The notes beneath the pieces are model-generated. The model did not search any database, was not told the DNA's origin, and saw only the letters and a program-made list of their open reading frames with translations. A stretch of 54,169 bases of DNA from Acidobacteriota bacterium (GTDB lineage Bacteria; Acidobacteriota; Vicinamibacteria; Fen-336), in contig QHVJ01000155.1 in NCBI GenBank assembly GCA_003222275.1, forward strand, positions 1-54,169, read 5' to 3'. Both the position numbers and the translations under genes were made by a program. Shown here piece by piece: positions 1 through 54,169 of the stretch. Position 1 is the stretch's first letter, and each line of letters starts with the position of its first letter.

Positions 1-2
1 CG

Positions 3-482
3 GAGTCCCTCACCTGGGAGACGAAATCCATTGGTCAAGGGGGGCCCACTCCGATCGGGAAGGGGATCAAGACGTATTCGCCCGCCAAGGATATCGTCGT
101 TCGCGACGGACCCCCCGAAAGGGAGGGCGAGCCCTCGTGGGTCAAGTCCTTGGTGCTCGACGAGAACTTCGCGATCGGCGCGAGCGTCCACAGGGAGCAG
201 CCTCTCACGGGCTTCGGGCTCATGGTCTTCCGCCGCGGGGATCGCGACGGCTTTAGCTGGGAGTGGTTCGACAAGGTCAGCGGGTTCACCTTTGCCAAGC
301 TCCAGGGGAACGGACGCGTTGTGATTCAGGTAAAGAGACAAGGCGAGGCCGAGGAGCTCAAGTCGGTCGAGTTCTTGGAGGATGTGACACTTAGGTACTT
401 GGATGACATGAGCAAGCCACCGGGAACGGTGACCCACGAGGTCCTGATCAAGAAGGGCAGCATCCTAGCGGTTGCGCCCTAA
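3..482 (+). CDS. Unrecognised protein, 3' part only
   Basis: The frame is open from the window edge to a TAA at 480-482, so at least 159 codons of a gene that begins outside the window are present. The fragment is soluble-looking, rich in charged residues and beta-type alternation, with no signal peptide, membrane segment or motif that I recognise. A TTG at 150 and a GTG at 153 could serve as internal starts, but the codons upstream of them read just as well, so a truncated view of a longer protein is more likely. No partner gene lies downstream for about 440 bases. I cannot assign a function. Confidence 0.5.
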   Translation, partial: ESLTWETKSIGQGGPTPIGKGIKTYSPAKDIVVRDGPPEREGEPSWVKSLVLDENFAIGASVHREQPLTGFGLMVFRRGDRDGFSWEWFDKVSGFTFAKLQGNGRVVIQVKRQGEAEELKSVEFLEDVTLRYLDDMSKPPGTVTHEVLIKKGSILAVAP

Positions 483-925
483 CAATGAAGCTGACGAAGC
501 CCGCGAAGACTAGAATGGCGCGGTCTTCGCAGCTCATCTCGGGGTGACAGACAATAGAGAACCGGGCGTGAAGTCGAAAACCCTATCAGGGACTGCGACC
601 GCAGCGCGTGGCCCTGGCTTTTGGGGCAATCACTTGGTCGGCTTTGGATACACTCCGTGGCGACAGCTCACGCGGAGTCATTGACTATGAGGCCGGCGTC
701 AGAGTCGTGGCTGGTGTAACGAGGCGGCTGTTACTTTTCGTACTCGTTCTGGAACGAGTACGAATAGTAACAACTGAGGTCAACCGGCCGCTATTGGGCG
801 GAAGGATCGGACCTTCCTGAGTGGAGATCGTGCGGCCGAGCCAGAGCATGACGACCTCGGCCCGTCGCAAGGGCGAGTGTGTGTCAGTCTGGGTCGAGGC
901 GACGGAGCAGCCCGCACAGGGCAGG
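483..925. other. Gene-free stretch of about 440 bp
   Basis: I see no convincing gene here. A 70-codon open frame at 608-820 has no ribosome binding site and runs straight through the palindrome at 729-772, so I treat it as chance. The palindrome is the only structure that stands out. Confidence 0.6.
729..772. repeat. Large near-perfect palindrome
   Basis: Arms 729-749 and 752-772 are reverse complements over 21 bases with one mismatch, separated by two bases. The inner arm reads CGTACTCGTTC and its complement follows directly. No T-run follows on either strand, so it is not a standard intrinsic terminator. It is AT-richer than its surroundings. Confidence 0.85.
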
Positions 926-2497
926 TCACTGCCGGGTAATGCCCGCCCGCCCCCCGCGCAGGACGTACTTCTGGATCTTGCCCGTCGCGGTCTTCGGCAG
1001 CTCGGTCAGGAACGTGACGCCGTGGGGCGCCTTGAAGTGCGCCAGCCGGTCGCGCAGGAACTGGATGAGCTCCTGCTCGGTGGCCGAGCCCTCCGGCTTC
1101 AGTACCACGAACGCGTGGGGCGCCTCACCCCACTTCTCGTGCGGCACCCCCACCACCGCCGCCTCCTGCACCGACGGATGGCGCAGGAGCACCCCCTCGA
1201 CTTCGACCGAAGAAACGTTCTCCCCTCCACTGATGATCACGTCCTTGAAGCGGTCCCTGATCTCGGCGTATCCGTCGGGATGCACCACGGCCGCGTCACC
1301 GGTGTGGAAGTATCCGCCCTCGAAGGCGCGCGCGGTGGCCTGGGGGTCGTCGTAGTAGCCCTGCATCACCACGTTCCCGCGGACGACGATCTCTCCCATC
1401 GTCCGGCCGTCGTGCGGGACCTCCGCGCCGGCGGGGTCGACCACGAGCAGCTCGCCCGAGGTCAGCAGCTCCACGCCCTGGCGAGCCTTGACGGCGGCGC
1501 TGGCCTCCGGGCCCAGCATCTCGTGCTCCGGGCGCGGCTCGCAGACGGTGATGAAAGGCGCGGTCTCCGTGAGCCCGTAGACCTGCGTGATGACCCAGCC
1601 CAGATCGCCCTCGACGCGCTGGATGGTGGCCGCGGCCGGAGGCGCCCCCGCGGTGAGAACGCGGATCCCCCGGGGGGCCCCGCGTCTTTGCTCCGCGGGC
1701 GCATTCGCGATCCCGATCAGCACCGTCGGCGCCGCGCACAGCGTGGTGATCCGCTCCGCCGCGATGCGCTCGAACACCGCCCGCGGCTCCACTTTGCGCA
1801 GGCACACGTGGACGGCCCCGGCCGCGGTGACGGTCCAGACGAACGTCCAGCCGTTGGCGTGGAACATGGGCAGCGTCCACAAATATCGGTCCGCGCACGT
1901 CATCTTGAAGTGCAGCAGCGTGCCGACCGAGTTCAGGTAGGCATTGCGGTGCGTGATCATCACGCCCTTGGGGCGCGAGGTGGTGCCGCTCGTGTAGTTG
2001 ATGGTCAGCAGGTCGCGCTCGCTGATGGGCGGGCGCGCGAACGCGGCCGGGGACGAGGCCACGCTCGCCTCGTAGTCGAGCCAGCCGTCGCGCGCGCCTT
2101 CCAGGGCGACGAAGAGCTCGACCGCGGGCAGCTCCTTGCGGATGCCCTCCACCGCCTCGAGATGGTCGGAGTGCGCGCAGACGACGCGCGCCCCGCAGTG
2201 GTTGATCATGTAGGCGAAGTCGGCGGGGGTCAGGCGGTAGTTGAGCGGAACCAGGACCGCGCCGAGCTGGGGGACGGCGTAGAAGCCCTCGAGCAGCGCG
2301 TGCGTGTTGGGGGCGATGTACACCACCCGGTCGCCCGGGCGCACGCCGAGCCGCTGCAGGGCGGAGGACCAGCGGTCGCACCGGTCGAAGAACTGCTCGT
2401 AGCTGAACCGCTGGTCGCCGTCCGTCACCGCCTCGCGTTCCGGATGGAGACGCCGCGTGCGCCGCGCGAACTCCAGGGGCGTCAGCGGCGTTTCCAT
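926..2497 (-). CDS. Acyl-CoA synthetase (AMP-binding, long- or medium-chain type)
   Basis: This 523-residue ligase would activate a fatty or aromatic carboxylic acid to its acyl-CoA through an acyl-adenylate. The AMP-binding P-loop YTSGTTSRPKG lies near residues 168-178, followed by YGLTETAP, the YFHTGD motif, the hinge region GGENVSS, and the C-terminal catalytic lysine in TATGKIQK. Length is normal for the ANL superfamily. I chose the ATG at 2497 because GGAAGG precedes it by a usual distance and the ligase N-terminus starts there, although the frame stays open further upstream. A MaoC-like hydratase is encoded nearby on the same strand, which fits fatty-acid metabolism, but the two are separated by an oppositely oriented gene. 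The exact substrate cannot be read from the sequence. Confidence 0.93.
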   Translation of the reverse strand: METPLTPLEFARRTRRLHPEREAVTDGDQRFSYEQFFDRCDRWSSALQRLGVRPGDRVVYIAPNTHALLEGFYAVPQLGAVLVPLNYRLTPADFAYMINHCGARVVCAHSDHLEAVEGIRKELPAVELFVALEGARDGWLDYEASVASSPAAFARPPISERDLLTINYTSGTTSRPKGVMITHRNAYLNSVGTLLHFKMTCADRYLWTLPMFHANGWTFVWTVTAAGAVHVCLRKVEPRAVFERIAAERITTLCAAPTVLIGIANAPAEQRRGAPRGIRVLTAGAPPAAATIQRVEGDLGWVITQVYGLTETAPFITVCEPRPEHEMLGPEASAAVKARQGVELLTSGELLVVDPAGAEVPHDGRTMGEIVVRGNVVMQGYYDDPQATARAFEGGYFHTGDAAVVHPDGYAEIRDRFKDVIISGGENVSSVEVEGVLLRHPSVQEAAVVGVPHEKWGEAPHAFVVLKPEGSATEQELIQFLRDRLAHFKAPHGVTFLTELPKTATGKIQKYVLRGGRAGITRQ

Positions 2498-2575
2498 CGT
2501 CCACTTCCTTCCCGACCGCTCGCGAGGGGATGGCGCGCCGGAGTGTATCATCGGCCGCCAAGGGAGGAACGACCG

Positions 2576-3100
2576 ATGCCAGAGCTGCCGCCGCTCACCG
2601 AATGGGAGACCTTCTACGTGATCATCGGCTCCTCGGCGGCGGCCCTGACGGGCCTGCAGTTCGTCGTGATCGCGCTCGGCGCGGAGGCCAAGGTTCTCGG
2701 CGGGGAACCCGAGATGAAGGCCTTCGGCACCCCTACCATCGTGCACTTCTGCGCGGTCCTCCTGCTCGGTGCGATCCTGTCGACGCCGGGACAGACGCCC
2801 GCGAGCTTGAGTCTCTGCCTCGGCGCCTGCGGGCTGAGCGGTCTTGTCTATGCCTGCCGGGTCGTCGTCCACGCGCGCCGCCAGAAGGGGTACGCTCCCG
2901 TGCTCTCCGATTGGGTCTGGCACGCAGGCTTGCCCCTCGCCGCCTACATCTGCCTCCTGGCCGCGGGCATCACGACGTGGTGGCATCCGGCTCCGGCCCT
3001 GTACGTGGTCGCCGCGACGGCGCTCCTGCTCCTCTTCATCGGCATCCACAACGCGTGGGACGCGGCGGTGTGGATGGCGATCAAGCGGAAAGAGTCGTAG
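2576..3100 (+). CDS. Four-helix integral membrane protein of unknown function
   Basis: This 174-residue protein has about four hydrophobic helices: near residues 12-33, 50-66, 75-93 and 113-160, the last probably two helices. The N-terminus starts with a short acidic segment ending in TEWETFYVIIGSS. AGGGAGGAA sits just upstream of the ATG at 2576, which supports this start over the longer open frame that runs antisense through the ligase gene. The gene is divergent from the acyl-CoA synthetase, and its 3' end overlaps the convergent MaoC-like gene by 20 bases. I do not recognise a named family or any catalytic motif. Confidence 0.75.
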   Translation: MPELPPLTEWETFYVIIGSSAAALTGLQFVVIALGAEAKVLGGEPEMKAFGTPTIVHFCAVLLLGAILSTPGQTPASLSLCLGACGLSGLVYACRVVVHARRQKGYAPVLSDWVWHAGLPLAAYICLLAAGITTWWHPAPALYVVAATALLLLFIGIHNAWDAAVWMAIKRKES

Positions 3101-3539
3101 GGCGAGCCGGCACCAGCAGGTTCATGACGAGCACCTGCACCGGCTCTCGATGCTGGTTCAGGGTCGTGGTCCGGCACTTCACGTAGCCCTGGCCGGGCCG
3201 GCGGCCGGATGGGCGGACCTCGAGCACCTCCGCCTCGACCTCCAGCTCGTCGCCCGGCCGGACCGCGCGCGGCCACTTCAGCTCGTCGGCCCGGACGCCA
3301 ATGATCCCCCCCGCGGGCCGCATCCCGCTTTCCACGAGCAGCCGCATCGTGAGGGCCGCGGTGTGCCACCCGCTCGCGCTGAGGCCCGCGAAAAAAGAGG
3401 TCCGCGCCGCCTCCTCATCGAGGTGAAAGGGCTGCGGATCGAACGCCGCGGCAAAGTCCTTGATCGCGGCCGCGTCCACTCGAAGCTTCCCCGATCCGTA
3501 CCTCTGCCCGGCGGCGAAGTCCTCGAGGTAGAGCGGCAT
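3081..3539 (-). CDS. MaoC-like hotdog-fold dehydratase
   Basis: A 152-residue single-hotdog protein of the MaoC/R-specific enoyl-CoA hydratase superfamily. The hydratase-like stretch FDPQPFHLDEEAAR (about residues 35-48) carries the Asp-x-x-x-x-His arrangement typical of the active site, followed by GWHTAALTMRLL. Such enzymes hydrate trans-2-enoyl-CoA or related thioesters. The ATG overlaps the TGA of the upstream lipoprotein gene as TGATG, so translational coupling is likely, and a GTG one codon upstream is possible. The 3' end overlaps the convergent membrane-protein gene. Confidence 0.85.
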   Translation of the reverse strand: MPLYLEDFAAGQRYGSGKLRVDAAAIKDFAAAFDPQPFHLDEEAARTSFFAGLSASGWHTAALTMRLLVESGMRPAGGIIGVRADELKWPRAVRPGDELEVEAEVLEVRPSGRRPGQGYVKCRTTTLNQHREPVQVLVMNLLVPARPTTLSA

Positions 3540-3907
3540 CACGAGCCTACGACGATCTCCAGGTTCGCGTCGAGATCGCTCTTGTTGATGTTGACGACGC
3601 CCGGCTCGCGAAGCACCTTTTCTCCCTCGCGCAGCTCAGGCTCGAGGCGATATTTCCCGGGCGGGACCGGGATCGAGAAGCCGCCCGTCACGTTGGTGAC
3701 CGCCGAGTAGCTCTCCGACGTCCCCACCTGGATGGCGTTCACTCGGCGGCCGGGCAGGACGTCCCCCCCGGCGGTGCGCAGGATGCCGGCGATCGTCCCC
3801 CGTGCCGTCTTGTCGCCCGGGGTAGCGCTCCACAGCGGCCTGTTGGTATGACACGCGGCACCCGCGAGCAAAACAAAGACGGCGAACACGGTTCCGAGGC
3901 GTCTCAT
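3539..3907 (-). CDS. Small lipoprotein with a carboxypeptidase-regulatory-like beta domain
   Basis: The 122-residue product has a signal peptide ending in the lipobox-like LAGAAC, so the mature protein is probably lipid-anchored at Cys19. The remainder (about residues 35-115) looks like a single CarboxypepD_reg/Ig-like beta-sandwich, with the pattern TNVTGGFSIPVPPGKYRLEPEL characteristic of that fold. It has no catalytic residues. GGAGGAGGT sits well placed upstream of the ATG. It is the first gene of a probable two-gene unit with the MaoC-like gene, and its start is divergent from the MarR gene, so both share the intergenic region 3908-3974. Confidence 0.75.
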   Translation of the reverse strand: MRRLGTVFAVFVLLAGAACHTNRPLWSATPGDKTARGTIAGILRTAGGDVLPGRRVNAIQVGTSESYSAVTNVTGGFSIPVPPGKYRLEPELREGEKVLREPGVVNINKSDLDANLEIVVGS

Positions 3908-3939
3908 GCAGACCTCCTCCCGACCTGGGCGATTCTAGC

Positions 3940-3968
3940 TTGACAACGATACATCTGCGCTGTATATT
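3940..3968 (+). promoter_or_regulatory. Promoter and probable operator of the marR gene
   Basis: TTGACA (3940-3945) and TATATT (3963-3968) are separated by 17 bases, a near-consensus sigma-70-type promoter. The -10 box ends 6 bases before the ATG at 3975 and there is no Shine-Dalgarno sequence, so transcription should start at or next to the start codon. An inverted repeat ATACA-N7-TGTAT (3949-3965) overlaps the -10 box and is a plausible autoregulatory MarR site. Confidence 0.7.
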
Positions 3969-3974
3969 TCAGTC

Positions 3975-4400
3975 ATGAACGAAAGGCCGGTTGCGACCCT
4001 GGCCGCCGAGCTGATCGGCAGCCTTCACGCGATCGTGGGCCGCCTCGAAGCGGCCCTCGAACCCGAGGGGTTGTCACTGGCCAAGTTCAACGTCCTCCGC
4101 ATGCTGGTCGCCGCCGGCGAGCCGCTTCCGCTGGGCGCGCTGGCTGAGCGCTCCGCCTGCGTGCGCTCGAACATCACGCAGCTCGTGGACCGCCTCGAAA
4201 GCGAGAAGCTCGTCGTCCGCGCGGACGATCCTCACGATCGCCGCTCGATCCGCGCCGAGCTGACCGCCGAGGGCCGCCGCCGCCATGCCGCCGGAGTGAG
4301 GGCCATCGAGGCGGCCGAGCGTGAGTTGTTCGCCGGGCTTCCCCCGAAGGAGCGCGAGTCCCTTCTTCATCTATTGCGGGCGCTGCAATCGCCCCCTTGA
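3975..4400 (+). CDS. MarR-family transcriptional regulator
   Basis: A 141-residue winged-helix regulator. The typical MarR core is visible: LSLAKFNVLRMLVAAGEPLPLGALAE for helices 2-3, then RSNITQLVDRLESEKLVVRADDPHDRRS, where the D-x-R wing motif DPHDRRS is diagnostic. It lies 59 bases upstream of the RND adaptor and pump genes on the same strand, so it very likely represses that efflux operon and itself in response to a phenolic or drug-like ligand. The ligand is unknown. The start codon appears to coincide with the transcription start. Confidence 0.93.
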   Translation: MNERPVATLAAELIGSLHAIVGRLEAALEPEGLSLAKFNVLRMLVAAGEPLPLGALAERSACVRSNITQLVDRLESEKLVVRADDPHDRRSIRAELTAEGRRRHAAGVRAIEAAERELFAGLPPKERESLLHLLRALQSPP

Positions 4401-4459
4401 CGTTTTTTCACGGATCTTAGTTCAGCGCTGCATCGTCTAGGGCTGACGGAGGTTTCTCC

Positions 4460-5584
4460 ATGGCAAAGCGGATGATCATCACCCTGGCCGCCGTGGCCGC
4501 GTTCCTCACGGCCATTGGCTTCATCAAGTTCCGGCAGATCCAGACGGCCATCGCGCAGGCATCGTCCTTCCAGCCGCCGCCCGAGGCCGTCACCACGGTC
4601 GTGACGCGCCAGGAGCGGTGGGCGTCGACGCTCTCCGCGATCGGCACGACGGCCGCGGTTCACGGCGTCACCGTCAGCGCCGACCTGCCCGGTGTCGTCG
4701 AAGCGATCTCCTTCGATTCCGGCCGCGCGGTCCAGGCGGGCGACGTGCTCGTGCGGCTCGACACCCGGCAGGAGCAGGCTCAACTGGCCGCGGCCGAGGC
4801 CCAACGCGCCCTGGCCCGTCTCAACCTCGACCGGGCGCGCGGGCTGCGCGAGGAAGGGATCATCTCGCAGGCGGACTACGACCGGGCCAACTCCGAGAAC
4901 GACCAGGCTCAGGCGAGGGTGGGAGAGATCCGCGCCACCATCGCCCGCAAGACGATCCGCGCGCCGTTCGCCGGGATCCTGGGCATCCGGCAGGTGAACC
5001 TCGGCCAGTACCTCACCGGGGGCGCGGCGATCGTCCCCCTGCAATCGCTGGACCCGATCTACGTGAACTTCTCGGTTCCGCAGCAGGAGGTGGGCCAGCT
5101 CCGCGCGGGCGTCGAGGTGCGCGTGTCGGCCGAAGGCATCGCGCGCCCGTTCGAGGGCCGCATCACGGCCGTCGACTCGATCGTGGACGAAGCGACCCGC
5201 AACGTCCAGGCTCAAGCCACGCTCCCGAACCGTGAAGGCCGGCTGCGCCCGGGGATGTTCGTGCAGGCGGAGGTGCTCGTGGGCACGAGCAGCGCCGTCG
5301 TCGCGCTGCCGACCTCGGCCGTCGCGTATGCGCCCTACGGCGACTCCGTCTTCGTCGTCGGCGACGTCAAGGGGCCCAAGGGGGAGACGTTCCGCGGCGT
5401 GCGCCAGCAGTTCGTGAAGCTGGGGGGCGAGCGCGGCGACCAGGTCGCGGTCGTCTCCGGCCTCCAGGCGGGCGAGGAGGTCGTGACCTCCGGCGTCTTC
5501 AAGCTCCGCAACGGCGCGGCCGTCCACATCAACAACGACGTGCGGCCCGCGAACAACCCCGCCCCGAAGCCCGAGGACAACTGA
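4460..5584 (+). CDS. RND efflux periplasmic adaptor (HlyD/MFP family)
   Basis: The 374-residue adaptor links an inner-membrane RND pump to an outer-membrane channel. An N-terminal membrane anchor (about residues 5-24) is followed by a lipoyl/hairpin region: SADLPGVVEAISFDSGRAVQAGDVLVRLD is the first lipoyl half, a helical hairpin covers about residues 105-155, and RAPFAGILGIRQVNLGQYL is the second half. Beta-barrel and membrane-proximal domains follow. The ATG is preceded by GGAGGT at good distance. The stop codon overlaps the pump's ATG (TGATG), so the two are translationally coupled. No outer-membrane factor gene is present here. Confidence 0.95.
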   Translation: MAKRMIITLAAVAAFLTAIGFIKFRQIQTAIAQASSFQPPPEAVTTVVTRQERWASTLSAIGTTAAVHGVTVSADLPGVVEAISFDSGRAVQAGDVLVRLDTRQEQAQLAAAEAQRALARLNLDRARGLREEGIISQADYDRANSENDQAQARVGEIRATIARKTIRAPFAGILGIRQVNLGQYLTGGAAIVPLQSLDPIYVNFSVPQQEVGQLRAGVEVRVSAEGIARPFEGRITAVDSIVDEATRNVQAQATLPNREGRLRPGMFVQAEVLVGTSSAVVALPTSAVAYAPYGDSVFVVGDVKGPKGETFRGVRQQFVKLGGERGDQVAVVSGLQAGEEVVTSGVFKLRNGAAVHINNDVRPANNPAPKPEDN

Positions 5585-8500
5585 TGCGTTTCACCGACCT
5601 CTTCATCAAGCGGCCGGTCCTGGCGCTCGTCGTCAACCTGGTGATCCTGATCGCCGGGCTGCAGGCCATCCGCTCGCTCACCGTGCGGCAGTACCCGCGC
5701 AGCGACATTGCGGTCGTCCGGGTCAACACGGCCTACGTCGGGGCCAACGCGGACCTCGTGCGCGGCTTCATCACGACGCCGCTGGAGCGCGTGATCGCGA
5801 GCGCGGACGGCATCGACTACCTCGAGTCGTCCAGCGCGCAGTCCCTGAGCACGATCACCGTGCACCTGAAGCTCAACTACGACACCAACGCCGCCCTCAC
5901 CCAGGTCCAGGCCAAGGTGGCGCAGGTCCGCAACGACCTCCCGCCGGAGGCCGAGGCGCCGGTCATCGAGCTGGAGACGGCCGACAACCAGTTCGCGGCG
6001 ATGTACCTGGGCTTTTCCTCCGACAAGCTCGACCAGAACCAGATCACCGATTACCTGACGCGGGTGGTCCAGCCCAAGCTCTCCGCCGTCAGCGGGGTCC
6101 AGCGCGCGCAGATCCTGGGCGACCGGACGTTCGCCATGCGCATCTGGCTCAAGCCCGACAAGATGGCCGCGCTCGGCATCTCGCCCTCCGACCTGAGCGA
6201 CGCGCTGGCCCGCAACAACTACCTGTCGGCCCTCGGCAAGACCAAGGGCTCCATGGTCTCGGTGAACCTGATCGCCAACACCGACCTCCGGACCGCCGAC
6301 GAGTTCCGCCAGCTCGTGGTCAAGGAAGACAAGGGTGTCGTCGTCCGCCTGGGCGAGGTCGCCGACGTGGTGCTGGGGGCCGAGAACTACGACGCGGACG
6401 TCCGCTTCAACGGCCAGACCGCCACCTTCATGGGCGTCTGGGTGCTGCCCACCGCCAACTCGCTCGACGTGATCAAGAAGGTGCGCGCGGCGATGCCCGA
6501 GATCCAGGCCCAGCTTCCCGCCGGGATGAAGGCGGGCATCCCCTACGATTCGACCGCCTACATCCAGGACGCCATCGACGAGGTCCTGAAGACCCTGACC
6601 GAGACGCTCCTCATCGTCGTCATCGTGATCTTCCTGTTCCTGGGCTCGGCGCGCTCGGTGCTCATCCCGGTGGTGGCCATCCCCATCTCGCTCGTGGGCG
6701 CCGTCTTCCTGATGCTCGTGGCCGGCTTCACGATCAACCTGCTGACGCTGCTCGCCATCGTGCTCTCGGTCGGCCTCGTCGTGGACGATGCCATCGTGAT
6801 GGTGGAGAACGTCGAGCGGCACCTTCACGAGGGCAAGCGACCCCACCAGGCGGCCCTCCACGCCGCGCGCGAGCTGGTCGGTCCCATCATCGCGATGACG
6901 ATCACCCTGGCCGCGGTGTACGCGCCGGTCGGGATCCAGGGCGGCCTCACCGGCGCCCTGTTCCGTGAGTTCGCGTTCACCCTCGCCGGAGCGGTGCTCG
7001 TGTCGGGGGTCGTCGCGCTCACCCTGTCGCCGATGATGGGGTCGAGGCTGCTCCGGGCCGGCGACACCGAGCGTGGCTTCGCGGGCTGGATCAACCGGCG
7101 GTTCGACGGCGTGCGCAGCGCCTACACCCGCACGCTTGCGGGCACGCTGCGCTACCGGCCCGTGGTCTTCGTCCTGTGGGCGATCGTGGCCGTGCTGATC
7201 GTGCCCTTCTACATGTTCTCGCAGCAGGAGCTGGCTCCCCGGGAGGACCAGGGCGTGGTCTTCGGCATCGTGCAGGCGTCCGCCAACTCGACCCTGGACC
7301 AGACCAAGCTCTACACGTCCGAGATCCACGACGTCTACCGGTCGTTCCCCGAGAGCGACAGCATCTTCCAGATCACGTCGCCGACGAGCGGCTTCGGGGG
7401 CATGGTCCTCAAGCCCTGGAGCCAGCGGACGAAGACCGCGGAGCAGCTTCTGGTCGAGTCCACCGAGCCGCTCTCGAAGATCGCCGGCGTGCGCGTGATC
7501 CCCATGACGCCGGCCCCGCTGCCCGGGGCGGGCGATTTCCCGGTGGACCTCGTCATCGCTTCGACCGCCGAGCCCGCGCAGCTCGTGGAGTTCGCCAACC
7601 AGCTCGTGCTGAAGGCGTTCACGAGCGGCCTGTTCATCTTCGCCGACGCGGACCTGAAGTTCGACCAGCCGCAGGCGGAGGTCGTCTTCAACCGCGACAA
7701 GATCCGCTCCCAGGGCGTCGACTTGAGCCAGGCCGGCCGCGACCTCTCGACGCTCCTCGGCGGCGACTACGTGAACCGGTTCAGCATCCAGGGCCGCAGC
7801 TACAAGGTGATCCCGCAGGTGAAGCGCAGCGAGCGGCTGACGCCGGATCAGCTCGGCAAGATCTACGTCACGGGTTCTGACCACCGCATGGTGCCGCTCT
7901 CCACCTTCGCGACGCTGCGGACGTCCACCGAGCCGCGCGAGCTGAAGCGCTTCCAGCAGCTCAACGCCGTGCGGATCCAGGGCGTGATCCCGCCTCCGGT
8001 GTCGCTCGATCGGGCCCTCGGCTTCCTCGAAGACGAGGCCCGGCGCATGCTGCCCGCGGGCTACACCGTGGACTATGCGGGCGAGTCGCGCCAGCTCCGC
8101 ACCGAGGGCAGCAAGTTCCTCGGCACGTTCCTGCTCTCGGCCATCCTCATCTATCTGGTGCTCGCCGCGCAGTTCGAGAGCTTCCGCGACCCCTTCATCA
8201 TCCTGGCCGGCTCGGTGCCCCTGGCCATCTCCGGCGCCTTGCTCTTCTCGTTCCTGGGCCTCACGACGCTGAACATCTACAGCCAGGTGGGGCTGATCAC
8301 GCTCGTCGGCCTGGTGTCGAAGAACGGCATCCTCATCGTCGAGTTCGCCAACCACCTCCAGGAGCGGGGCATCGACAAGCTGCGGGCGATCGTCGAGGCG
8401 GCCGGCACCCGGCTGCGGCCGATCCTGATGACGACGGCGGCGACGGTCGTCGGCCACTTCCCGCTCATCCTCGCCAGCGGCCCGGGGGCCGGGGCGCGCA

Positions 8501-8655
8501 ACAGCATCGGCATCATGCTGGTGAGCGGCATGATCATCGGCACCGTATTCACGCTCTTCGTGGTGCCCTCGATCTACGTGCTGGTGGCGCGCACGCGCAT
8601 CGCGGCGATCCACCCGGAGCCGGCAGTCTCCGAGCTGGCGGAGGCGGCCGTCTGA
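5584..8655 (+). CDS. RND multidrug efflux pump, inner-membrane permease
   Basis: This 1023-residue protein is a full-length RND transporter of the AcrB/MexB-type HAE-1 group, exporting drugs or other hydrophobic compounds using proton flux. It has twelve helices in two halves, with a large periplasmic loop after TM1 and another after TM7. The proton-relay pair D401/D402 sits in the TM4 motif GLVVDDAIVMVENVERHL, and the TM10 lysine is K913 in LVSKNGILIVEFANH. The duplicated halves and the interdomain loops look intact. It forms an operon with the upstream adaptor under the MarR gene. Substrates are not predictable. Confidence 0.96.
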   Translation: MRFTDLFIKRPVLALVVNLVILIAGLQAIRSLTVRQYPRSDIAVVRVNTAYVGANADLVRGFITTPLERVIASADGIDYLESSSAQSLSTITVHLKLNYDTNAALTQVQAKVAQVRNDLPPEAEAPVIELETADNQFAAMYLGFSSDKLDQNQITDYLTRVVQPKLSAVSGVQRAQILGDRTFAMRIWLKPDKMAALGISPSDLSDALARNNYLSALGKTKGSMVSVNLIANTDLRTADEFRQLVVKEDKGVVVRLGEVADVVLGAENYDADVRFNGQTATFMGVWVLPTANSLDVIKKVRAAMPEIQAQLPAGMKAGIPYDSTAYIQDAIDEVLKTLTETLLIVVIVIFLFLGSARSVLIPVVAIPISLVGAVFLMLVAGFTINLLTLLAIVLSVGLVVDDAIVMVENVERHLHEGKRPHQAALHAARELVGPIIAMTITLAAVYAPVGIQGGLTGALFREFAFTLAGAVLVSGVVALTLSPMMGSRLLRAGDTERGFAGWINRRFDGVRSAYTRTLAGTLRYRPVVFVLWAIVAVLIVPFYMFSQQELAPREDQGVVFGIVQASANSTLDQTKLYTSEIHDVYRSFPESDSIFQITSPTSGFGGMVLKPWSQRTKTAEQLLVESTEPLSKIAGVRVIPMTPAPLPGAGDFPVDLVIASTAEPAQLVEFANQLVLKAFTSGLFIFADADLKFDQPQAEVVFNRDKIRSQGVDLSQAGRDLSTLLGGDYVNRFSIQGRSYKVIPQVKRSERLTPDQLGKIYVTGSDHRMVPLSTFATLRTSTEPRELKRFQQLNAVRIQGVIPPPVSLDRALGFLEDEARRMLPAGYTVDYAGESRQLRTEGSKFLGTFLLSAILIYLVLAAQFESFRDPFIILAGSVPLAISGALLFSFLGLTTLNIYSQVGLITLVGLVSKNGILIVEFANHLQERGIDKLRAIVEAAGTRLRPILMTTAATVVGHFPLILASGPGAGARNSIGIMLVSGMIIGTVFTLFVVPSIYVLVARTRIAAIHPEPAVSELAEAAV

Positions 8656-8660
8656 GCGCG

Positions 8661-8759
8661 ATGAGGGGCGCGCTCGGCCGCACGATCGTTCAGGTGATCC
8701 TCGGCGGGGCCCTGGCGTTCGCGATCGGGCTGTGGCTCGGCCGGCTCGTGGCGGGCTGA
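8661..8759 (+). CDS. Possible 32-residue single-helix membrane peptide after the RND pump
   Basis: A 33-codon frame starts 5 bases after the pump stop codon and runs to TGA at 8757-8759. The product has a short basic N-terminus, a hydrophobic helix of about 20 residues (VQVILGGALAFAIGLWL) and a basic C-terminal cap, the profile of a single-pass inner-membrane peptide. A GGAGG lies 16 bases upstream inside the pump gene, further than usual. Small single-helix partners of RND pumps exist (AcrZ of Escherichia coli), but there is no visible sequence match. It could also be chance. Confidence 0.35.
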   Translation: MRGALGRTIVQVILGGALAFAIGLWLGRLVAG

Positions 8760-8902
8760 ACCGACGATTCGGATCCCGAACGACCGTTCGACGAGCGAAG
8801 CAAGCCGGCAACGCGGCGAACCGCCAAGTCCTTGATCCGTCGGGCGGGTCGGCCGCGTCGAGGGCTGCCGGCGCTGGCATCGGTCGTGCTGTCAGGAGGG
8901 GC

Positions 8903-9421
8903 ATGCGGCTCCTGATCCCGATGGCCCTCGTGCTCCTGGCGTGCGGATGTGGGGGAGGCTCGTCGCCGACCCAACCCGGTCCGCCGGCCAACAGCTCGAT
9001 GATCTTCACCGGCGTCTCGCCTGTGTCCGGGAGCACGATCGTCGTGCCCGAGCAGTATCCCTACATCCTCCCCGGCGGCGTCGTCATCCCGCCCCACTCC
9101 GGCCTGATCTCCGTGGGCCTGTCGATGACATCCGCCCACGACGTGCCGTGGGCGCAGTTGAACGTCTATCTACTGACCGGTGGCCAGAGCACGGAATACT
9201 GCGGGCAGAACAGTCCCGATTCCCCGACCTGGAGTTTCTTGCCGTCCGGCTGGACGACCACATTTGCCGTAACCGGCTTCCGGGTCTATCGACTGCCGTG
9301 CGAGGTCACCGGGATCCGTGCCATGTTGCACATGAGGAACAATGGTTCGGCGACACCGCCGACGCCGACCGAGACGATCGCCGAGGCGACGCTTCCGTTG
9401 AGCTTCCAGATCCGTCGCTGA
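8903..9421 (+). CDS. Putative secreted lipoprotein of unknown function
   Basis: The 172-residue product starts with a signal sequence ending LLACGCGGGSSPTQP, a lipoprotein-type N-terminus followed by a Gly/Ser/Pro linker. The rest is a small beta-rich domain with two cysteines around residues 98 and 134 (EYCGQN and LPCEV) that could form a disulfide. A strong AGGAGGGG sits upstream of the ATG at 8903, deciding this start over the longer open frame. It lies downstream of the RND operon but a 143-base gap separates them. No family recognised. Confidence 0.7.
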   Translation: MRLLIPMALVLLACGCGGGSSPTQPGPPANSSMIFTGVSPVSGSTIVVPEQYPYILPGGVVIPPHSGLISVGLSMTSAHDVPWAQLNVYLLTGGQSTEYCGQNSPDSPTWSFLPSGWTTTFAVTGFRVYRLPCEVTGIRAMLHMRNNGSATPPTPTETIAEATLPLSFQIRR

Positions 9422-9464
9422 GCGGCCCGCTACTTCAGGGGAGGCCCGAACCGGACGTTGCTTC

Positions 9465-10643
9465 TCAGCGTCGGCCCGCCAGCCGCCAGAACCCCGTCTC
9501 GTCGAGCAGCGTGATCCGGTGCCCCTTCTCCCGCAGGCGCTTGATCTCCATGAGCTTCAAGCCGCCCTCCCGGCCGGCGGCCTGCAGCGGATTCGGCCGC
9601 CCGCGAACGACGACGGTCGTCCGCACCGAGGGCATGCCGTGGACGACGGCCCCGGCCCGCCGGGCGGCGCGGACGGCCTCGCGGCGGCGCCGGGTCAGGA
9701 TGCCGGTGAAGGCGAGGTGCACGCCCTTCAGCGTCCGCAGCACGCCGACCTTCAGCGGAGCGGGCGGGTTGCGGAGCGCCTCGATCAGCTCGTCGGCGCT
9801 CTCGTACCGCTTCCGCCGCTCGCCGAGGCAGCGGTAGATGATCTCCTTGAAGTGATCGCTGCACGGGAGACGGCGGACCTCGGGCGTGCGGATCCGCACC
9901 TGCGCGTCGCCCTTGATCAACATCCCGAGGAGCTGGCCCACCTGGTAGATGTCGTCACGCGCCTGCCACTTGGGAACCGCGCCCGCGAGAATGTCGCTGG
10001 GGGCCGTCAGCGCGTTCATGGTGCCCGCGGTGATCCCTCGCCGGTCGCTCTGCTGCCGGACGATCCCGAAATCGCCGAGCTTCAGGCACCGGCCGTCGCA
10101 GACGAACACGTTCAGCGGCGTGAGGTCGCGGTGGAGGTTCTGGCCGCGGTGCAGCTTTCCGAGCACCTGGAGGACGCCCGCGATCTCGCGGCGCGTGGTG
10201 GCTTCAGACCACCCCGTGCCGGTGCGGTTCAGGAAGGCGCGGAGGTCGCCGTGAGTCGCGTACTCGAGGGCCAGGCAGTACAGCACGGGCCCCACCGGGC
10301 GCGTCAGGGGGAACGTGTCGAAGACGCGGATCGCGCGCGGGTGACCGTCCAGCAGCTGCCCGAAGTAGGCCTCCCGGAGCCAACCGTCGATGCGTTCGCT
10401 GGCCTTGATGCAGACGGTCGGCGGGACCACCCGCGACCGCCCGAGACGCCGGGCGAGGTAGGCCTGGCCGAACCCGCCCTCGCCGAGCAGCCGCTCGATG
10501 CGATAGCTGAGACGCGTCTCCGGGCTCGCGATGACCTGCGCGGGAGAGAGCAGGCGCTTCGCGTGCTCGACGGGGGCGCGGACGGGTCCGGTACGGGTCC
10601 GCGGGCCGGACGTGTGGCTCGGCAGGCCAGCGTGGTTCGTCAT
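9465..10643 (-). CDS. Serine/threonine protein kinase with C-terminal BRCT domain
   Basis: The 392-residue protein joins a Hanks-type kinase (about residues 45-295) to a BRCT domain (about 304-390). Kinase motifs are intact: glycine loop GEGGFG (54-59), ATP lysine in VCIKA (K80), catalytic loop HRDLTPLN (171-178), DFG (191-193) and DDIYQVGQLL for the conserved helix-F aspartate. The C-terminus, starting LKGVHLAFTGILTRRRREAV, has the BRCT pattern seen in NAD-dependent DNA ligases. It has no membrane helix, so it is cytoplasmic. The start is set at the ATG at 10643, just before the kinase N-extension; the open frame beyond is antisense to the next gene. It is divergent from the DAC-like gene, with 60 bases between. 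Confidence 0.88.
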   Translation of the reverse strand: MTNHAGLPSHTSGPRTRTGPVRAPVEHAKRLLSPAQVIASPETRLSYRIERLLGEGGFGQAYLARRLGRSRVVPPTVCIKASERIDGWLREAYFGQLLDGHPRAIRVFDTFPLTRPVGPVLYCLALEYATHGDLRAFLNRTGTGWSEATTRREIAGVLQVLGKLHRGQNLHRDLTPLNVFVCDGRCLKLGDFGIVRQQSDRRGITAGTMNALTAPSDILAGAVPKWQARDDIYQVGQLLGMLIKGDAQVRIRTPEVRRLPCSDHFKEIIYRCLGERRKRYESADELIEALRNPPAPLKVGVLRTLKGVHLAFTGILTRRRREAVRAARRAGAVVHGMPSVRTTVVVRGRPNPLQAAGREGGLKLMEIKRLREKGHRITLLDETGFWRLAGRR

Positions 10644-10703
10644 CAGGCGCAGCCGGAATCTTATCTCGCTACGTGCCCGGGAAAGGGCATACTCGCGGGT
10701 GAG

Positions 10704-11837
10704 ATGAACGGATCGCTGTACCCGGCCGCCCGGACCTTCGCCCCCAGGCTGGAGGAGCACTTCGCCCGGCACGCGGCGGCGGGTCCGAATGGCGCACCGC
10801 CGGGCGCACCCCTCCCCGATGCGCGCGCCATCGAGGCGCTGATCGATGCCGCCTTCTGGGCGAGCCTTCAGCGCGAGGAAGGCTACGCGCCGGAAATATC
10901 GCTGGCCTTCCTGCCCCCCGCGCGGGCCGCTCGGCCTCTGATGTTCGGGGCGCCCCTGCCGCTCGGCCCTCGCGCCCTCGCGCGGCTCGCGCCCGCGGTC
11001 GAGCGCCCCGGGATCCACCTCGGCGTCTGGCGTGAGCGGGGCGAGCTGGTCGTGTGGGGCACGACGCGGGCGATCCCCAGCTCCTGTCTCGTCATCGAGG
11101 TCCTCGGACCGGGCCTGATGGTCGTCAAGCATCGCACCCGCGAGGATTCGGCCAAGTTCCAGAACGTCGCCGTCTTCGAGGGCGAGCAGGTCAAGGTCCT
11201 GAGCCCGCAGTCCGTGGACGTGTCGGACCATCCCGCCGTGTTGAAGTCCCTGATCGCGCCCGAGCCGCCGGGCTCGCCCGACGATCCCGTCGATGTGCTG
11301 CTCCGGCTCGCCGTGTCGATGCGCGCCCACAAGCGCGGGGGAACGCTCCTCGTCGTGCCCGCGCGCACGGAGACGTGGCGGGAGTCGATCGTCCACCCGA
11401 TCGAGTATGCTGTGGAGCCCGCTTTCACGGAGCTCGCCGACCTGGTGCGTGAGGCCGTGGTCGGCGGCCCGTCGCCGGGGCCGGGGGCCCTCGGGCGGGC
11501 CGTGGATGCGGTGGCGGGCCTGACCGCGGTGGACGGCGCCACGCTGATCACGGACCGCTACGAGCTGCTCGCATTCGGCGTGAAGATCGGACGGCCGGAT
11601 GGCCGGCCGCGCGTGGAGCGCGTGATCCTCACCGAGCCGATCGAGGGCGGCGCCGCGTCGGTGGTGGCCCCGGTGGAACTCGGCGGCACTCGCCACATCT
11701 CGGCGGCGCAGTTCGCGCACGATCAGCAGGGGGCCGTGGCCCTGGCGGCGTCCCAGGACGGCCACTTCACGATCTTCGCCTGGTCCACCCGCGACGGGCT
11801 GGTGCATGCCCACCGCGTCGAGACGCTGCTGCTGTAA
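10704..11837 (+). CDS. DAC-like (DisA_N-fold, DACNV-type) domain protein
   Basis: The 377-residue protein has a C-terminal region resembling diadenylate cyclase (DAC) domains: a DGA motif at 277-279 (VDGATLITD) and a GTRH-containing motif at 328-331 followed by SAAQF, ending in a beta segment DGHFTIFAW. In authentic DAC enzymes these motifs bind ATP. Here the second reads RHIS rather than RHR/RHT, so activity is uncertain, and the domain layout is closer to the DACNV sensor-like relatives. The N-terminal 200 residues look like an additional alpha/beta domain. It is followed after 20 bases by the cNMP-binding flavoprotein, probably in one transcript, and is divergent from the kinase-BRCT gene. 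Confidence 0.6.
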   Translation: MNGSLYPAARTFAPRLEEHFARHAAAGPNGAPPGAPLPDARAIEALIDAAFWASLQREEGYAPEISLAFLPPARAARPLMFGAPLPLGPRALARLAPAVERPGIHLGVWRERGELVVWGTTRAIPSSCLVIEVLGPGLMVVKHRTREDSAKFQNVAVFEGEQVKVLSPQSVDVSDHPAVLKSLIAPEPPGSPDDPVDVLLRLAVSMRAHKRGGTLLVVPARTETWRESIVHPIEYAVEPAFTELADLVREAVVGGPSPGPGALGRAVDAVAGLTAVDGATLITDRYELLAFGVKIGRPDGRPRVERVILTEPIEGGAASVVAPVELGGTRHISAAQFAHDQQGAVALAASQDGHFTIFAWSTRDGLVHAHRVETLLL

Positions 11838-11857
11838 CCGAGGGAGAGAGGATCGCA

Positions 11858-13537
11858 ATGGCCGAGACCACTCCGCCCGTTCCGTCGACGCTGGCTTCAC
11901 CCGCGGAACAGACGTTCCCGACGCTGACGCCGGCGCAGATCGCGCGCATCGACGCCCACGGGCGCAAGCACCCGGTCCAGCGCGGCGAGGTGCTCGTGGA
12001 GGCGGGCGACCACGTCGTGCCGTTCTTCGTCGTGACGGCCGGTCAGGTCGAGATCGTCCGGCCGTCCGGAACGACCGAAGCGCTGATCGCCCTGCACGGA
12101 CCGGGTCAGTTCAGCGGCGAGGTCAACATGTTGTCCGGGCGCCGCGCGCTTTTCCGGGCGCGCGCCCGCGAGACGGGCGAGGTGATCGAGCTCGATCGCG
12201 AGCAGCTCCTGGCGCTCGTGCAGACCGACAGCGAGCTGGGCGAGATCATCATGCGGGCCTTCATCCTCCGCCGGGTGGAGCTGATCGCGCAGGGGCTGGG
12301 AGACGTCGTGCTCGTGGGGTCGAGCCATTGCGCGGGCACGCTCCGCATCAAGGAGTTCCTGGCCCGCAACGGCCATCCGTACGCGTCCATCGACCTCGAC
12401 CGTGACGCCGGCGTGCAGGACCTCCTCGACCATTTCAAGGTCTCGGTCGCCGACGTGCCCTTGCTGATCTGCCGGGGCCAAGTGGTGCTCCGGAACCCGA
12501 CCAATCAGCAGATCGCCGAATGCCTCGGCTTCAACGACGCGATCGACCACACGCACCTCCGCGACGTTGTCATCGTCGGCGCGGGGCCCGCGGGGCTCGC
12601 CGCCGCCGTGTACGGCGCATCGGAAGGGCTCGACGTCCTGGTGCTGGAGTCGAGCTCGCCGGGAGGACAGGCCGGCTCGAGCTCCCGGATCGAGAACTAC
12701 CTCGGCTTCCCCACGGGGATCTCGGGCCAGGACCTCGCCGCGCGCGCGTACACGCAGGCGCAGAAGTTCGGCGCCCAATTGCTGATCGCCAAGGGCGCCC
12801 GACGGTTGGCGTGCGACCGGAAGCCGTACGCGATCGAGATCGACGACGGCCCGCGGGTGCCCGCGCGCACCGTCATCATCGCCACCGGCGCCGAATATCG
12901 AAGGCCGTCCCTCGAGAACCTGTCGCAGTTCGAGGGGGCGGGCGTGTACTACTCCGCGACGTTCAACGAGGCGCAGCTCTGCCGCGGCGAAGAGGTGGTC
13001 GTCGTGGGCGGAGGGAACTCGGCCGGCCAGGCCGCCGTGTTCCTCGCGCGGACCGCCAAGCGCGTGCACATGCTCGTCCGGTCGGGCGGGCTGGCGGAGA
13101 GCATGTCGCGATACTTGATCCGGCGAATCGAGGACAATCCCGCCATCATCTTGCGAACGCACACGGAGCTCACGGCGCTCGAAGGAGGCCGCGAGCTCCA
13201 GCGCGTGTCCTGGCGGGACAGCCAGGCCGCGAACGTGGAGGCCCACGACATCCGCCACGTCTTCGTCATGACCGGGGCCGGCCCCAGCACCCGATGGCTC
13301 GACGGTTGTGTCGCGCTGGACGCCAACGGGTTCATCAAGACGGGACCGGACCTGTCACCGGAGGAGCTGGCGGCGGCGCATTGGCCTCTCGCCCGGGCCC
13401 CCCATCTCCTCGAGACCAGCCTCCCGGGGGTGTTCGCGGTCGGCGACGTGCGCGGCGGCAACATCAAGCGGGTGGCGTCGGCCGTCGGCGAGGGATCGAT
13501 CGCGGTCGCCTTCGTCCATCAGGTGCTCCGCGAATGA
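11858..13537 (+). CDS. cNMP-binding, glutaredoxin-like and thioredoxin-reductase-like flavoprotein
   Basis: A 559-residue three-part protein. Residues about 22-145 form a CRP-type cyclic-nucleotide-binding domain (GEVLVEAGDHVVPFFVVTAGQVEI). About 148-225 resemble a glutaredoxin/thioredoxin-like fold with a single cysteine (SSHCAG) at 158. About 235-559 form a thioredoxin-reductase-like FAD/NAD(P)H domain with GAGPAG at 241-246, GGGNSAGQAA near 385 and GVFAVGDVR near 525. The CxxC that defines thioredoxin reductase is missing: where it should be (about 364-372) the protein reads YYSATFNEA. It may therefore oxidise NAD(P)H for another acceptor. GAGGGAGAGAGG upstream supports the ATG. Confidence 0.88.
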   Translation: MAETTPPVPSTLASPAEQTFPTLTPAQIARIDAHGRKHPVQRGEVLVEAGDHVVPFFVVTAGQVEIVRPSGTTEALIALHGPGQFSGEVNMLSGRRALFRARARETGEVIELDREQLLALVQTDSELGEIIMRAFILRRVELIAQGLGDVVLVGSSHCAGTLRIKEFLARNGHPYASIDLDRDAGVQDLLDHFKVSVADVPLLICRGQVVLRNPTNQQIAECLGFNDAIDHTHLRDVVIVGAGPAGLAAAVYGASEGLDVLVLESSSPGGQAGSSSRIENYLGFPTGISGQDLAARAYTQAQKFGAQLLIAKGARRLACDRKPYAIEIDDGPRVPARTVIIATGAEYRRPSLENLSQFEGAGVYYSATFNEAQLCRGEEVVVVGGGNSAGQAAVFLARTAKRVHMLVRSGGLAESMSRYLIRRIEDNPAIILRTHTELTALEGGRELQRVSWRDSQAANVEAHDIRHVFVMTGAGPSTRWLDGCVALDANGFIKTGPDLSPEELAAAHWPLARAPHLLETSLPGVFAVGDVRGGNIKRVASAVGEGSIAVAFVHQVLRE

Positions 13538-13570
13538 GAACACCGGTGGCGCCCCGAGCCTGACCACGGC

Positions 13571-13774
13571 TCACGGGAACGGTGAGCGGCCGAGCAGCGT
13601 CCTCGCGGCGGGAATCGTGGTCACGGCTCCGAGCGCGACCAGTCCCAGACCGACGGCGCGGCGCACGCGGTCCGAGAGCTTGCCGGAAACGAGCAGCCCG
13701 ACGCCGCCAGCGAGCGCAGCACGCGTCGCGACGATGAAGGCGACCTGCGGTGTGGTGAGCTTGTGCTTCTTCAT
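13571..13774 (-). CDS. Small two-helix membrane protein, hypothetical
   Basis: The 67-residue product has two hydrophobic stretches, about residues 12-29 and 38-56, separated by a basic turn (SDRVRR), and a basic N-terminus MKKHKL. This looks like a small integral membrane protein of unknown function. I prefer the ATG at 13774, with GAGGT eight bases upstream, over the in-frame GTG three codons earlier. It converges on the flavoprotein gene. Nothing suggests a specific role. Confidence 0.6.
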   Translation of the reverse strand: MKKHKLTTPQVAFIVATRAALAGGVGLLVSGKLSDRVRRAVGLGLVALGAVTTIPAARTLLGRSPFP

Positions 13775-13927
13775 GAATGCCACCTCGAGCGGATTGAGTC
13801 CAATCCGCGCTCGTCGTCATCGATGCAGCCCTCGTGCCAGATGCCAGAGGCTGCCGCGAACCGGTCCGCGCGCAAACGGCCGGTGAGCCTTGTCGCCAAA
13901 TCATTCAGCCGACGACGAAGATTGTCC

Positions 13928-13956
13928 TTGATATTGACTAGATAGTCAACTATATT
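13928..13956 (+). promoter_or_regulatory. Promoter and perfect operator of the tetR gene
   Basis: TTGATA (13928-13933) and TATATT (13951-13956) are 17 bases apart. The perfect palindrome TTGACTAGATAGTCAA (13934-13949) fills the spacer exactly, so a bound regulator would block RNA polymerase. The -10 box ends 7 bases before the ATG and no Shine-Dalgarno is present, again suggesting a leaderless mRNA. Confidence 0.8.
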
Positions 13957-13963
13957 CCTCTCC

Positions 13964-14569
13964 ATGGGACGCGTGAGCGACGCCCGCGAGAGGCTGCTGA
14001 AGGCGACCTTAGAGCTGATCTGGCGGGAGAGCTACGGGGCGGTGACCGTGGACGCGATCTGCGAGCGGGCCGGCGTGAAGAAGGGGAGCTTCTATTACTT
14101 CTTCGACTCGAAGTCCCAGCTCACGGCGGAAGCCCTGAAGCATCACTGGGACTCGCTCCGGCCCCTTTACGACCCGATCTTCTCACCGAGCGTTCCTCCC
14201 CTCGAGCGGTTTCGGCGTTACTTCGATTTCCTTTACCAGCGCCATGCCGATCTCAAGACCAAGGCCGGCCGTGTCCTGGGCTGTCCTTTCTTCTCGGTGG
14301 GCTGCGAGGTCACCAAGCAGGACCCGCTGGTCGGGGAAGCGGTGAGGGGAATCATAAAGAGCAAGACGAAGTACTTCGAGTCGGCGTTGCGCGATGCGCA
14401 GGCGGAGGGGCTCATCCACGTCGCCGACATCCCCGCCCAGGCTCAGGCGCTCTTCGCGTACGTCGACGGTGTCCTGGGGCAGGCCCGGATCCAGAACGAC
14501 CTCGAGCTGATCCGCACGCTTCCCGAGGGCGTCCGCCGCTTTCTCGCCCTGGAGCCGGCCGCCGTGTAG
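13964..14569 (+). CDS. TetR-family transcriptional regulator
   Basis: The 201-residue protein has an N-terminal TetR helix-turn-helix (about residues 6-55; AICERAGVKKGSFYYFFDSKSQL is the recognition segment) and an alpha-helical ligand domain of usual length. The promoter in front contains a perfect 16-base palindrome, and its first nine bases recur upstream of the RND remnant at 14640, so it most likely controlled itself and that efflux operon. Since the downstream pump genes are now broken, its remaining targets are unclear. The ATG at 13964 lies directly at the expected transcription start. Confidence 0.93.
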   Translation: MGRVSDARERLLKATLELIWRESYGAVTVDAICERAGVKKGSFYYFFDSKSQLTAEALKHHWDSLRPLYDPIFSPSVPPLERFRRYFDFLYQRHADLKTKAGRVLGCPFFSVGCEVTKQDPLVGEAVRGIIKSKTKYFESALRDAQAEGLIHVADIPAQAQALFAYVDGVLGQARIQNDLELIRTLPEGVRRFLALEPAAV

Positions 14570-14583
14570 CCCCGAGCCCCTTT

Positions 14584-14613
14584 TTGTCCAATTTGTTGAC
14601 TAGACGGTAGGTT
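14584..14613 (+). promoter_or_regulatory. Promoter with second TetR-type operator, upstream of the broken RND locus
   Basis: TTGTCC (14584-14589) and TAGGTT (14608-14613) are 18 bases apart. TTGACTAGA at 14596-14604 is identical to the left part of the perfect operator before tetR, and TCAAC at 14616-14620 gives an imperfect right arm. The spacing relative to the promoter elements matches the first operator. Confidence 0.55.
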
Positions 14614-14639
14614 ATTCAACTGGAGGCGTATCGTCTTAT

Positions 14640-15085
14640 ATGTGGATCGTCCGGCTCGCGCTACGGCGGCCCTACACGTTCGTGGTGGCGTCACTCCTGG
14701 TCGTGATCCTCGGCGCCCCCACGATACGGGAGACGCCCAAAGACATCTTCCCCACGATCGACATCCCGGTCGTGAGCGTCGTATGGACCTACACCGGCCT
14801 CTCCACCCAGGACATGGAGAAGCAGATCACCACTTTCAGCGAGTTCTCCACGTCCTTCGCGGTGAACAACATCAAGAACATCGAGTCCCAGACGCTCAAC
14901 GGCGTGGCGGTGGTGAAGATCTACTTCCAACCCGGCGTCGACGTCGCGGCGGCCGTGACTTCGGCCACGAGGTCGAGGTGGTGAGCGGCTTGGGCGGTGA
15001 ACAGCTCCTGATCTCGAGCCCCGGCGACCGGCTGGTGGAAGGCCAGACCGTGCAGGTGGCGGCGTCCGCCGTCAAGACGGACTGA
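14640..15085 (+). pseudogene. RND efflux pump N-terminus joined to an adaptor C-terminus (deletion remnant)
   Basis: From the ATG at 14640 about 105 codons encode a typical RND pump N-terminus: TM1 (LALRRPYTFVVASLLVV), then PKDIFPTIDIPVVSVVW and the porter start ending FQPGVDVAAAV. At about 14956 homology switches to a second frame that reads DFGHEVEVVSGLGGEQLL and ends at TGA 15083-15085, which is the C-terminal end of an HlyD-type adaptor. The pump frame itself stops at 14984. A single deletion in a pump-adaptor operon would give this structure, removing most of the pump and the start of the adaptor. The upstream TetR operator survives. Confidence 0.8.
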
Positions 15086-15090
15086 CGACC

Positions 15091-15801
15091 ATGCTCGGCG
15101 AAAAAATGGAGCGCCGCCGCGCCGCGAACGCTTCTCGCCGCAAGCGCGTGGAGCAGATGACGGAAGGCGAAAAGATGCGCGCGCTGCTCACCGACGAGCT
15201 GACGGGGCTCGGGAACCGGCGCGCCTGGGAGGAGGGCAGTCGGCGCCCCGTCCAGGCCATGCTCGACGTCGAGGGCCTGAAGTGGGTGAACGACAACCTC
15301 GGGTGGGCGGCCGGGGACGAGCTGCTGCGGGCGGTCGCGGCCGCCATCCGCGAAGAAGGCGTCGTCGGCTACCGCCTCGGCGGGGACGAGTTCGTCTTCG
15401 AGGCCGAGGACCGGGCTTCCGTCCAGGCTGCCATCGATGGGATCACGCGGCGCCTGGGTGCGGCCGGTATCGAGGCGACGCTTCCGGATGGCCCGACCAG
15501 GCGATTGAAAGGAGCCCGGGTGCACGCGGGGATCGGCCGATCGCTCGACGAAGCCGACGCCGCCCTCAACTCCGCGAAAAAGGCCGGTATCGCGGCCGGA
15601 GAGCGGGCCGAGCGTGGGGACCGGCCTCGTGGCTTGTCGGAAGTGAGGGTCCTGCCGTTCTCCAAACGGGCGGAGCCGCGCGACCTCCGTTTCTTTCTCC
15701 GGGCGTTCCGCGAGGCGGATCCGGACTTCGGGGAAGAAAAGGACGCTGACACGGGCGGCAATATGATGAGCCGGGAATGGCTCATCCGGAACATGCGCTG
15801 A
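15091..15801 (+). CDS. Stand-alone GGDEF-domain protein (putative diguanylate cyclase)
   Basis: A 236-residue cytoplasmic protein consisting of a short basic N-terminus, a compact GGDEF domain (about residues 33-165) and a C-terminal tail of about 70 residues. The N-terminal DELTGLGNRRAWEE, the metal aspartate in MLDVEGLKWVNDN, and an intact RLGGDEF signature (GGDEF at 97-101) indicate possible c-di-GMP synthesis. There is no sensor, membrane helix or receiver domain. The domain is shorter than usual between the GGDEF loop and the C-terminal helix. It follows the RND remnant by only 5 bases and may be read from the same transcript. Confidence 0.8.
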   Translation: MLGEKMERRRAANASRRKRVEQMTEGEKMRALLTDELTGLGNRRAWEEGSRRPVQAMLDVEGLKWVNDNLGWAAGDELLRAVAAAIREEGVVGYRLGGDEFVFEAEDRASVQAAIDGITRRLGAAGIEATLPDGPTRRLKGARVHAGIGRSLDEADAALNSAKKAGIAAGERAERGDRPRGLSEVRVLPFSKRAEPRDLRFFLRAFREADPDFGEEKDADTGGNMMSREWLIRNMR

Positions 15802-15976
15802 GCGAGTCGGACCGCCTCGGGCGGCGGCTCGTCCTCGACGAGATCTTCGATCGAGGTCCACGGCATACGCAAGTACCTGCGCGTCTGGACCCGTTACCGC
15901 GACGGCCCGCTCGGCGGGATTGCGGTCTAGGGTCGCCCATCCGCGCGCGAGCGCTCGGGACGCGGCGGCGGTGCGC

Positions 15977-17950
15977 TCAAGGCGTCACGACGAGGGGCAG
16001 CTCGACGAAGCTCGCCTGTCCGGGCGCGTGATAGATGCGCTGCGCGGCGCTCCGGTAATCCGCCGGCTTGGCCCAGAAGATGTTGGGCACGAAGGTCTGC
16101 GGATTCCGGTCGTAGAGGGGAAACCAGCTCGACTGGACCTGCACCATGATGCGGTGCCCGGGCAGGAAGACGTGGTTCGCCGTGGGCAAGGCGAATCGGT
16201 AGGGCAGCGGCTTGTCCGCGGCGATCGGTTCGGCCTTCTCCAGGTTCTCGCGATAGCGGCCCCGGAAGATGTCCGCCGAGACCATGAGCTGATAGCCGCC
16301 CATTGCCGCTTGACCGGCCACCTCGTCGGGATAGAGGTCGATCACCTTCACCACCCAGTCGGAGTCGGTGCCGCTCGTGGACGCGACCAGATTGGCGATC
16401 GGTTGCCCGCTGATCTTCACCGGCGCCGTCATGACCTCGGAGACGAACACCGCGACGTCCGGGCGGCCCGAAGCCTCCCGCTGGTCGTCCACCAGCCACT
16501 GGGACCAGGTCAGGCCCCTGTCGTAACCGATGGGTTGGATGGGACGCGCGCGGAAGGGCACGGGCCTGGCCGGGTCGGACAGGTATTCGTCGAACGCCGG
16601 GTCGCCCGCCTTGGGGGCGGCGAAGCTCAGCTTCGAACCCGCGGTGAGATACAGCGGCGTCGGTTGGACCGTGCAACCGCTCGTGCAGCCGGCCGGCCAC
16701 GCGGGCAGGCGCCGCCACGCGTTCGTCCCGGTCTCGAACGCCGAGACGGGAGGAACGTCGGCCTTGCGTGCGCCCGCCTTGAGGTATTGGTCCAGGAACG
16801 GCCGCAGGATCTCGCGGCGGAAGTGGAGCGCGGTGTCGCTGTCGAACCTCAAGGGACCGAGCGTGCTGCCGTCCGCGATCTCCTGACCGTGATGCCACGG
16901 ACCCATGACCAGGAAGACCTTGTCGTTGTCCGTGTCCTTCGGCTCGATCGCCTTGTAGACCGCGATGGCACCGTAGATGTCCTCCTGGTCCCAGAGGCTG
17001 TGCACCAGCATCACCGGCACCTTGAGCGGTTGAGTGGCCAGCACCCGGTCCATCGCCTGATCGCGCCAGAACGCGTCGTAGCCGGGATGCTCGAGGAGCT
17101 TCCGCCAGAAGCCGACCTGCTCGAGGCCGTGGCGACGACCCAGCTCGCCGGCCGATCCGGCCTGCATGAACAGGTCGTAGTCGTCGAAATGGCTCGTCCA
17201 CCACTTGGCCTCCGAAGCGCGCGTCGCTTCCTGCTCGTAGACGTAGGCCATGCCCTGCTGGCGAAAGGCGCCGTTGTGGAACCAGTCGTCACCCATCCAG
17301 CCGTCGACCATGGGGTTCATCGGCACGGCCACCTTGAGGGCCGGGTGGGGGTTGACGAGCGCCATCAGGGGCAGGAAGCCGTCGTAGGAGATGCCGAGGA
17401 TGCCGACGCGGCCGTTGCTCTCCGGGACGTTCTTCACCAGCCAGTCGATCGTGTCGTAGGTGTCGGTCGAGTGATCGACGGGCGTCGGGTTCTGCGGCCC
17501 GTGCAGAGGGCGATTCATCACGTAGTCGCCCTCGGAGCCGTACTTTCCGCGCACGTCCTGGACCGCGCGGATGTAGCCGCCCTCGACGATGACCTCGGTG
17601 GCGTTGTCGTAGCCGTACAGGCTCGGGCCCAGGTGCGCGCTGTGGGCGCGGCTCGTGAGCGCGGTGGCGTTGTAGGGCGTGCGCGTGAGCAGGATCGGCG
17701 CGTCCCTGGCGCCCTTCGGCAGGAGGATGACGGTATGCAGCTTCACCCCGTCACGCATGGGGACCATCACGTCGCGCTTCACGTAGTCGAAGCCGTCGGT
17801 GGCGGGGGCGAGTGTCGGCGGCGTCTCGCTCGGGAACGCGGGGTACTTCGGCGGCGGGGCGGTCTGGGCCCCCGACGGTTCAGGGATCATCAGGGCGGCC
17901 AGCACCGGCGCGAGCCGCAGCAGCCAGCGAACGCGGTCGATCGAATTCAT
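15977..17950 (-). CDS. CocE/NonD family hydrolase, secreted (alpha-amino-acid ester hydrolase or acylase type)
   Basis: The 657-residue protein has an N-terminal signal peptide (to about residue 29, ending SGAQ), an S15/CocE alpha/beta-hydrolase domain and a C-terminal jelly-roll domain (PepX_C). The nucleophile motif is GISYDGF; upstream RTPYNAT and QDVRGKYGSEGDY are characteristic of the family, and GPWHHGQ carries the likely catalytic histidine. Members cleave beta-lactam side chains, alpha-amino acid esters or related amides, but the substrate cannot be read here. GAGGG precedes the ATG at 17950 at the right distance, so I prefer it to a start seven codons upstream. It is divergent from chrB. 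Confidence 0.92.
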   Translation of the reverse strand: MNSIDRVRWLLRLAPVLAALMIPEPSGAQTAPPPKYPAFPSETPPTLAPATDGFDYVKRDVMVPMRDGVKLHTVILLPKGARDAPILLTRTPYNATALTSRAHSAHLGPSLYGYDNATEVIVEGGYIRAVQDVRGKYGSEGDYVMNRPLHGPQNPTPVDHSTDTYDTIDWLVKNVPESNGRVGILGISYDGFLPLMALVNPHPALKVAVPMNPMVDGWMGDDWFHNGAFRQQGMAYVYEQEATRASEAKWWTSHFDDYDLFMQAGSAGELGRRHGLEQVGFWRKLLEHPGYDAFWRDQAMDRVLATQPLKVPVMLVHSLWDQEDIYGAIAVYKAIEPKDTDNDKVFLVMGPWHHGQEIADGSTLGPLRFDSDTALHFRREILRPFLDQYLKAGARKADVPPVSAFETGTNAWRRLPAWPAGCTSGCTVQPTPLYLTAGSKLSFAAPKAGDPAFDEYLSDPARPVPFRARPIQPIGYDRGLTWSQWLVDDQREASGRPDVAVFVSEVMTAPVKISGQPIANLVASTSGTDSDWVVKVIDLYPDEVAGQAAMGGYQLMVSADIFRGRYRENLEKAEPIAADKPLPYRFALPTANHVFLPGHRIMVQVQSSWFPLYDRNPQTFVPNIFWAKPADYRSAAQRIYHAPGQASFVELPLVVTP

Positions 17951-18028
17951 GAGAATTCCCTCGAAGCTCACCGGGAGACGGGCGAGCGAATGGAAGCCGG
18001 ATGATATCAGAGAATCCCGAGGGATAGG

Positions 18029-18057
18029 TCAGTTGTAGCTTCATTTGATTCAGTTGT
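18029..18057 (+). promoter_or_regulatory. Direct repeat in the chrB promoter region
   Basis: TCAGTTGT occurs at 18029-18036 and again at 18050-18057, 21 bases apart (two helical turns). The pair lies 15-43 bases before the GTG start of chrB, over candidate promoter elements TTGTAG (18033-18038) and TGATAG (18057-18062) or TAGCAT (18060-18065). ChrB proteins are known chromate-responsive regulators of chr operons, so this could be its own binding site. Confidence 0.5.
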
Positions 18058-18071
18058 GATAGCATCCTCCC

Positions 18072-19043
18072 GTGCCGGAAGCCACGGAGCCGCGATGGCT
18101 GCTCCTGATCCACCAGATCCCGCCGAGGCCGGCCTACCTCCGGGTCAAGGTCGGCCGGCGGCTGCAGGGCCTCGGCGCCGTGCCGATCAAGAACTCCGTG
18201 TACGTGTTACCGCGCAGCGAGCAGGCCCTCGAGGACTTCCAGTGGGTCCGGCGGGAGATCGTCGCGGGCCACGGCGACGCCACCGTGTGCGAAGCGCGAT
18301 TCGTAGAAGGACACTCGGACACGGACGTCGAGGCCCTGTTCACGGCCGCGCGAGACGCCGAGTATGCGTCGCTGGCCGAGGACGCCCGCCGGCTGGAGCG
18401 TGCCCTCATCGGTTCCAAGAGGCGCGCTCCGATCGGCGCCGAGCCGGCGAGGCATCCGCTCTTGCGCTTGCGCAAGCAGCTCTCCGACGTCATGGCCATC
18501 GATTTCTTCGGCGCCTCGGGACGGGAGGCCGTCGAAGGGCTGCTGGTGGGAATCGAGGCCCGGCTGCGCCCGGCGCCGGCGCAAGCGGACGTCCAGAAGA
18601 ACGTGTCGGCTGATGGTATCCGCGGTCGCACCTGGGTGACGCGGCGCGGCATCCAGGTCGACCGGATCGCCAGCGCGTGGCTCATCCGGCGCTTCATCGA
18701 CCCGGAAGCGCGGTTCAAGTTCGTCCTGGGCCATGAGTACGCGCCGGGGGCCGGCGAGCTGCGTTTCGACATGTTCGAGGCGGAGTTCACCCACGACGGG
18801 GACCTCTGCACGTTCGAGGTGCTGCTCCGCCATTTCGGCCTGAAAGAGGCCGCCCTTCGGAGCCTGGGCGAGATCGTCCACGACATCGACCTCAAGGACG
18901 CGAAGTTCGCCCGGCCGGAAGCCCTCGGTCTCGACGGTCTGATCGCGGGCATTGCCATGCGACACAAGGAGGACGAGGCCAGGCTCGCAGAGGGCGCGGC
19001 GGTGTTCGATTCGCTGCACGCCTACTTCAAGAGGAAGCGATGA
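18072..19043 (+). CDS. chrB: Chromate resistance regulator ChrB
   Basis: A 323-residue full-length ChrB. The N-terminal half has the pattern PPRPAYLRVKVGRRLQGLGAVPIKNSVYVLP typical of ChrB_N. The C-terminal half contains GIQVDRIASAWLIRRFIDPEARFKFV and a central EAEFTHDGDLCTFEVLLRHFG, the ChrB C-terminal domain. In characterised systems ChrB senses chromate and controls the efflux pump ChrA. The start is a GTG with no clear ribosome binding site (CCTCCC precedes it). The stop overlaps the next gene's ATG (ATGA), so this and the cyclodeaminase-like gene are coupled. Confidence 0.93.
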   Translation: MPEATEPRWLLLIHQIPPRPAYLRVKVGRRLQGLGAVPIKNSVYVLPRSEQALEDFQWVRREIVAGHGDATVCEARFVEGHSDTDVEALFTAARDAEYASLAEDARRLERALIGSKRRAPIGAEPARHPLLRLRKQLSDVMAIDFFGASGREAVEGLLVGIEARLRPAPAQADVQKNVSADGIRGRTWVTRRGIQVDRIASAWLIRRFIDPEARFKFVLGHEYAPGAGELRFDMFEAEFTHDGDLCTFEVLLRHFGLKEAALRSLGEIVHDIDLKDAKFARPEALGLDGLIAGIAMRHKEDEARLAEGAAVFDSLHAYFKRKR

Positions 19044-20059
19044 CGGCGGCCGAGGTGCGACGTCGCCCCGCGCCGGAGACGCTCATCCTGACCCGGCGCG
19101 ACGTCCAGGCCCTGCTTGGCTTCGACGAATGCATCTCCGCGGTGGAAACGGCCTTTCGCCTCCACGCCGAAGGGCGAAGCCTGGCGCCGGGAGTCCTGGG
19201 TGTCCCTTCGCGAGCGGGAGGCTTCCATATCAAGGCCGCGGGTCTGGAGAGGGGCCGCCTTTACTTCGCGGCCAAGACCAACGGCAATTTCTCGGGCAAC
19301 CCTCGCCGGCATGGCCTGCCGGCCATCCAGGGCGTCATCGTTCTCTGCGACGGCGAGGACGGCCGTCCGCTCGCGGTCATGGATTCGATCGAGGTGACGA
19401 TCCGACGCACGGCCGCCGCCACCGCCGTCGCCGCGAAGTCGCTCGCGCGGCCCGACGCCAAGGTGGTCACCATTTGTGGCTGTGGCAACCAGGGCCGGGC
19501 GCAACTGCGGGCTTTGACTCGCGTGCTGCCCGTGGAGCGGGTCCATGCCTTCGATGCGGAGGAAGCCACGGCGCGAGCCTATGCCCGCGAGCTGGGCGAC
19601 GAGCTGCGACTGGACGTCAGGCCGGTCGCGGATCACGTGAAAGCCGTTCAGAGCAGCGATGTCTGCGTGACCTGCACGCCGTCGCGGCAGCCCTTCCTCT
19701 TCCGCGACCACGTCAAGCCGGGGACATTCATCGCGGCCGTGGGCGCCGACAGCGCGGACAAGCACGAGATCGACGCCGGGCTGATGGCCGCGAGCGTGAT
19801 CGTGACGGACGTTCTGGATCAGTGCGCCTCGTTCGGCGACCTCCATCATGCGATCGGCGCGGGTGTCCTCACCCGGGAGAGCGTGCATGCCGAGCTCGCC
19901 GACCTGGTCACGGGTCGGAAGCCGGGGCGCAGGTCGACGGAGGAGATCACGCTCTTCGATTCAACGGGCACCGCATTGGAAGACGTCGCCGCCGCCGCGG
20001 TCGTCTACGAGAAGGCGGTGGCGGCGGGCGTTGGCTTGACGGTGGCGCTCGGAGGGTGA
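19040..20059 (+). CDS. Ornithine cyclodeaminase / mu-crystallin family protein
   Basis: The 339-residue protein belongs to the OCD/mu-crystallin family of NAD(P)-dependent enzymes (ornithine cyclodeaminase, alanine or ketimine reductases). The Rossmann motif ICGCGNQGRAQLRAL, the preceding RRTAAATAVAAKSLA segment, and C-terminal VTDVLDQCASFGDLHHAIGAG and ITLFDSTGTALED are typical. The ATG overlaps chrB's stop codon, so it is part of the chr operon rather than an amino-acid pathway cluster. Its real substrate is unclear. An NAD(P)H-dependent role linked to chromate or its reduction products would be an inference from context only. Confidence 0.9.
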   Translation: MTAAEVRRRPAPETLILTRRDVQALLGFDECISAVETAFRLHAEGRSLAPGVLGVPSRAGGFHIKAAGLERGRLYFAAKTNGNFSGNPRRHGLPAIQGVIVLCDGEDGRPLAVMDSIEVTIRRTAAATAVAAKSLARPDAKVVTICGCGNQGRAQLRALTRVLPVERVHAFDAEEATARAYARELGDELRLDVRPVADHVKAVQSSDVCVTCTPSRQPFLFRDHVKPGTFIAAVGADSADKHEIDAGLMAASVIVTDVLDQCASFGDLHHAIGAGVLTRESVHAELADLVTGRKPGRRSTEEITLFDSTGTALEDVAAAAVVYEKAVAAGVGLTVALGG

Positions 20060-20244
20060 GGAGGCACGTGCGCGCTTCCCGCCCGCTTCGAGGGTTGTGC
20101 CAGGTCGACGTCGAGGTCCGCTGCCTGAAGCGGCCGGTGCACCAGCATGGATTCGCGCGAGGCAAGTCGGGTGCTCATTCGAAAGCTCAGTCGTAACCCG
20201 CCCCACGGCGCCCTCGTCCAGGCCCGCATCTCGCGGCGGGGCGG

Positions 20245-21870
20245 ATGAGCGGGTCCGTCGACGTCCGCGAGCGTCAGCCGTTCACGCTCCGCGAGTTGCT
20301 GCTCTACTTCCTGCGGCTCGGCACCACCGGCTTTGGAGGACCGGTCGCGCTCGTCGGATACATGCAGCGCGATCTGGTGGAGGAGCGCGGATGGTTCACA
20401 CCCGAGGAGTACCGCGAGGGCCTCGCGCTGGCGCAGCTCGCGCCCGGACCCCTCGCCGCCCAGCTCGCCATGTACCTGGGCTGGGCGAAGGGCAAGGCGG
20501 CCGGCGCCGCCCTCGTCGGCCTCGCGTTCGTGCTGCCGTCGTTTCTCATGGTGATCGCGATCGCCGTGGCCTACCTGCGCTTCGGCGGCTTGCCTTGGAT
20601 GCGGGGCGCGTTCTACGGGATCGGGGCCGCGGTCATCGCCATCATCGCGCGGAGCGCGGTGAAGCTGACGCGGCTCACGCTCGCCGCCGACCGCTTGCTG
20701 TGGGCGATCTTCGGGGTGGCCGCGCTGGTGACGGCGTGGACCGAATCGGAGGTCATCTGGATCTTCGTCGGCGCAGGAGTCATCGTTCTGCTGGTGCGAG
20801 CGAGGCCCTTCGCCCGGGCCCGCACGGTCCTGGCCGTCGGCCTCTTGCCCTCGGGATTGCTCGCCGGCCTCACCGGGCATCCGGCGTCGGCGGCGACGCT
20901 TTGGCGAATCGCGTGGTATTTCGCCGAGGCGGGCGCGTTCGTCTTCGGCAGCGGCCTGGCGATCGTCCCCTTCCTCCACGCCGGCGTGGTGCAGGAGCTC
21001 CACTGGCTCGATGAGCGCCAGTTCCTGGACGCGGTGGCCGTCGCGATGATCACCCCCGGCCCGGTCGTGATCACCGTGGGCTTCATCGGCTACCTCGTCG
21101 CGGGCTTTGCGGGCGCGCTCGTGGCCGCCCTGGCGACGTTCCTTCCGTGCTATCTATTCACCGTGATCCCCGCCCCGCACTTCCGGCGCCTGTCGCAGAA
21201 CCGGTCCCTGAAGGCGTTCGTGGACGGCGTCACCGCCGCCGCCACGGGCGCCATCGCCGGAGCCGCCTTCGTCCTCGGACGGCGCGCGCTGGTGGACGTG
21301 ACGACGTTGGCGATCGCTCTCGGGGCGCTGCTCGTCCTGACGCGCTTCAGGCGCGTGCCCGAGCCGTTGCTCATCGCGGCCGCCGGCGTGCTCGGCATCC
21401 TGGCCGCGGGACCATCGCATGGCGCAGATGGAAGTACAGCGAAGGGCGAGGCCAAGCCGCCGCTGGTCGTATTCGTCTGCGAGCACGGATCGGCCAAGAG
21501 TCTCGTCGCCGCGTCGTTCTTCGAACGCATGGCCAAGGAGCGCGGAATGCCAGCGCGCGCCGTTTCGCGCGGCACGTCCCCCGATGCGTCGGTGCCTGCG
21601 CCTGTGGTTCAGGCGCTTCGCGAGGATGGCTTCGACGTCGCGGCGTTCAGGCCACAGCTCCTGAGCGACGCGGACGTCACGGCCGCGGCTCGCGTCGTGG
21701 CGATCGGAGTCGACATCGGGGCGGCGAAGACACTGGCCGGGACTCGGTTCGAGCGTTGGGACGACGTACCTCCGTTCTCCCAGAGCTATCCCAAGGCCCG
21801 CAAGGTCATCCTGTCGCGGGTAGATTCCCTTCTCCGAGAACTGGAACCGGAAACGCGAAAGGGTCGTTGA
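20245..21870 (+). CDS. chrA: ChrA chromate efflux pump fused to a low-Mr phosphatase/arsenate-reductase-like domain
   Basis: Residues 1 to about 390 are a two-halved CHR-family chromate exporter: FLRLGTTGFGGPVALVGYM and LAQLAPGPLAAQ in the N-half are repeated as AGAFVFGSGLAIVPFL and MITPGPVVITVGF in the C-half. After the last helix and a flexible linker (about 390-406), residues 407-535 form a low-molecular-weight phosphotyrosine phosphatase/ArsC-like domain with P-loop CEHGSAKS (C412-S419) and a WDDVPP motif (D506/D507). The P-loop has lysine where classical enzymes have arginine, as in a known sub-group. There is no stop or frameshift between the parts, so a true fusion is likely. The start at 20245 has only a weak GGCGG upstream. 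Confidence 0.88.
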   Translation: MSGSVDVRERQPFTLRELLLYFLRLGTTGFGGPVALVGYMQRDLVEERGWFTPEEYREGLALAQLAPGPLAAQLAMYLGWAKGKAAGAALVGLAFVLPSFLMVIAIAVAYLRFGGLPWMRGAFYGIGAAVIAIIARSAVKLTRLTLAADRLLWAIFGVAALVTAWTESEVIWIFVGAGVIVLLVRARPFARARTVLAVGLLPSGLLAGLTGHPASAATLWRIAWYFAEAGAFVFGSGLAIVPFLHAGVVQELHWLDERQFLDAVAVAMITPGPVVITVGFIGYLVAGFAGALVAALATFLPCYLFTVIPAPHFRRLSQNRSLKAFVDGVTAAATGAIAGAAFVLGRRALVDVTTLAIALGALLVLTRFRRVPEPLLIAAAGVLGILAAGPSHGADGSTAKGEAKPPLVVFVCEHGSAKSLVAASFFERMAKERGMPARAVSRGTSPDASVPAPVVQALREDGFDVAAFRPQLLSDADVTAAARVVAIGVDIGAAKTLAGTRFERWDDVPPFSQSYPKARKVILSRVDSLLRELEPETRKGR

Positions 21871-21885
21871 GCTGTCGTGACCCTC

Positions 21886-22527
21886 TCAGCGCCCCTCGAC
21901 TGCGAAATCGTCGAACTCGATCACGGAATCCGCCTTGGTCCAGAGCCCCACCTTGCCTGCGTCCCTGAACGTCTCGTCGGTGCCGTCGTAGACCCTGTTA
22001 CCGTCGCAGAAGACGGTGAAGTGGCTTCCTGATGCGTCGAGTTTCATCGTGTGCCACGTGTTCTTCGACACCTTGATGTTCTGGCCACCGAACTGACGGC
22101 GGCGGCCCTCGACGACGTGGTAGATCCGGCAGTTATCCTCCAGAGCGTTGCAGCGAGCGACATAGTAGTTGTTGGCGTCTTTGTAGCGCCATAGCAGCCC
22201 GAAGCCCTGGTCGACCTCGCCGGCGAGCGGGCGGGCCCGGACGCTGAGCGACACGTCCTTGTAGGTCCCGTCCTTGACGACGGCGACGGGGAACCGGTAA
22301 TCGGTCTTGTCCGCGCTCTCCTGAACGAGGACGTGGTTCGTGGTGCCGCCCTTCTCGAGGCGCACCACCCACTTCCCTTCGGGCCCGCTTCCGGTCCGGC
22401 CGAACTCGAAGCCAGCGGGCGGAGACCCAATCGCATCGGACTCGAAATCCCTCTTCACCGGCTCAGCCGCGAACCCCATTGCCGAGATGGCACAGACGAC
22501 CGCCAGAACCATGGCCGGGCACTTCAT
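21886..22527 (-). CDS. Secreted DUF1080-like (3-keto-disaccharide hydrolase-like) protein
   Basis: The 213-residue product has a signal peptide (about residues 1-21, ending FAAEP) and a single concanavalin/jelly-roll domain typical of DUF1080 and related glycan-binding or 3-keto-disaccharide hydrolase proteins. Diagnostic segments include QGFGLLWRYKDANNYYVARCNALEDNCRIYHV, TWHTMKLDASGSHFTVFCDG and GKVGLWTKADSVIEFDDF. Two cysteines (NALEDN region) may pair. AGGGAGG (rev. comp. of 22530-22536) is upstream. It is divergent from the response-regulator gene and shares the repeat-bearing intergenic region, and converges with chrA at 16 bases. Catalytic function is not certain. Confidence 0.75.
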   Translation of the reverse strand: MKCPAMVLAVVCAISAMGFAAEPVKRDFESDAIGSPPAGFEFGRTGSGPEGKWVVRLEKGGTTNHVLVQESADKTDYRFPVAVVKDGTYKDVSLSVRARPLAGEVDQGFGLLWRYKDANNYYVARCNALEDNCRIYHVVEGRRRQFGGQNIKVSKNTWHTMKLDASGSHFTVFCDGNRVYDGTDETFRDAGKVGLWTKADSVIEFDDFAVEGR

Positions 22528-22611
22528 CGGACCTCCCTTCGCGCTGGGTCGCGCGGTCGGGGACGAAGAACATCACGGGCACATCTTAACCAGCGGGCGC
22601 GCTATGGACGC

Positions 22612-22649
22612 CTGAAGACTCGCTGAAGACTTCGTCAGCATCTCTTCAG
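22612..22649 (+). promoter_or_regulatory. Tandem repeats, probable response-regulator binding sites
   Basis: CTGAAGACT occurs at 22612-22620 and again at 22623-22631 with an 11-base period, i.e. on one face of the helix as OmpR-family regulators bind. TCTTCAG at 22643-22649 is the same core in inverted orientation. The sites lie between the divergent DUF1080-like and response-regulator genes. Confidence 0.65.
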
Positions 22650-22672
22650 GAACCGCAACCGTAGAGTCGGAA

Positions 22673-22678
22673 TATCAT
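22673..22678 (+). promoter_or_regulatory. -10-like hexamer just before the response-regulator start
   Basis: TATCAT (22673-22678) ends 7 bases before the ATG at 22686, with no Shine-Dalgarno. No good -35 is visible, which suits an activator-dependent promoter with the repeats at 22612-22649 placed just upstream. Confidence 0.45.
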
Positions 22679-22685
22679 CGGGCCG

Positions 22686-23375
22686 ATGGCAGTGCATATC
22701 CTGGTCGTCGAGGACGAGACGAAGGTCGCGCGCGCCCTCAGCGAGGGTCTCGCCCGTGAAGGCTACGAGGTCACCGTGGCGAGGACGGGGGAAGAAGGCT
22801 ACTACCTCCTGGACGCGCGGTCCTTCGACCTCGTGGTGCTCGATCTGATGTTGCCCGGCCGCGACGGCCTGGAGATCCTCGCCACGTTGAGGAGCCGCGA
22901 CCGCGGGATCCCGGTTCTGATCCTCACCGCTCGGGACGCCGTGGAGGACCGCGTCGTCGGCCTCGACGCCGGCGCGGACGACTACCTGGTCAAGCCGTTC
23001 GCATTCCCGGAGCTGTCGGCGCGCATCCGCGCTCTCCTGCGCCGTGGCCGCGCCGAACAATCCTCCCGCCTGCAGGTGGCGGACCTGGAGGTGGATGTCG
23101 CCGCGCGGCGGGTGACGCGAGGGGGCAGGATACTCGAGCTGACCGCCCGGGAGTTCGAGCTGCTCGAGTATCTGCTGCGAAACCGCGGACGTGTGGTGTC
23201 GCGCGAGATGCTCTCGCGGGACGTCTGGAAGGAGGCCGGCCGGGCGACGCCTCTCGACAACGTGATCGACGTCCACATCGCGCGCCTTCGCCGAAAGGTG
23301 GACGAGGCCTTCGACGTTAAGCTCATCCATACCGTCCGCGGGGTGGGCTTCACGGTAAAGGAAGCTGCGTCGTGA
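22686..23375 (+). CDS. OmpR-family response regulator (CusR/CopR-like)
   Basis: A 229-residue regulator with a receiver domain (phosphoacceptor D53 in VVLDLMLPGRDG; ED near residues 9-10; K in LVKPF) and a C-terminal winged helix. The sequence LLEYLLRNRGRVVSREMLSRDVW, then NVIDVHIARLRRKVDE and LIHTVRGVGFTV, closely follows the CusR/CopR heavy-metal subgroup. It overlaps the kinase gene by 4 bases (GTGA) and heads a run of co-oriented genes to about 28960. Tandem CTGAAGACT repeats upstream probably mediate autoregulation. The signal is unknown, though metal or envelope stress would fit. Confidence 0.93.
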   Translation: MAVHILVVEDETKVARALSEGLAREGYEVTVARTGEEGYYLLDARSFDLVVLDLMLPGRDGLEILATLRSRDRGIPVLILTARDAVEDRVVGLDAGADDYLVKPFAFPELSARIRALLRRGRAEQSSRLQVADLEVDVAARRVTRGGRILELTAREFELLEYLLRNRGRVVSREMLSRDVWKEAGRATPLDNVIDVHIARLRRKVDEAFDVKLIHTVRGVGFTVKEAAS

Positions 23376-25720
23376 CGATGCGGTGGCGCCCCCAACATGT
23401 CCGGACACGGCTCACGCTCTGGTACGTAGGGGTCCTGTCGGCCGTGCTCGCGCTGTACATCGTCTCGACCCTGCTCTTCGTCTACGTCTCCCTGCGCCAG
23501 CAGCTCGATGAGCGCCTGCGGGCGGAGTTCGAGAGGGTGGAGGACCGCCTCGCCGAACCGTCCGGCGGAACGATCGGCATCGACGGCCACGACGAGGAAG
23601 GCGTACCGGCGAGCCTCGTCGAAGTCTGGTCCCCGGAGGGGGCGGTCCTGTATCGCAGTGCATCGCTCCGCGGCGAGGCGCTCGCGCCCGCGTGGCCGAC
23701 CACGACTCGGGACGATTGGTCGTTCACGTCGCTGAGACTACGGGACGGGACTCCCCTCCGCGTGCTGAGCCATGCCTATGGCGTCTTGGGTCGCCGGGTG
23801 GTGATCCGGGTTGCGGCCAGCGAGGAGCGTCTCCGTCACGAGTGGCGCGAGCTGTCGGTCGGGCTCCTGTTCGGGTTGCCGGTGGCGGTCGCGATCGCCG
23901 GCCTCGGAGGGCACTGGCTGGCCCGCCGAGTTTTGGCGCCCTTGGGCCGGATGGCCCGGCGTGCAGAGCGGCTGACCGCTGACAACCTTGGGGAACGGCT
24001 TCCGGTCGAGAACGCCGACGACGAGATGGGTCACCTGGCCCGAGTCTTCAACGCGTCGCTGGCCAGGATCGAGGAGTCGTTCGCTCAGCTCCGGCGCTTC
24101 ACCGCCGATGCCTCTCATGAGCTGCGGACTCCCCTCACCGCGATCCGCGCCGTGGGTGAAGTCGCGCTGCAGGAGCACCAGGACCCAGAGCGGTACCGCG
24201 AGGCGATCGGCAGCATGCTCGAGGAGGTAGACAGGTTGTCTCGCCTCGTGGCCAGCCTTCTCTTCCTCTCGCGAGCGGACGCCGGCCCCGTCCTCCGCTG
24301 CGTGAAGCGGGGGCTGCTCGAGTTGGCCCGGGAAACCGCGGCGTTGCTCGAGATTCTCGCGGAGGAGAAGGGCCAGCGCATCGAGGTGGGCGGCGACGAC
24401 GGCGTGATGGCGGAGGTCGACGGCCTCATCTTGCGCCAGGCCCTCATCAACCTGATCGACAACGCGATCAAGTACTCGCCACGCGGCGGCTGCATTCGGA
24501 TCACGGTCCGAACCAATTCCGAGGGCGCGGCCAGCGTCGAGGTCGCGGACGAGGGGCCCGGTATCCCGGAAGGCCACCGCTCCCGCGTCTTCGATCGTTT
24601 CTACCGTGTCGACACGTCGCGGTCGCGCGAGGGGGGCGGTGCGGGTCTCGGACTCGCGATCACCCTTTGGGCCGTCAAGGCCCACGGCGGGCGGATCGAG
24701 CTCGACAGCGAGGAGGGGAGAGGGAGCACGTTCCGGATCGTGCTCCCGGCGCTCTCCAGCTCGACTCAATCCATGCCACAGGAACGTCCAAGAGAAAGAG
24801 GTGAAGTCATGCGTACAGTGGTCATTCTCGCCGCCTGGCTCGGATTCATCGCTGTTGACGTTCGCGCGCAAGCGCCGTCTCCGGCCGGCCTCGACACGAA
24901 TCGGATCGAGTCGCTCACGGGCGCGAAGGGCGCTCTCGATGAGAAGGAGGGCGTCTTCAAGGTGTCCGTCCCGCGAGCCGATCTCGCCGTGACCGCCGCC
25001 GGTGTCCGAATGACGCCACCCCTGGGCCTGACTTCTTGGGCGGCCTTCAAGCGGGCGGGCGGCCACGTGATGGTCATGGGGGACCTCGTCCTCCTGGAGG
25101 ACCAGGTGAACCCGGTCATGAGCGTGGCCCTCGACGAGGGGCTGGAGGTCACGGCCCTGCACAACCACTTCTTCTGGGACACGCCGAAGGTGATGTTCAT
25201 GCACATCGGCGGCAGCGGCGAGGAAGCCGCGATGGCTTCGGCAGTCGGAAAGGTGTTGGCGAAGATCAAGGACACCGCCGGAGGAAAGGGCGACGTGCCT
25301 CATGCAGAGATCGATCCCTCGCAGACGACGCTGGACACCAGCAAGATCGAAGCGATCCTGGCGAACAAGGGGAGCCTCGGCTCGGGCGTCTACAAAGTGA
25401 CCATCGGCCGGACCGCCCGCATGCACGGCCAGGAGGTTGCGGCCACCATGGGCGTGAACACCTGGGCGGCCTTCGCGGGTTCGGACCAGCGCGCGGTCGT
25501 GGATGGAGACTTTGCCATGCTCGAGTCGGAGCTCCAGAGCGTGTTGAAGGCGCTCCGACACGCCGGCATCAACGTCGTGGCCATACATCAACACATGGCG
25601 GGTGAGGAACCACGGATCGTCTTCCTCCACTACTGGGGCGTGGGTCCCACCGACGTCCTCGCCCGGGGGGTGCGAGCGGCTCTCGACCAGACGCGGCACG
25701 AGGGAGACCGGGCGAGGTAA
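23372..25720 (+). CDS. Sensor histidine kinase continuous with a C-terminal DUF1259 (LppY/LpqO-like) region
   Basis: One uninterrupted 782-codon frame. Residues 1 to about 470 are a two-helix membrane histidine kinase of the heavy-metal-sensor type: TM1 at about 16-38, periplasmic loop, TM2 near 163-180, HAMP, phosphoacceptor H249 in DASHELRTPL, N-box NLIDNAIKYS, and G-boxes ADEGPGIPE and GAGLGLAI. The kinase ends normally at FRIVLPA, but no stop follows. After a 19-residue linker the frame continues into residues 480-782: a signal-peptide-like segment (MRTVVILAAWLGFIAV) and two DUF1259 repeats. The internal ATG at 24809 has its own GAGGTG ribosome site, so a separate exported DUF1259 protein may also be made. 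The overlap GTGA couples it to the response regulator. Confidence 0.85.
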   Translation: MTMRWRPQHVRTRLTLWYVGVLSAVLALYIVSTLLFVYVSLRQQLDERLRAEFERVEDRLAEPSGGTIGIDGHDEEGVPASLVEVWSPEGAVLYRSASLRGEALAPAWPTTTRDDWSFTSLRLRDGTPLRVLSHAYGVLGRRVVIRVAASEERLRHEWRELSVGLLFGLPVAVAIAGLGGHWLARRVLAPLGRMARRAERLTADNLGERLPVENADDEMGHLARVFNASLARIEESFAQLRRFTADASHELRTPLTAIRAVGEVALQEHQDPERYREAIGSMLEEVDRLSRLVASLLFLSRADAGPVLRCVKRGLLELARETAALLEILAEEKGQRIEVGGDDGVMAEVDGLILRQALINLIDNAIKYSPRGGCIRITVRTNSEGAASVEVADEGPGIPEGHRSRVFDRFYRVDTSRSREGGGAGLGLAITLWAVKAHGGRIELDSEEGRGSTFRIVLPALSSSTQSMPQERPRERGEVMRTVVILAAWLGFIAVDVRAQAPSPAGLDTNRIESLTGAKGALDEKEGVFKVSVPRADLAVTAAGVRMTPPLGLTSWAAFKRAGGHVMVMGDLVLLEDQVNPVMSVALDEGLEVTALHNHFFWDTPKVMFMHIGGSGEEAAMASAVGKVLAKIKDTAGGKGDVPHAEIDPSQTTLDTSKIEAILANKGSLGSGVYKVTIGRTARMHGQEVAATMGVNTWAAFAGSDQRAVVDGDFAMLESELQSVLKALRHAGINVVAIHQHMAGEEPRIVFLHYWGVGPTDVLARGVRAALDQTRHEGDRAR
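24809..25720 (+). CDS. DUF1259 (LppY/LpqO-like) protein from an internal start
   Basis: The 303-residue product that would start at the in-frame ATG at 24809 inside the kinase frame, preceded by AGAGGTG seven bases upstream. It has a cleavable-looking signal peptide (to about residue 22, ending VRAQ) and two copies of the DUF1259 unit: LDTNRIESLTGAKG...SWAAFKRAGGHVMVMGD...ALHNHFFWDTPKVMFMHIGG, and LDTSKIEAILANKG...TWAAFAGSDQRAVVDGD...AIHQHMAGEEPRIVFLHYWG. The matched histidines in both copies suggest metal or cofactor binding, but the family has no proven activity. Whether this form, the kinase fusion, or both exist cannot be settled from sequence. Confidence 0.7.
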   Translation: MRTVVILAAWLGFIAVDVRAQAPSPAGLDTNRIESLTGAKGALDEKEGVFKVSVPRADLAVTAAGVRMTPPLGLTSWAAFKRAGGHVMVMGDLVLLEDQVNPVMSVALDEGLEVTALHNHFFWDTPKVMFMHIGGSGEEAAMASAVGKVLAKIKDTAGGKGDVPHAEIDPSQTTLDTSKIEAILANKGSLGSGVYKVTIGRTARMHGQEVAATMGVNTWAAFAGSDQRAVVDGDFAMLESELQSVLKALRHAGINVVAIHQHMAGEEPRIVFLHYWGVGPTDVLARGVRAALDQTRHEGDRAR

Positions 25721-25733
25721 CAGGAGGTCTTGC

Positions 25734-27908
25734 CTGGCGCGTTCGGTCGTCACGCTTCTCGTCACCGTGGCCCTTGCGTCTACGTGCCTGATCCGCAGCG
25801 CTGGCGCCGAGGGAGACGTCCGGCCGGCGCTGCGGGTCGGTGCGCTGCCTGACGGACTGCGGTTGGACGGCATGCTCGACGAGCCCGCCTGGTCCCTCGC
25901 GCCTTCCATAGAGGACCTCGTGATGGTCGAACCTCGTCAGGGCCAGCGGCCGACGGGCCGGACGACGGTCAGGGTTCTCGCCGGCCCCCGGGCGCTGGTG
26001 TTCGGCGTGCGTTGCGACGATCCGGACGCGGCCCACATCGTGAGCTTCACCAAGGAGCGGGACGGCGACTTCGCGACGGAGGACCACATCCTGATCGTGC
26101 TGGACCCGTTCCAGGACGGACGCTCCGGCTATGTCTTCGCCGTGAACCCAGGGGGCGCGCGGTTCGACGCGCTCGTCCAGCCCTCCGGTGAGAGCGTCGA
26201 CCAGAACTGGGACGGCGAGTGGGAAGCCGCCGTTCATCGTGACGCCGCGGGATGGTCGGCCGAGATCCGGCTCCCGGTCGAGACGCTCAATTTCCGGCAT
26301 GGCTTGAAGGAGTGGGGATTCAACATCCAGCGCCGGCTGCAGCGCCGGCAGGAGACGGAGCGCTGGGCGAGCCCGCGCCAGGACTACAAGGTGTACCGGA
26401 CGAGCGGAGCTGGACTGCTCACGGGCCTTCCCGAGTTCGATCTAGGACTGGGCCTCAGCGTACGGCCCTCGCTCGTCGGCGGCTTCCAGAATCCCGCGCC
26501 CGCGGCCGCGACGGACGGGACCTTCGATCCGAGCCTCGACGTGACCCAGCGCCTGGGCTCCAACCTCCTCGCGTCCCTGACCGTGAACACCGACTTCGCG
26601 GAGACCGAGGTCGATACACGACAGACGAACCTCACGCGCTTTCCGCTCTTCTTCCCCGAGAAGAGGACCTTCTTCCTGCAAGGAGGGGACATCTTCCAGT
26701 TCGGTAGCGGGATCAGCACGGAGACGCTGGTGCCCTTCTTCAGCCGGCGCATCGGGCTCGTGGCCGATCAGCAGGTGCCGATCCTGGCCGGCCTCAAGAC
26801 CAACGGCCGCATCGGCCGCACGAGCCTCGGCGCCCTCGTCGTGCGCACTCGTGAAGAGAGTCCCCTGGCTCCGGCCGCGACGATGGCGGTCGTGCGAGTG
26901 AAGCAGGACGTGCTCGCCGAATCGCGGGCGGGGTTCCTGGCTACCGCAGGCGATCCGCTCGGGCGGCGGGGAAGCTGGGAGTTCGGCGCCGACTTCACAT
27001 ACCAGACCTCGCGGTTCCGTGGGAGCAAGAACTTCAGCGCCGGCGTGTGGGGCCTGGCCGTGGGGCGTGACGACCTCCGGGACGCTCAGGAGAGGACCGC
27101 TTTTGGGCTCAACGTCGACTACCCGAACGACCTCTGGGACTGCTACGCGATCTACAGACGCATCGGCGACGGATTCGATCCCTCGCTGGGCTTCGTTCCC
27201 CGGCGTGGGATCAACACGTACCAGGCGGGCTGTAGCTACTCACCGCGGCCCAAGGGCAGCTTCATCCGCCAGATGTTCCACGAGTTCTATCCGACGCTCA
27301 CTACCGACCTGGGCGGCCGGTGGGAAAGCTACCGGGTCTTCATCGCTCCCATCAACTGGCGGTTGGAGAGCGGGGACCGCTTTGAGTTCAACGTGGCGCC
27401 GGCGGGGGAGCGCCTGGTGGCGCCCTTCGCGATCACGGACCGCGTAGTGATCCCGAGCGGCTCCTACCATTGGCGCCAGTACCGCCTGGAGCTCCAGACG
27501 GCAGCCAAGCGCAAGCTCTCCGGCCAGGCCACCTGGTGGTTCGGCGGCTTCTACACGGGGACGCTGAACCAGCTCCAGCTGGAGTCGTCCTGGACGCCTT
27601 CGCCTCTCGTCACTTTCCTCGTGAACGCGGAGCGCGACATCGGCCGCCTCGCTCAGGGAGACTTCGACCTCACCCTGGTCGGAACCAAGGTGCGGCTCAA
27701 CCTTTCGTCGGACCTGCAGCTCAACAGCTTCGTGCAGTACGGCACGGACGACCACACCTTCGGCACCAATACGCGGCTGCGTTGGACGTACAGCCCCCGG
27801 GGCGACCTGTTCGTCATCTACAACCACAACCTCCGGAAGATCCAGGATCGCTGGGCGCGGGACTCGAACGAGCTGCTCATCAAGTTGCAGTACACGTTCC
27901 GCCGATAG
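25734..27908 (+). CDS. Secreted CBM9-like N-terminus with DUF5916-type outer-membrane beta-barrel
   Basis: A protein of about 724 residues. A signal peptide is followed by a CBM9-like sugar-binding domain (about residues 35-215: LRLDGMLDEPAWSLA, then RALVFGVRCDDPD and WSAEIRLPVETLNF), then a long DUF5916 region with NTDFAETEVDTRQTNLTRFPLFFPEKRTFFLQGG and alternating beta strands to a terminal FRR, as in outer-membrane barrels. The start is unusual: AGGAGGT at 25722-25728 is followed 5 bases later by a CTG at 25734 that gives a good signal peptide (LARSVVTLLVTVALAST). No ATG, GTG or TTG fits as well; a GTG at 25602 lies inside the preceding gene and a GTG at 25767 loses the basic n-region. It follows the DUF1259 frame by 13 bases. 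Confidence 0.85.
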   Translation: MARSVVTLLVTVALASTCLIRSAGAEGDVRPALRVGALPDGLRLDGMLDEPAWSLAPSIEDLVMVEPRQGQRPTGRTTVRVLAGPRALVFGVRCDDPDAAHIVSFTKERDGDFATEDHILIVLDPFQDGRSGYVFAVNPGGARFDALVQPSGESVDQNWDGEWEAAVHRDAAGWSAEIRLPVETLNFRHGLKEWGFNIQRRLQRRQETERWASPRQDYKVYRTSGAGLLTGLPEFDLGLGLSVRPSLVGGFQNPAPAAATDGTFDPSLDVTQRLGSNLLASLTVNTDFAETEVDTRQTNLTRFPLFFPEKRTFFLQGGDIFQFGSGISTETLVPFFSRRIGLVADQQVPILAGLKTNGRIGRTSLGALVVRTREESPLAPAATMAVVRVKQDVLAESRAGFLATAGDPLGRRGSWEFGADFTYQTSRFRGSKNFSAGVWGLAVGRDDLRDAQERTAFGLNVDYPNDLWDCYAIYRRIGDGFDPSLGFVPRRGINTYQAGCSYSPRPKGSFIRQMFHEFYPTLTTDLGGRWESYRVFIAPINWRLESGDRFEFNVAPAGERLVAPFAITDRVVIPSGSYHWRQYRLELQTAAKRKLSGQATWWFGGFYTGTLNQLQLESSWTPSPLVTFLVNAERDIGRLAQGDFDLTLVGTKVRLNLSSDLQLNSFVQYGTDDHTFGTNTRLRWTYSPRGDLFVIYNHNLRKIQDRWARDSNELLIKLQYTFRR

Positions 27909-27957
27909 CCGCGGCGGCGGAGAATTGATGCGCTCGGTGAGCGCCGAGGGAGCGGTC

Positions 27958-28959
27958 ATGAAACGAGAGATCATCGTGGTGTTGTTCCTCACCTCAATGG
28001 CGGTGCCTGATCACACGACTCGTGCTGCGACCGATGTCCTGCGGCTACGGCTCGTCCAGACCATTCCGCTACCCGGGGTCCAGGGGCGGATCGACCATCT
28101 GGCGGTGGACGTGGCCAGCCAGAGGTTGTTCGTGGCGGCGCTGGGAAACAACACGGTCGAGGTCATCGACCTGAAGAGGGGAGAGCGGGTGCAGAGCCTG
28201 GCGGGCTTCAAGGAGCCGCAGGGGCTGGCCTACCTCCCGGATACGAAGACGGTCGCCGTGGCCAACGGCGGAGACGGCCTGGTGACGCTGCTCGACGGCA
28301 CGTCCTTCAAGCCGACCAGGACGATCGCCTTCGGCGACGACGCCGACAACCTTCGCTACGACGCCGCACGCAAGCGACTCTACGTCGGGTATGGAAATGG
28401 AGCGCTCGGCGCCTACGACGTGGCGAAGGGTATCCGCTTGCCGGACATCCCGCTCGATGCCCACCCGGAGTCGTTCCAACTGGACGCGCCTTCGGGACGG
28501 ATCTACGTGAACGTCGCGTCGCGCCAGAAGGTCGCGGTCGCCGACGTCAGCAAGAACTCAGTGGTGGCGACGTGGGCGGTGAGCGCCGGTGCCGCCAACT
28601 TTCCGATGGCCCTGGATTCGACGCACGATCGGCTCTTCGTGGTGACGCGGCGCCCGCCGCACCTGGTCGTCATTGACACCGGGAGCGGGAAGACGGTCGC
28701 GACGCTGGAGGCCGACGGCGATGCGGACGACCTCTTCTATGACCCCGCCCGGCGTCGCCTCTATGGCTGCTTCGGTTCTGGCTCAGTGATGGTGTATGCG
28801 CAGAACGATCCCGACCATTACACGGTGCGGGCGAAGGTCCCGACGACGGCGGGCGCCCGAACGGGCCTGTTTTCCGCTGATCTGCGCCGCCTCTTCGTCG
28901 CCGTTCCTCGACGGGCGAATCCCACCGCTGAGATTCGCGTCTTCGATGTCGGGCCGTGA
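27958..28959 (+). CDS. Secreted YVTN-type beta-propeller protein
   Basis: The 333-residue product has a signal peptide (about residues 1-22) and successive beta-propeller blades: HLAVDVASQRLFVAALGNNTVEVIDL, GLAYLPDTKTVAVANGGDGLVTLLD, LRYDAARKRLYVGYGNGALGAYDV and so on, about seven units, each with the pattern of YVTN/NHL surrogates. No enzymatic residues are recognisable. The ATG at 27958 has GAGGGAG upstream, so I reject two earlier in-frame starts. It lies 49 bases after the DUF5916-type gene and completes a likely transcript with the two-component system and DUF1259 region. Confidence 0.85.
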   Translation: MKREIIVVLFLTSMAVPDHTTRAATDVLRLRLVQTIPLPGVQGRIDHLAVDVASQRLFVAALGNNTVEVIDLKRGERVQSLAGFKEPQGLAYLPDTKTVAVANGGDGLVTLLDGTSFKPTRTIAFGDDADNLRYDAARKRLYVGYGNGALGAYDVAKGIRLPDIPLDAHPESFQLDAPSGRIYVNVASRQKVAVADVSKNSVVATWAVSAGAANFPMALDSTHDRLFVVTRRPPHLVVIDTGSGKTVATLEADGDADDLFYDPARRRLYGCFGSGSVMVYAQNDPDHYTVRAKVPTTAGARTGLFSADLRRLFVAVPRRANPTAEIRVFDVGP

Positions 28960-28970
28960 TACTCCCACCG

Positions 28971-29297
28971 TCACGCCAGGGCCAATGCCACGCGCAGCGC
29001 CTGGTCGAGAGCACGAACGCGCGCTGACGGCAGACTGGCCACGTAGTTGGTCAGCACGGACTTCGGCAGGCTGACGAGGGCATCGCAGTGGATGCTCGAG
29101 TCGTGCTTCAGCCCGTCTTCGGGACCGACCTCGACCTGGGTCGCCAGCCCGTCCCGACGCGTGTAGACGGGAGCGCAGACGACCGTGGAGAATCGCGAAT
29201 CGATCAGGGCCTGTCGGCTGACCACCACGAAAACCCGAGATCTCTTCGGGTCCCCTCCCCGTGGCCGACGTACGCGCAAGAGGTCGCCTCGCTTCAA
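28971..29297 (-). CDS. MazF/PemK-family toxin
   Basis: A 108-residue mRNA-interferase-like toxin. The N-terminus [29 protein letters not shown] and the middle [13 protein letters not shown] are typical of the PemK/MazF fold, where the basic residues and the conserved P-x-S/T loop bind RNA. The start ATG overlaps the antitoxin stop (ATGA). It is the downstream gene of a type II pair. The 3' end lies 12 bases from the convergent beta-propeller gene. Confidence 0.9.
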
Positions 29298-29524
29298 ACG
29301 TCCGCCTGATAAGCGAGAACGTCTTCCATCTCGCGGTTCAGGGCGTCGGCTGACTCGTTCAGGATCGCGAGGTCACGTGCTTCCCTGGCTGCCCGCGCGC
29401 GTCGGGCCAAGAACTCGCGCGCGGCGTCCTCGATCACTCGAGAGCGGCTTCGGGTTCGGCTGGTGGTCTTGTCGATTGCCCTGAGCACGCTCTCCTCGAT
29501 CGTCACGGAGGTCTTGACTCTCAT
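29294..29524 (-). CDS. Ribbon-helix-helix antitoxin of the MazF-like toxin
   Basis: A 76-residue protein with an N-terminal ribbon-helix-helix ([34 protein letters not shown]) and a helical acidic C-terminus ([12 protein letters not shown]) that would wrap the toxin. It overlaps the toxin start by 4 bases. An extended -10 (TGGTATGAT, complement of 29532-29540) ends 7 bases before the ATG with no separate ribosome site, so the mRNA is probably leaderless and autoregulated, as usual for such pairs. Confidence 0.85.
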
Positions 29525-29531
29525 ACCCCAG

Positions 29532-29540
29532 ATCATACCA
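29532..29540 (-). promoter_or_regulatory. Extended -10 promoter of the mazEF-like pair
   Basis: On the minus strand TGG-TATGAT lies immediately upstream; the hexamer (29537-29532) ends 7 bases before the ATG at 29524. GTGAAC sits at a rough -35 distance but is weak. Confidence 0.5.
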
Positions 29541-29641
29541 CCCGCCGGGGCGCGTTCACGGGGCGGTATCCCCGAGGGATTCGCCCTCCGTCGATAGTGA
29601 TACCCTCGCGGGCCAGGCTTTCGAAGAAGGACCACTCAAAA

Positions 29642-30706
29642 ATGAAGGTCACCAGACGGGACTTCATCACCTCCGTCGCGGCGCTCGCTCTCTCCCCGCC
29701 GCTGGCCCTCGCCAAGGACAGCCCGTGCACTCTCGGCATCGCGACCACGTCGATCGGCATCCGGCGATCGTGGCTGAGAAAGCGCGCCGCGGGGAGTGGA
29801 CCCGCCCTCGACGCCGAGGCGTTCCTGGACCTCTGCCACGAGTTCGGGACCGATGGCGCGCAGATGGACTACAGCATGCTGACTTCCCAGGATGCCGGAT
29901 ATCTCGGCCGCGTGCGCGAGGGAGTCGAAAGGCGCCGCATGTTCGTCGAGCTGATCGTCGACAACGGCGCGCTGGAAGACCTGGAGCTGCTGGAACGGAT
30001 CGGCCGGGCCGCGGAGGCGCTCGGCGTGACTCGATTGCGGGTGGCGTGCCTGCCGGGCCGACGCTATGAGGACTTCCACGACCGGAAGTCGTGGGACGAT
30101 TTCGCCGGGCGTTGGCGAGCGGCTCTGCCGCGGACCGAGCCGGTACTGCGGCGACACAAGCTCGCCCTCGGGGTCGAGAACCACAAGGACTGGCTGACGG
30201 ACGAGCTGGTCGACATCCTGCGCCGGATCGGCAGCCCGCACGTGGGGGCCTGCGTCGATTTCGGGAACAACCTGGCCCTTCTCGAGGACCCGCTCGAAAC
30301 CGTCGAGAAGCTCGCGCCCTACGCCGTCACGACCCACGTCAAGGACAACGTGATGGCGCCCTCGCCGGCCGGCTTCTCTCTCGGCGACGTCGCCCTGGGG
30401 GAGGGGGTGTTGCCGCTCGAGCGCATGGTCGGCGTGCTGCGGCGTCATCGGCCGGACATCCACCTGGTGCTCGAGGTCATCACGCGGGATCCGCTCACGG
30501 TCCCGTACCGCGAAGACCATTATTGGATCACGCGCGAGCGGCGCGACGAGGCGGCCGTGGCGCGGTTCGAGAAGGCGTTCCTGCGGCAAGAGCCGGCGGC
30601 GCCGCGGGCGAGAATCTCGGAGCTGGGCGACGAAGCGGCGCTGGCCGCGGAGAACGAAAACCTTCGGCGCAGCGTCATCTATGCTCGGAAGCGACTCCGC
30701 GCCTGA
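29642..30706 (+). CDS. Tat-exported sugar phosphate isomerase/epimerase-like TIM-barrel protein
   Basis: The 354-residue protein starts with a Tat-type signal (TRRDFITSVAALALSPPLALA) followed by a xylose-isomerase-like/AP endonuclease 2 TIM barrel. Barrel motifs include the metal-ligand glutamates in MFVELIVDNG and LALGVENHKDW, ACVDFGNNLAL, VTTHVKDNV, and HLVLEVITRDP near the end. Such enzymes isomerise or epimerise keto-sugars or inositols. It precedes a Gfo/Idh/MocA oxidoreductase by 24 bases in the same direction, a common pairing for oxidation and isomerisation of sugars. The ATG at 29642 gives the intact twin-arginine signal. Confidence 0.88.
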   Translation: MKVTRRDFITSVAALALSPPLALAKDSPCTLGIATTSIGIRRSWLRKRAAGSGPALDAEAFLDLCHEFGTDGAQMDYSMLTSQDAGYLGRVREGVERRRMFVELIVDNGALEDLELLERIGRAAEALGVTRLRVACLPGRRYEDFHDRKSWDDFAGRWRAALPRTEPVLRRHKLALGVENHKDWLTDELVDILRRIGSPHVGACVDFGNNLALLEDPLETVEKLAPYAVTTHVKDNVMAPSPAGFSLGDVALGEGVLPLERMVGVLRRHRPDIHLVLEVITRDPLTVPYREDHYWITRERRDEAAVARFEKAFLRQEPAAPRARISELGDEAALAAENENLRRSVIYARKRLRA

Positions 30707-30730
30707 GCGCCGGAACAGTGGAGGATGGCC

Positions 30731-32086
30731 ATGAGGCGACGACAGTTCGTCGCGAAGACGTCGGCGGCCGTGGTCGGCACGGCACTTTCGGCGCGGCGTG
30801 TGCGGGGCGCCAACGAACGGGTGAACGTGGCGCTCGTCGGCTGCGGTACGCGTGGCCGCCTTCTGGCCAACCTCGTCCGGCAGACGCCCGACGCCGCGGT
30901 CACGGCGCTGTGCGACGTCTACGACGCGCAGGTCGCGCAGGCGCGAGAGTCGGCCGGCGAAGGCGCGCGGGCGTTCAAGGACTTCCGCCAGGTCCTCGAT
31001 CAGAAGGACGTCGACGCGGTCGTGGTCGCCACTCCCGATCACTGGCACGGCATCATCGCCGTCTCCGCCTGCCAGGCGGGCAAGGACGCGTACGTCGAGA
31101 AGCCGCTCGCCCACAACATCAGGGAGAGCCGAGCGATCGTGGAGGCGGCCCGGAGATCGAAGCGCATCGTTCAACACGGGACCCAGCACCGCGCCGCACC
31201 CCATTACCGCGAGGTGCAAGAGATCGTCGGGAGCGGGAAGCTCGGCGAGATCCGCTACGTTCGAATCTGGAATTTCCAGAACATCTATCCCCACGGGATC
31301 GGCCGCGAGCCGGACGCCGATCCGCCGGCGGGTCTCGATTGGGACTTCTATCTCGGGCCCGCACCCCTCGTTCCCTTCAACCGGGCGCGCTTCCTCGGCA
31401 CTTATCGATGGTTCTGGGACTACGCGGGCGGGTGGGTCACGGATTTCGGGACCCACCGGTTCGATTCGTTTCATCAGGTCATGGGCGTCGACGCGCCCCG
31501 GACCGTCGTGGCCACCGGGGGTCGGTTCGGCCTCAAGGATTCGGGGGAGACTCCCGACCTGGTGCAGGCGACATACGAGTACCCTGGATTCATCATGAGC
31601 TACGAGGTGTGCGCCTTGAACGCGCACGGCGCGGGAGGCCGCACGCCGGACATGGCCTACTACGGGATGCGCGGCGAGTTCGATCGTCCGCATGGCGAGG
31701 CGTTCTACGGGACGAACGGGACGTTGATCTCGGACCGCATCGGATACGAGATCTACCCCGAGATGGACCCGCCCCCGCGGCGCGGAGAGGGCGAAGCTCC
31801 GGGAGCGAAGCCGGTCTACCGCTCGGAGCGCAAGGTCGTGAAGGGCCGGGACACGACCGACCTCCTGGTGAAGGACTTCGTCGAATGCGTCAAGAGCCGG
31901 CGAGCGCCGATGGCGTCCGCCGAGATCGGACATCGCTCGACGATCGTGCCCCATATCGGCAACATCGCCTACCGGACGGGCCGGAAGCTCCGTTGGAATG
32001 CCGAGAAAGAGGCGTTCGACGGCAACGAGCCCGAAGCGACGGCGCTCCTCGGCCGCCAGCATCGCAAGCCCTGGACGCTCGTCTAG
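30731..32086 (+). CDS. Tat-exported Gfo/Idh/MocA-family oxidoreductase
   Basis: The 451-residue protein begins with a twin-arginine-like signal (RRRQFVAKTSAAVVGTALSA), then an NAD(P)-binding Rossmann domain (VNVALVGCGTRGRLLANLV, VVVATPDHWHG, EKPLAHN, with the conserved EKP lysine) and a C-terminal Gfo/Idh domain (AGGWVTDFGTHRFD, with the catalytic-region histidine). GGAGG directly precedes an earlier ATG at 30725 without spacing; the second ATG at 30731, six bases after it, is the better start. It follows the epimerase-like gene, and both are predicted to act outside the cytoplasm. The substrate is unknown. Confidence 0.92.
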   Translation: MRRRQFVAKTSAAVVGTALSARRVRGANERVNVALVGCGTRGRLLANLVRQTPDAAVTALCDVYDAQVAQARESAGEGARAFKDFRQVLDQKDVDAVVVATPDHWHGIIAVSACQAGKDAYVEKPLAHNIRESRAIVEAARRSKRIVQHGTQHRAAPHYREVQEIVGSGKLGEIRYVRIWNFQNIYPHGIGREPDADPPAGLDWDFYLGPAPLVPFNRARFLGTYRWFWDYAGGWVTDFGTHRFDSFHQVMGVDAPRTVVATGGRFGLKDSGETPDLVQATYEYPGFIMSYEVCALNAHGAGGRTPDMAYYGMRGEFDRPHGEAFYGTNGTLISDRIGYEIYPEMDPPPRRGEGEAPGAKPVYRSERKVVKGRDTTDLLVKDFVECVKSRRAPMASAEIGHRSTIVPHIGNIAYRTGRKLRWNAEKEAFDGNEPEATALLGRQHRKPWTLV

Positions 32087-32110
32087 GCGACCGGGGTTCC
32101 GCCATCGCGT

Positions 32111-32821
32111 CTACCACGGCCGGGCTGCGCGCGGCCGGTTCCTGGATGGACGTGGCGAGACCTCGATGTGGCAGCGGGGCGCATCGCCGAGGCGTTCGCA
32201 GCGCGCGTGCGCGCGAGCTCCAGCCATCTCCGCCACGAGGCTCTCGATCGCAAGGCAAACTTCGGGATGCAACCGGACGATGGCGGCGAACGGGCAGCTC
32301 GAGCCGTGGATGACGTAGGTGCCGTTTCCCCCGTTGCCGCGTTTCTCGATCTCCATGACCCCGCCGAGCTCCTTCAGGAGCGCCACCGTGGCCTGGACAC
32401 GAGCAGCCAACGGCGCATCCCGATCGGCGGGACGAGCGGCCAGACGGCGGCCCGTCGTGCGGATCACGTCATTCAGGTCATCCCGCCCCAGGGTCCCCCC
32501 CAAGACATCCAGGAGCTGGTCCAGGAACGGAACATACCCTTCGGAGAAGAGCAGCTCCGCCCCCGGCGCAAGCTTGTAGGTGACGGCGGGTCGGCGCGCG
32601 CCGGGCCGCGCTCCCGTCCGCAGAACGAGCCCTTGGCGCTCGAGCTGCTGCACGTGGGGTCGGATCGCGTTGTCGGTGACGCCCAGCGCGGTGGCCAGCT
32701 CCTCGACGGTACGGTCGGCCGATCGCAGCCGGTCGATGATCTGGCCCCTGGTGCTCGTGAGGAGGGCTTTCCGCCAGCGTGTCAGCGCCACGGGTCGGCC
32801 GTCCCGCTCGGTGCCGGACAA
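32111..32821 (-). CDS. SufR-like winged-helix regulator with a C-terminal cysteine cluster
   Basis: A 236-residue protein with an N-terminal helix-turn-helix (TVEELATALGVTDNAIRPHVQQLERQGLV) and an effector domain that ends in four cysteines arranged C-x12-C-x18-C-x8-C (GSSCPFAAIVRLHPEVC, then HARCERLGDAPRC). This layout resembles SufR, the Fe-S-sensing repressor of iron-sulfur cluster biogenesis genes, though the last two spacings differ from the classic pattern. No suf genes are nearby. The best start is TTG at 32821, weakly supported; a later GTG is possible. An inverted repeat directly upstream (32823-32844) is its likely operator. It is divergent from the GntR gene. Confidence 0.8.
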   Translation of the reverse strand: MSGTERDGRPVALTRWRKALLTSTRGQIIDRLRSADRTVEELATALGVTDNAIRPHVQQLERQGLVLRTGARPGARRPAVTYKLAPGAELLFSEGYVPFLDQLLDVLGGTLGRDDLNDVIRTTGRRLAARPADRDAPLAARVQATVALLKELGGVMEIEKRGNGGNGTYVIHGSSCPFAAIVRLHPEVCLAIESLVAEMAGARAHARCERLGDAPRCHIEVSPRPSRNRPRAARPW

Positions 32822-32822
32822 T

Positions 32823-32844
32823 AAGTCAAGGAAAAGCTTGACTT
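32823..32844. promoter_or_regulatory. Inverted repeat between the SufR-like and GntR genes
   Basis: AAGTCAAG (32823-32830) and CTTGACTT (32837-32844) are perfect 8-base arms around a 6-base spacer. The right arm overlaps the -35 of the rightward promoter, and a leftward TATAAA (complement of 32843-32848) overlaps its edge. It is a good candidate operator for the SufR-like protein, perhaps governing both divergent genes. Confidence 0.7.
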
Positions 32845-32867
32845 TATACCTCTCACGTCCTTATCTT
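32838..32867 (+). promoter_or_regulatory. Promoter of the GntR-family gene
   Basis: TTGACT (32838-32843) and TATCTT (32862-32867) are 18 bases apart, with the expected start about 32874, shortly before the GTG at 32880. The -35 lies inside the inverted repeat at 32823-32844. Confidence 0.5.
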
Positions 32868-32879
32868 AGCCAGTAAGCA

Positions 32880-33854
32880 GTGGTGATCATCCGTCCACGG
32901 CGAAGAACCACGGGTCGCACACTCACGGTCACCGAGACGCTGCGCCAGCGTATCCAAGCTGGCCTTCACCTCGGCACGCTCGTTCCGGGCGACCGGCTGC
33001 CCAGCATTCGCGCGGTTACCGGCGAGCTGCATGCGGGCTCGCGGATGGTAATGGCCGCCTACCGCCAACTCGCCGCGGAGGGCCTGGTCCGGCTCCAGGC
33101 GCGCTCGGGTGTTTTCATCGAGGCAGAGTCGCACCGCCGAGACGACCTGCTGCCGGAAGTGGCCACCTGGGTGATCGAGGTCTTTCTACGCGGTCTTGCG
33201 CGGAGCATCCCGCCGACAGAGCTGCGCCGGCAAGCGCGCCGCTGCCTCGACCGCGTCCGCGTCCGCGCCGCGTGTGTGGAGTGCAACCGCGATCAGCTCC
33301 ATGCGCTCTGTCGTCAGCTCCATGACGACTATGGCTTTGACGCGGTGGGGCTCGACGTGAACGCGCTCGGGCCGGGGAAGCCGATCTCGCGATCCGCGGT
33401 CGAGGTCGACGTCATCGTCACCACTCGGTTCCATGCGGCGGAGGCACATCGCCTCGGCCGACGGCTGCACCGGCCGGTCATCGTGGTGGCCCTCGATACC
33501 GTGCTCGTGGCCGAAGTACGGCGCATGCTCGCGCAGGGAGGCGTATGGTGGGTTTGCACCGACCCTCGCTTCGCGGCGAAGCTGCCGTACCTCTTTCCCG
33601 GATCCTGCGTGAACCCCATCGTCGTCGGACGCGATTCGCTCGACGCCGTCCCCGCCGAGGCGATGGTGTACGCGACTCGCGCCGCGGCAGAGCGGCTACC
33701 GCAGGGCTGGCGCGCCGGACAGGTAGTGACGATACCTCGCGTCTTCTCGTCCGAAACGGCGCGCGCACTCCTGACGCTCCGCATCCGTCGAAACCTGGAG
33801 GCAGCACCGGCCTCCCGCGCCCACCGCCTCCGGTCGAGCGACAACAACAGTTGA
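32880..33854 (+). CDS. GntR-family transcriptional regulator
   Basis: A 324-residue regulator with an N-terminal GntR winged helix (ETLRQRIQAGLHLGTLVPGDRLPSIRAVTGELHAGSRMVMAAYRQLAAEGLV) and a long C-terminal alpha/beta domain (VIVTTRFHAAEAHRLGRRLHRPVIVVAL, PNPIVVGRD) that is neither a clear FCD/UTRA domain nor a PLP-dependent aminotransferase. Ligand and targets are not apparent. The start is a GTG with a second GTG following. It is divergent from the SufR-like gene and precedes, with a 104-base gap, the diheme lipoprotein. Confidence 0.85.
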   Translation: MVIIRPRRRTTGRTLTVTETLRQRIQAGLHLGTLVPGDRLPSIRAVTGELHAGSRMVMAAYRQLAAEGLVRLQARSGVFIEAESHRRDDLLPEVATWVIEVFLRGLARSIPPTELRRQARRCLDRVRVRAACVECNRDQLHALCRQLHDDYGFDAVGLDVNALGPGKPISRSAVEVDVIVTTRFHAAEAHRLGRRLHRPVIVVALDTVLVAEVRRMLAQGGVWWVCTDPRFAAKLPYLFPGSCVNPIVVGRDSLDAVPAEAMVYATRAAAERLPQGWRAGQVVTIPRVFSSETARALLTLRIRRNLEAAPASRAHRLRSSDNNS

Positions 33855-33958
33855 GAGTTGTCGGCTTCATCTGCGCCCGAATGGGGATTTGTTTCGACCC
33901 TCGTTGACGCGGCGGTTGCGCACATCGAGCATGGTTCAAGGGACACGGGAGGTCTGTC

Positions 33959-35314
33959 ATGAAGCGCTTCGCACTGTACGCATGCGGGATCGCGGCGATC
34001 GCGTTGGTGCTCGCTTGCCGACACCTCAAGCCTGAACCGAACGCGCCCCAGAACCCCGCCGTCAACAAGATCTCGGGCCGAACGGACATCGACGACAACG
34101 CGGACCGGCTGGTGAAGGAGGGCCGTCATGTCTTCCGCCACGACACCTTCGGCAGCGAGGATTTCTGGGGCGGACAGCTCCGCCTGAACGAAGCGATCTC
34201 CGGAGCGGAGCGGCACGGGGTGGGGCCCGGTCTGACGCCGCATCAGGCGCTCGCGCTCGGCCTCAAGGTCGACTTCGACGCGGTTCCCAAGGTGCTGGCG
34301 AAGGTCATGGGCCACGGCTCGGTGAGCCTGGACAAGGAAAAGACGACTCTCGAGCTGCTCAAAGCGGACGCCGTCGTCGGCGTCAAGGGCTTCTTCACCG
34401 ATCCTCAGGACGGCCTGCACTTGACGTCGATCGGGATCACGTGTGCGATCTGCCACTCCACCGTCAACGACTCCTTCATGAAGGGGATCGGTGAGCGTCT
34501 CGACGGCTGGCCGAACCGCGATCTCGACGTGGGCGCCATCGTCGCGCTCGCTCCGAGCCTGAAGCCGTTCGAGCAGGAGCTGCAGCTCGACGACGCGACC
34601 ATCCGGAAGGTGCTCAAGAGCTGGGGCCCGGGCAAGTACGACGCCGAGCTGAACCAGGACGGCCAGGGCTTTCGACCCGACGGCAAGACGGCGGCCACGC
34701 TCATCCCGGCCGCGTTCGGCCAGGCGGGCGTCAACCTTCACACGTACAGCGGGTGGGGCTCGGTCACGCACTGGAACGCCTACGTGGCCAACACCCAGAT
34801 GCACGGGAAAGGGACCTTCTTCGACCCGCGCATGAACGATCCGAAGCAGTTCCCGGTCGCCGCGCGCGCCAACCACTGGAACATGCGTAACCAGCCGGAC
34901 CTGATCACGTCGAAGCTGGCCGCTTTGCATTTCTACCAGCTGGCGATCCCCGCCCCCAAGCCCAAGGCAAGCACGTTCGACGCGGCGGGGGCGGGCCGTG
35001 GCCAGGCCGTCTTCAACGGCAAGGCGCAGTGCGCCCGCTGTCACGTGCCGCCGCTTTTCACCGAGCCCGGCTGGCCCATGCACACCGCCTCCGAGATGGG
35101 GATCGACGACTTCCAGGCCAGCCGCTCGCCCGACAAGAAGTTCTACCGGACGACACCGCTCAAAGGGCTCTTCGTACGAGAGAAGGGTGGCTTCTACCAC
35201 GACGGCCGCTTTGCCACCTACGCGGATGTGATCGCGCACTACCAGATGCTTCTGCATCTCGACCTGACGGCGCAGGAAAAAGAGGATCTCATTCAGTACC
35301 TGAAATCGCTCTGA
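33959..35314 (+). CDS. Diheme c-type cytochrome lipoprotein
   Basis: The 451-residue product has a signal peptide with lipobox-like LVLAC (Cys20) and two heme attachment motifs: CAICH at 162-166 and CARCH at 358-362. The C-terminal cytochrome domain (GRGQAVFNGKAQCARCHVPPLF) with later methionine and histidine residues resembles the C-terminal domain of diheme cytochrome c peroxidase-like proteins, but the N-terminal half is distinct and the peroxidase fold is not clear. It is probably attached to a membrane facing the periplasm and carries electrons. GGGAGGT precedes the ATG. It heads a group with YceI and a heme-motif porin-like protein. Confidence 0.85.
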   Translation: MKRFALYACGIAAIALVLACRHLKPEPNAPQNPAVNKISGRTDIDDNADRLVKEGRHVFRHDTFGSEDFWGGQLRLNEAISGAERHGVGPGLTPHQALALGLKVDFDAVPKVLAKVMGHGSVSLDKEKTTLELLKADAVVGVKGFFTDPQDGLHLTSIGITCAICHSTVNDSFMKGIGERLDGWPNRDLDVGAIVALAPSLKPFEQELQLDDATIRKVLKSWGPGKYDAELNQDGQGFRPDGKTAATLIPAAFGQAGVNLHTYSGWGSVTHWNAYVANTQMHGKGTFFDPRMNDPKQFPVAARANHWNMRNQPDLITSKLAALHFYQLAIPAPKPKASTFDAAGAGRGQAVFNGKAQCARCHVPPLFTEPGWPMHTASEMGIDDFQASRSPDKKFYRTTPLKGLFVREKGGFYHDGRFATYADVIAHYQMLLHLDLTAQEKEDLIQYLKSL

Positions 35315-35397
35315 TGGGCCGGTTGGCCCGCATTCACGAGGAGTGACGACGTGAATGCACGACGGCAGTTCCCCGGTCAGGTCAAGAGGTCATAGAC

Positions 35398-35594
35398 ATG
35401 TCGACACGTGCGAGCGTCAAGGGCCATCCCATCCATGCGATGCTGGTTCCGCTGCCGATGGCCATCTGCTGTTGACCGCACTGGGCGTAGTCCTCATTGG
35501 CATCTCGGGATGGCTGGGGGGTGAGATGGTGTACGTAGGCGGTGTGGGCGTGGCTCCGGCCGCCCGGGAGACAGCGGGCCCCCGTCCAAGGTGA
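35398..35594 (+). pseudogene. DUF2231 membrane protein gene with an internal deletion
   Basis: The ATG at 35398 begins a DUF2231-like N-terminus (MSTRASVKGHPIHAMLVPLP) that stops at TGA 35473-35475 after 25 codons. In a second frame overlapping the stop, LLTALGVVLIGISGWLGGEMVYVGGVGV resembles the last helix and signature end of the same family. The central three helices are missing. The most economical explanation is an internal deletion that also broke the frame. Confidence 0.75.
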
Positions 35595-35640
35595 TGGTGG
35601 CGCCTTACGGCCGCGCTGGAGGATAATCACGCCCGTCAAA

Positions 35641-36240
35641 ATGATGAAGAGACGCCGCCGGCTGGGCTCGACGGGCCTGGTCTTGCTGCTTGCGTCGAGC
35701 AGCGCCGCCGCCCCCGCTTCGTCCTGGCGCATCGAGCGCGGCGACGTGCACATTCTCGTTCCCTTGAAGCCGGGGGGCGCCTTCTCCGCGACCACACCTT
35801 CTCTCAGCGGGTCCCTGATCCTCGAGCCGGCAAAGCCGGCGCGCCTCACGGGCGAGATCTCGATGGACCTCGCGACGATCGATACCGGCATCGGCCTGCG
35901 CAACCAGCACCTGCGCGAGAAGTACCTCGAAGTGGCGAAGGGCAAGGGTTTTGACCGGGCGGTCTTGTCGCAGATCAATCTGAACGACGCGGACGGCGAA
36001 GCCTTCGAAGGTCGCACCGCTTTCACCGGCATGCTTCTGCTCCATGGGGTGCTGCATTCTGTGGAAGGGACCGCGGAGATCCGTCGTGACGGTCTGGGTC
36101 GACGCGTGCGGGCGGAGTTTCCGCTGGTCCTCCCGGACTTCGGGATAACCCCGCCGGAGTACCTCGGCGTCGGGGTCGGGAGCAGGCTGCTCGTCAAGAC
36201 GCAGTTTACCGCGATGCCCGCGCGCGAGCCGGCAAAGTGA
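35641..36240 (+). CDS. YceI-family periplasmic protein
   Basis: The 199-residue product has a signal peptide (to about residue 27, SAAAP) and a YceI-like lipocalin-fold domain: WRIERGDVHILVPLKPGG, LTGEISMDLATIDTG, FEGRTAFTGMLLLHGVLHSVEGTAEI and VLPDFGITPPEYLGVGVGSRLLVKTQF. YceI proteins bind isoprenoid or lipid-like ligands, and their natural role is unsettled. The ATG at 35641 (or 35644) is likely, with GGAGG about 18 bases upstream. The TGA overlaps the next gene's GTG (GTGA), so it is coupled to the heme-motif barrel protein. Confidence 0.9.
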   Translation: MMKRRRRLGSTGLVLLLASSSAAAPASSWRIERGDVHILVPLKPGGAFSATTPSLSGSLILEPAKPARLTGEISMDLATIDTGIGLRNQHLREKYLEVAKGKGFDRAVLSQINLNDADGEAFEGRTAFTGMLLLHGVLHSVEGTAEIRRDGLGRRVRAEFPLVLPDFGITPPEYLGVGVGSRLLVKTQFTAMPAREPAK

Positions 36241-37340
36241 GACGGGCCGCGGCGGTCGTTCTCGCCGCGCTCTCTCTTCTCGCCCCCGCCGGCCGCGCCG
36301 TCGCCGAGCCGATCTTCCTCTCGCGTCAGTACGTGCGTTGCACGGGGTGTCACTATTCCCCGACCGGAGGCGGGCTGCTGACGCCGTACGGGCGGTCGCT
36401 CTCGCGGGAGGAGCTGTCCACGTTCGGCAAGAGCCGCGGCTCGGGACCGTCGGGGCGCGAGCACGAGTTCCTGTTCGGCGCGCTCGGTGACGCTCTGCGA
36501 CCGGTGAGCGTCGGCGCGGAGCTGTGGCCCGCCCATCTCGACGTCGACGCGGCCGGGTTCAACTCGACGCGCAACTTCCTGATGAACGCGGACGTCACCC
36601 TCGCCTTCCGGCACGAGAGCTGGACGGCTTACGGCGAGCTTGGACGCCAGCCGCGCGGCGGCGACACCCGAATCGCCTCGTTCGAGCACTGGCTCGGGTA
36701 CCAGACGAGGCATCTGGGAGCTCGCGCCGGCCGTTTCCTGCCCGCATACGGCGTCCGGCTCGCCGACCACACCTCGTTCACCCGGGCGACGCTGGGCCTC
36801 GACACCAATGACCAGGTCTACGCTCTCGAGCTCAGCTATACGGACGACCGCCATCTCCTGCAGGTATCCGTCGGCGAGCACGCCGACGGGGATCGCGCTT
36901 TTACGACCACCGGGCGCTGGCAATTCGACCTGACCCCGCGCACCGTGCTGGTGGCGTCCGGCCTCTTCCGTGACGCCTCGAGTCTCGGCCCCCGCGGTGG
37001 CTCGGCCGGCCTCGCCATAGGAATAGCTCCGAGCGCTCGTTTGACCATATGGGCCCAGGGGGACGCCCGGTTCCGCTCGGCGACGACGTCCGGGAAGCGC
37101 GCCTACACGCTGCTGAGCGACGCGGCGTTCGAGGTCTATCGCGGCGTGTGGCTCAAGCTCTCGCCCCAGCTCCTCACCGAGTTCGGCGATGCGTCGGCGG
37201 GTGTCGTGCGATTCGTGGTCGGGCTCAACCTGCTGCCGAGGACGCATTGGAACGTGGTGCTGAACTGGTACCATGACCGCGATCGCAAGACGGATGGTTC
37301 TGCGCGAACCCTGCTGGCCCAGCTGCACCTTTACCTCTGA
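36237..37340 (+). CDS. Outer-membrane beta-barrel protein with an N-terminal CxxCH heme motif
   Basis: The 367-residue product begins with a signal peptide (to about residue 23, AVAE), then CTGCHYSPTGGGLLTPYGR at 35 onward, where C35-x-x-C38-H39 is a heme c attachment motif. The remainder (about residues 70-367) consists of alternating amphipathic strands (LDVDAAGFNSTRNFLMNADVTLAF, ARAGRFLPAYGVRLADH) and ends in QLHLYL, as expected for an outer-membrane barrel. A barrel carrying a heme at its periplasmic entrance could pass electrons across the outer membrane, but this is an inference. GTG start overlaps the YceI stop codon. Confidence 0.75.
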   Translation: MRRAAAVVLAALSLLAPAGRAVAEPIFLSRQYVRCTGCHYSPTGGGLLTPYGRSLSREELSTFGKSRGSGPSGREHEFLFGALGDALRPVSVGAELWPAHLDVDAAGFNSTRNFLMNADVTLAFRHESWTAYGELGRQPRGGDTRIASFEHWLGYQTRHLGARAGRFLPAYGVRLADHTSFTRATLGLDTNDQVYALELSYTDDRHLLQVSVGEHADGDRAFTTTGRWQFDLTPRTVLVASGLFRDASSLGPRGGSAGLAIGIAPSARLTIWAQGDARFRSATTSGKRAYTLLSDAAFEVYRGVWLKLSPQLLTEFGDASAGVVRFVVGLNLLPRTHWNVVLNWYHDRDRKTDGSARTLLAQLHLYL

Positions 37341-37347
37341 GCTGAGG

Positions 37348-37376
37348 TTGACACGGCCGCGCCAAAGTCCTATTAG
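37348..37376 (+). promoter_or_regulatory. Promoter upstream of the DUF1549/DUF1553 gene
   Basis: TTGACA (37348-37353) and TATTAG (37371-37376) are exactly 17 bases apart, immediately after the barrel gene. The expected start is about 37383, giving a short leader of about 18 bases without a clear Shine-Dalgarno. Confidence 0.65.
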
Positions 37377-37400
37377 GTTCGGGACGCGGTAATTTTCGAA

Positions 37401-40400
37401 ATGGGAATGAGGAGCCCTCGGGTCCTACGGTCGGCCGGAGCCGCCATCGCCGCGATCAGCATCGGAGGGGCGATGGCCCTGGCGCGGGGCCCGGCCGCGG
37501 CGCCGCCCGACCCCCCGATCGACTTCGTCCGCGACGTCCAGCCCATCCTCTCCGCCTCGTGCGTCAAGTGCCATCGGGCGTCACGGCCGGAGGGCGGCCT
37601 CCGGCTCGACACCCGGGAAGGCCTGCTCGAGGGCGGAGACTCGGGCGGGGCCGTCGTGCGCGGCGATGGGAAGGGCAGCTTGGTCTACGAGCGGCTGATG
37701 GCGAAGGATCCGGAGGAGCGGATGCCACAGCGCGCCGATCCGCTCGCGCCCGCCCAGGTCGAGACGCTGCTGCGGTGGATCGACGACGGCGCCCCCTGGC
37801 CGGACGGAGTGGTGGTCCGGATGGCGCCGGCCGCCCGCGCCCGCGCCACCGCGACGCGGCCGCTGGTCGCGCATACGGCCGGCGCTCGGGCCGACGGCCC
37901 GCTCGTCTCGTTCAACAAGGACGTGCGCCCGATCCTGGCCGACAACTGCTACGCCTGCCACGGGCCGGACCGGAACCGCCGGCAGAGGGGCCTGCGGCTC
38001 GACCGCGAGGAGGTCGCGAAGGCGGCGCTGCCCTCGGGCCAGGTGGCGATCGTCCCCGGCAGTCTCGAGAAGAGCGAGCTGTTCCGGCGCATCACGGACC
38101 CGGACGAGAAGAGGCGAATGCCTCACGTGTCGAGCGGCAAGGACCGCCTCGCCGCGTCCCAGATCGAGACGATCCGCCGCTGGATCGAACAGGGTGCCGA
38201 GTGGGAGCCTCACTGGTCCTACATCCCGCCCACCCGGCCGCCGCTGCCGGCGCTGAAGCGCGCCGAGTGGCCGAAGAACCCGGTCGACGCCTTCGTCCTC
38301 GCCGGCATCGAGAAGCAGGGCCTCTCACCCTCCCCTGAGGCCGCACCTGGCGAGCTGCTGCGGCGGCTGAGCTTCGACCTCACCGGCCTGCCGCCGACGC
38401 CGAACGAGGTCCGGGCCTTCGTCGCCGAGACGACGCCGGGCGCGTACGAGCGGCAGGTGGACCGGCTGCTCGCCTCCCCGCGGTTCGGCGAGCGCATGGC
38501 CGCCCATTGGCTCGACCTCGTGCGCTACGCCGACAGCGCCGGCTACCACAGCGACAACCCCCGCACGGTCTGGCGCTATCGCGACTTCGTCATCGGCGCC
38601 TTCAACCGGAATCTCCCCTTCGACCAGTTCACGGCCGTGCAGCTTGCCGGCGACCTGCTGCCGGATGCCTCGATGGAGCAGCGAATCGCCTCCGGCTACA
38701 ACCGGCTCCTCCAGACGACGGAGGAGGGCGGGGCCCAGCCCAAGGAATACCGCGCGATCTACCTCGCCGACCGGGTGCGGAACACCTCGGCCGTCTGGCT
38801 CGCGGCGACCGTGGGCTGCGCGCAGTGCCACGACCACAAGTTCGACCCGTACCTCGCCAAGGACTTCTACAGCTTCGGAGCCTTCTTCGCGGACGTGAAG
38901 GAGAAGCCCGTGGGGCGCCGCGATCCGGATTACCTTCCGGACGAGAGCCAGCGCCCCGCGCTCGAGGCGGTCAACGCCGAGATCGAGCGCCTCCGCAAGG
39001 AGCTGGAGAGGGACACCCCCGAGCTCGAGGCCGCCCAGGAGCGCTGGGAAAGAACGCTCGGCGGCAAGCGCCGGTATAGCTGGACGGTCCTCGAGCCCGT
39101 CGAGGCGTCTTCCGCCAACGGCACGCGCGTGCTCCTCCAAGGCAACGACTTCTCGCTCATCGCCACCACCGCCTCCGGTCCGAAGCCGCCCCGCGACACC
39201 TACACGGTCCGCTTCAAGACCGCGCTCAAGGGCATGACCGCCTTCCGTCTCGAGCCCCGGACCTTCGAGGAGCTGCCGAAGGGCGGGCCGGGCCGCGACC
39301 CCGAGGGCGGCTTCGTCGTCTCCGAGCTCGTGATCCGGGACGCCGCCGGCCGAAAGATCCCGCTCCGCAATGCGACCGCATCGACCCCGATCGCCGGACG
39401 GGGTGCGCCGTTCAGCCCGGCGGCCGCCATCGACGGAACGACCTCCGGGGGCGGATGGGCACTCCGGGCGGCCGATGGCCTGGAGCATCGCCTGGTCGTG
39501 GAAGCCGTGGAGCCGGTGGGCAGCGGCGCGGAGACGACACTCACCGCCGTGATCTACCAGAACGCGGGACGCCTCCGCACGCTCGGGCGGTTCCGCTTGT
39601 CCGCCACCACCGACCCCGGGCCCGTCCTCACCGAACCGGGACGCGAGGTCCCGAAAGACCTCCTCGAGGTCGCGGCGAAGGATCGGGCGAGCCGCACGAA
39701 GGAGGAGCAGGAAACCCTCACTAACTTCCACCGGCAGGTCGCGCCGGAGCTGGCGCCCGTGCGCACCGCGCTCCGCGCGGCGGAGGTGCGGAAGGCGGAC
39801 CTCGTCAAGGACATCCCGCAGTCGCTCGTCACGACCGCCCAGGAGCCGGAGCCGGTGCGGATCCTGCCCCGCGGGAACTGGCTGGACGAGTCCGGCGAGG
39901 TCGTCGAGCCCGCCGTCCCGCACTTCCTGCCCGAGATCGAGACCGGCGGGCGGCGAGCCACGCGGCTCGACCTCGCCCGCTGGCTGACCTCGCCCGACAA
40001 CCCGCTCACCGCCCGCGTCTTCGTGAACCGCCTGTGGAAGCTGTTCTTCGGCCAGGGGCTCGCCCGAAGCCTCGAGGACCTGGGCTCGCAGGGGGAATGG
40101 CCGACCCACCCGGAGCTGCTGGACTGGCTGGCCGTGGAGTTCATGGAGAGCGGGTGGGACGTGAAGCGACTGGTCCGGACCCTCGTCACCTCGGCCGCCT
40201 ACCGGCAGACCTCGCGGCCCTCGCCCGAGCTGCTCGATCGCGATCCCGCCAACCGGCTCTACGCCCGCCAGGCCCGCTTCCGGCTCGACGCCGAGATGGT
40301 TCGCGACAATGCGCTGGCCGTCAGCGGTCTGCTGTCGAGCCGGATGGGCGGCCCGAGCGTCCAGCCCTACCAGCCGAGGGGCTACTGGGCCTATCTCAAC

Positions 40401-40901
40401 TTTCCGCCCCGGGAGTGGGACGACTCGACCGGCGAGGACCAGTACCGCCGTGGGATCTACACGTGGTGGCAGCGCACGTTCCCGCAGCCGAGCCTCGTCG
40501 CCTTCGACGCGCCCTCGCGCGAGGAGTGCACGGCCGAGCGCACTCGCTCCAACGTGCCCCAGCAGGCGCTGGTGCTGCTGAACGACCCGACCTACGTGGA
40601 GGCCGCGCGCGTCTTCGCGGAGCGGATCGTTCGGGAGGGCGGTGCGAGCTTCGAGGGCCGGCTGCGCTGGGCCTACGAGCGGGCGCTCGCCCGGCCGCCG
40701 CGGGAGGAGGAAGCGCGCATCCTCGGGGAGCTTCTCCGGAAACACGCCGCCCAGTACCGCGCCGACCCGCGGTCCGCGGCCCTGCTCGTGGGCGCCGGAC
40801 TCGCCCCGGTGCCGAAGGACCTGGACGTCGTGGAGCTGGCGGGCTGGACCTCGGTGGCGCGGGCGATCCTGAACCTGCCCGAGATGATCACGAGGTCATG
40901 A
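37401..40901 (+). CDS. Multi-heme PSD1-type protein (two PSCyt1 domains, DUF1549, DUF1553)
   Basis: A 1166-residue secreted protein with a signal peptide and three CxxCH motifs: CVKCH at 54-58 and CYACH at 183-187 in two tandem Planctomycete-type cytochrome domains (PSCyt1), and CAQCH at 473-477 inside DUF1549 ([36 protein letters not shown]). A variable middle region and a C-terminal DUF1553 follow ([53 protein letters not shown], then [18 protein letters not shown]). Carrying two PSCyt1 units is more than the usual single one. It is paired with a DUF1501 protein. The enzyme activity of this system is not established. Confidence 0.94.
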   Translation: [1166 protein letters not shown]

Positions 40902-40916
40902 GCAGCGAGTGAGGGC

Positions 40917-42356
40917 ATGATGGAGATCCTGACCGACGACATCCGGGCGATGCGGGAGCGCTTCACGCGGCGCGCGTTCCTCGGCCAGTCCGGAGCAGGC
41001 CTGGGCGCGCTGGCCCTGGGCGCGCTGCTCGATCCGAAGCAGCTCTGGGCGGAGAACGACCGCGCGCGAGGGATCCTGTCGAGCCTGCACTTTCCGCAGC
41101 GGGCCAAGCGGGTGATCCATCTCTACCAGGCGGGCGGCCCGTCGCACCTGGAGCTGTTCGATTACAAGCCGAAGCTGGCCGAGATGAACGGCGGGCCCAT
41201 GCCCGAGTCCTTCACCAAGGGCCAGCCGATCGCCCAGCTCCAGGGCAAGCCGTTGCGCTGCTTCGGGCCCCAGCATCCCTTCCAGCGCTGGGGCCGGTCG
41301 GGGCAGGAGATCTCCAGCCTGCTGCCCCACATCGGCTCCATCGCCGACGAGATCTGCATCGTGCGCTCCATGCAGACCGAGCAGATCAACCACGACCCCG
41401 CCCACACCTTCATGAACACCGGCACCCAGATATCGGGCCGGCCCTCCGCCGGCTCCTGGATCTGGTACGGGATCGGGGCCGAGGCCGAGGACCTCCCGGG
41501 CTTCGTGGTCCTCACCTCCCACGGGCGCGGAGGGCAGATGCAGCCCATCGCCGCCCGGCAGTGGCACAGCGGCTTCCTCCCGAGCCGCTTCCAGGGCGTG
41601 CAGTTCCGATCGAAGGGGGACGCGGTGCTGTACCTGAGGGACCCCGAAGGCGTCGACCGCGAGCAGCAGCGCGACGTGATCGACGCCGTGGAGGCCCTCA
41701 CGAAGAGCCAGCCCGACGGTGTCGACGACCCCGAGGTCTCGGCGCGCCTCAGCCAGTACGAGATGGCGTTCAAGATGCAGACCAGCATCCCCGCCCTCAC
41801 CGACTTCTCCAGCGAGCCGCGGCATGTCCTCGATTCCTACGGCGTCGACCGGATGGACGGCTCCTTCGCCGGCAACTGCCTCCTCGCCCGGCGCCTGGCC
41901 GAGCGCGGCGTCCGGTTCATCCAGCTCTACCACCGCGACTGGGACCACCACAGCCGTCTCAAGGCCGACATCGTGATGAAGGCCCGGGAGGTGGACCAGG
42001 CCTCGGCCGCCCTGGTCAAGGACCTCAAGCAGCGCGGCATGCTCGACGAGACGCTCGTGATCTGGGGCGGCGAGTTCGGGCGGACGCCGATGGCGCAGGA
42101 GGACGGGCGCGACCACCACATCAAGGGCTTCTCGATCTGGCTGGCCGGGGGTGGCATCCGGGGAGGGATGACCCACGGCGCGACCGACGAGCTGGGCTAC
42201 CAGGCGGTGCAGGACGTGGTCGCCGTCCACGATCTGCACGCCACGATGCTGTACCTGCTCGGGATCGACCACACTCGGCTGACCTTCAAGCTGCTGGGGC
42301 GGGACTTCCGACTGACGGACGTGCACGGAGAGGTAGTGAAGCCGATCCTGGCCTGA
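40917..42356 (+). CDS. DUF1501 protein with Tat signal (partner of the PSD1 protein)
   Basis: A 479-residue Tat-exported protein (TRRAFLGQSGAGLGALALGALL) of the DUF1501 family, related to the alkaline phosphatase/sulfatase superfamily: RVIHLYQAGGPSHLELFDYKP, FVVLTSHGRGGQMQP, VIWGGEFGRTPMAQEDGRDHH, AGGGIRGGMTHGATDELGY and VHDLHATMLYLLGIDH. The metal-binding pattern looks intact. It starts 16 bases after the PSD1 stop, a standard arrangement where the two genes form a unit. GAGGG precedes the ATG at 40917. Function is not proven, but a secreted hydrolase working with the multi-heme partner is plausible. Confidence 0.95.
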   Translation: MMEILTDDIRAMRERFTRRAFLGQSGAGLGALALGALLDPKQLWAENDRARGILSSLHFPQRAKRVIHLYQAGGPSHLELFDYKPKLAEMNGGPMPESFTKGQPIAQLQGKPLRCFGPQHPFQRWGRSGQEISSLLPHIGSIADEICIVRSMQTEQINHDPAHTFMNTGTQISGRPSAGSWIWYGIGAEAEDLPGFVVLTSHGRGGQMQPIAARQWHSGFLPSRFQGVQFRSKGDAVLYLRDPEGVDREQQRDVIDAVEALTKSQPDGVDDPEVSARLSQYEMAFKMQTSIPALTDFSSEPRHVLDSYGVDRMDGSFAGNCLLARRLAERGVRFIQLYHRDWDHHSRLKADIVMKAREVDQASAALVKDLKQRGMLDETLVIWGGEFGRTPMAQEDGRDHHIKGFSIWLAGGGIRGGMTHGATDELGYQAVQDVVAVHDLHATMLYLLGIDHTRLTFKLLGRDFRLTDVHGEVVKPILA

Positions 42357-42374
42357 TCCTTCTGCCCACCGGCT

Positions 42375-42941
42375 TCACGCCGTCGGTTCGTAGCCCAGCA
42401 GGACATTCCCATTTCGGAAGGTCCGCGTCTTGGTGGGCTTCAAGGCCAGCCTCCTCTTGATGCCGTCGAACATCGTCCTCCCCTGGCCAAGAACGACGGG
42501 AATCACCACCATCTGGTATTCATCGATCACACCCTCCGGCGCCAGTTGCGAAACGATGCTTCCGCTTCCCATGAGCACCATGTCCTTCCCGGGTGCTTTC
42601 TTCATCTTTCGGACTTCCGCCGCGATGTCCCCCTTCACCAGCTTCGTGTTGTTCCACGACGCCTTGGCGAGGGTGCGCGAAAACACGACCTTCGGCAGAT
42701 TGTTCATCCCTGCGGCCACAACAGGATCATTCTTGATCGCAGCCGGCGTCGGCCAGTAGCTGGCCATGAGCTCATAGGTAACCCTGCCGAACAACAGCTC
42801 GCCGCCGCCACTGGCATTGCCGGCGACGAATGCTTTCCACTCCGGATCCTGCTCGCGCTCGTGGGCCCAGCTCATGTCGCCGTTCATGTCTGTAAAGTAA
42901 CCATCCAGCGTCACGTTATTGAAAACGATCAGTCTTCGCAT
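42375..42941 (-). CDS. Dihydrofolate-reductase-like (RibD C-terminal domain) protein
   Basis: A 188-residue protein of the RibD_C/dihydrofolate-reductase superfamily (like Bacillus YwjB and YyaP): MRRLIVFNNVTLDGYFTDMNG, GRVTYELMASYWP, VVFSRTLAKASWNNTKLVKGD, KDMVLMGSGSIVSQLAPEGVIDEYQMVVIPVVLGQGRTMF. Such proteins bind NADPH, but members of this subgroup have no assigned substrate. AAGGAGAG at good distance supports the ATG at 42941. It converges with the DUF1501 gene, 18 bases apart. Confidence 0.92.
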   Translation of the reverse strand: MRRLIVFNNVTLDGYFTDMNGDMSWAHEREQDPEWKAFVAGNASGGGELLFGRVTYELMASYWPTPAAIKNDPVVAAGMNNLPKVVFSRTLAKASWNNTKLVKGDIAAEVRKMKKAPGKDMVLMGSGSIVSQLAPEGVIDEYQMVVIPVVLGQGRTMFDGIKRRLALKPTKTRTFRNGNVLLGYEPTA

Positions 42942-42973
42942 GTTTCTCTCCTTACTGGCATGGAAGAGGTGAG

Positions 42974-43066
42974 ATGATAGGTGCCGAGGTCGCTCTCGTC
43001 CTCATCGGCATCACGATCGCCTGCGCCGTACCCGCGGCGCGCGCGACCCGGTTCCGGCGTCCCTGA
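42974..43066 (+). pseudogene. Possible C-terminal remnant of an ADOP/FtsX-type permease
   Basis: The 30-codon frame encodes a last hydrophobic helix and tail, LVLIGITIACAVPAARATRFRRP, and resembles the end of duplicated FtsX-type permeases (helix followed by P-A-x-R-A-x-R). GAGGTGAG sits immediately before the ATG. It lies 90 bases before an intact permease of the same kind, as if an adjacent copy had been mostly deleted. It could also be a chance or free-standing short gene. Confidence 0.45.
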
Positions 43067-43156
43067 TGGCTGAGTAGGAAACAGCGAACTCTCCGGAACT
43101 CTCCGCCTTCCGGGTGCGTTTCCGACAGCGAGATCGCCCGCCTCGAAGGAGGTCCG

Positions 43157-45592
43157 ATGCCATCGCTCCTCTACGACGTACGCTTCGCGCTCCGCTCGCT
43201 GGCGAAGAGACCGGGCATGAGCTTCCTCATGGTCGTGACCCTGGCCGTGGGCCTCGCCGCCAACGGCGTCATCTTCAATATCCTGGACGCGATGGTCCTG
43301 CGCCCGTTCGACTTCCCCAATACCTCGCGCCTCGTCCGTATCTGGGAGACGGCCCCCGATTCCGACGGGATCGATCGCGAGAACGTGTCGGCGGCCAACC
43401 TGCTCGACTGGCAGGCTCAGGGACGGGGTGCGCTCGCCGAGATGATAGCCCTCGACGAATGGGAGGCCAACCTGCGCACCGCCGCGGCCTCGGAGCACAT
43501 CGAAGCGACTCTGGTGTCGCCCGGCTTCTTCGAGGCGCTGGGCGTGGCGCCCGCCGCCGGACGCGCGTTCGTCGCGGAGGACGCGCAGAAGGGGCAGGAC
43601 CGCCGCGTGATCCTCGGCGACGCCCTGTGGCGCCGGAGCTTCGGGGGCGCGCCGATGGTAGGCCGGACGGTGACCCTCAACATGGAGCCCTACGAGGTGG
43701 TGGGCATCGCCCCGCCGCGGTTCCAGTTCCCGAACGGCGCGCAAGCCTGGGTCCCGATGACGCTGCCCGCAGCCGCGGAGGCGCGGCGCGACGTCCACCA
43801 GCTGACGGTGCTCGGCCGCCTGGCCGAGGGCGGCACGATGGAGCAGGCGCGGGCCGAGCTCGGCGTCGTCGCGCGCCGGCTCGAAAAGGACCACCCGCAG
43901 ACCAACACCGCCCGCGGGATCACGATCGCCTCCTTCAACATCGGCTTCGGTGACCCGGTGCTGCCCAACATCCTGGTGATCTGGCAAGCGGCCGCGGTGC
44001 TGGTGCTGCTGATCGCCTGCGTGAACGTCGCCAACCTCATCCTCGCGCGGGGCGCCGAGAGGCAGCGCGAGCTGGCGCTGCGCCTGGCCCTCGGCGCGGG
44101 GCGCGGCCGCATCGTCCGCCAGCTCCTCACCGAGGGCGTCGTGACCGCGATGGCGGCGGTCGCGCTCTCCATGCCGCTCGTGGCCCTGGGCGCGCGGGCG
44201 GTGCGCGACAACATGCCCGCCGCGCTCCTGCGTTACTTGCCGGGCTGGGAGCACCTCGGCGGCGACTGGCGCACGCTCGTCTTCAGCAGCGGGCTCGCGA
44301 TCCTCGCCGCGGGGCTCTTCAGCGCCATTCCCGCGCGTCGCGCCTCGCGGGCGTCGCTGAGCGACGTGCTGCACGACGGCGGGCGCACGGCCACGGCCGG
44401 CGTCCGGCGCCAGCGCGGCCGGAACGCGCTCGTCGTCTTCCAGATGGCGGCGGCGCTCGTCCTGGTGGCGACCGCGGGTCTCGCCGTGCGTTCCGCCCTG
44501 GGCCTGCTGCGCGGGCCGCAGGGGTACGACCCCGACCGGCTGCTGACCTTCGAGGTGAGGCTCTCCGACCGCACGTACGCCGAGCCCGCCCGGCGCCTCG
44601 CCTTCGTCCGCGACGTCCGGACTCGGCTGGGCATGCTGCCGGGCGTCACCGACGTCACCGCGGCCAACGTGCTGCCCGCGCGCGCCGGCAACAACACGCG
44701 CGGCGTCGAGATCGAGGGCCAGCCGCTCGCGAAAAACGCCGATCCGCCGTCGGTGGACGCCCGATGGGTCGAGCCGAACTACTTCGCGACCATGCGCCTG
44801 CCGATCGTCCAGGGCCGCGGGATCGAGGAGAGTGACGACCAGAAGTCGCGGCCGGTCGCGGTGGTCAGCCGGTCGTTCGCGCGGCGCTTCTGGCCGGGCC
44901 GGGATGCCATCGGGAAGCGCTTCCGCACCGTCGACTCGGCGAGTGAAACGCCCTGGCTGACCGTGGTGGGGATCTCGGGCGACGTGATCCACCAGTGGGC
45001 GATGCGGCGCGACTACCCGACGATGTACCGCCCGATGCGCCAGGAGCCGCGCACGCGCCTGGCCTTCGCCCTGCGCACGGCGGGCGATCCCGACGCGCTG
45101 ACCCCGGCGGTGGGGCGCGCGCTGATGGACGTGGACCCCGACCAGCCCGCGGACGACGTCCTGAGCATGCGCGGCGCGATCGCGCGGGGGACGATCGGCA
45201 TGCAGTACGTGGCGGGAATCATGGCCGCCTTCGGCGTCCTCGCGCTGGTGCTCGCGCTCAGCGGCGTCTACGGCGTCCTCTCGTACCGCGTCAGCCTGCG
45301 CACGACCGAGATCGGCGTGCGGATGGCCCTGGGCGCAACGCGCGGGCACGTGCTGAAGCTCACGCTCGGCCAGGCGGGGCGGCTGTCGGCGATCGGGCTG
45401 GGCGTGGGCGCGGTGCTCGCGTTCGGCACCGGCCGGCTGCTCTCGTCGGCGCTCCGGGGGGCGGTCGCTTCCGATCCCGCCCTGCTTCTCGTCGCGACCG
45501 TCGCGCTGGCGTTCTCGGCCCTGCTCGCGGCCTGGATACCGGCCCGGCGGGCGATGAGCGTCGAGCCCGCGACCGCGCTGCGGGCGGAGTAA
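43157..45592 (+). CDS. ABC permease of the ADOP type (two MacB_PCD/FtsX units)
   Basis: An 811-residue membrane protein with the Acidobacterial duplicated orphan permease layout: N-terminal FALRSLAKRPGMSFLMVVTLAVGLAANGVIFNILDAMVLRPF, a periplasmic MacB-like core with EATLVSPGFFEALGV and EPYEVVGIAPPRF, an FtsX domain (LVLLIACVNVANLILARGAERQRELALRLALGAGRGRIVRQLLTE), then a second periplasmic core and FtsX (YGVLSYRVSLRTTEIGVRMALGATRGHVLKL), ending PARRAMSVEPATALRAE. No ATP-binding subunit gene is near, typical of the orphan type. The strong AAGGAGGT directly upstream confirms the start. Substrate unknown; such permeases are linked to peptide or lipoprotein export. Confidence 0.94.
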   Translation: MPSLLYDVRFALRSLAKRPGMSFLMVVTLAVGLAANGVIFNILDAMVLRPFDFPNTSRLVRIWETAPDSDGIDRENVSAANLLDWQAQGRGALAEMIALDEWEANLRTAAASEHIEATLVSPGFFEALGVAPAAGRAFVAEDAQKGQDRRVILGDALWRRSFGGAPMVGRTVTLNMEPYEVVGIAPPRFQFPNGAQAWVPMTLPAAAEARRDVHQLTVLGRLAEGGTMEQARAELGVVARRLEKDHPQTNTARGITIASFNIGFGDPVLPNILVIWQAAAVLVLLIACVNVANLILARGAERQRELALRLALGAGRGRIVRQLLTEGVVTAMAAVALSMPLVALGARAVRDNMPAALLRYLPGWEHLGGDWRTLVFSSGLAILAAGLFSAIPARRASRASLSDVLHDGGRTATAGVRRQRGRNALVVFQMAAALVLVATAGLAVRSALGLLRGPQGYDPDRLLTFEVRLSDRTYAEPARRLAFVRDVRTRLGMLPGVTDVTAANVLPARAGNNTRGVEIEGQPLAKNADPPSVDARWVEPNYFATMRLPIVQGRGIEESDDQKSRPVAVVSRSFARRFWPGRDAIGKRFRTVDSASETPWLTVVGISGDVIHQWAMRRDYPTMYRPMRQEPRTRLAFALRTAGDPDALTPAVGRALMDVDPDQPADDVLSMRGAIARGTIGMQYVAGIMAAFGVLALVLALSGVYGVLSYRVSLRTTEIGVRMALGATRGHVLKLTLGQAGRLSAIGLGVGAVLAFGTGRLLSSALRGAVASDPALLLVATVALAFSALLAAWIPARRAMSVEPATALRAE

Positions 45593-45604
45593 GCGCTCAC
45601 CCTT

Positions 45605-46024
45605 TTACTCGAGTAGACGCCTGAGGATCCGCACGAGCGCTCGCTCTTCGCGGAGAGAGAGGCGTTCGAGGGCGGCCGGCGGGGCCGTCATGCGATCGAG
45701 GAGGAGGGCGCGGAGCCGAGAGCCGGTGGGGGTGAGGACCAGTACCTTCACCCGGCGGTCCCCGGCCGACGGGCGGCGACGCACGAGACCTCGGGATTCG
45801 AGCCGGTCCACGAGCCCCGTGACGTTCGACGCGTCGCAGGCGAGGGTCTCGGCAAGCTGCCCCATGGGAATGGGTCGCTCCGGCTCGATCAGGTGGAGCA
45901 CGTGACACTGGGCAGGCGAGAGCCGGAGCTCGGCGGCCAAGGGGGGGAGGTTCGCCCGCTGGGCGAAGAACAGCCTGACCAGGAGCGGCCACGCTCCGCT
46001 GGGGGGGGGAGTCGCGGGCTTCAT
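45605..46024 (-). CDS. MarR-family regulator divergent from lon
   Basis: A 139-residue MarR-type regulator: LSPAQCHVLHLIEPERPIPMGQLAETLACDASNVTGLVDRLESRGLVRRRPSAGDRRVKV, with the wing motif GDRR. Its start codon lies 7 bases after TATACT (complement of 46032-46037), and TTGTCA (complement of 46055-46060) is 17 bases further, giving a full promoter that shares its -35 region with the divergent lon promoter. It probably regulates itself and lon, but the ligand is unknown. It converges with the permease gene. Confidence 0.92.
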   Translation of the reverse strand: MKPATPPPSGAWPLLVRLFFAQRANLPPLAAELRLSPAQCHVLHLIEPERPIPMGQLAETLACDASNVTGLVDRLESRGLVRRRPSAGDRRVKVLVLTPTGSRLRALLLDRMTAPPAALERLSLREERALVRILRRLLE

Positions 46025-46031
46025 CCAGGAC

Positions 46032-46060
46032 AGTATAGTTCATTACAGGATGGTTGACAA
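46032..46060 (-). promoter_or_regulatory. Promoter of the marR gene opposite lon
   Basis: On the minus strand TTGTCA (46060-46055) and TATACT (46037-46032) are 17 bases apart, and the -10 ends 7 bases before the ATG at 46024, so the transcript should begin at the start codon. The -35 overlaps the -35 of lon in a TTGACAA/TTGTCAA element. Confidence 0.7.
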
Positions 46061-46082
46061 CCTCAAGTATTAGGCGTAGATT
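46054..46082 (+). promoter_or_regulatory. Promoter of lon
   Basis: TTGACA (46054-46059) and TAGATT (46077-46082) are 17 bases apart. The -10 ends 6 bases before the ATG at 46089, and no ribosome binding site is present, so lon seems to be leaderless. Confidence 0.7.
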
Positions 46083-46088
46083 CCATGT

Positions 46089-48368
46089 ATGGCACACCTC
46101 AGGCTGGTTCCACTCGACGGTGTCGTGGTCTTCCCCGGCATGCCGGTGACGCTCCCGGCCGACGTCGCCGGCGACACCCGCGTGCTCCTCATCCCGCGGC
46201 GAGGGAGCGGCTACGCCAAGGTCGGCGTGGTCGCCGAAGTGACGGAGCGCGTCGCCCTCGGCGTACGTGGAGTCGCCTCGTTCATGCCGCGGCACCGGGG
46301 CGTGCCCGGCGCGGCGCACACCGGGCCGGATGGCGTCCTGCGCGTGGAAGTCGACGAGCGTCCGGACCGGGCCCCCTCGCCGAGCCTCACCCGCGAGCTC
46401 GAGCGCGAGTACCGGGCGGTGGTGGAGGAGATTCTCGAGCTCCGCGGCGACGATGGCCGGATCAGCGCGTTCGTCCGGTCCATCACCGATCCGGGCTCCC
46501 TGGCGGACACGGCCGGCTACTCCCCGGACCTGAACTTCGAGCAGAAGCTGGAGCTGCTCGAGGCCCTGGACGTGGTCGAGCGGCTGACCCTCGCCCTCCG
46601 GCTCCAGCAGGACCGGCTGGCGGAGCTGCGCGTTCGGAAGCGCATCCGCGACGAGGTGGAGTCGGGGGTGCAGAAGCAGCAGCGCGAGTACCTGCTGCGT
46701 CGGCAGATGGAGGCGATCCGCAAGGAGCTCGGCGAAAACGAGGGTTCGGTGGCCGAGGAGTATCGGAAGAAGATTGCCACCGCGGCCATGCCGGAGGCGG
46801 TCCAGAAGCAAGCCGAGCGTGAGTTGGCGCGGTTCGAGCGGATGGGGGACTCGAACGCCGAAGGGTCGTTGATCCGGACCTATCTGGACTGGCTGCTCGC
46901 GGTTCCGTGGTCGAAGCGATCGGAGGAGCGCCTGGATCCCGAGCACGCGCGCGAGGTGCTGGACGCCGATCACGCCGGCCTCGACGACGTGAAGCGGCGC
47001 ATCACCGAGTATCTGGCCGTCCGGAAGCTGCGCGCGGAGCGCGGCCTCACCGACGATCGCCGGTCGGGCGCCATCCTGACCCTGATCGGCCCTCCCGGGA
47101 CCGGCAAGACGTCGATCGGGGAGTCGATCGCGCGGGCCACCGGCCGGAAGTTCGTCCGCATGTCCCTGGGCGGCGTCCGTGACGAGGCCGAGATCCGGGG
47201 GCATCGCCGCACCTATATCGGCGCCCTGCCCGGCCGGCTCGTGCGCGCCCTGAGGGACGCGGGCACGATGAACCCGGTGATCATGCTGGATGAGGTCGAC
47301 AAGCTCGGAGCGGACTGGCGCGGGGATCCGTCGTCGGCGCTCCTCGAGGTGCTGGACCCCGCGCAGAACCATGGCTTCCGGGATCACTACCTCGACGTGG
47401 AGCTGGACCTGTCCCAGGTGCTGTTCCTCGCGACCGCCAACGTGGCGGATACGATTCCGGGACCGCTGCTCGACCGGATGGAGGTGATCCGGTTCGACGG
47501 CTACACGACCGAGGAGAAGGTGGCCATCGCGCGCGACTACCTGTGGCCGCGCCAGGTGGAGCGGAACGGCCTGCATCCCACCGACGTCGCGATCGACGCC
47601 GACGTGCTCCGGTTCGTCGTCACCAACTACACGCGGGAGGCGGGCGTTCGTCAATTGGAGCGCGAGCTGGGCACCGTGTTGCGCAAGACGGCCTCGCGGA
47701 TCGCCGCCGACCATCAGCCGAGGCCGGTGGTCATCGACTCCGCCGCCGTGCTGGAGGCGCTGCGGCGGCCGAAGTTCCATCAGGAGGTCGCGGCGCGCAC
47801 CGGCGTCCCCGGCGTGGCCACCGGTCTCGCCGTCACCGGCGCGGGCGGAGACGTCCTCTTCGTCGAGGCGGCGTCGATGGCCGGCAAGGGTGGGCTCGTG
47901 CTCACCGGGCAGCTGGGCGACGTCATGAAGGAATCCGCCCGCATCGCCCTCACCTACGTGCAGAGCCACGCCGCCGAGCTCGGCATCGAGGAGCGGAGCT
48001 TCGATGGGCGCGAGTTCCACGTGCACGTGCCCGCGGGCGCGATCCCCAAGGATGGGCCCAGCGCGGGCGTGACCATGGTCGCGGCGCTCACGTCGCTCCT
48101 CACCGGTCGTCCCCTCAAGACCACGGTGGGCATGACGGGCGAGGTCACGCTGCAGGGGCGGGTGCTGCCCATCGGCGGGCTCAAGCAGAAGGTGCTCGCC
48201 GCGCACGCGGCCGGCCTGACGGAGGTGATCCTCCCCGAGCGCAACGCGCCTGACCTGGACGACGTGCCGTCGGATGTCCGCGCGCACATGCAGTTTCATC
48301 CCGTGAAGTCGGCGGACGAGATGCTCGCGCTCGCGCTGGAGCCGCGCGCGCTCGCGATGGCGGCGTAG
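46089..48368 (+). CDS. lon: ATP-dependent Lon protease
   Basis: A 759-residue cytoplasmic AAA+ protease that degrades misfolded and short-lived regulatory proteins. An N-terminal LON substrate-binding domain (about residues 1-190) is followed by the AAA+ module with Walker A GPPGTGKT and Walker B PVIMLDEVDKLG, and the protease domain with catalytic serine S658 in PKDGPSAG and lysine K701 in GGLKQKVLAA, the standard 43-residue separation. It is slightly shorter than Escherichia coli Lon. An ATG four bases upstream is out of frame; the ATG at 46089 opens the LON domain. The MarR gene is divergent, so lon may be under its control. Confidence 0.97.
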   Translation: MAHLRLVPLDGVVVFPGMPVTLPADVAGDTRVLLIPRRGSGYAKVGVVAEVTERVALGVRGVASFMPRHRGVPGAAHTGPDGVLRVEVDERPDRAPSPSLTRELEREYRAVVEEILELRGDDGRISAFVRSITDPGSLADTAGYSPDLNFEQKLELLEALDVVERLTLALRLQQDRLAELRVRKRIRDEVESGVQKQQREYLLRRQMEAIRKELGENEGSVAEEYRKKIATAAMPEAVQKQAERELARFERMGDSNAEGSLIRTYLDWLLAVPWSKRSEERLDPEHAREVLDADHAGLDDVKRRITEYLAVRKLRAERGLTDDRRSGAILTLIGPPGTGKTSIGESIARATGRKFVRMSLGGVRDEAEIRGHRRTYIGALPGRLVRALRDAGTMNPVIMLDEVDKLGADWRGDPSSALLEVLDPAQNHGFRDHYLDVELDLSQVLFLATANVADTIPGPLLDRMEVIRFDGYTTEEKVAIARDYLWPRQVERNGLHPTDVAIDADVLRFVVTNYTREAGVRQLERELGTVLRKTASRIAADHQPRPVVIDSAAVLEALRRPKFHQEVAARTGVPGVATGLAVTGAGGDVLFVEAASMAGKGGLVLTGQLGDVMKESARIALTYVQSHAAELGIEERSFDGREFHVHVPAGAIPKDGPSAGVTMVAALTSLLTGRPLKTTVGMTGEVTLQGRVLPIGGLKQKVLAAHAAGLTEVILPERNAPDLDDVPSDVRAHMQFHPVKSADEMLALALEPRALAMAA

Positions 48369-48406
48369 CCGGAGCGGCGCGGAACCGGATGGCGAGCGAC
48401 CGGGAT

Positions 48407-49318
48407 TCACCTCACGAGAGCGGTCTCGACCTCTTGGCGCGTGGGCATGCTCGGCTGGGCCCCGGCGCGCGTGACGCACAGGGCGCCCGCGGCCACGGCG
48501 AGGCGACCCGCCTCCGGCAAGGGCCGACCCTCGGCCAGGGCCACGGCCAGGGCCGCGTTGAAGGCGTCTCCGGCCCCGGTCGCGTCGACCGCTTCGACCC
48601 GCAGCGCCGGCCAGAACGCCTGTCCATCCGCCTCCACGAGGAGGGCCCCCGCGTCTCCCATCTTCACGATGACGCGCAGGCGGCTGCCGTTCGCCAGGCT
48701 CCGCGCGGCGTGCTCGGCCTGTCCGCCGACCGCGCGACCCGTGAGCGCCTGGAGCTCGCTCTGGTTCGGGGTGAGGAAGTCCACGCACTTCAGCAGTGAG
48801 GCGGGGAGGGGCTGGGCGGGGGCGGGGTCGAGGATCACGGTCGCGCCGCCGTCGCGGGCGATGCGCGCCGCGGCCAGGACGACGCCCAGCGGCACCTCGA
48901 GCTGGAGCAGGACCACGGCCGCGGCGGCGATCCTCGCCTCGTGGGCCTGCACGAGCTCGGGGGTGAGGCGGGCGTTGGCTCCGGCTACCACCACGATCTG
49001 GTTCTCGCCCGACGCGTCGAGCGTGATCAGGGCCAGGCCTGTCGGCGCTTCGGCGTCGCGGTGGACCGGCGAGACGTCGACACCCGCGCTCCGGAGGCTC
49101 TGCGCGAGCCGCTCGCCGTACGCGTCCCGTCCGATGCAGCCCAGCATCGCCACCCGGCCCCCCAGCCGGGCCGCGGCGTAGGCCTGGTTGGCGCCCTTGC
49201 CTCCAGGGTGAACGGCGAAATCGAGGGCGGTCACGGTCTCGCCCGGTGCGGGAAAGCGCTCGAGCCGCGTCACGAGATCGGCGTTGAGGCTGCCCACCAC
49301 CACGATCTCCGATCTCAT
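48407..49318 (-). CDS. rbsK: Ribokinase (PfkB family)
   Basis: A 303-residue PfkB-family sugar kinase. The N-terminal SLNADLVTRLERFPAPGETV and GGKGANQAYAAARLG form the first PfkB signature, and DATGAGDAFNAALAVAL contains the second, with the catalytic aspartate in GAGD. Together with the three upstream transporter genes it forms a ribose-type operon, in which ribose would be phosphorylated to ribose 5-phosphate after uptake. Its start overlaps the permease stop (ATGA type, 4 bases). No pyranase gene is present. The sugar could be ribose or a related pentose. Confidence 0.93.
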   Translation of the reverse strand: MRSEIVVVGSLNADLVTRLERFPAPGETVTALDFAVHPGGKGANQAYAAARLGGRVAMLGCIGRDAYGERLAQSLRSAGVDVSPVHRDAEAPTGLALITLDASGENQIVVVAGANARLTPELVQAHEARIAAAAVVLLQLEVPLGVVLAAARIARDGGATVILDPAPAQPLPASLLKCVDFLTPNQSELQALTGRAVGGQAEHAARSLANGSRLRVIVKMGDAGALLVEADGQAFWPALRVEAVDATGAGDAFNAALAVALAEGRPLPEAGRLAVAAGALCVTRAGAQPSMPTRQEVETALVR

Positions 49319-50259
49319 TGGCCCTCTCGCCCCTGGCTTCGGTTCCGATAGCGGTCGATCACGACCGCGGCCACGATCACGCAGCCGGTGATGAGCCGCT
49401 TCACCGGCTCCGCGGCGCCCATCTGCGCGAGGCCGGTGCCCAGCACGGCGATGATGACGACCCCGAACAGCGAGCGTACCACCGAGCCGCGGCCGCCCAT
49501 GAGGCTCGTGCCGCCGATCACCACGGCCGCGATCGCCTGCAGCTCCAGGCCGCTGCCCGCGTTGGGATCGGCGGAAGCGAGCCGCGCCGTGTGCACGACC
49601 GCCGCCAGCCCCGCGAGCAGTCCGCTCGCCGCAAAGACGATCCATTTGATCGGCCGGGGATCGATGCCAGACAGGCGCACGGCCTCCTCGTTCGTGCCGA
49701 TCGCCACCACGTAGCGGCCGAAGAGCGTTCGCGACAGGACGATCTGGCCCACGGCCGCCGCGGCCAGGGCGACGAGCGTGGCCGGGGAGAGGCCCAGGAC
49801 GGTCGTCTCGGCGATCCATTCCACGCGCGCTCCGAGATAGGCGGTCTGGGAACGGCTGACGGTGTAGGCGGTGCCGCGGGCGATCTCCATCATGCCCAGG
49901 GTCACGATGAACGAGGGCAATCGGACATACACGCTCAAGGCGCCGTTCAGCGCGCCGCACAGCAGGCCCGTGAGCAGCGTGGCCAGGAGGCCCGCGGGCA
50001 GGGACAGCCCCAGGGGGCCGAGCGCGGCCCCGAGCACCGCGCCCGCGAGCCCGAGCACGGAGCCGACGGAGAGGTCGATGCCGGCCAGGATGAGCACGAA
50101 GGTCATCCCCACCGCCACGAGGATGGCCGCGGGCACCTGGCTGGCGATCACGGCAAAGGTCGCGCGGGAGAGGAAATGGTCGGTCAGGGCGCCGAAAGCC
50201 AGCACGAGCGCGCCGAGCGCCACGCCCAGGCCGAGGTACTCGCGCCACGCTCCGCTCAC
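49315..50259 (-). CDS. rbsC: Sugar ABC transporter permease (RbsC type)
   Basis: A 314-residue membrane permease of the BPD_transp_2 family with about eight to ten helices. Motifs include ILAGIDLSVGSVLGLAGAV, PSFIVTLGMMEIARG, GTNEEAVRLSGI for the coupling-helix region, and VIGGTSLMGGRGSV. Start is a GTG at 50259 that overlaps the ATPase gene stop codon (GTGA). It is the third gene of the operon rbsB-rbsA-rbsC-rbsK. Confidence 0.94.
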   Translation of the reverse strand: MSGAWREYLGLGVALGALVLAFGALTDHFLSRATFAVIASQVPAAILVAVGMTFVLILAGIDLSVGSVLGLAGAVLGAALGPLGLSLPAGLLATLLTGLLCGALNGALSVYVRLPSFIVTLGMMEIARGTAYTVSRSQTAYLGARVEWIAETTVLGLSPATLVALAAAAVGQIVLSRTLFGRYVVAIGTNEEAVRLSGIDPRPIKWIVFAASGLLAGLAAVVHTARLASADPNAGSGLELQAIAAVVIGGTSLMGGRGSVVRSLFGVVIIAVLGTGLAQMGAAEPVKRLITGCVIVAAVVIDRYRNRSQGREGQ

Positions 50260-51779
50260 GCGGCTCCCTTCCCGCCGGCATGGTCCCGCAGCGCGGCCAC
50301 CAGGATCGCGTCCTGGTCGAACCCCTCCCGGCCGAAGGTCGCGGCGACGCTCCCCGCCGAAAGCACCACGATCCGGTCGCAGAGCGCTCGCAGCTCCTCG
50401 ATCTCCGAGGAGACCACGAGGACGGCCTTGCCGGCGGCCGCCAGCTCTTGCAAGTGCTCGTGGATCTCCGCTCGCGCCGCGACGTCGACACCCCGCGTGG
50501 GCTCGTCGCAGAGAAGGACGTCGAAGTCGCGGTCGAGCCAACGCCCCAGGACCACCTTCTGCTGGTTGCCGCCCGAGAGCTGGCGCACGGGCTGCTCGAG
50601 GGAAGCGCACTTCACGCCGAGCCGCGACGCCAGCGTGCGCGCCGCCGCCGTCTCGGCCTCGGGCCGCACGAAGCCGCGACGACAGAGCTCGCTCAGCCGA
50701 GCCAGGGTGAGGTTCGCGCGGACGGACAGGGGCAGGAGCAGGCCCTCGTCCTTGCGGTTCTCGGTCACGAGCGCGATCCCATGGGCAACGGCCTGCTTCG
50801 GGCTCGTGAAGAATCGAGGCAGGCGCCGGCCCCGGAGCTCGATCTCGCCCCCCTCGACGCGGTCCGCCCCGAAGAGGGCCCGCACCGTCTCCGTCCGCCC
50901 TGAGCCCATGAGCCCGGCCAGGCCCAGGATCTCGCCTCGCCCCAGCTCGAAGCTCACGTCCCGGAGCACCCGGCCCCGCCGCAGGCCGCGGATCCGGAGC
51001 ACGGGTTCGCCGCTCGGCGTCGGCCGAGCATCCCTCGGCGGCCGCGACCCGGCGTCGCGGCCGACCATGAGCTGCACGAGCTCCGCGCTCGTCGCCTCTC
51101 CGCGCTCCCGCGTGGCCACGACCCGGCCGTCCCGGAGCACGGTGACGCGGTCGGCGAGGCGTCGGACTTCCTCGAGCCGATGTGAGGCGTAGAGGATCGC
51201 GGCGCCCTCCGCCTTGAGCCGCTCCATCTCGGCGAAGAGCCGCTCGGCCTCGTGCTCGCTCAGGGCGGCGGTCGGCTCGTCGAGGATCAGCACGCGGCAC
51301 GGCCGGGCCAGGGCGGCGGCCATCGCGAGCATCTGGCGCTGCCCGACGCCGAGGCTTCGGACGGGCCTCTCGAGGTCGATCCCCCGGAGGCCGACGCGGC
51401 CGAGGGCCGCGTGCGCCTGCTCTCGCAGCGCCCGGCGATCCACGAAGCCCAGCCGGCTCGGCCACGCACCCAAGAGCACCTGCTCGGCCACGGTCAAGCT
51501 CTCGACGAGGTTCAGCTCCTGGAGGACGATCGCCACCCCCCGACGCGCCGCTTCGGCTTTGCCGCTCGGCGCGTACGCGTGTCCCTCCCGGAGCATCCGG
51601 CCCGCGTCCGGCTTCGTGAGGCCGACGAGGATGCGCGCGAGCGTGCTCTTGCCGGCTCCGTTCTCGCCCACGAGGGCATGGACCTCGCCCCCCCGCAACT
51701 CGAGCGAGACATCCGCCAGGGCCGGCGTCGTGTAGGTCTTGGCCAGACTTTCGGCCCGCAGCAGCACCGCCGCCGGCAT
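50256..51779 (-). CDS. rbsA: Sugar ABC transporter ATP-binding protein, two NBDs (RbsA type)
   Basis: A 507-residue duplicated ATPase. The first domain has an intact Walker A GENGAGKST, signature SLGVGQRQML and Walker B VLILDEP. The second has a non-standard nucleotide loop GLMGSGRTE, signature LSGGNQQKV and Walker B LLCDEPTRGVD, as is normal for RbsA/MglA proteins. It would energise uptake through the RbsC permease. The ATG at 51779 is 5 bases downstream of the binding-protein stop on this strand. Confidence 0.95.
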   Translation of the reverse strand: MPAAVLLRAESLAKTYTTPALADVSLELRGGEVHALVGENGAGKSTLARILVGLTKPDAGRMLREGHAYAPSGKAEAARRGVAIVLQELNLVESLTVAEQVLLGAWPSRLGFVDRRALREQAHAALGRVGLRGIDLERPVRSLGVGQRQMLAMAAALARPCRVLILDEPTAALSEHEAERLFAEMERLKAEGAAILYASHRLEEVRRLADRVTVLRDGRVVATRERGEATSAELVQLMVGRDAGSRPPRDARPTPSGEPVLRIRGLRRGRVLRDVSFELGRGEILGLAGLMGSGRTETVRALFGADRVEGGEIELRGRRLPRFFTSPKQAVAHGIALVTENRKDEGLLLPLSVRANLTLARLSELCRRGFVRPEAETAAARTLASRLGVKCASLEQPVRQLSGGNQQKVVLGRWLDRDFDVLLCDEPTRGVDVAARAEIHEHLQELAAAGKAVLVVSSEIEELRALCDRIVVLSAGSVAATFGREGFDQDAILVAALRDHAGGKGAA

Positions 51780-51784
51780 CGAGG

Positions 51785-52750
51785 TCAGCGCAGGGTCTCG
51801 GCGGTCACGAGGTCGACGGGCGTTTCCCGGTCGGCCGGTGGCGACTTCTTGTCGAGCGTCTCGAGCGCGTACTCGATGCCGAATACCGCGAGCTCGCCCG
51901 CGTGCTGGTCGGCGGTCGCCAACACCTGGCCTGTCTTCACGAGCTCGGCCACGGCCGAGATGTCGTCGAAGCCGACGATGCGCACCGCCCCTTCCTTCCC
52001 GGCGGCCTTGCGGGCCGCCACCGCCCCCAGGGCCATGTTGTCGTTGGCGCACAGGAAGGCCTTGAGCTCCGGGTGCTCGCCGAGGAGGGCGGCGGCCACT
52101 TGATTGGCCTTCGCCATCTCCCACTCTCCGGACTGCGAGGCCACGAGGCGAAGGCCCGCGGCCTCGATCGCGTCCTGAAAGCCCAGCTTGCGCTGCTGGG
52201 CGTTGAACGTGGTGGGCACCCCTTCGATGATCGCGACGGCGTCGCCCCTCTGCAACGTCCGGGCAAGGTGCTCCCCAACCTGCCGGGCCCCTTTGCGGTT
52301 GTCGGGGCCCACGAAGGGAATGCGCAGGCCGCGCTCGGCCAGGGCGGCGGCGTCCAGGCGGTTGTCGATGTTCACCACGACGAGCCCCGCGTCGGCCGCT
52401 CGCTTGCACGCGGCCACGAGCGCCTTCGAGTCGGCCGGGGCCAGGACGATGGCGTCGGCCTTTTGCGCAATCATCTGCTCGACCAGGCTGGCCTGCGCGT
52501 TCACGTCCAACTCGTCCTTGATGCCGTTGGCGAGGAGCTCGTAGCGGGCCGCGTTCTTGGCCTGATGCTCGCGCGCCCCCTTCTCCATGGTCAGGAAGAA
52601 CTCGTTCGCGAGCGACTTCATGACGAGAGCGATCCGGGGCCGGCCCGGCGTCTGCGCCTGAGGCTGCGGGCGGCATGCCGTGATTGCCACCGCAAGACCC
52701 GCCAGGCCGACGAGGACCAGCCGTCGGCGGCCGCCTTCCCTCCCGAGCAT
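51785..52750 (-). CDS. rbsB: Sugar ABC transporter substrate-binding lipoprotein (RbsB type)
   Basis: A 321-residue periplasmic binding protein of the type 1 sugar-binding family (Peripla_BP_4). A signal sequence with lipobox-like AITAC (Cys26) suggests a lipid-anchored form. Core segments: RIALVMKSLANEFFLTMEKGAREHQ, QKADAIVLAPADSKALVAACKRA, GLVVVNIDNRLD, VAIIEGVPTTFNAQQRKLGFQDAI, and KAFLCANDNMALGAVAA. First gene of the rbsBACK operon; GGAGGGGGA precedes the ATG. Ligand is probably ribose or a similar sugar, inferred from the operon only. Confidence 0.93.
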   Translation of the reverse strand: MLGREGGRRRLVLVGLAGLAVAITACRPQPQAQTPGRPRIALVMKSLANEFFLTMEKGAREHQAKNAARYELLANGIKDELDVNAQASLVEQMIAQKADAIVLAPADSKALVAACKRAADAGLVVVNIDNRLDAAALAERGLRIPFVGPDNRKGARQVGEHLARTLQRGDAVAIIEGVPTTFNAQQRKLGFQDAIEAAGLRLVASQSGEWEMAKANQVAAALLGEHPELKAFLCANDNMALGAVAARKAAGKEGAVRIVGFDDISAVAELVKTGQVLATADQHAGELAVFGIEYALETLDKKSPPADRETPVDLVTAETLR

Positions 52751-53095
52751 TCCCCCTCCTTCAAAGACCTTGCGATCCGTCAGGGCCGCGGTCGACGAGC
52801 ACCCCGGCGGTCGCCATCGGGATTGTGCGGGTAGAAGAGGTGGTACTCAAGCGAGAGCGCGACCGTCCGTCCACGCCCGTCGGGGCACACGAGCCGACCC
52901 TACTCGTAGACAAGAAATGGACAAATCCGCGAATCCGCGAATCAGCGGAACGGCGGTCTCGCTAAGTTGTGGCCGGAGTTGGTGGGCTGACGGGGATCGA
53001 ATCCGTGACCTCGTGAACGCCATGGTTGCGGTCTCCCCGCTGCGTCATGTCGATTGTTCTGCGCTCGCACGTGGGAAGCCGCCTCCGATCGGGCG
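52751..53095. other. Gene-free stretch of about 345 bp
   Basis: No convincing coding frame is visible between rbsB and the PIN-toxin gene. The stretch contains a short AATCCGCG-type tandem repeat near 52923-52943 and a degenerate tRNA 3'-end-like sequence at about 52980-53017. The promoter of the rbs operon should also lie here, but I see no clear consensus. Confidence 0.55.
52980..53017 (-). other. Degenerate tRNA 3'-end-like sequence
   Basis: Read on the minus strand, a T-arm-like segment ACGGA-TTCGATC-CCCGT is followed by an acceptor-like CAGCCC and then ACCA, preceded by AGGTC as in a variable loop. One stem base pair is mismatched and one acceptor base seems to be missing, and no matching 5' half lies upstream. 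It may be a remnant of a tRNA attachment site left by an integrated element, or chance. Confidence 0.3.
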
Positions 53096-53473
53096 TCACC
53101 AGCTCCTCCGGTTGAGGCCCGGCACCGCGTCGAAGTGCTGGTCGCGGCTAAGGACCGGCAGGCGATGCTGCAAGGCGAGGGCCGCGATCCAGGCGTCGTT
53201 GGCCGGGATCGGACGTCCCGATCGCTTGAGAGTGACGCGCAGCGCCGCATAGGCGACGGCGGTATCGTCCGTCACCGACAGGATGTCGAAGTGAATCAGG
53301 TTCGAGGCCAGCCACGCCTCGTAGGACGCTCGCCGCTTCGAGTGCGCGATGCCGTACTGGAATTCGCCGAGCACGACGACAGGAATCGCTGCGCGCACCT
53401 GCGTGCGGAGGACATCGCCGACGCCCGCATCCCCGTCCACGAACGCGGAAAGCGCGTTCGTGTCCAGAATCAT
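53096..53473 (-). CDS. vapC: PIN-domain toxin (VapC family)
   Basis: A 125-residue PIN-domain ribonuclease. The acidic centre is visible: D4 in ILDTNALSAF, E37 in VLGEFQYGIA, and the C-terminal PANDAWIAALAL aspartate, with a later D in LSRDQHFDAVPG. VapC toxins cut tRNA or rRNA. The ATG overlaps the antitoxin stop (ATGA). It is the downstream gene of a type II pair. Length is typical. Confidence 0.92.
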   Translation of the reverse strand: MILDTNALSAFVDGDAGVGDVLRTQVRAAIPVVVLGEFQYGIAHSKRRASYEAWLASNLIHFDILSVTDDTAVAYAALRVTLKRSGRPIPANDAWIAALALQHRLPVLSRDQHFDAVPGLNRRSW

Positions 53474-53730
53474 TCCCGATCCTCGGGCTCCACCACCTCG
53501 AAGGCCTCGTCAATCCGCTCCTGGATACGTGCGGTCTCCCTGTGCAACCGCCGCAGCTTGCCGAAGCCCTGCATCCATTCGGGCTCGCCGGAACGAGCGG
53601 TGGCCCTCCTGGACGCGAGCTTCTCCTGCAGGGCCTCGTTCACGAAGTCCTTGAGCGTCTGGCTGCGTTCGGCGGCTTTCGACTTGACCCTTCGGAAGAG
53701 GACGTCCGGAATCTCAAGCGTCGTCTTCAC
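53470..53730 (-). CDS. vapB: VapB-like antitoxin (ribbon-helix-helix)
   Basis: An 86-residue antitoxin with an N-terminal ribbon-helix-helix (MKTTLEIPDVLFRRVKSKAAERSQTLKDFVNEALQEKL) and an acidic C-terminal tail that would wrap the toxin. The start is a GTG, and TAATAT with a TGG extension (minus strand, 53742-53737) ends 6 bases before it, with no ribosome site. It overlaps the toxin gene by 4 bases. Confidence 0.85.
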   Translation of the reverse strand: MKTTLEIPDVLFRRVKSKAAERSQTLKDFVNEALQEKLASRRATARSGEPEWMQGFGKLRRLHRETARIQERIDEAFEVVEPEDRE

Positions 53731-53736
53731 GGACCC

Positions 53737-53752
53737 ATATTACCATATTTAT
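53737..53752 (-). promoter_or_regulatory. Promoter and probable operator of the vapBC-like pair
   Basis: TGG-TAATAT on the minus strand is an extended -10 (hexamer at 53742-53737). The upstream palindrome CCATATTTATGG (53743-53754) overlaps it and resembles the binding sites used by ribbon-helix-helix antitoxins. Confidence 0.5.
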
Positions 53753-53898
53753 GGATCCGGCGCGTCCGCTCGCCGAGCAGCGAGCAGGATCCCGAAGCAG
53801 CCGGAGCGCGAAGCGCTCTGAATCGCACTCGCCAAAAACGCATCGGACGGTGCATCCCCGCACACCGACCGAAACCGTCGCCTACGCCCCCGGTCTGA

Positions 53899-53935
53899 AT
53901 ATGCCTTTACACGCATATGCTCTGTGGAGTATATC
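53899..53935 (+). promoter_or_regulatory. Promoter and inverted repeat of the arsR-like gene
   Basis: ATATGC (53899-53904) and GCATAT (53913-53918) are perfect inverted arms around 8 bases. TTTACA (53906-53911) and TATATC (53930-53935) are 18 bases apart, and the -10 ends 6 bases before the GTG at 53942. The repeat overlaps the -35 region, as expected for an autorepressor. Confidence 0.6.
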
Positions 53936-53941
53936 AAGAGC

Positions 53942-54169
53942 GTGGAATCTGTGTTCGAAATCATTGCGGAGCCGAACCGCCGCGCGATATTGAGCCTCCT
54001 GGTCTCGTCACAACAGTCGGTTGGAGAGATCGAGCGTCAGCCTCGTATGCCGCAGCCGACCGTGTCAAAGCACCTGCGAGTGCTGCGCGAGGCCGGTTTC
54101 GTGGAATCCACGGTGGACGCGCAGCGCCGTCTCTACCGGCTGAAGCCAGAACCGCTTCGGGAGGTGGAT
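53942..54169 (+). CDS. ArsR-family regulator, 5' part only
   Basis: The frame opens with GTG at 53942 and continues to the window edge, giving 76 residues. The sequence ESVFEIIAEPNRRAILSLLVSS, GEIERQPRMPQPTVSKHLRVLREAGFVES, and DAQRRLYRL is a typical ArsR-type winged helix, here of the SmtB/ArsR-like group without visible metal cysteines in the part present. A leaderless start is suggested by the -10 placement. The remainder of the gene lies outside the window. Confidence 0.88.
   Translation, partial: MESVFEIIAEPNRRAILSLLVSSQQSVGEIERQPRMPQPTVSKHLRVLREAGFVESTVDAQRRLYRLKPEPLREVD

Follow-up and report, generated by a model that had tools for sequence, protein, structure and literature searches.

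The chrA fusion gene and its neighborhood

The window, by which we mean the whole 54,169-nucleotide stretch of soil-bacterial DNA analyzed here, contains a single open reading frame of 541 residues (20245..21870, ATG start; forward strand, as for all window features below unless stated) that encodes the chromate transporter ChrA joined in frame to a second domain of the low-Mr phosphatase (LMW) type, as the preliminary description had proposed. Pfam recognizes two stretches of Chromate_transp (PF02417; 273 bits, E 1e-81) and, at residues 408–487, LMWPc (27.0 bits against a gathering cut-off of 23.2). The ChrA part (residues 15–387; 20287..21405) comprises two CHR repeats and matches TIGR00937 over residues 22–384 with 377 bits (cut-off 171.7); the paired Chromate_transp domains and this score assign it by sequence to the long-chain ChrA proteins. 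AlphaFold2 (AF2) models its helices between residues 15 and 387, mostly with pLDDT values of 85–97. The last ChrA helix (residues 373–387; 21361..21405) is followed by a linker of low pLDDT (residues 388–403; 21406..21453) and by the LMW-PTP/ArsC-fold domain, which forms the last 138 residues (404–541; 21454..21867) and carries the P-loop CEHGSAKS (Cys412–Ser419; 21478..21501). The fusion gene is real and intact in this assembly, and the window sequence contains no N anywhere. It was seen once, and the main caveat is that its source is one unreplicated draft assembly of 628 contigs.

Upstream lie chrB (18072..19043; ChrB_N and ChrB_C, 159 and 50 bits in Pfam), of a chromate-responsive regulator family, and a gene of the ornithine cyclodeaminase/mu-crystallin family (19040..20059; Pfam, 239 bits) that overlaps chrB by 4 nt. 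Downstream, on the reverse strand, a gene for an exported 3-keto-disaccharide-hydrolase-like protein (21886..22527) was assigned from a sub-threshold Pfam match and its recurrence beside LMW family genes. Pfam identifies the next gene as the response regulator of the cluster (22686..23375), followed by a histidine kinase that runs in frame into a ChrL-like DUF1259 domain (23372..25720), DUF1259 being the LppY/LpqO family. The DUF1259 part has its own Shine-Dalgarno-like site (AGAGGTGAAG), an ATG at 24809 and a signal peptide, and is therefore probably made separately. Elsewhere in the window, a cut-short RND-type N-terminus of 114 residues (14640–14984) precedes an open reading frame with GGDEF-like motifs recognized by eye (15091–15801); together these are possibly a disrupted efflux gene.

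Fold and P-loop of the attached domain

Since the joint ChrA and LMW multiple alignment was misaligned, two separate models were made, one of the LMW domain by itself and one of the whole fusion protein with ChrA relatives only. Modeled alone, the domain adopts the LMW-PTP/ArsC fold with a pLDDT of 91. Its nearest solved structures, by sequence as well as by fold, are the Corynebacterium glutamicum ArsC enzymes Cg_ArsC2 (PDB entry 3rh0, the best Foldseek match) and Cg_ArsC1′ (3t38), and phosphatases such as YwlE are also among the Foldseek matches. The full-length model has low confidence over its LMW part (pLDDT 27–65) and gives no basis for domain contacts; a Foldseek search with this whole model returned nothing below E 0.001. 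The ChrA model matched SLC26/sulfate transporters weakly (E 0.02–0.14, above the usual threshold), perhaps through a distant fold relation.

Fold and P-loop Cys place the domain in the LMW-PTP/ArsC superfamily, in which the P-loop positions tetrahedral oxyanions at a reactive Cys. The CX5R(S/T) signature of the LMW protein phosphatases is replaced by CX5K-Ser in the window, and nearly all family members have Lys at this position. The phosphatase Asp general acid of the DP(Y) motif is likewise missing: the WDDVPP sequence of the window puts Pro where 3t38 has DP, the alignment column is not conserved as an acid, and the Asp-Pro pair is not conserved across the family. Cys412 is the sole Cys of the domain, which thus lacks the three-Cys relay of thioredoxin-coupled ArsC enzymes; some relatives have one or two more. 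CX5K is also the P-loop pattern of the arsenate reductase Cg_ArsC2, and the combination of P-loop Cys, CX5K and no relay appears compatible with a thiol-dependent ArsC of the Cg_ArsC2 type. In its putative activity the domain most resembles a single-Cys P-loop protein of the ArsC/oxyanion type. The low-Mr phosphatase/ArsC relationship put forward in the preliminary description stands, but the domain is not an ordinary ArsC, having one Cys and a CX5K P-loop and belonging to a separate clade. In two relatives, one fused to DUF1259 (L134, 3343–4674) and one standalone beside chrA (L032, 3890–4396), Pfam also matches the P-loop half weakly to PTS_IIB (lactose/cellobiose), a domain with a comparable Cys loop.

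A sparse and mostly exported family

A family profile of 20 rows, the window domain among them, separates members in genomes of the same class (159–177 bits) from the next matches (at most 72.5 bits). The window domain scores 177 bits and retains all invariant family residues; together with the pLDDT of its model, this makes it more than a chance open frame. Members are sparse, occurring in 12 of the 193 class genomes (E < 1e-45) and 14 of the 396 phylum genomes. In further samples, with the seed genome included in each count, the family was found in 9/200 genomes of the order of G543, 3/200 of the phylum of G544 (recorded as Gemmatimonadota), 2/201 of the phylum of G547 and 1/349 of the phylum of G545. 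No NCBIfam model matches the members tested. In a phylogenetic tree the family stands apart from three ArsC copies with 100/100 support, and the window copy is without a well-supported nearest relative. The P-loop Cys, Gly, basic residue and Ser are conserved, Lys being the rule at the basic position and Arg the exception.

A simple hydropathy rule assigns a signal-peptide-like start to 28 of the 32 standalone members, in agreement with the earlier proposal that the fusion joined ChrA to an exported enzyme. The exceptions are L037, L043, L113 and L163, and L114 passes only doubtfully; the L113 copy sits in a ChrB-LMW-ChrA cluster. Judged from sequence, the attached domain is a member of a distinct, mostly exported and undescribed family. 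The window copy lacks a signal peptide of its own, and its delivery outside the membrane would fall to ChrA, whose C-terminus is predicted to be periplasmic. Another membrane-linked form is encoded at L046 (3875–4762), where the LMW domain carries a C-terminal hydrophobic extension with a weak DUF5683 match below cut-off.

Linkage to chromate-resistance genes

Genes for ChrA, ChrB or DUF1259 lie within 4 kb in 19 of 38 family loci, five of the 19 being those with DUF1259 fused to the domain, and in one of the 20 loci of ordinary ArsC genes (P 4e-4 by Fisher's test). This P value serves as a guide only, because the control loci all come from the same class while the family loci come from several phyla and are related by descent, and because the flanking sequence is uneven in extent. 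Some family loci entered the set through a scan with the window's own domain. Adjacent genes occur in both orders, LMW then ChrA in four loci (G003, L039, G448 and G399) and ChrA then LMW in two (L032 and G251), and in G670 a broken LMW copy is followed by a short ChrA-like piece. DUF5916, 3-keto-disaccharide-hydrolase-like, YncE-like and two-component genes also recur near the family, and all are present in the window. Half of the family loci have no known chromate gene nearby. In one of the other settings (L049, 5932–9802), the LMW gene lies beside a glycosyltransferase gene and an 823-residue open reading frame with a TIGR04282 arsenosugar-type domain; in another (L141), it lies near a soxC-type sulfite dehydrogenase gene. 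Arsenate, a theme of the preliminary description, is not borne out by the linked loci, which point to chromate instead.

The same domain forms the C-terminal part of DUF1259 proteins in five genomes (L134, L135, L136, L137 and L139). In the tree the L134 domain does not group with the other four, albeit with no strong support, so this fusion may have arisen twice. A third fusion type (L142, 5937–7610) is an FG-GAP/β-propeller protein with a signal-peptide-like start and the LMW domain at its C-terminus. Literature searches found neither the DUF1259 nor the ChrA fusion to an LMW domain, and no paper on ChrA fusions.

The recurrence of two-component genes bears on the possibility that the domain is a periplasmic phosphatase or an oxyanion sensor, which would dephosphorylate or bind some envelope component and so tune the pump or inform the two-component system without changing chromate chemically. 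A response regulator and a histidine kinase adjoin the family in the window, L033, L035 and L039, and a response regulator does so in L032. The LMW-PTP fold and the YwlE-type phosphatases among the structural matches would suit this role, and a non-catalytic fused sensor could do without a thiol donor. Phosphatases of this fold, however, use the Asp acid and the CX5R Arg, of which the first is unconserved here and the second is almost always Lys, and the best structural matches are ArsC enzymes rather than phosphatases. We consider a phosphatase or sensor unlikely.

The junction and the origin of the fusion

The region between the two domains had been read as a possible signal peptide. The segment in question, LLIAAAGVLGILAAGPS, is ChrA's own C-terminal helix, matched at the DNA level to a same-genus chrA remnant that ends in VIAVAGSLGILIGGPSPP and a stop codon. 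In that same-genus genome (G001, L056) the chrA end is intact and reads VPEPLVIAVAGSLGILIGGPSPP before the stop, and the DNA alignment identifies VPEPLLIAAAGVLGILAAGPS of the window as the same sequence. The signal-peptide-like appearance of the junction is therefore mainly that of ChrA's last helix, and a signal peptide donated by the partner was rejected, the segment being homologous to the ChrA C-terminus. Standalone relatives mostly begin with such a segment of their own, which the fused copy lacks. Internal initiation, by which the domain would be translated on its own, is also unlikely: the stretch ahead of the P-loop has neither an in-frame ATG nor a Shine-Dalgarno-like site, and only GTG and TTG codons without a clear Shine-Dalgarno site occur in or beside the last helix. 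The L056 remnant itself (4661–4895) results from an internal deletion that leaves only the two ends of chrA, with DUF1259-like sequence directly after it.

No second ChrA-LMW fusion was found among 198 relatives, 193 class genomes and 396 phylum genomes, or in the samples around G543, G544, G545 and G547. A tblastn search for spread on plasmids gave only ArsC-type matches of roughly 30% identity, and a phage search with a relative as query gave none. Within these sets the exact ChrA fusion is thus unique to this assembly, a result that the preliminary description would have counted against its proposal. The domain is nevertheless repeatedly fused or adjacent to chromate-resistance genes in other genomes, and for that reason the uniqueness of the ChrA fusion no longer makes the chromate link a matter of chance: the fusion itself was seen once, but the link of the domain to chromate resistance recurs.

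Occurrence in one of all searched genomes would fit an accidental origin, in which either the assembly was misjoined or a deletion recently merged two neighbors, with no coupling beyond that of separate genes. In L032, from Candidatus Solibacter, 28 nt separate the end of chrA (3861) from the start of the LMW gene (3890) on the same strand, and a single deletion in such a layout would yield the fusion. Third-position GC content (GC3) is unequal between the two halves of the window gene (0.92 and 0.77), and chrA has decayed in the same-genus genome. Against an accident, the frame is intact and all invariant family residues are kept, a whole signal peptide cannot vanish through a small indel error, a single suitable helix remains at the join where that peptide would be, and fusions of this domain to exported partners have arisen repeatedly. 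On balance, a merely accidental fusion seems quite unlikely.

Membrane topology

To assign loops, 32 ChrA sequences were divided at the helix boundaries of the AF2 model and the Lys and Arg residues of each loop were counted. Loops 45–55, 80–90, 138–151, 184–214, 306–321 and 365–374 have K/R counts of 1.56–2.94 and were assigned to the cytoplasm; loops 110–119, 164–173, 250–258, 284–293, 343–354 and the C-terminal tail have counts of 0.03–1.06 and were assigned to the periplasm. If each repeat is read as containing a broken helix and a re-entrant pair, ChrA is predicted to cross the membrane ten times with both ends outside. Literature searches found no paper on experimental ChrA topology; the topology of Pseudomonas aeruginosa ChrA determined by experiment reportedly has the C-terminus in the periplasm. 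A published TMHMM prediction for Shewanella ChrA likewise gives ten helices and an external N-terminus (PMC5699817).

On the positive-inside counts and the ten crossings, the fused domain is most likely periplasmic, as the preliminary description had suggested, and on the same side as its standalone relatives. The last ChrA helix, delimited by the AF2 model, the positive-inside counts and the same-genus chrA end, would stand in for the partner's missing signal peptide. A cytoplasmic, ordinary ArsC-like reductase coupled to efflux, with the pump receiving or co-exporting the processed oxyanion, is very unlikely. In its favor, ArsC is cytoplasmic, a single-Cys copy there could draw on a low-Mr thiol, and the ChrA-linked copies L113 and probably L114 have no clear signal peptide. 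Against it, the C-terminus is set outside by the positive-inside counts together with an even number of crossings, and most family members and both other fusion types look exported.

Proposed function

Our best reading, which we hold tentatively and at slightly less than even confidence, is that the attached domain acts in the periplasm as a thiol/oxyanion module of chromate-resistance clusters and is held in the window protein to the ChrA pump. Transporters of the ChrA family export chromate through the inner membrane, and chromate thus expelled can re-enter through sulfate transporters. In the fusion protein, ChrA would move chromate out across the inner membrane, and its last helix, ending on the periplasmic side, would place the single-Cys domain at the mouth of the pump. 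Most probably, the P-loop would catch outgoing chromate and either start its thiol-dependent reduction or hold it, so that captured chromate would be unable to return via sulfate uptake. Having no second Cys, the domain would need a thiol donor from outside. The periplasmic side, chromate as the ligand and the thiol chemistry are all inferred in this scheme.

Several observations support this chromate reading: the linkage of the family to chromate genes compared with ordinary ArsC loci, the fusions to DUF1259 and FG-GAP proteins, and the adjacency to ChrA in both orders. The signal-peptide-like starts, the positive-inside counts and the ArsC matches, with CX5K in 3rh0, are consistent with it. 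Against it stand the family loci without a chromate gene nearby, the TIGR04282 and soxC-type neighbors (once each), the standalone copies without a signal peptide, the unconserved Asp-Pro acid and the lack of a resolving Cys in the window copy; an oxidizing periplasm is also an awkward place for a thiol reductase, and the ChrA fusion comes from one draft genome only.

A broader proposal, which we regard as somewhat unlikely, is that the proteins of this sparse yet widespread family, exported and of the LMW-PTP/ArsC fold with a single Cys, partner ChrA and ChrL in the periplasm as part of an efflux-coupled unit that reduces or traps chromate, the window gene being a fused form that reveals the contact. 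We know of no biochemical role for either ChrL or the LMW family. If the proposal is true, the cycle of chromate re-uptake would be countered directly by a pump that bears a Cys domain for oxyanion binding on its outward-facing side. The fusion of one domain to ChrA, to a ChrL-type DUF1259 protein and to an exported propeller would also provide testable contacts for the accessory proteins of chromate resistance, and the fused domain could serve as a topology marker for ChrA.

Comparison with known systems

Like other long-chain ChrA proteins (TIGR00937/PF02417), the window protein has both CHR repeats and the FGGP/PGP motifs, with chrB upstream. The long-chain relatives examined end soon after the last helix, whereas the window protein adds a C-terminal domain of approximately 150 residues.

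A further chromate cluster for comparison is that of Arthrobacter FB24, in which full resistance needs accessory genes (PMC2751784). Among these, chrL encodes an LppY/LpqO protein that is described as having a signal sequence and probably a membrane anchor; chromate induces it 15- to 95-fold, and its loss noticeably lowers resistance (PMC2751784). In the determinant as in the window, genes for ChrA and ChrB cluster with one for a DUF1259 protein, but, unlike the window, the eight-gene Arthrobacter determinant has no LMW/ArsC-like gene listed (PMC2751784).

With Cg_ArsC2 (3rh0) and Cg_ArsC1′ (3t38) the window domain shares the fold and the nucleophilic P-loop Cys, and with 3rh0 also CX5K. It differs from both in being only about 21–26% identical, in its predicted export or membrane tethering, in having no resolving Cys and no conserved Asp-Pro acid, and in belonging to a clade apart from the ArsC copies tested. 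The low-Mr phosphatases YwlE, PtpA and LMPTP likewise have the fold and the Cys P-loop in common with the window domain, which in contrast to them carries CX5K in place of CX5R, lacks the conserved Asp acid and is predicted to be extracytoplasmic.
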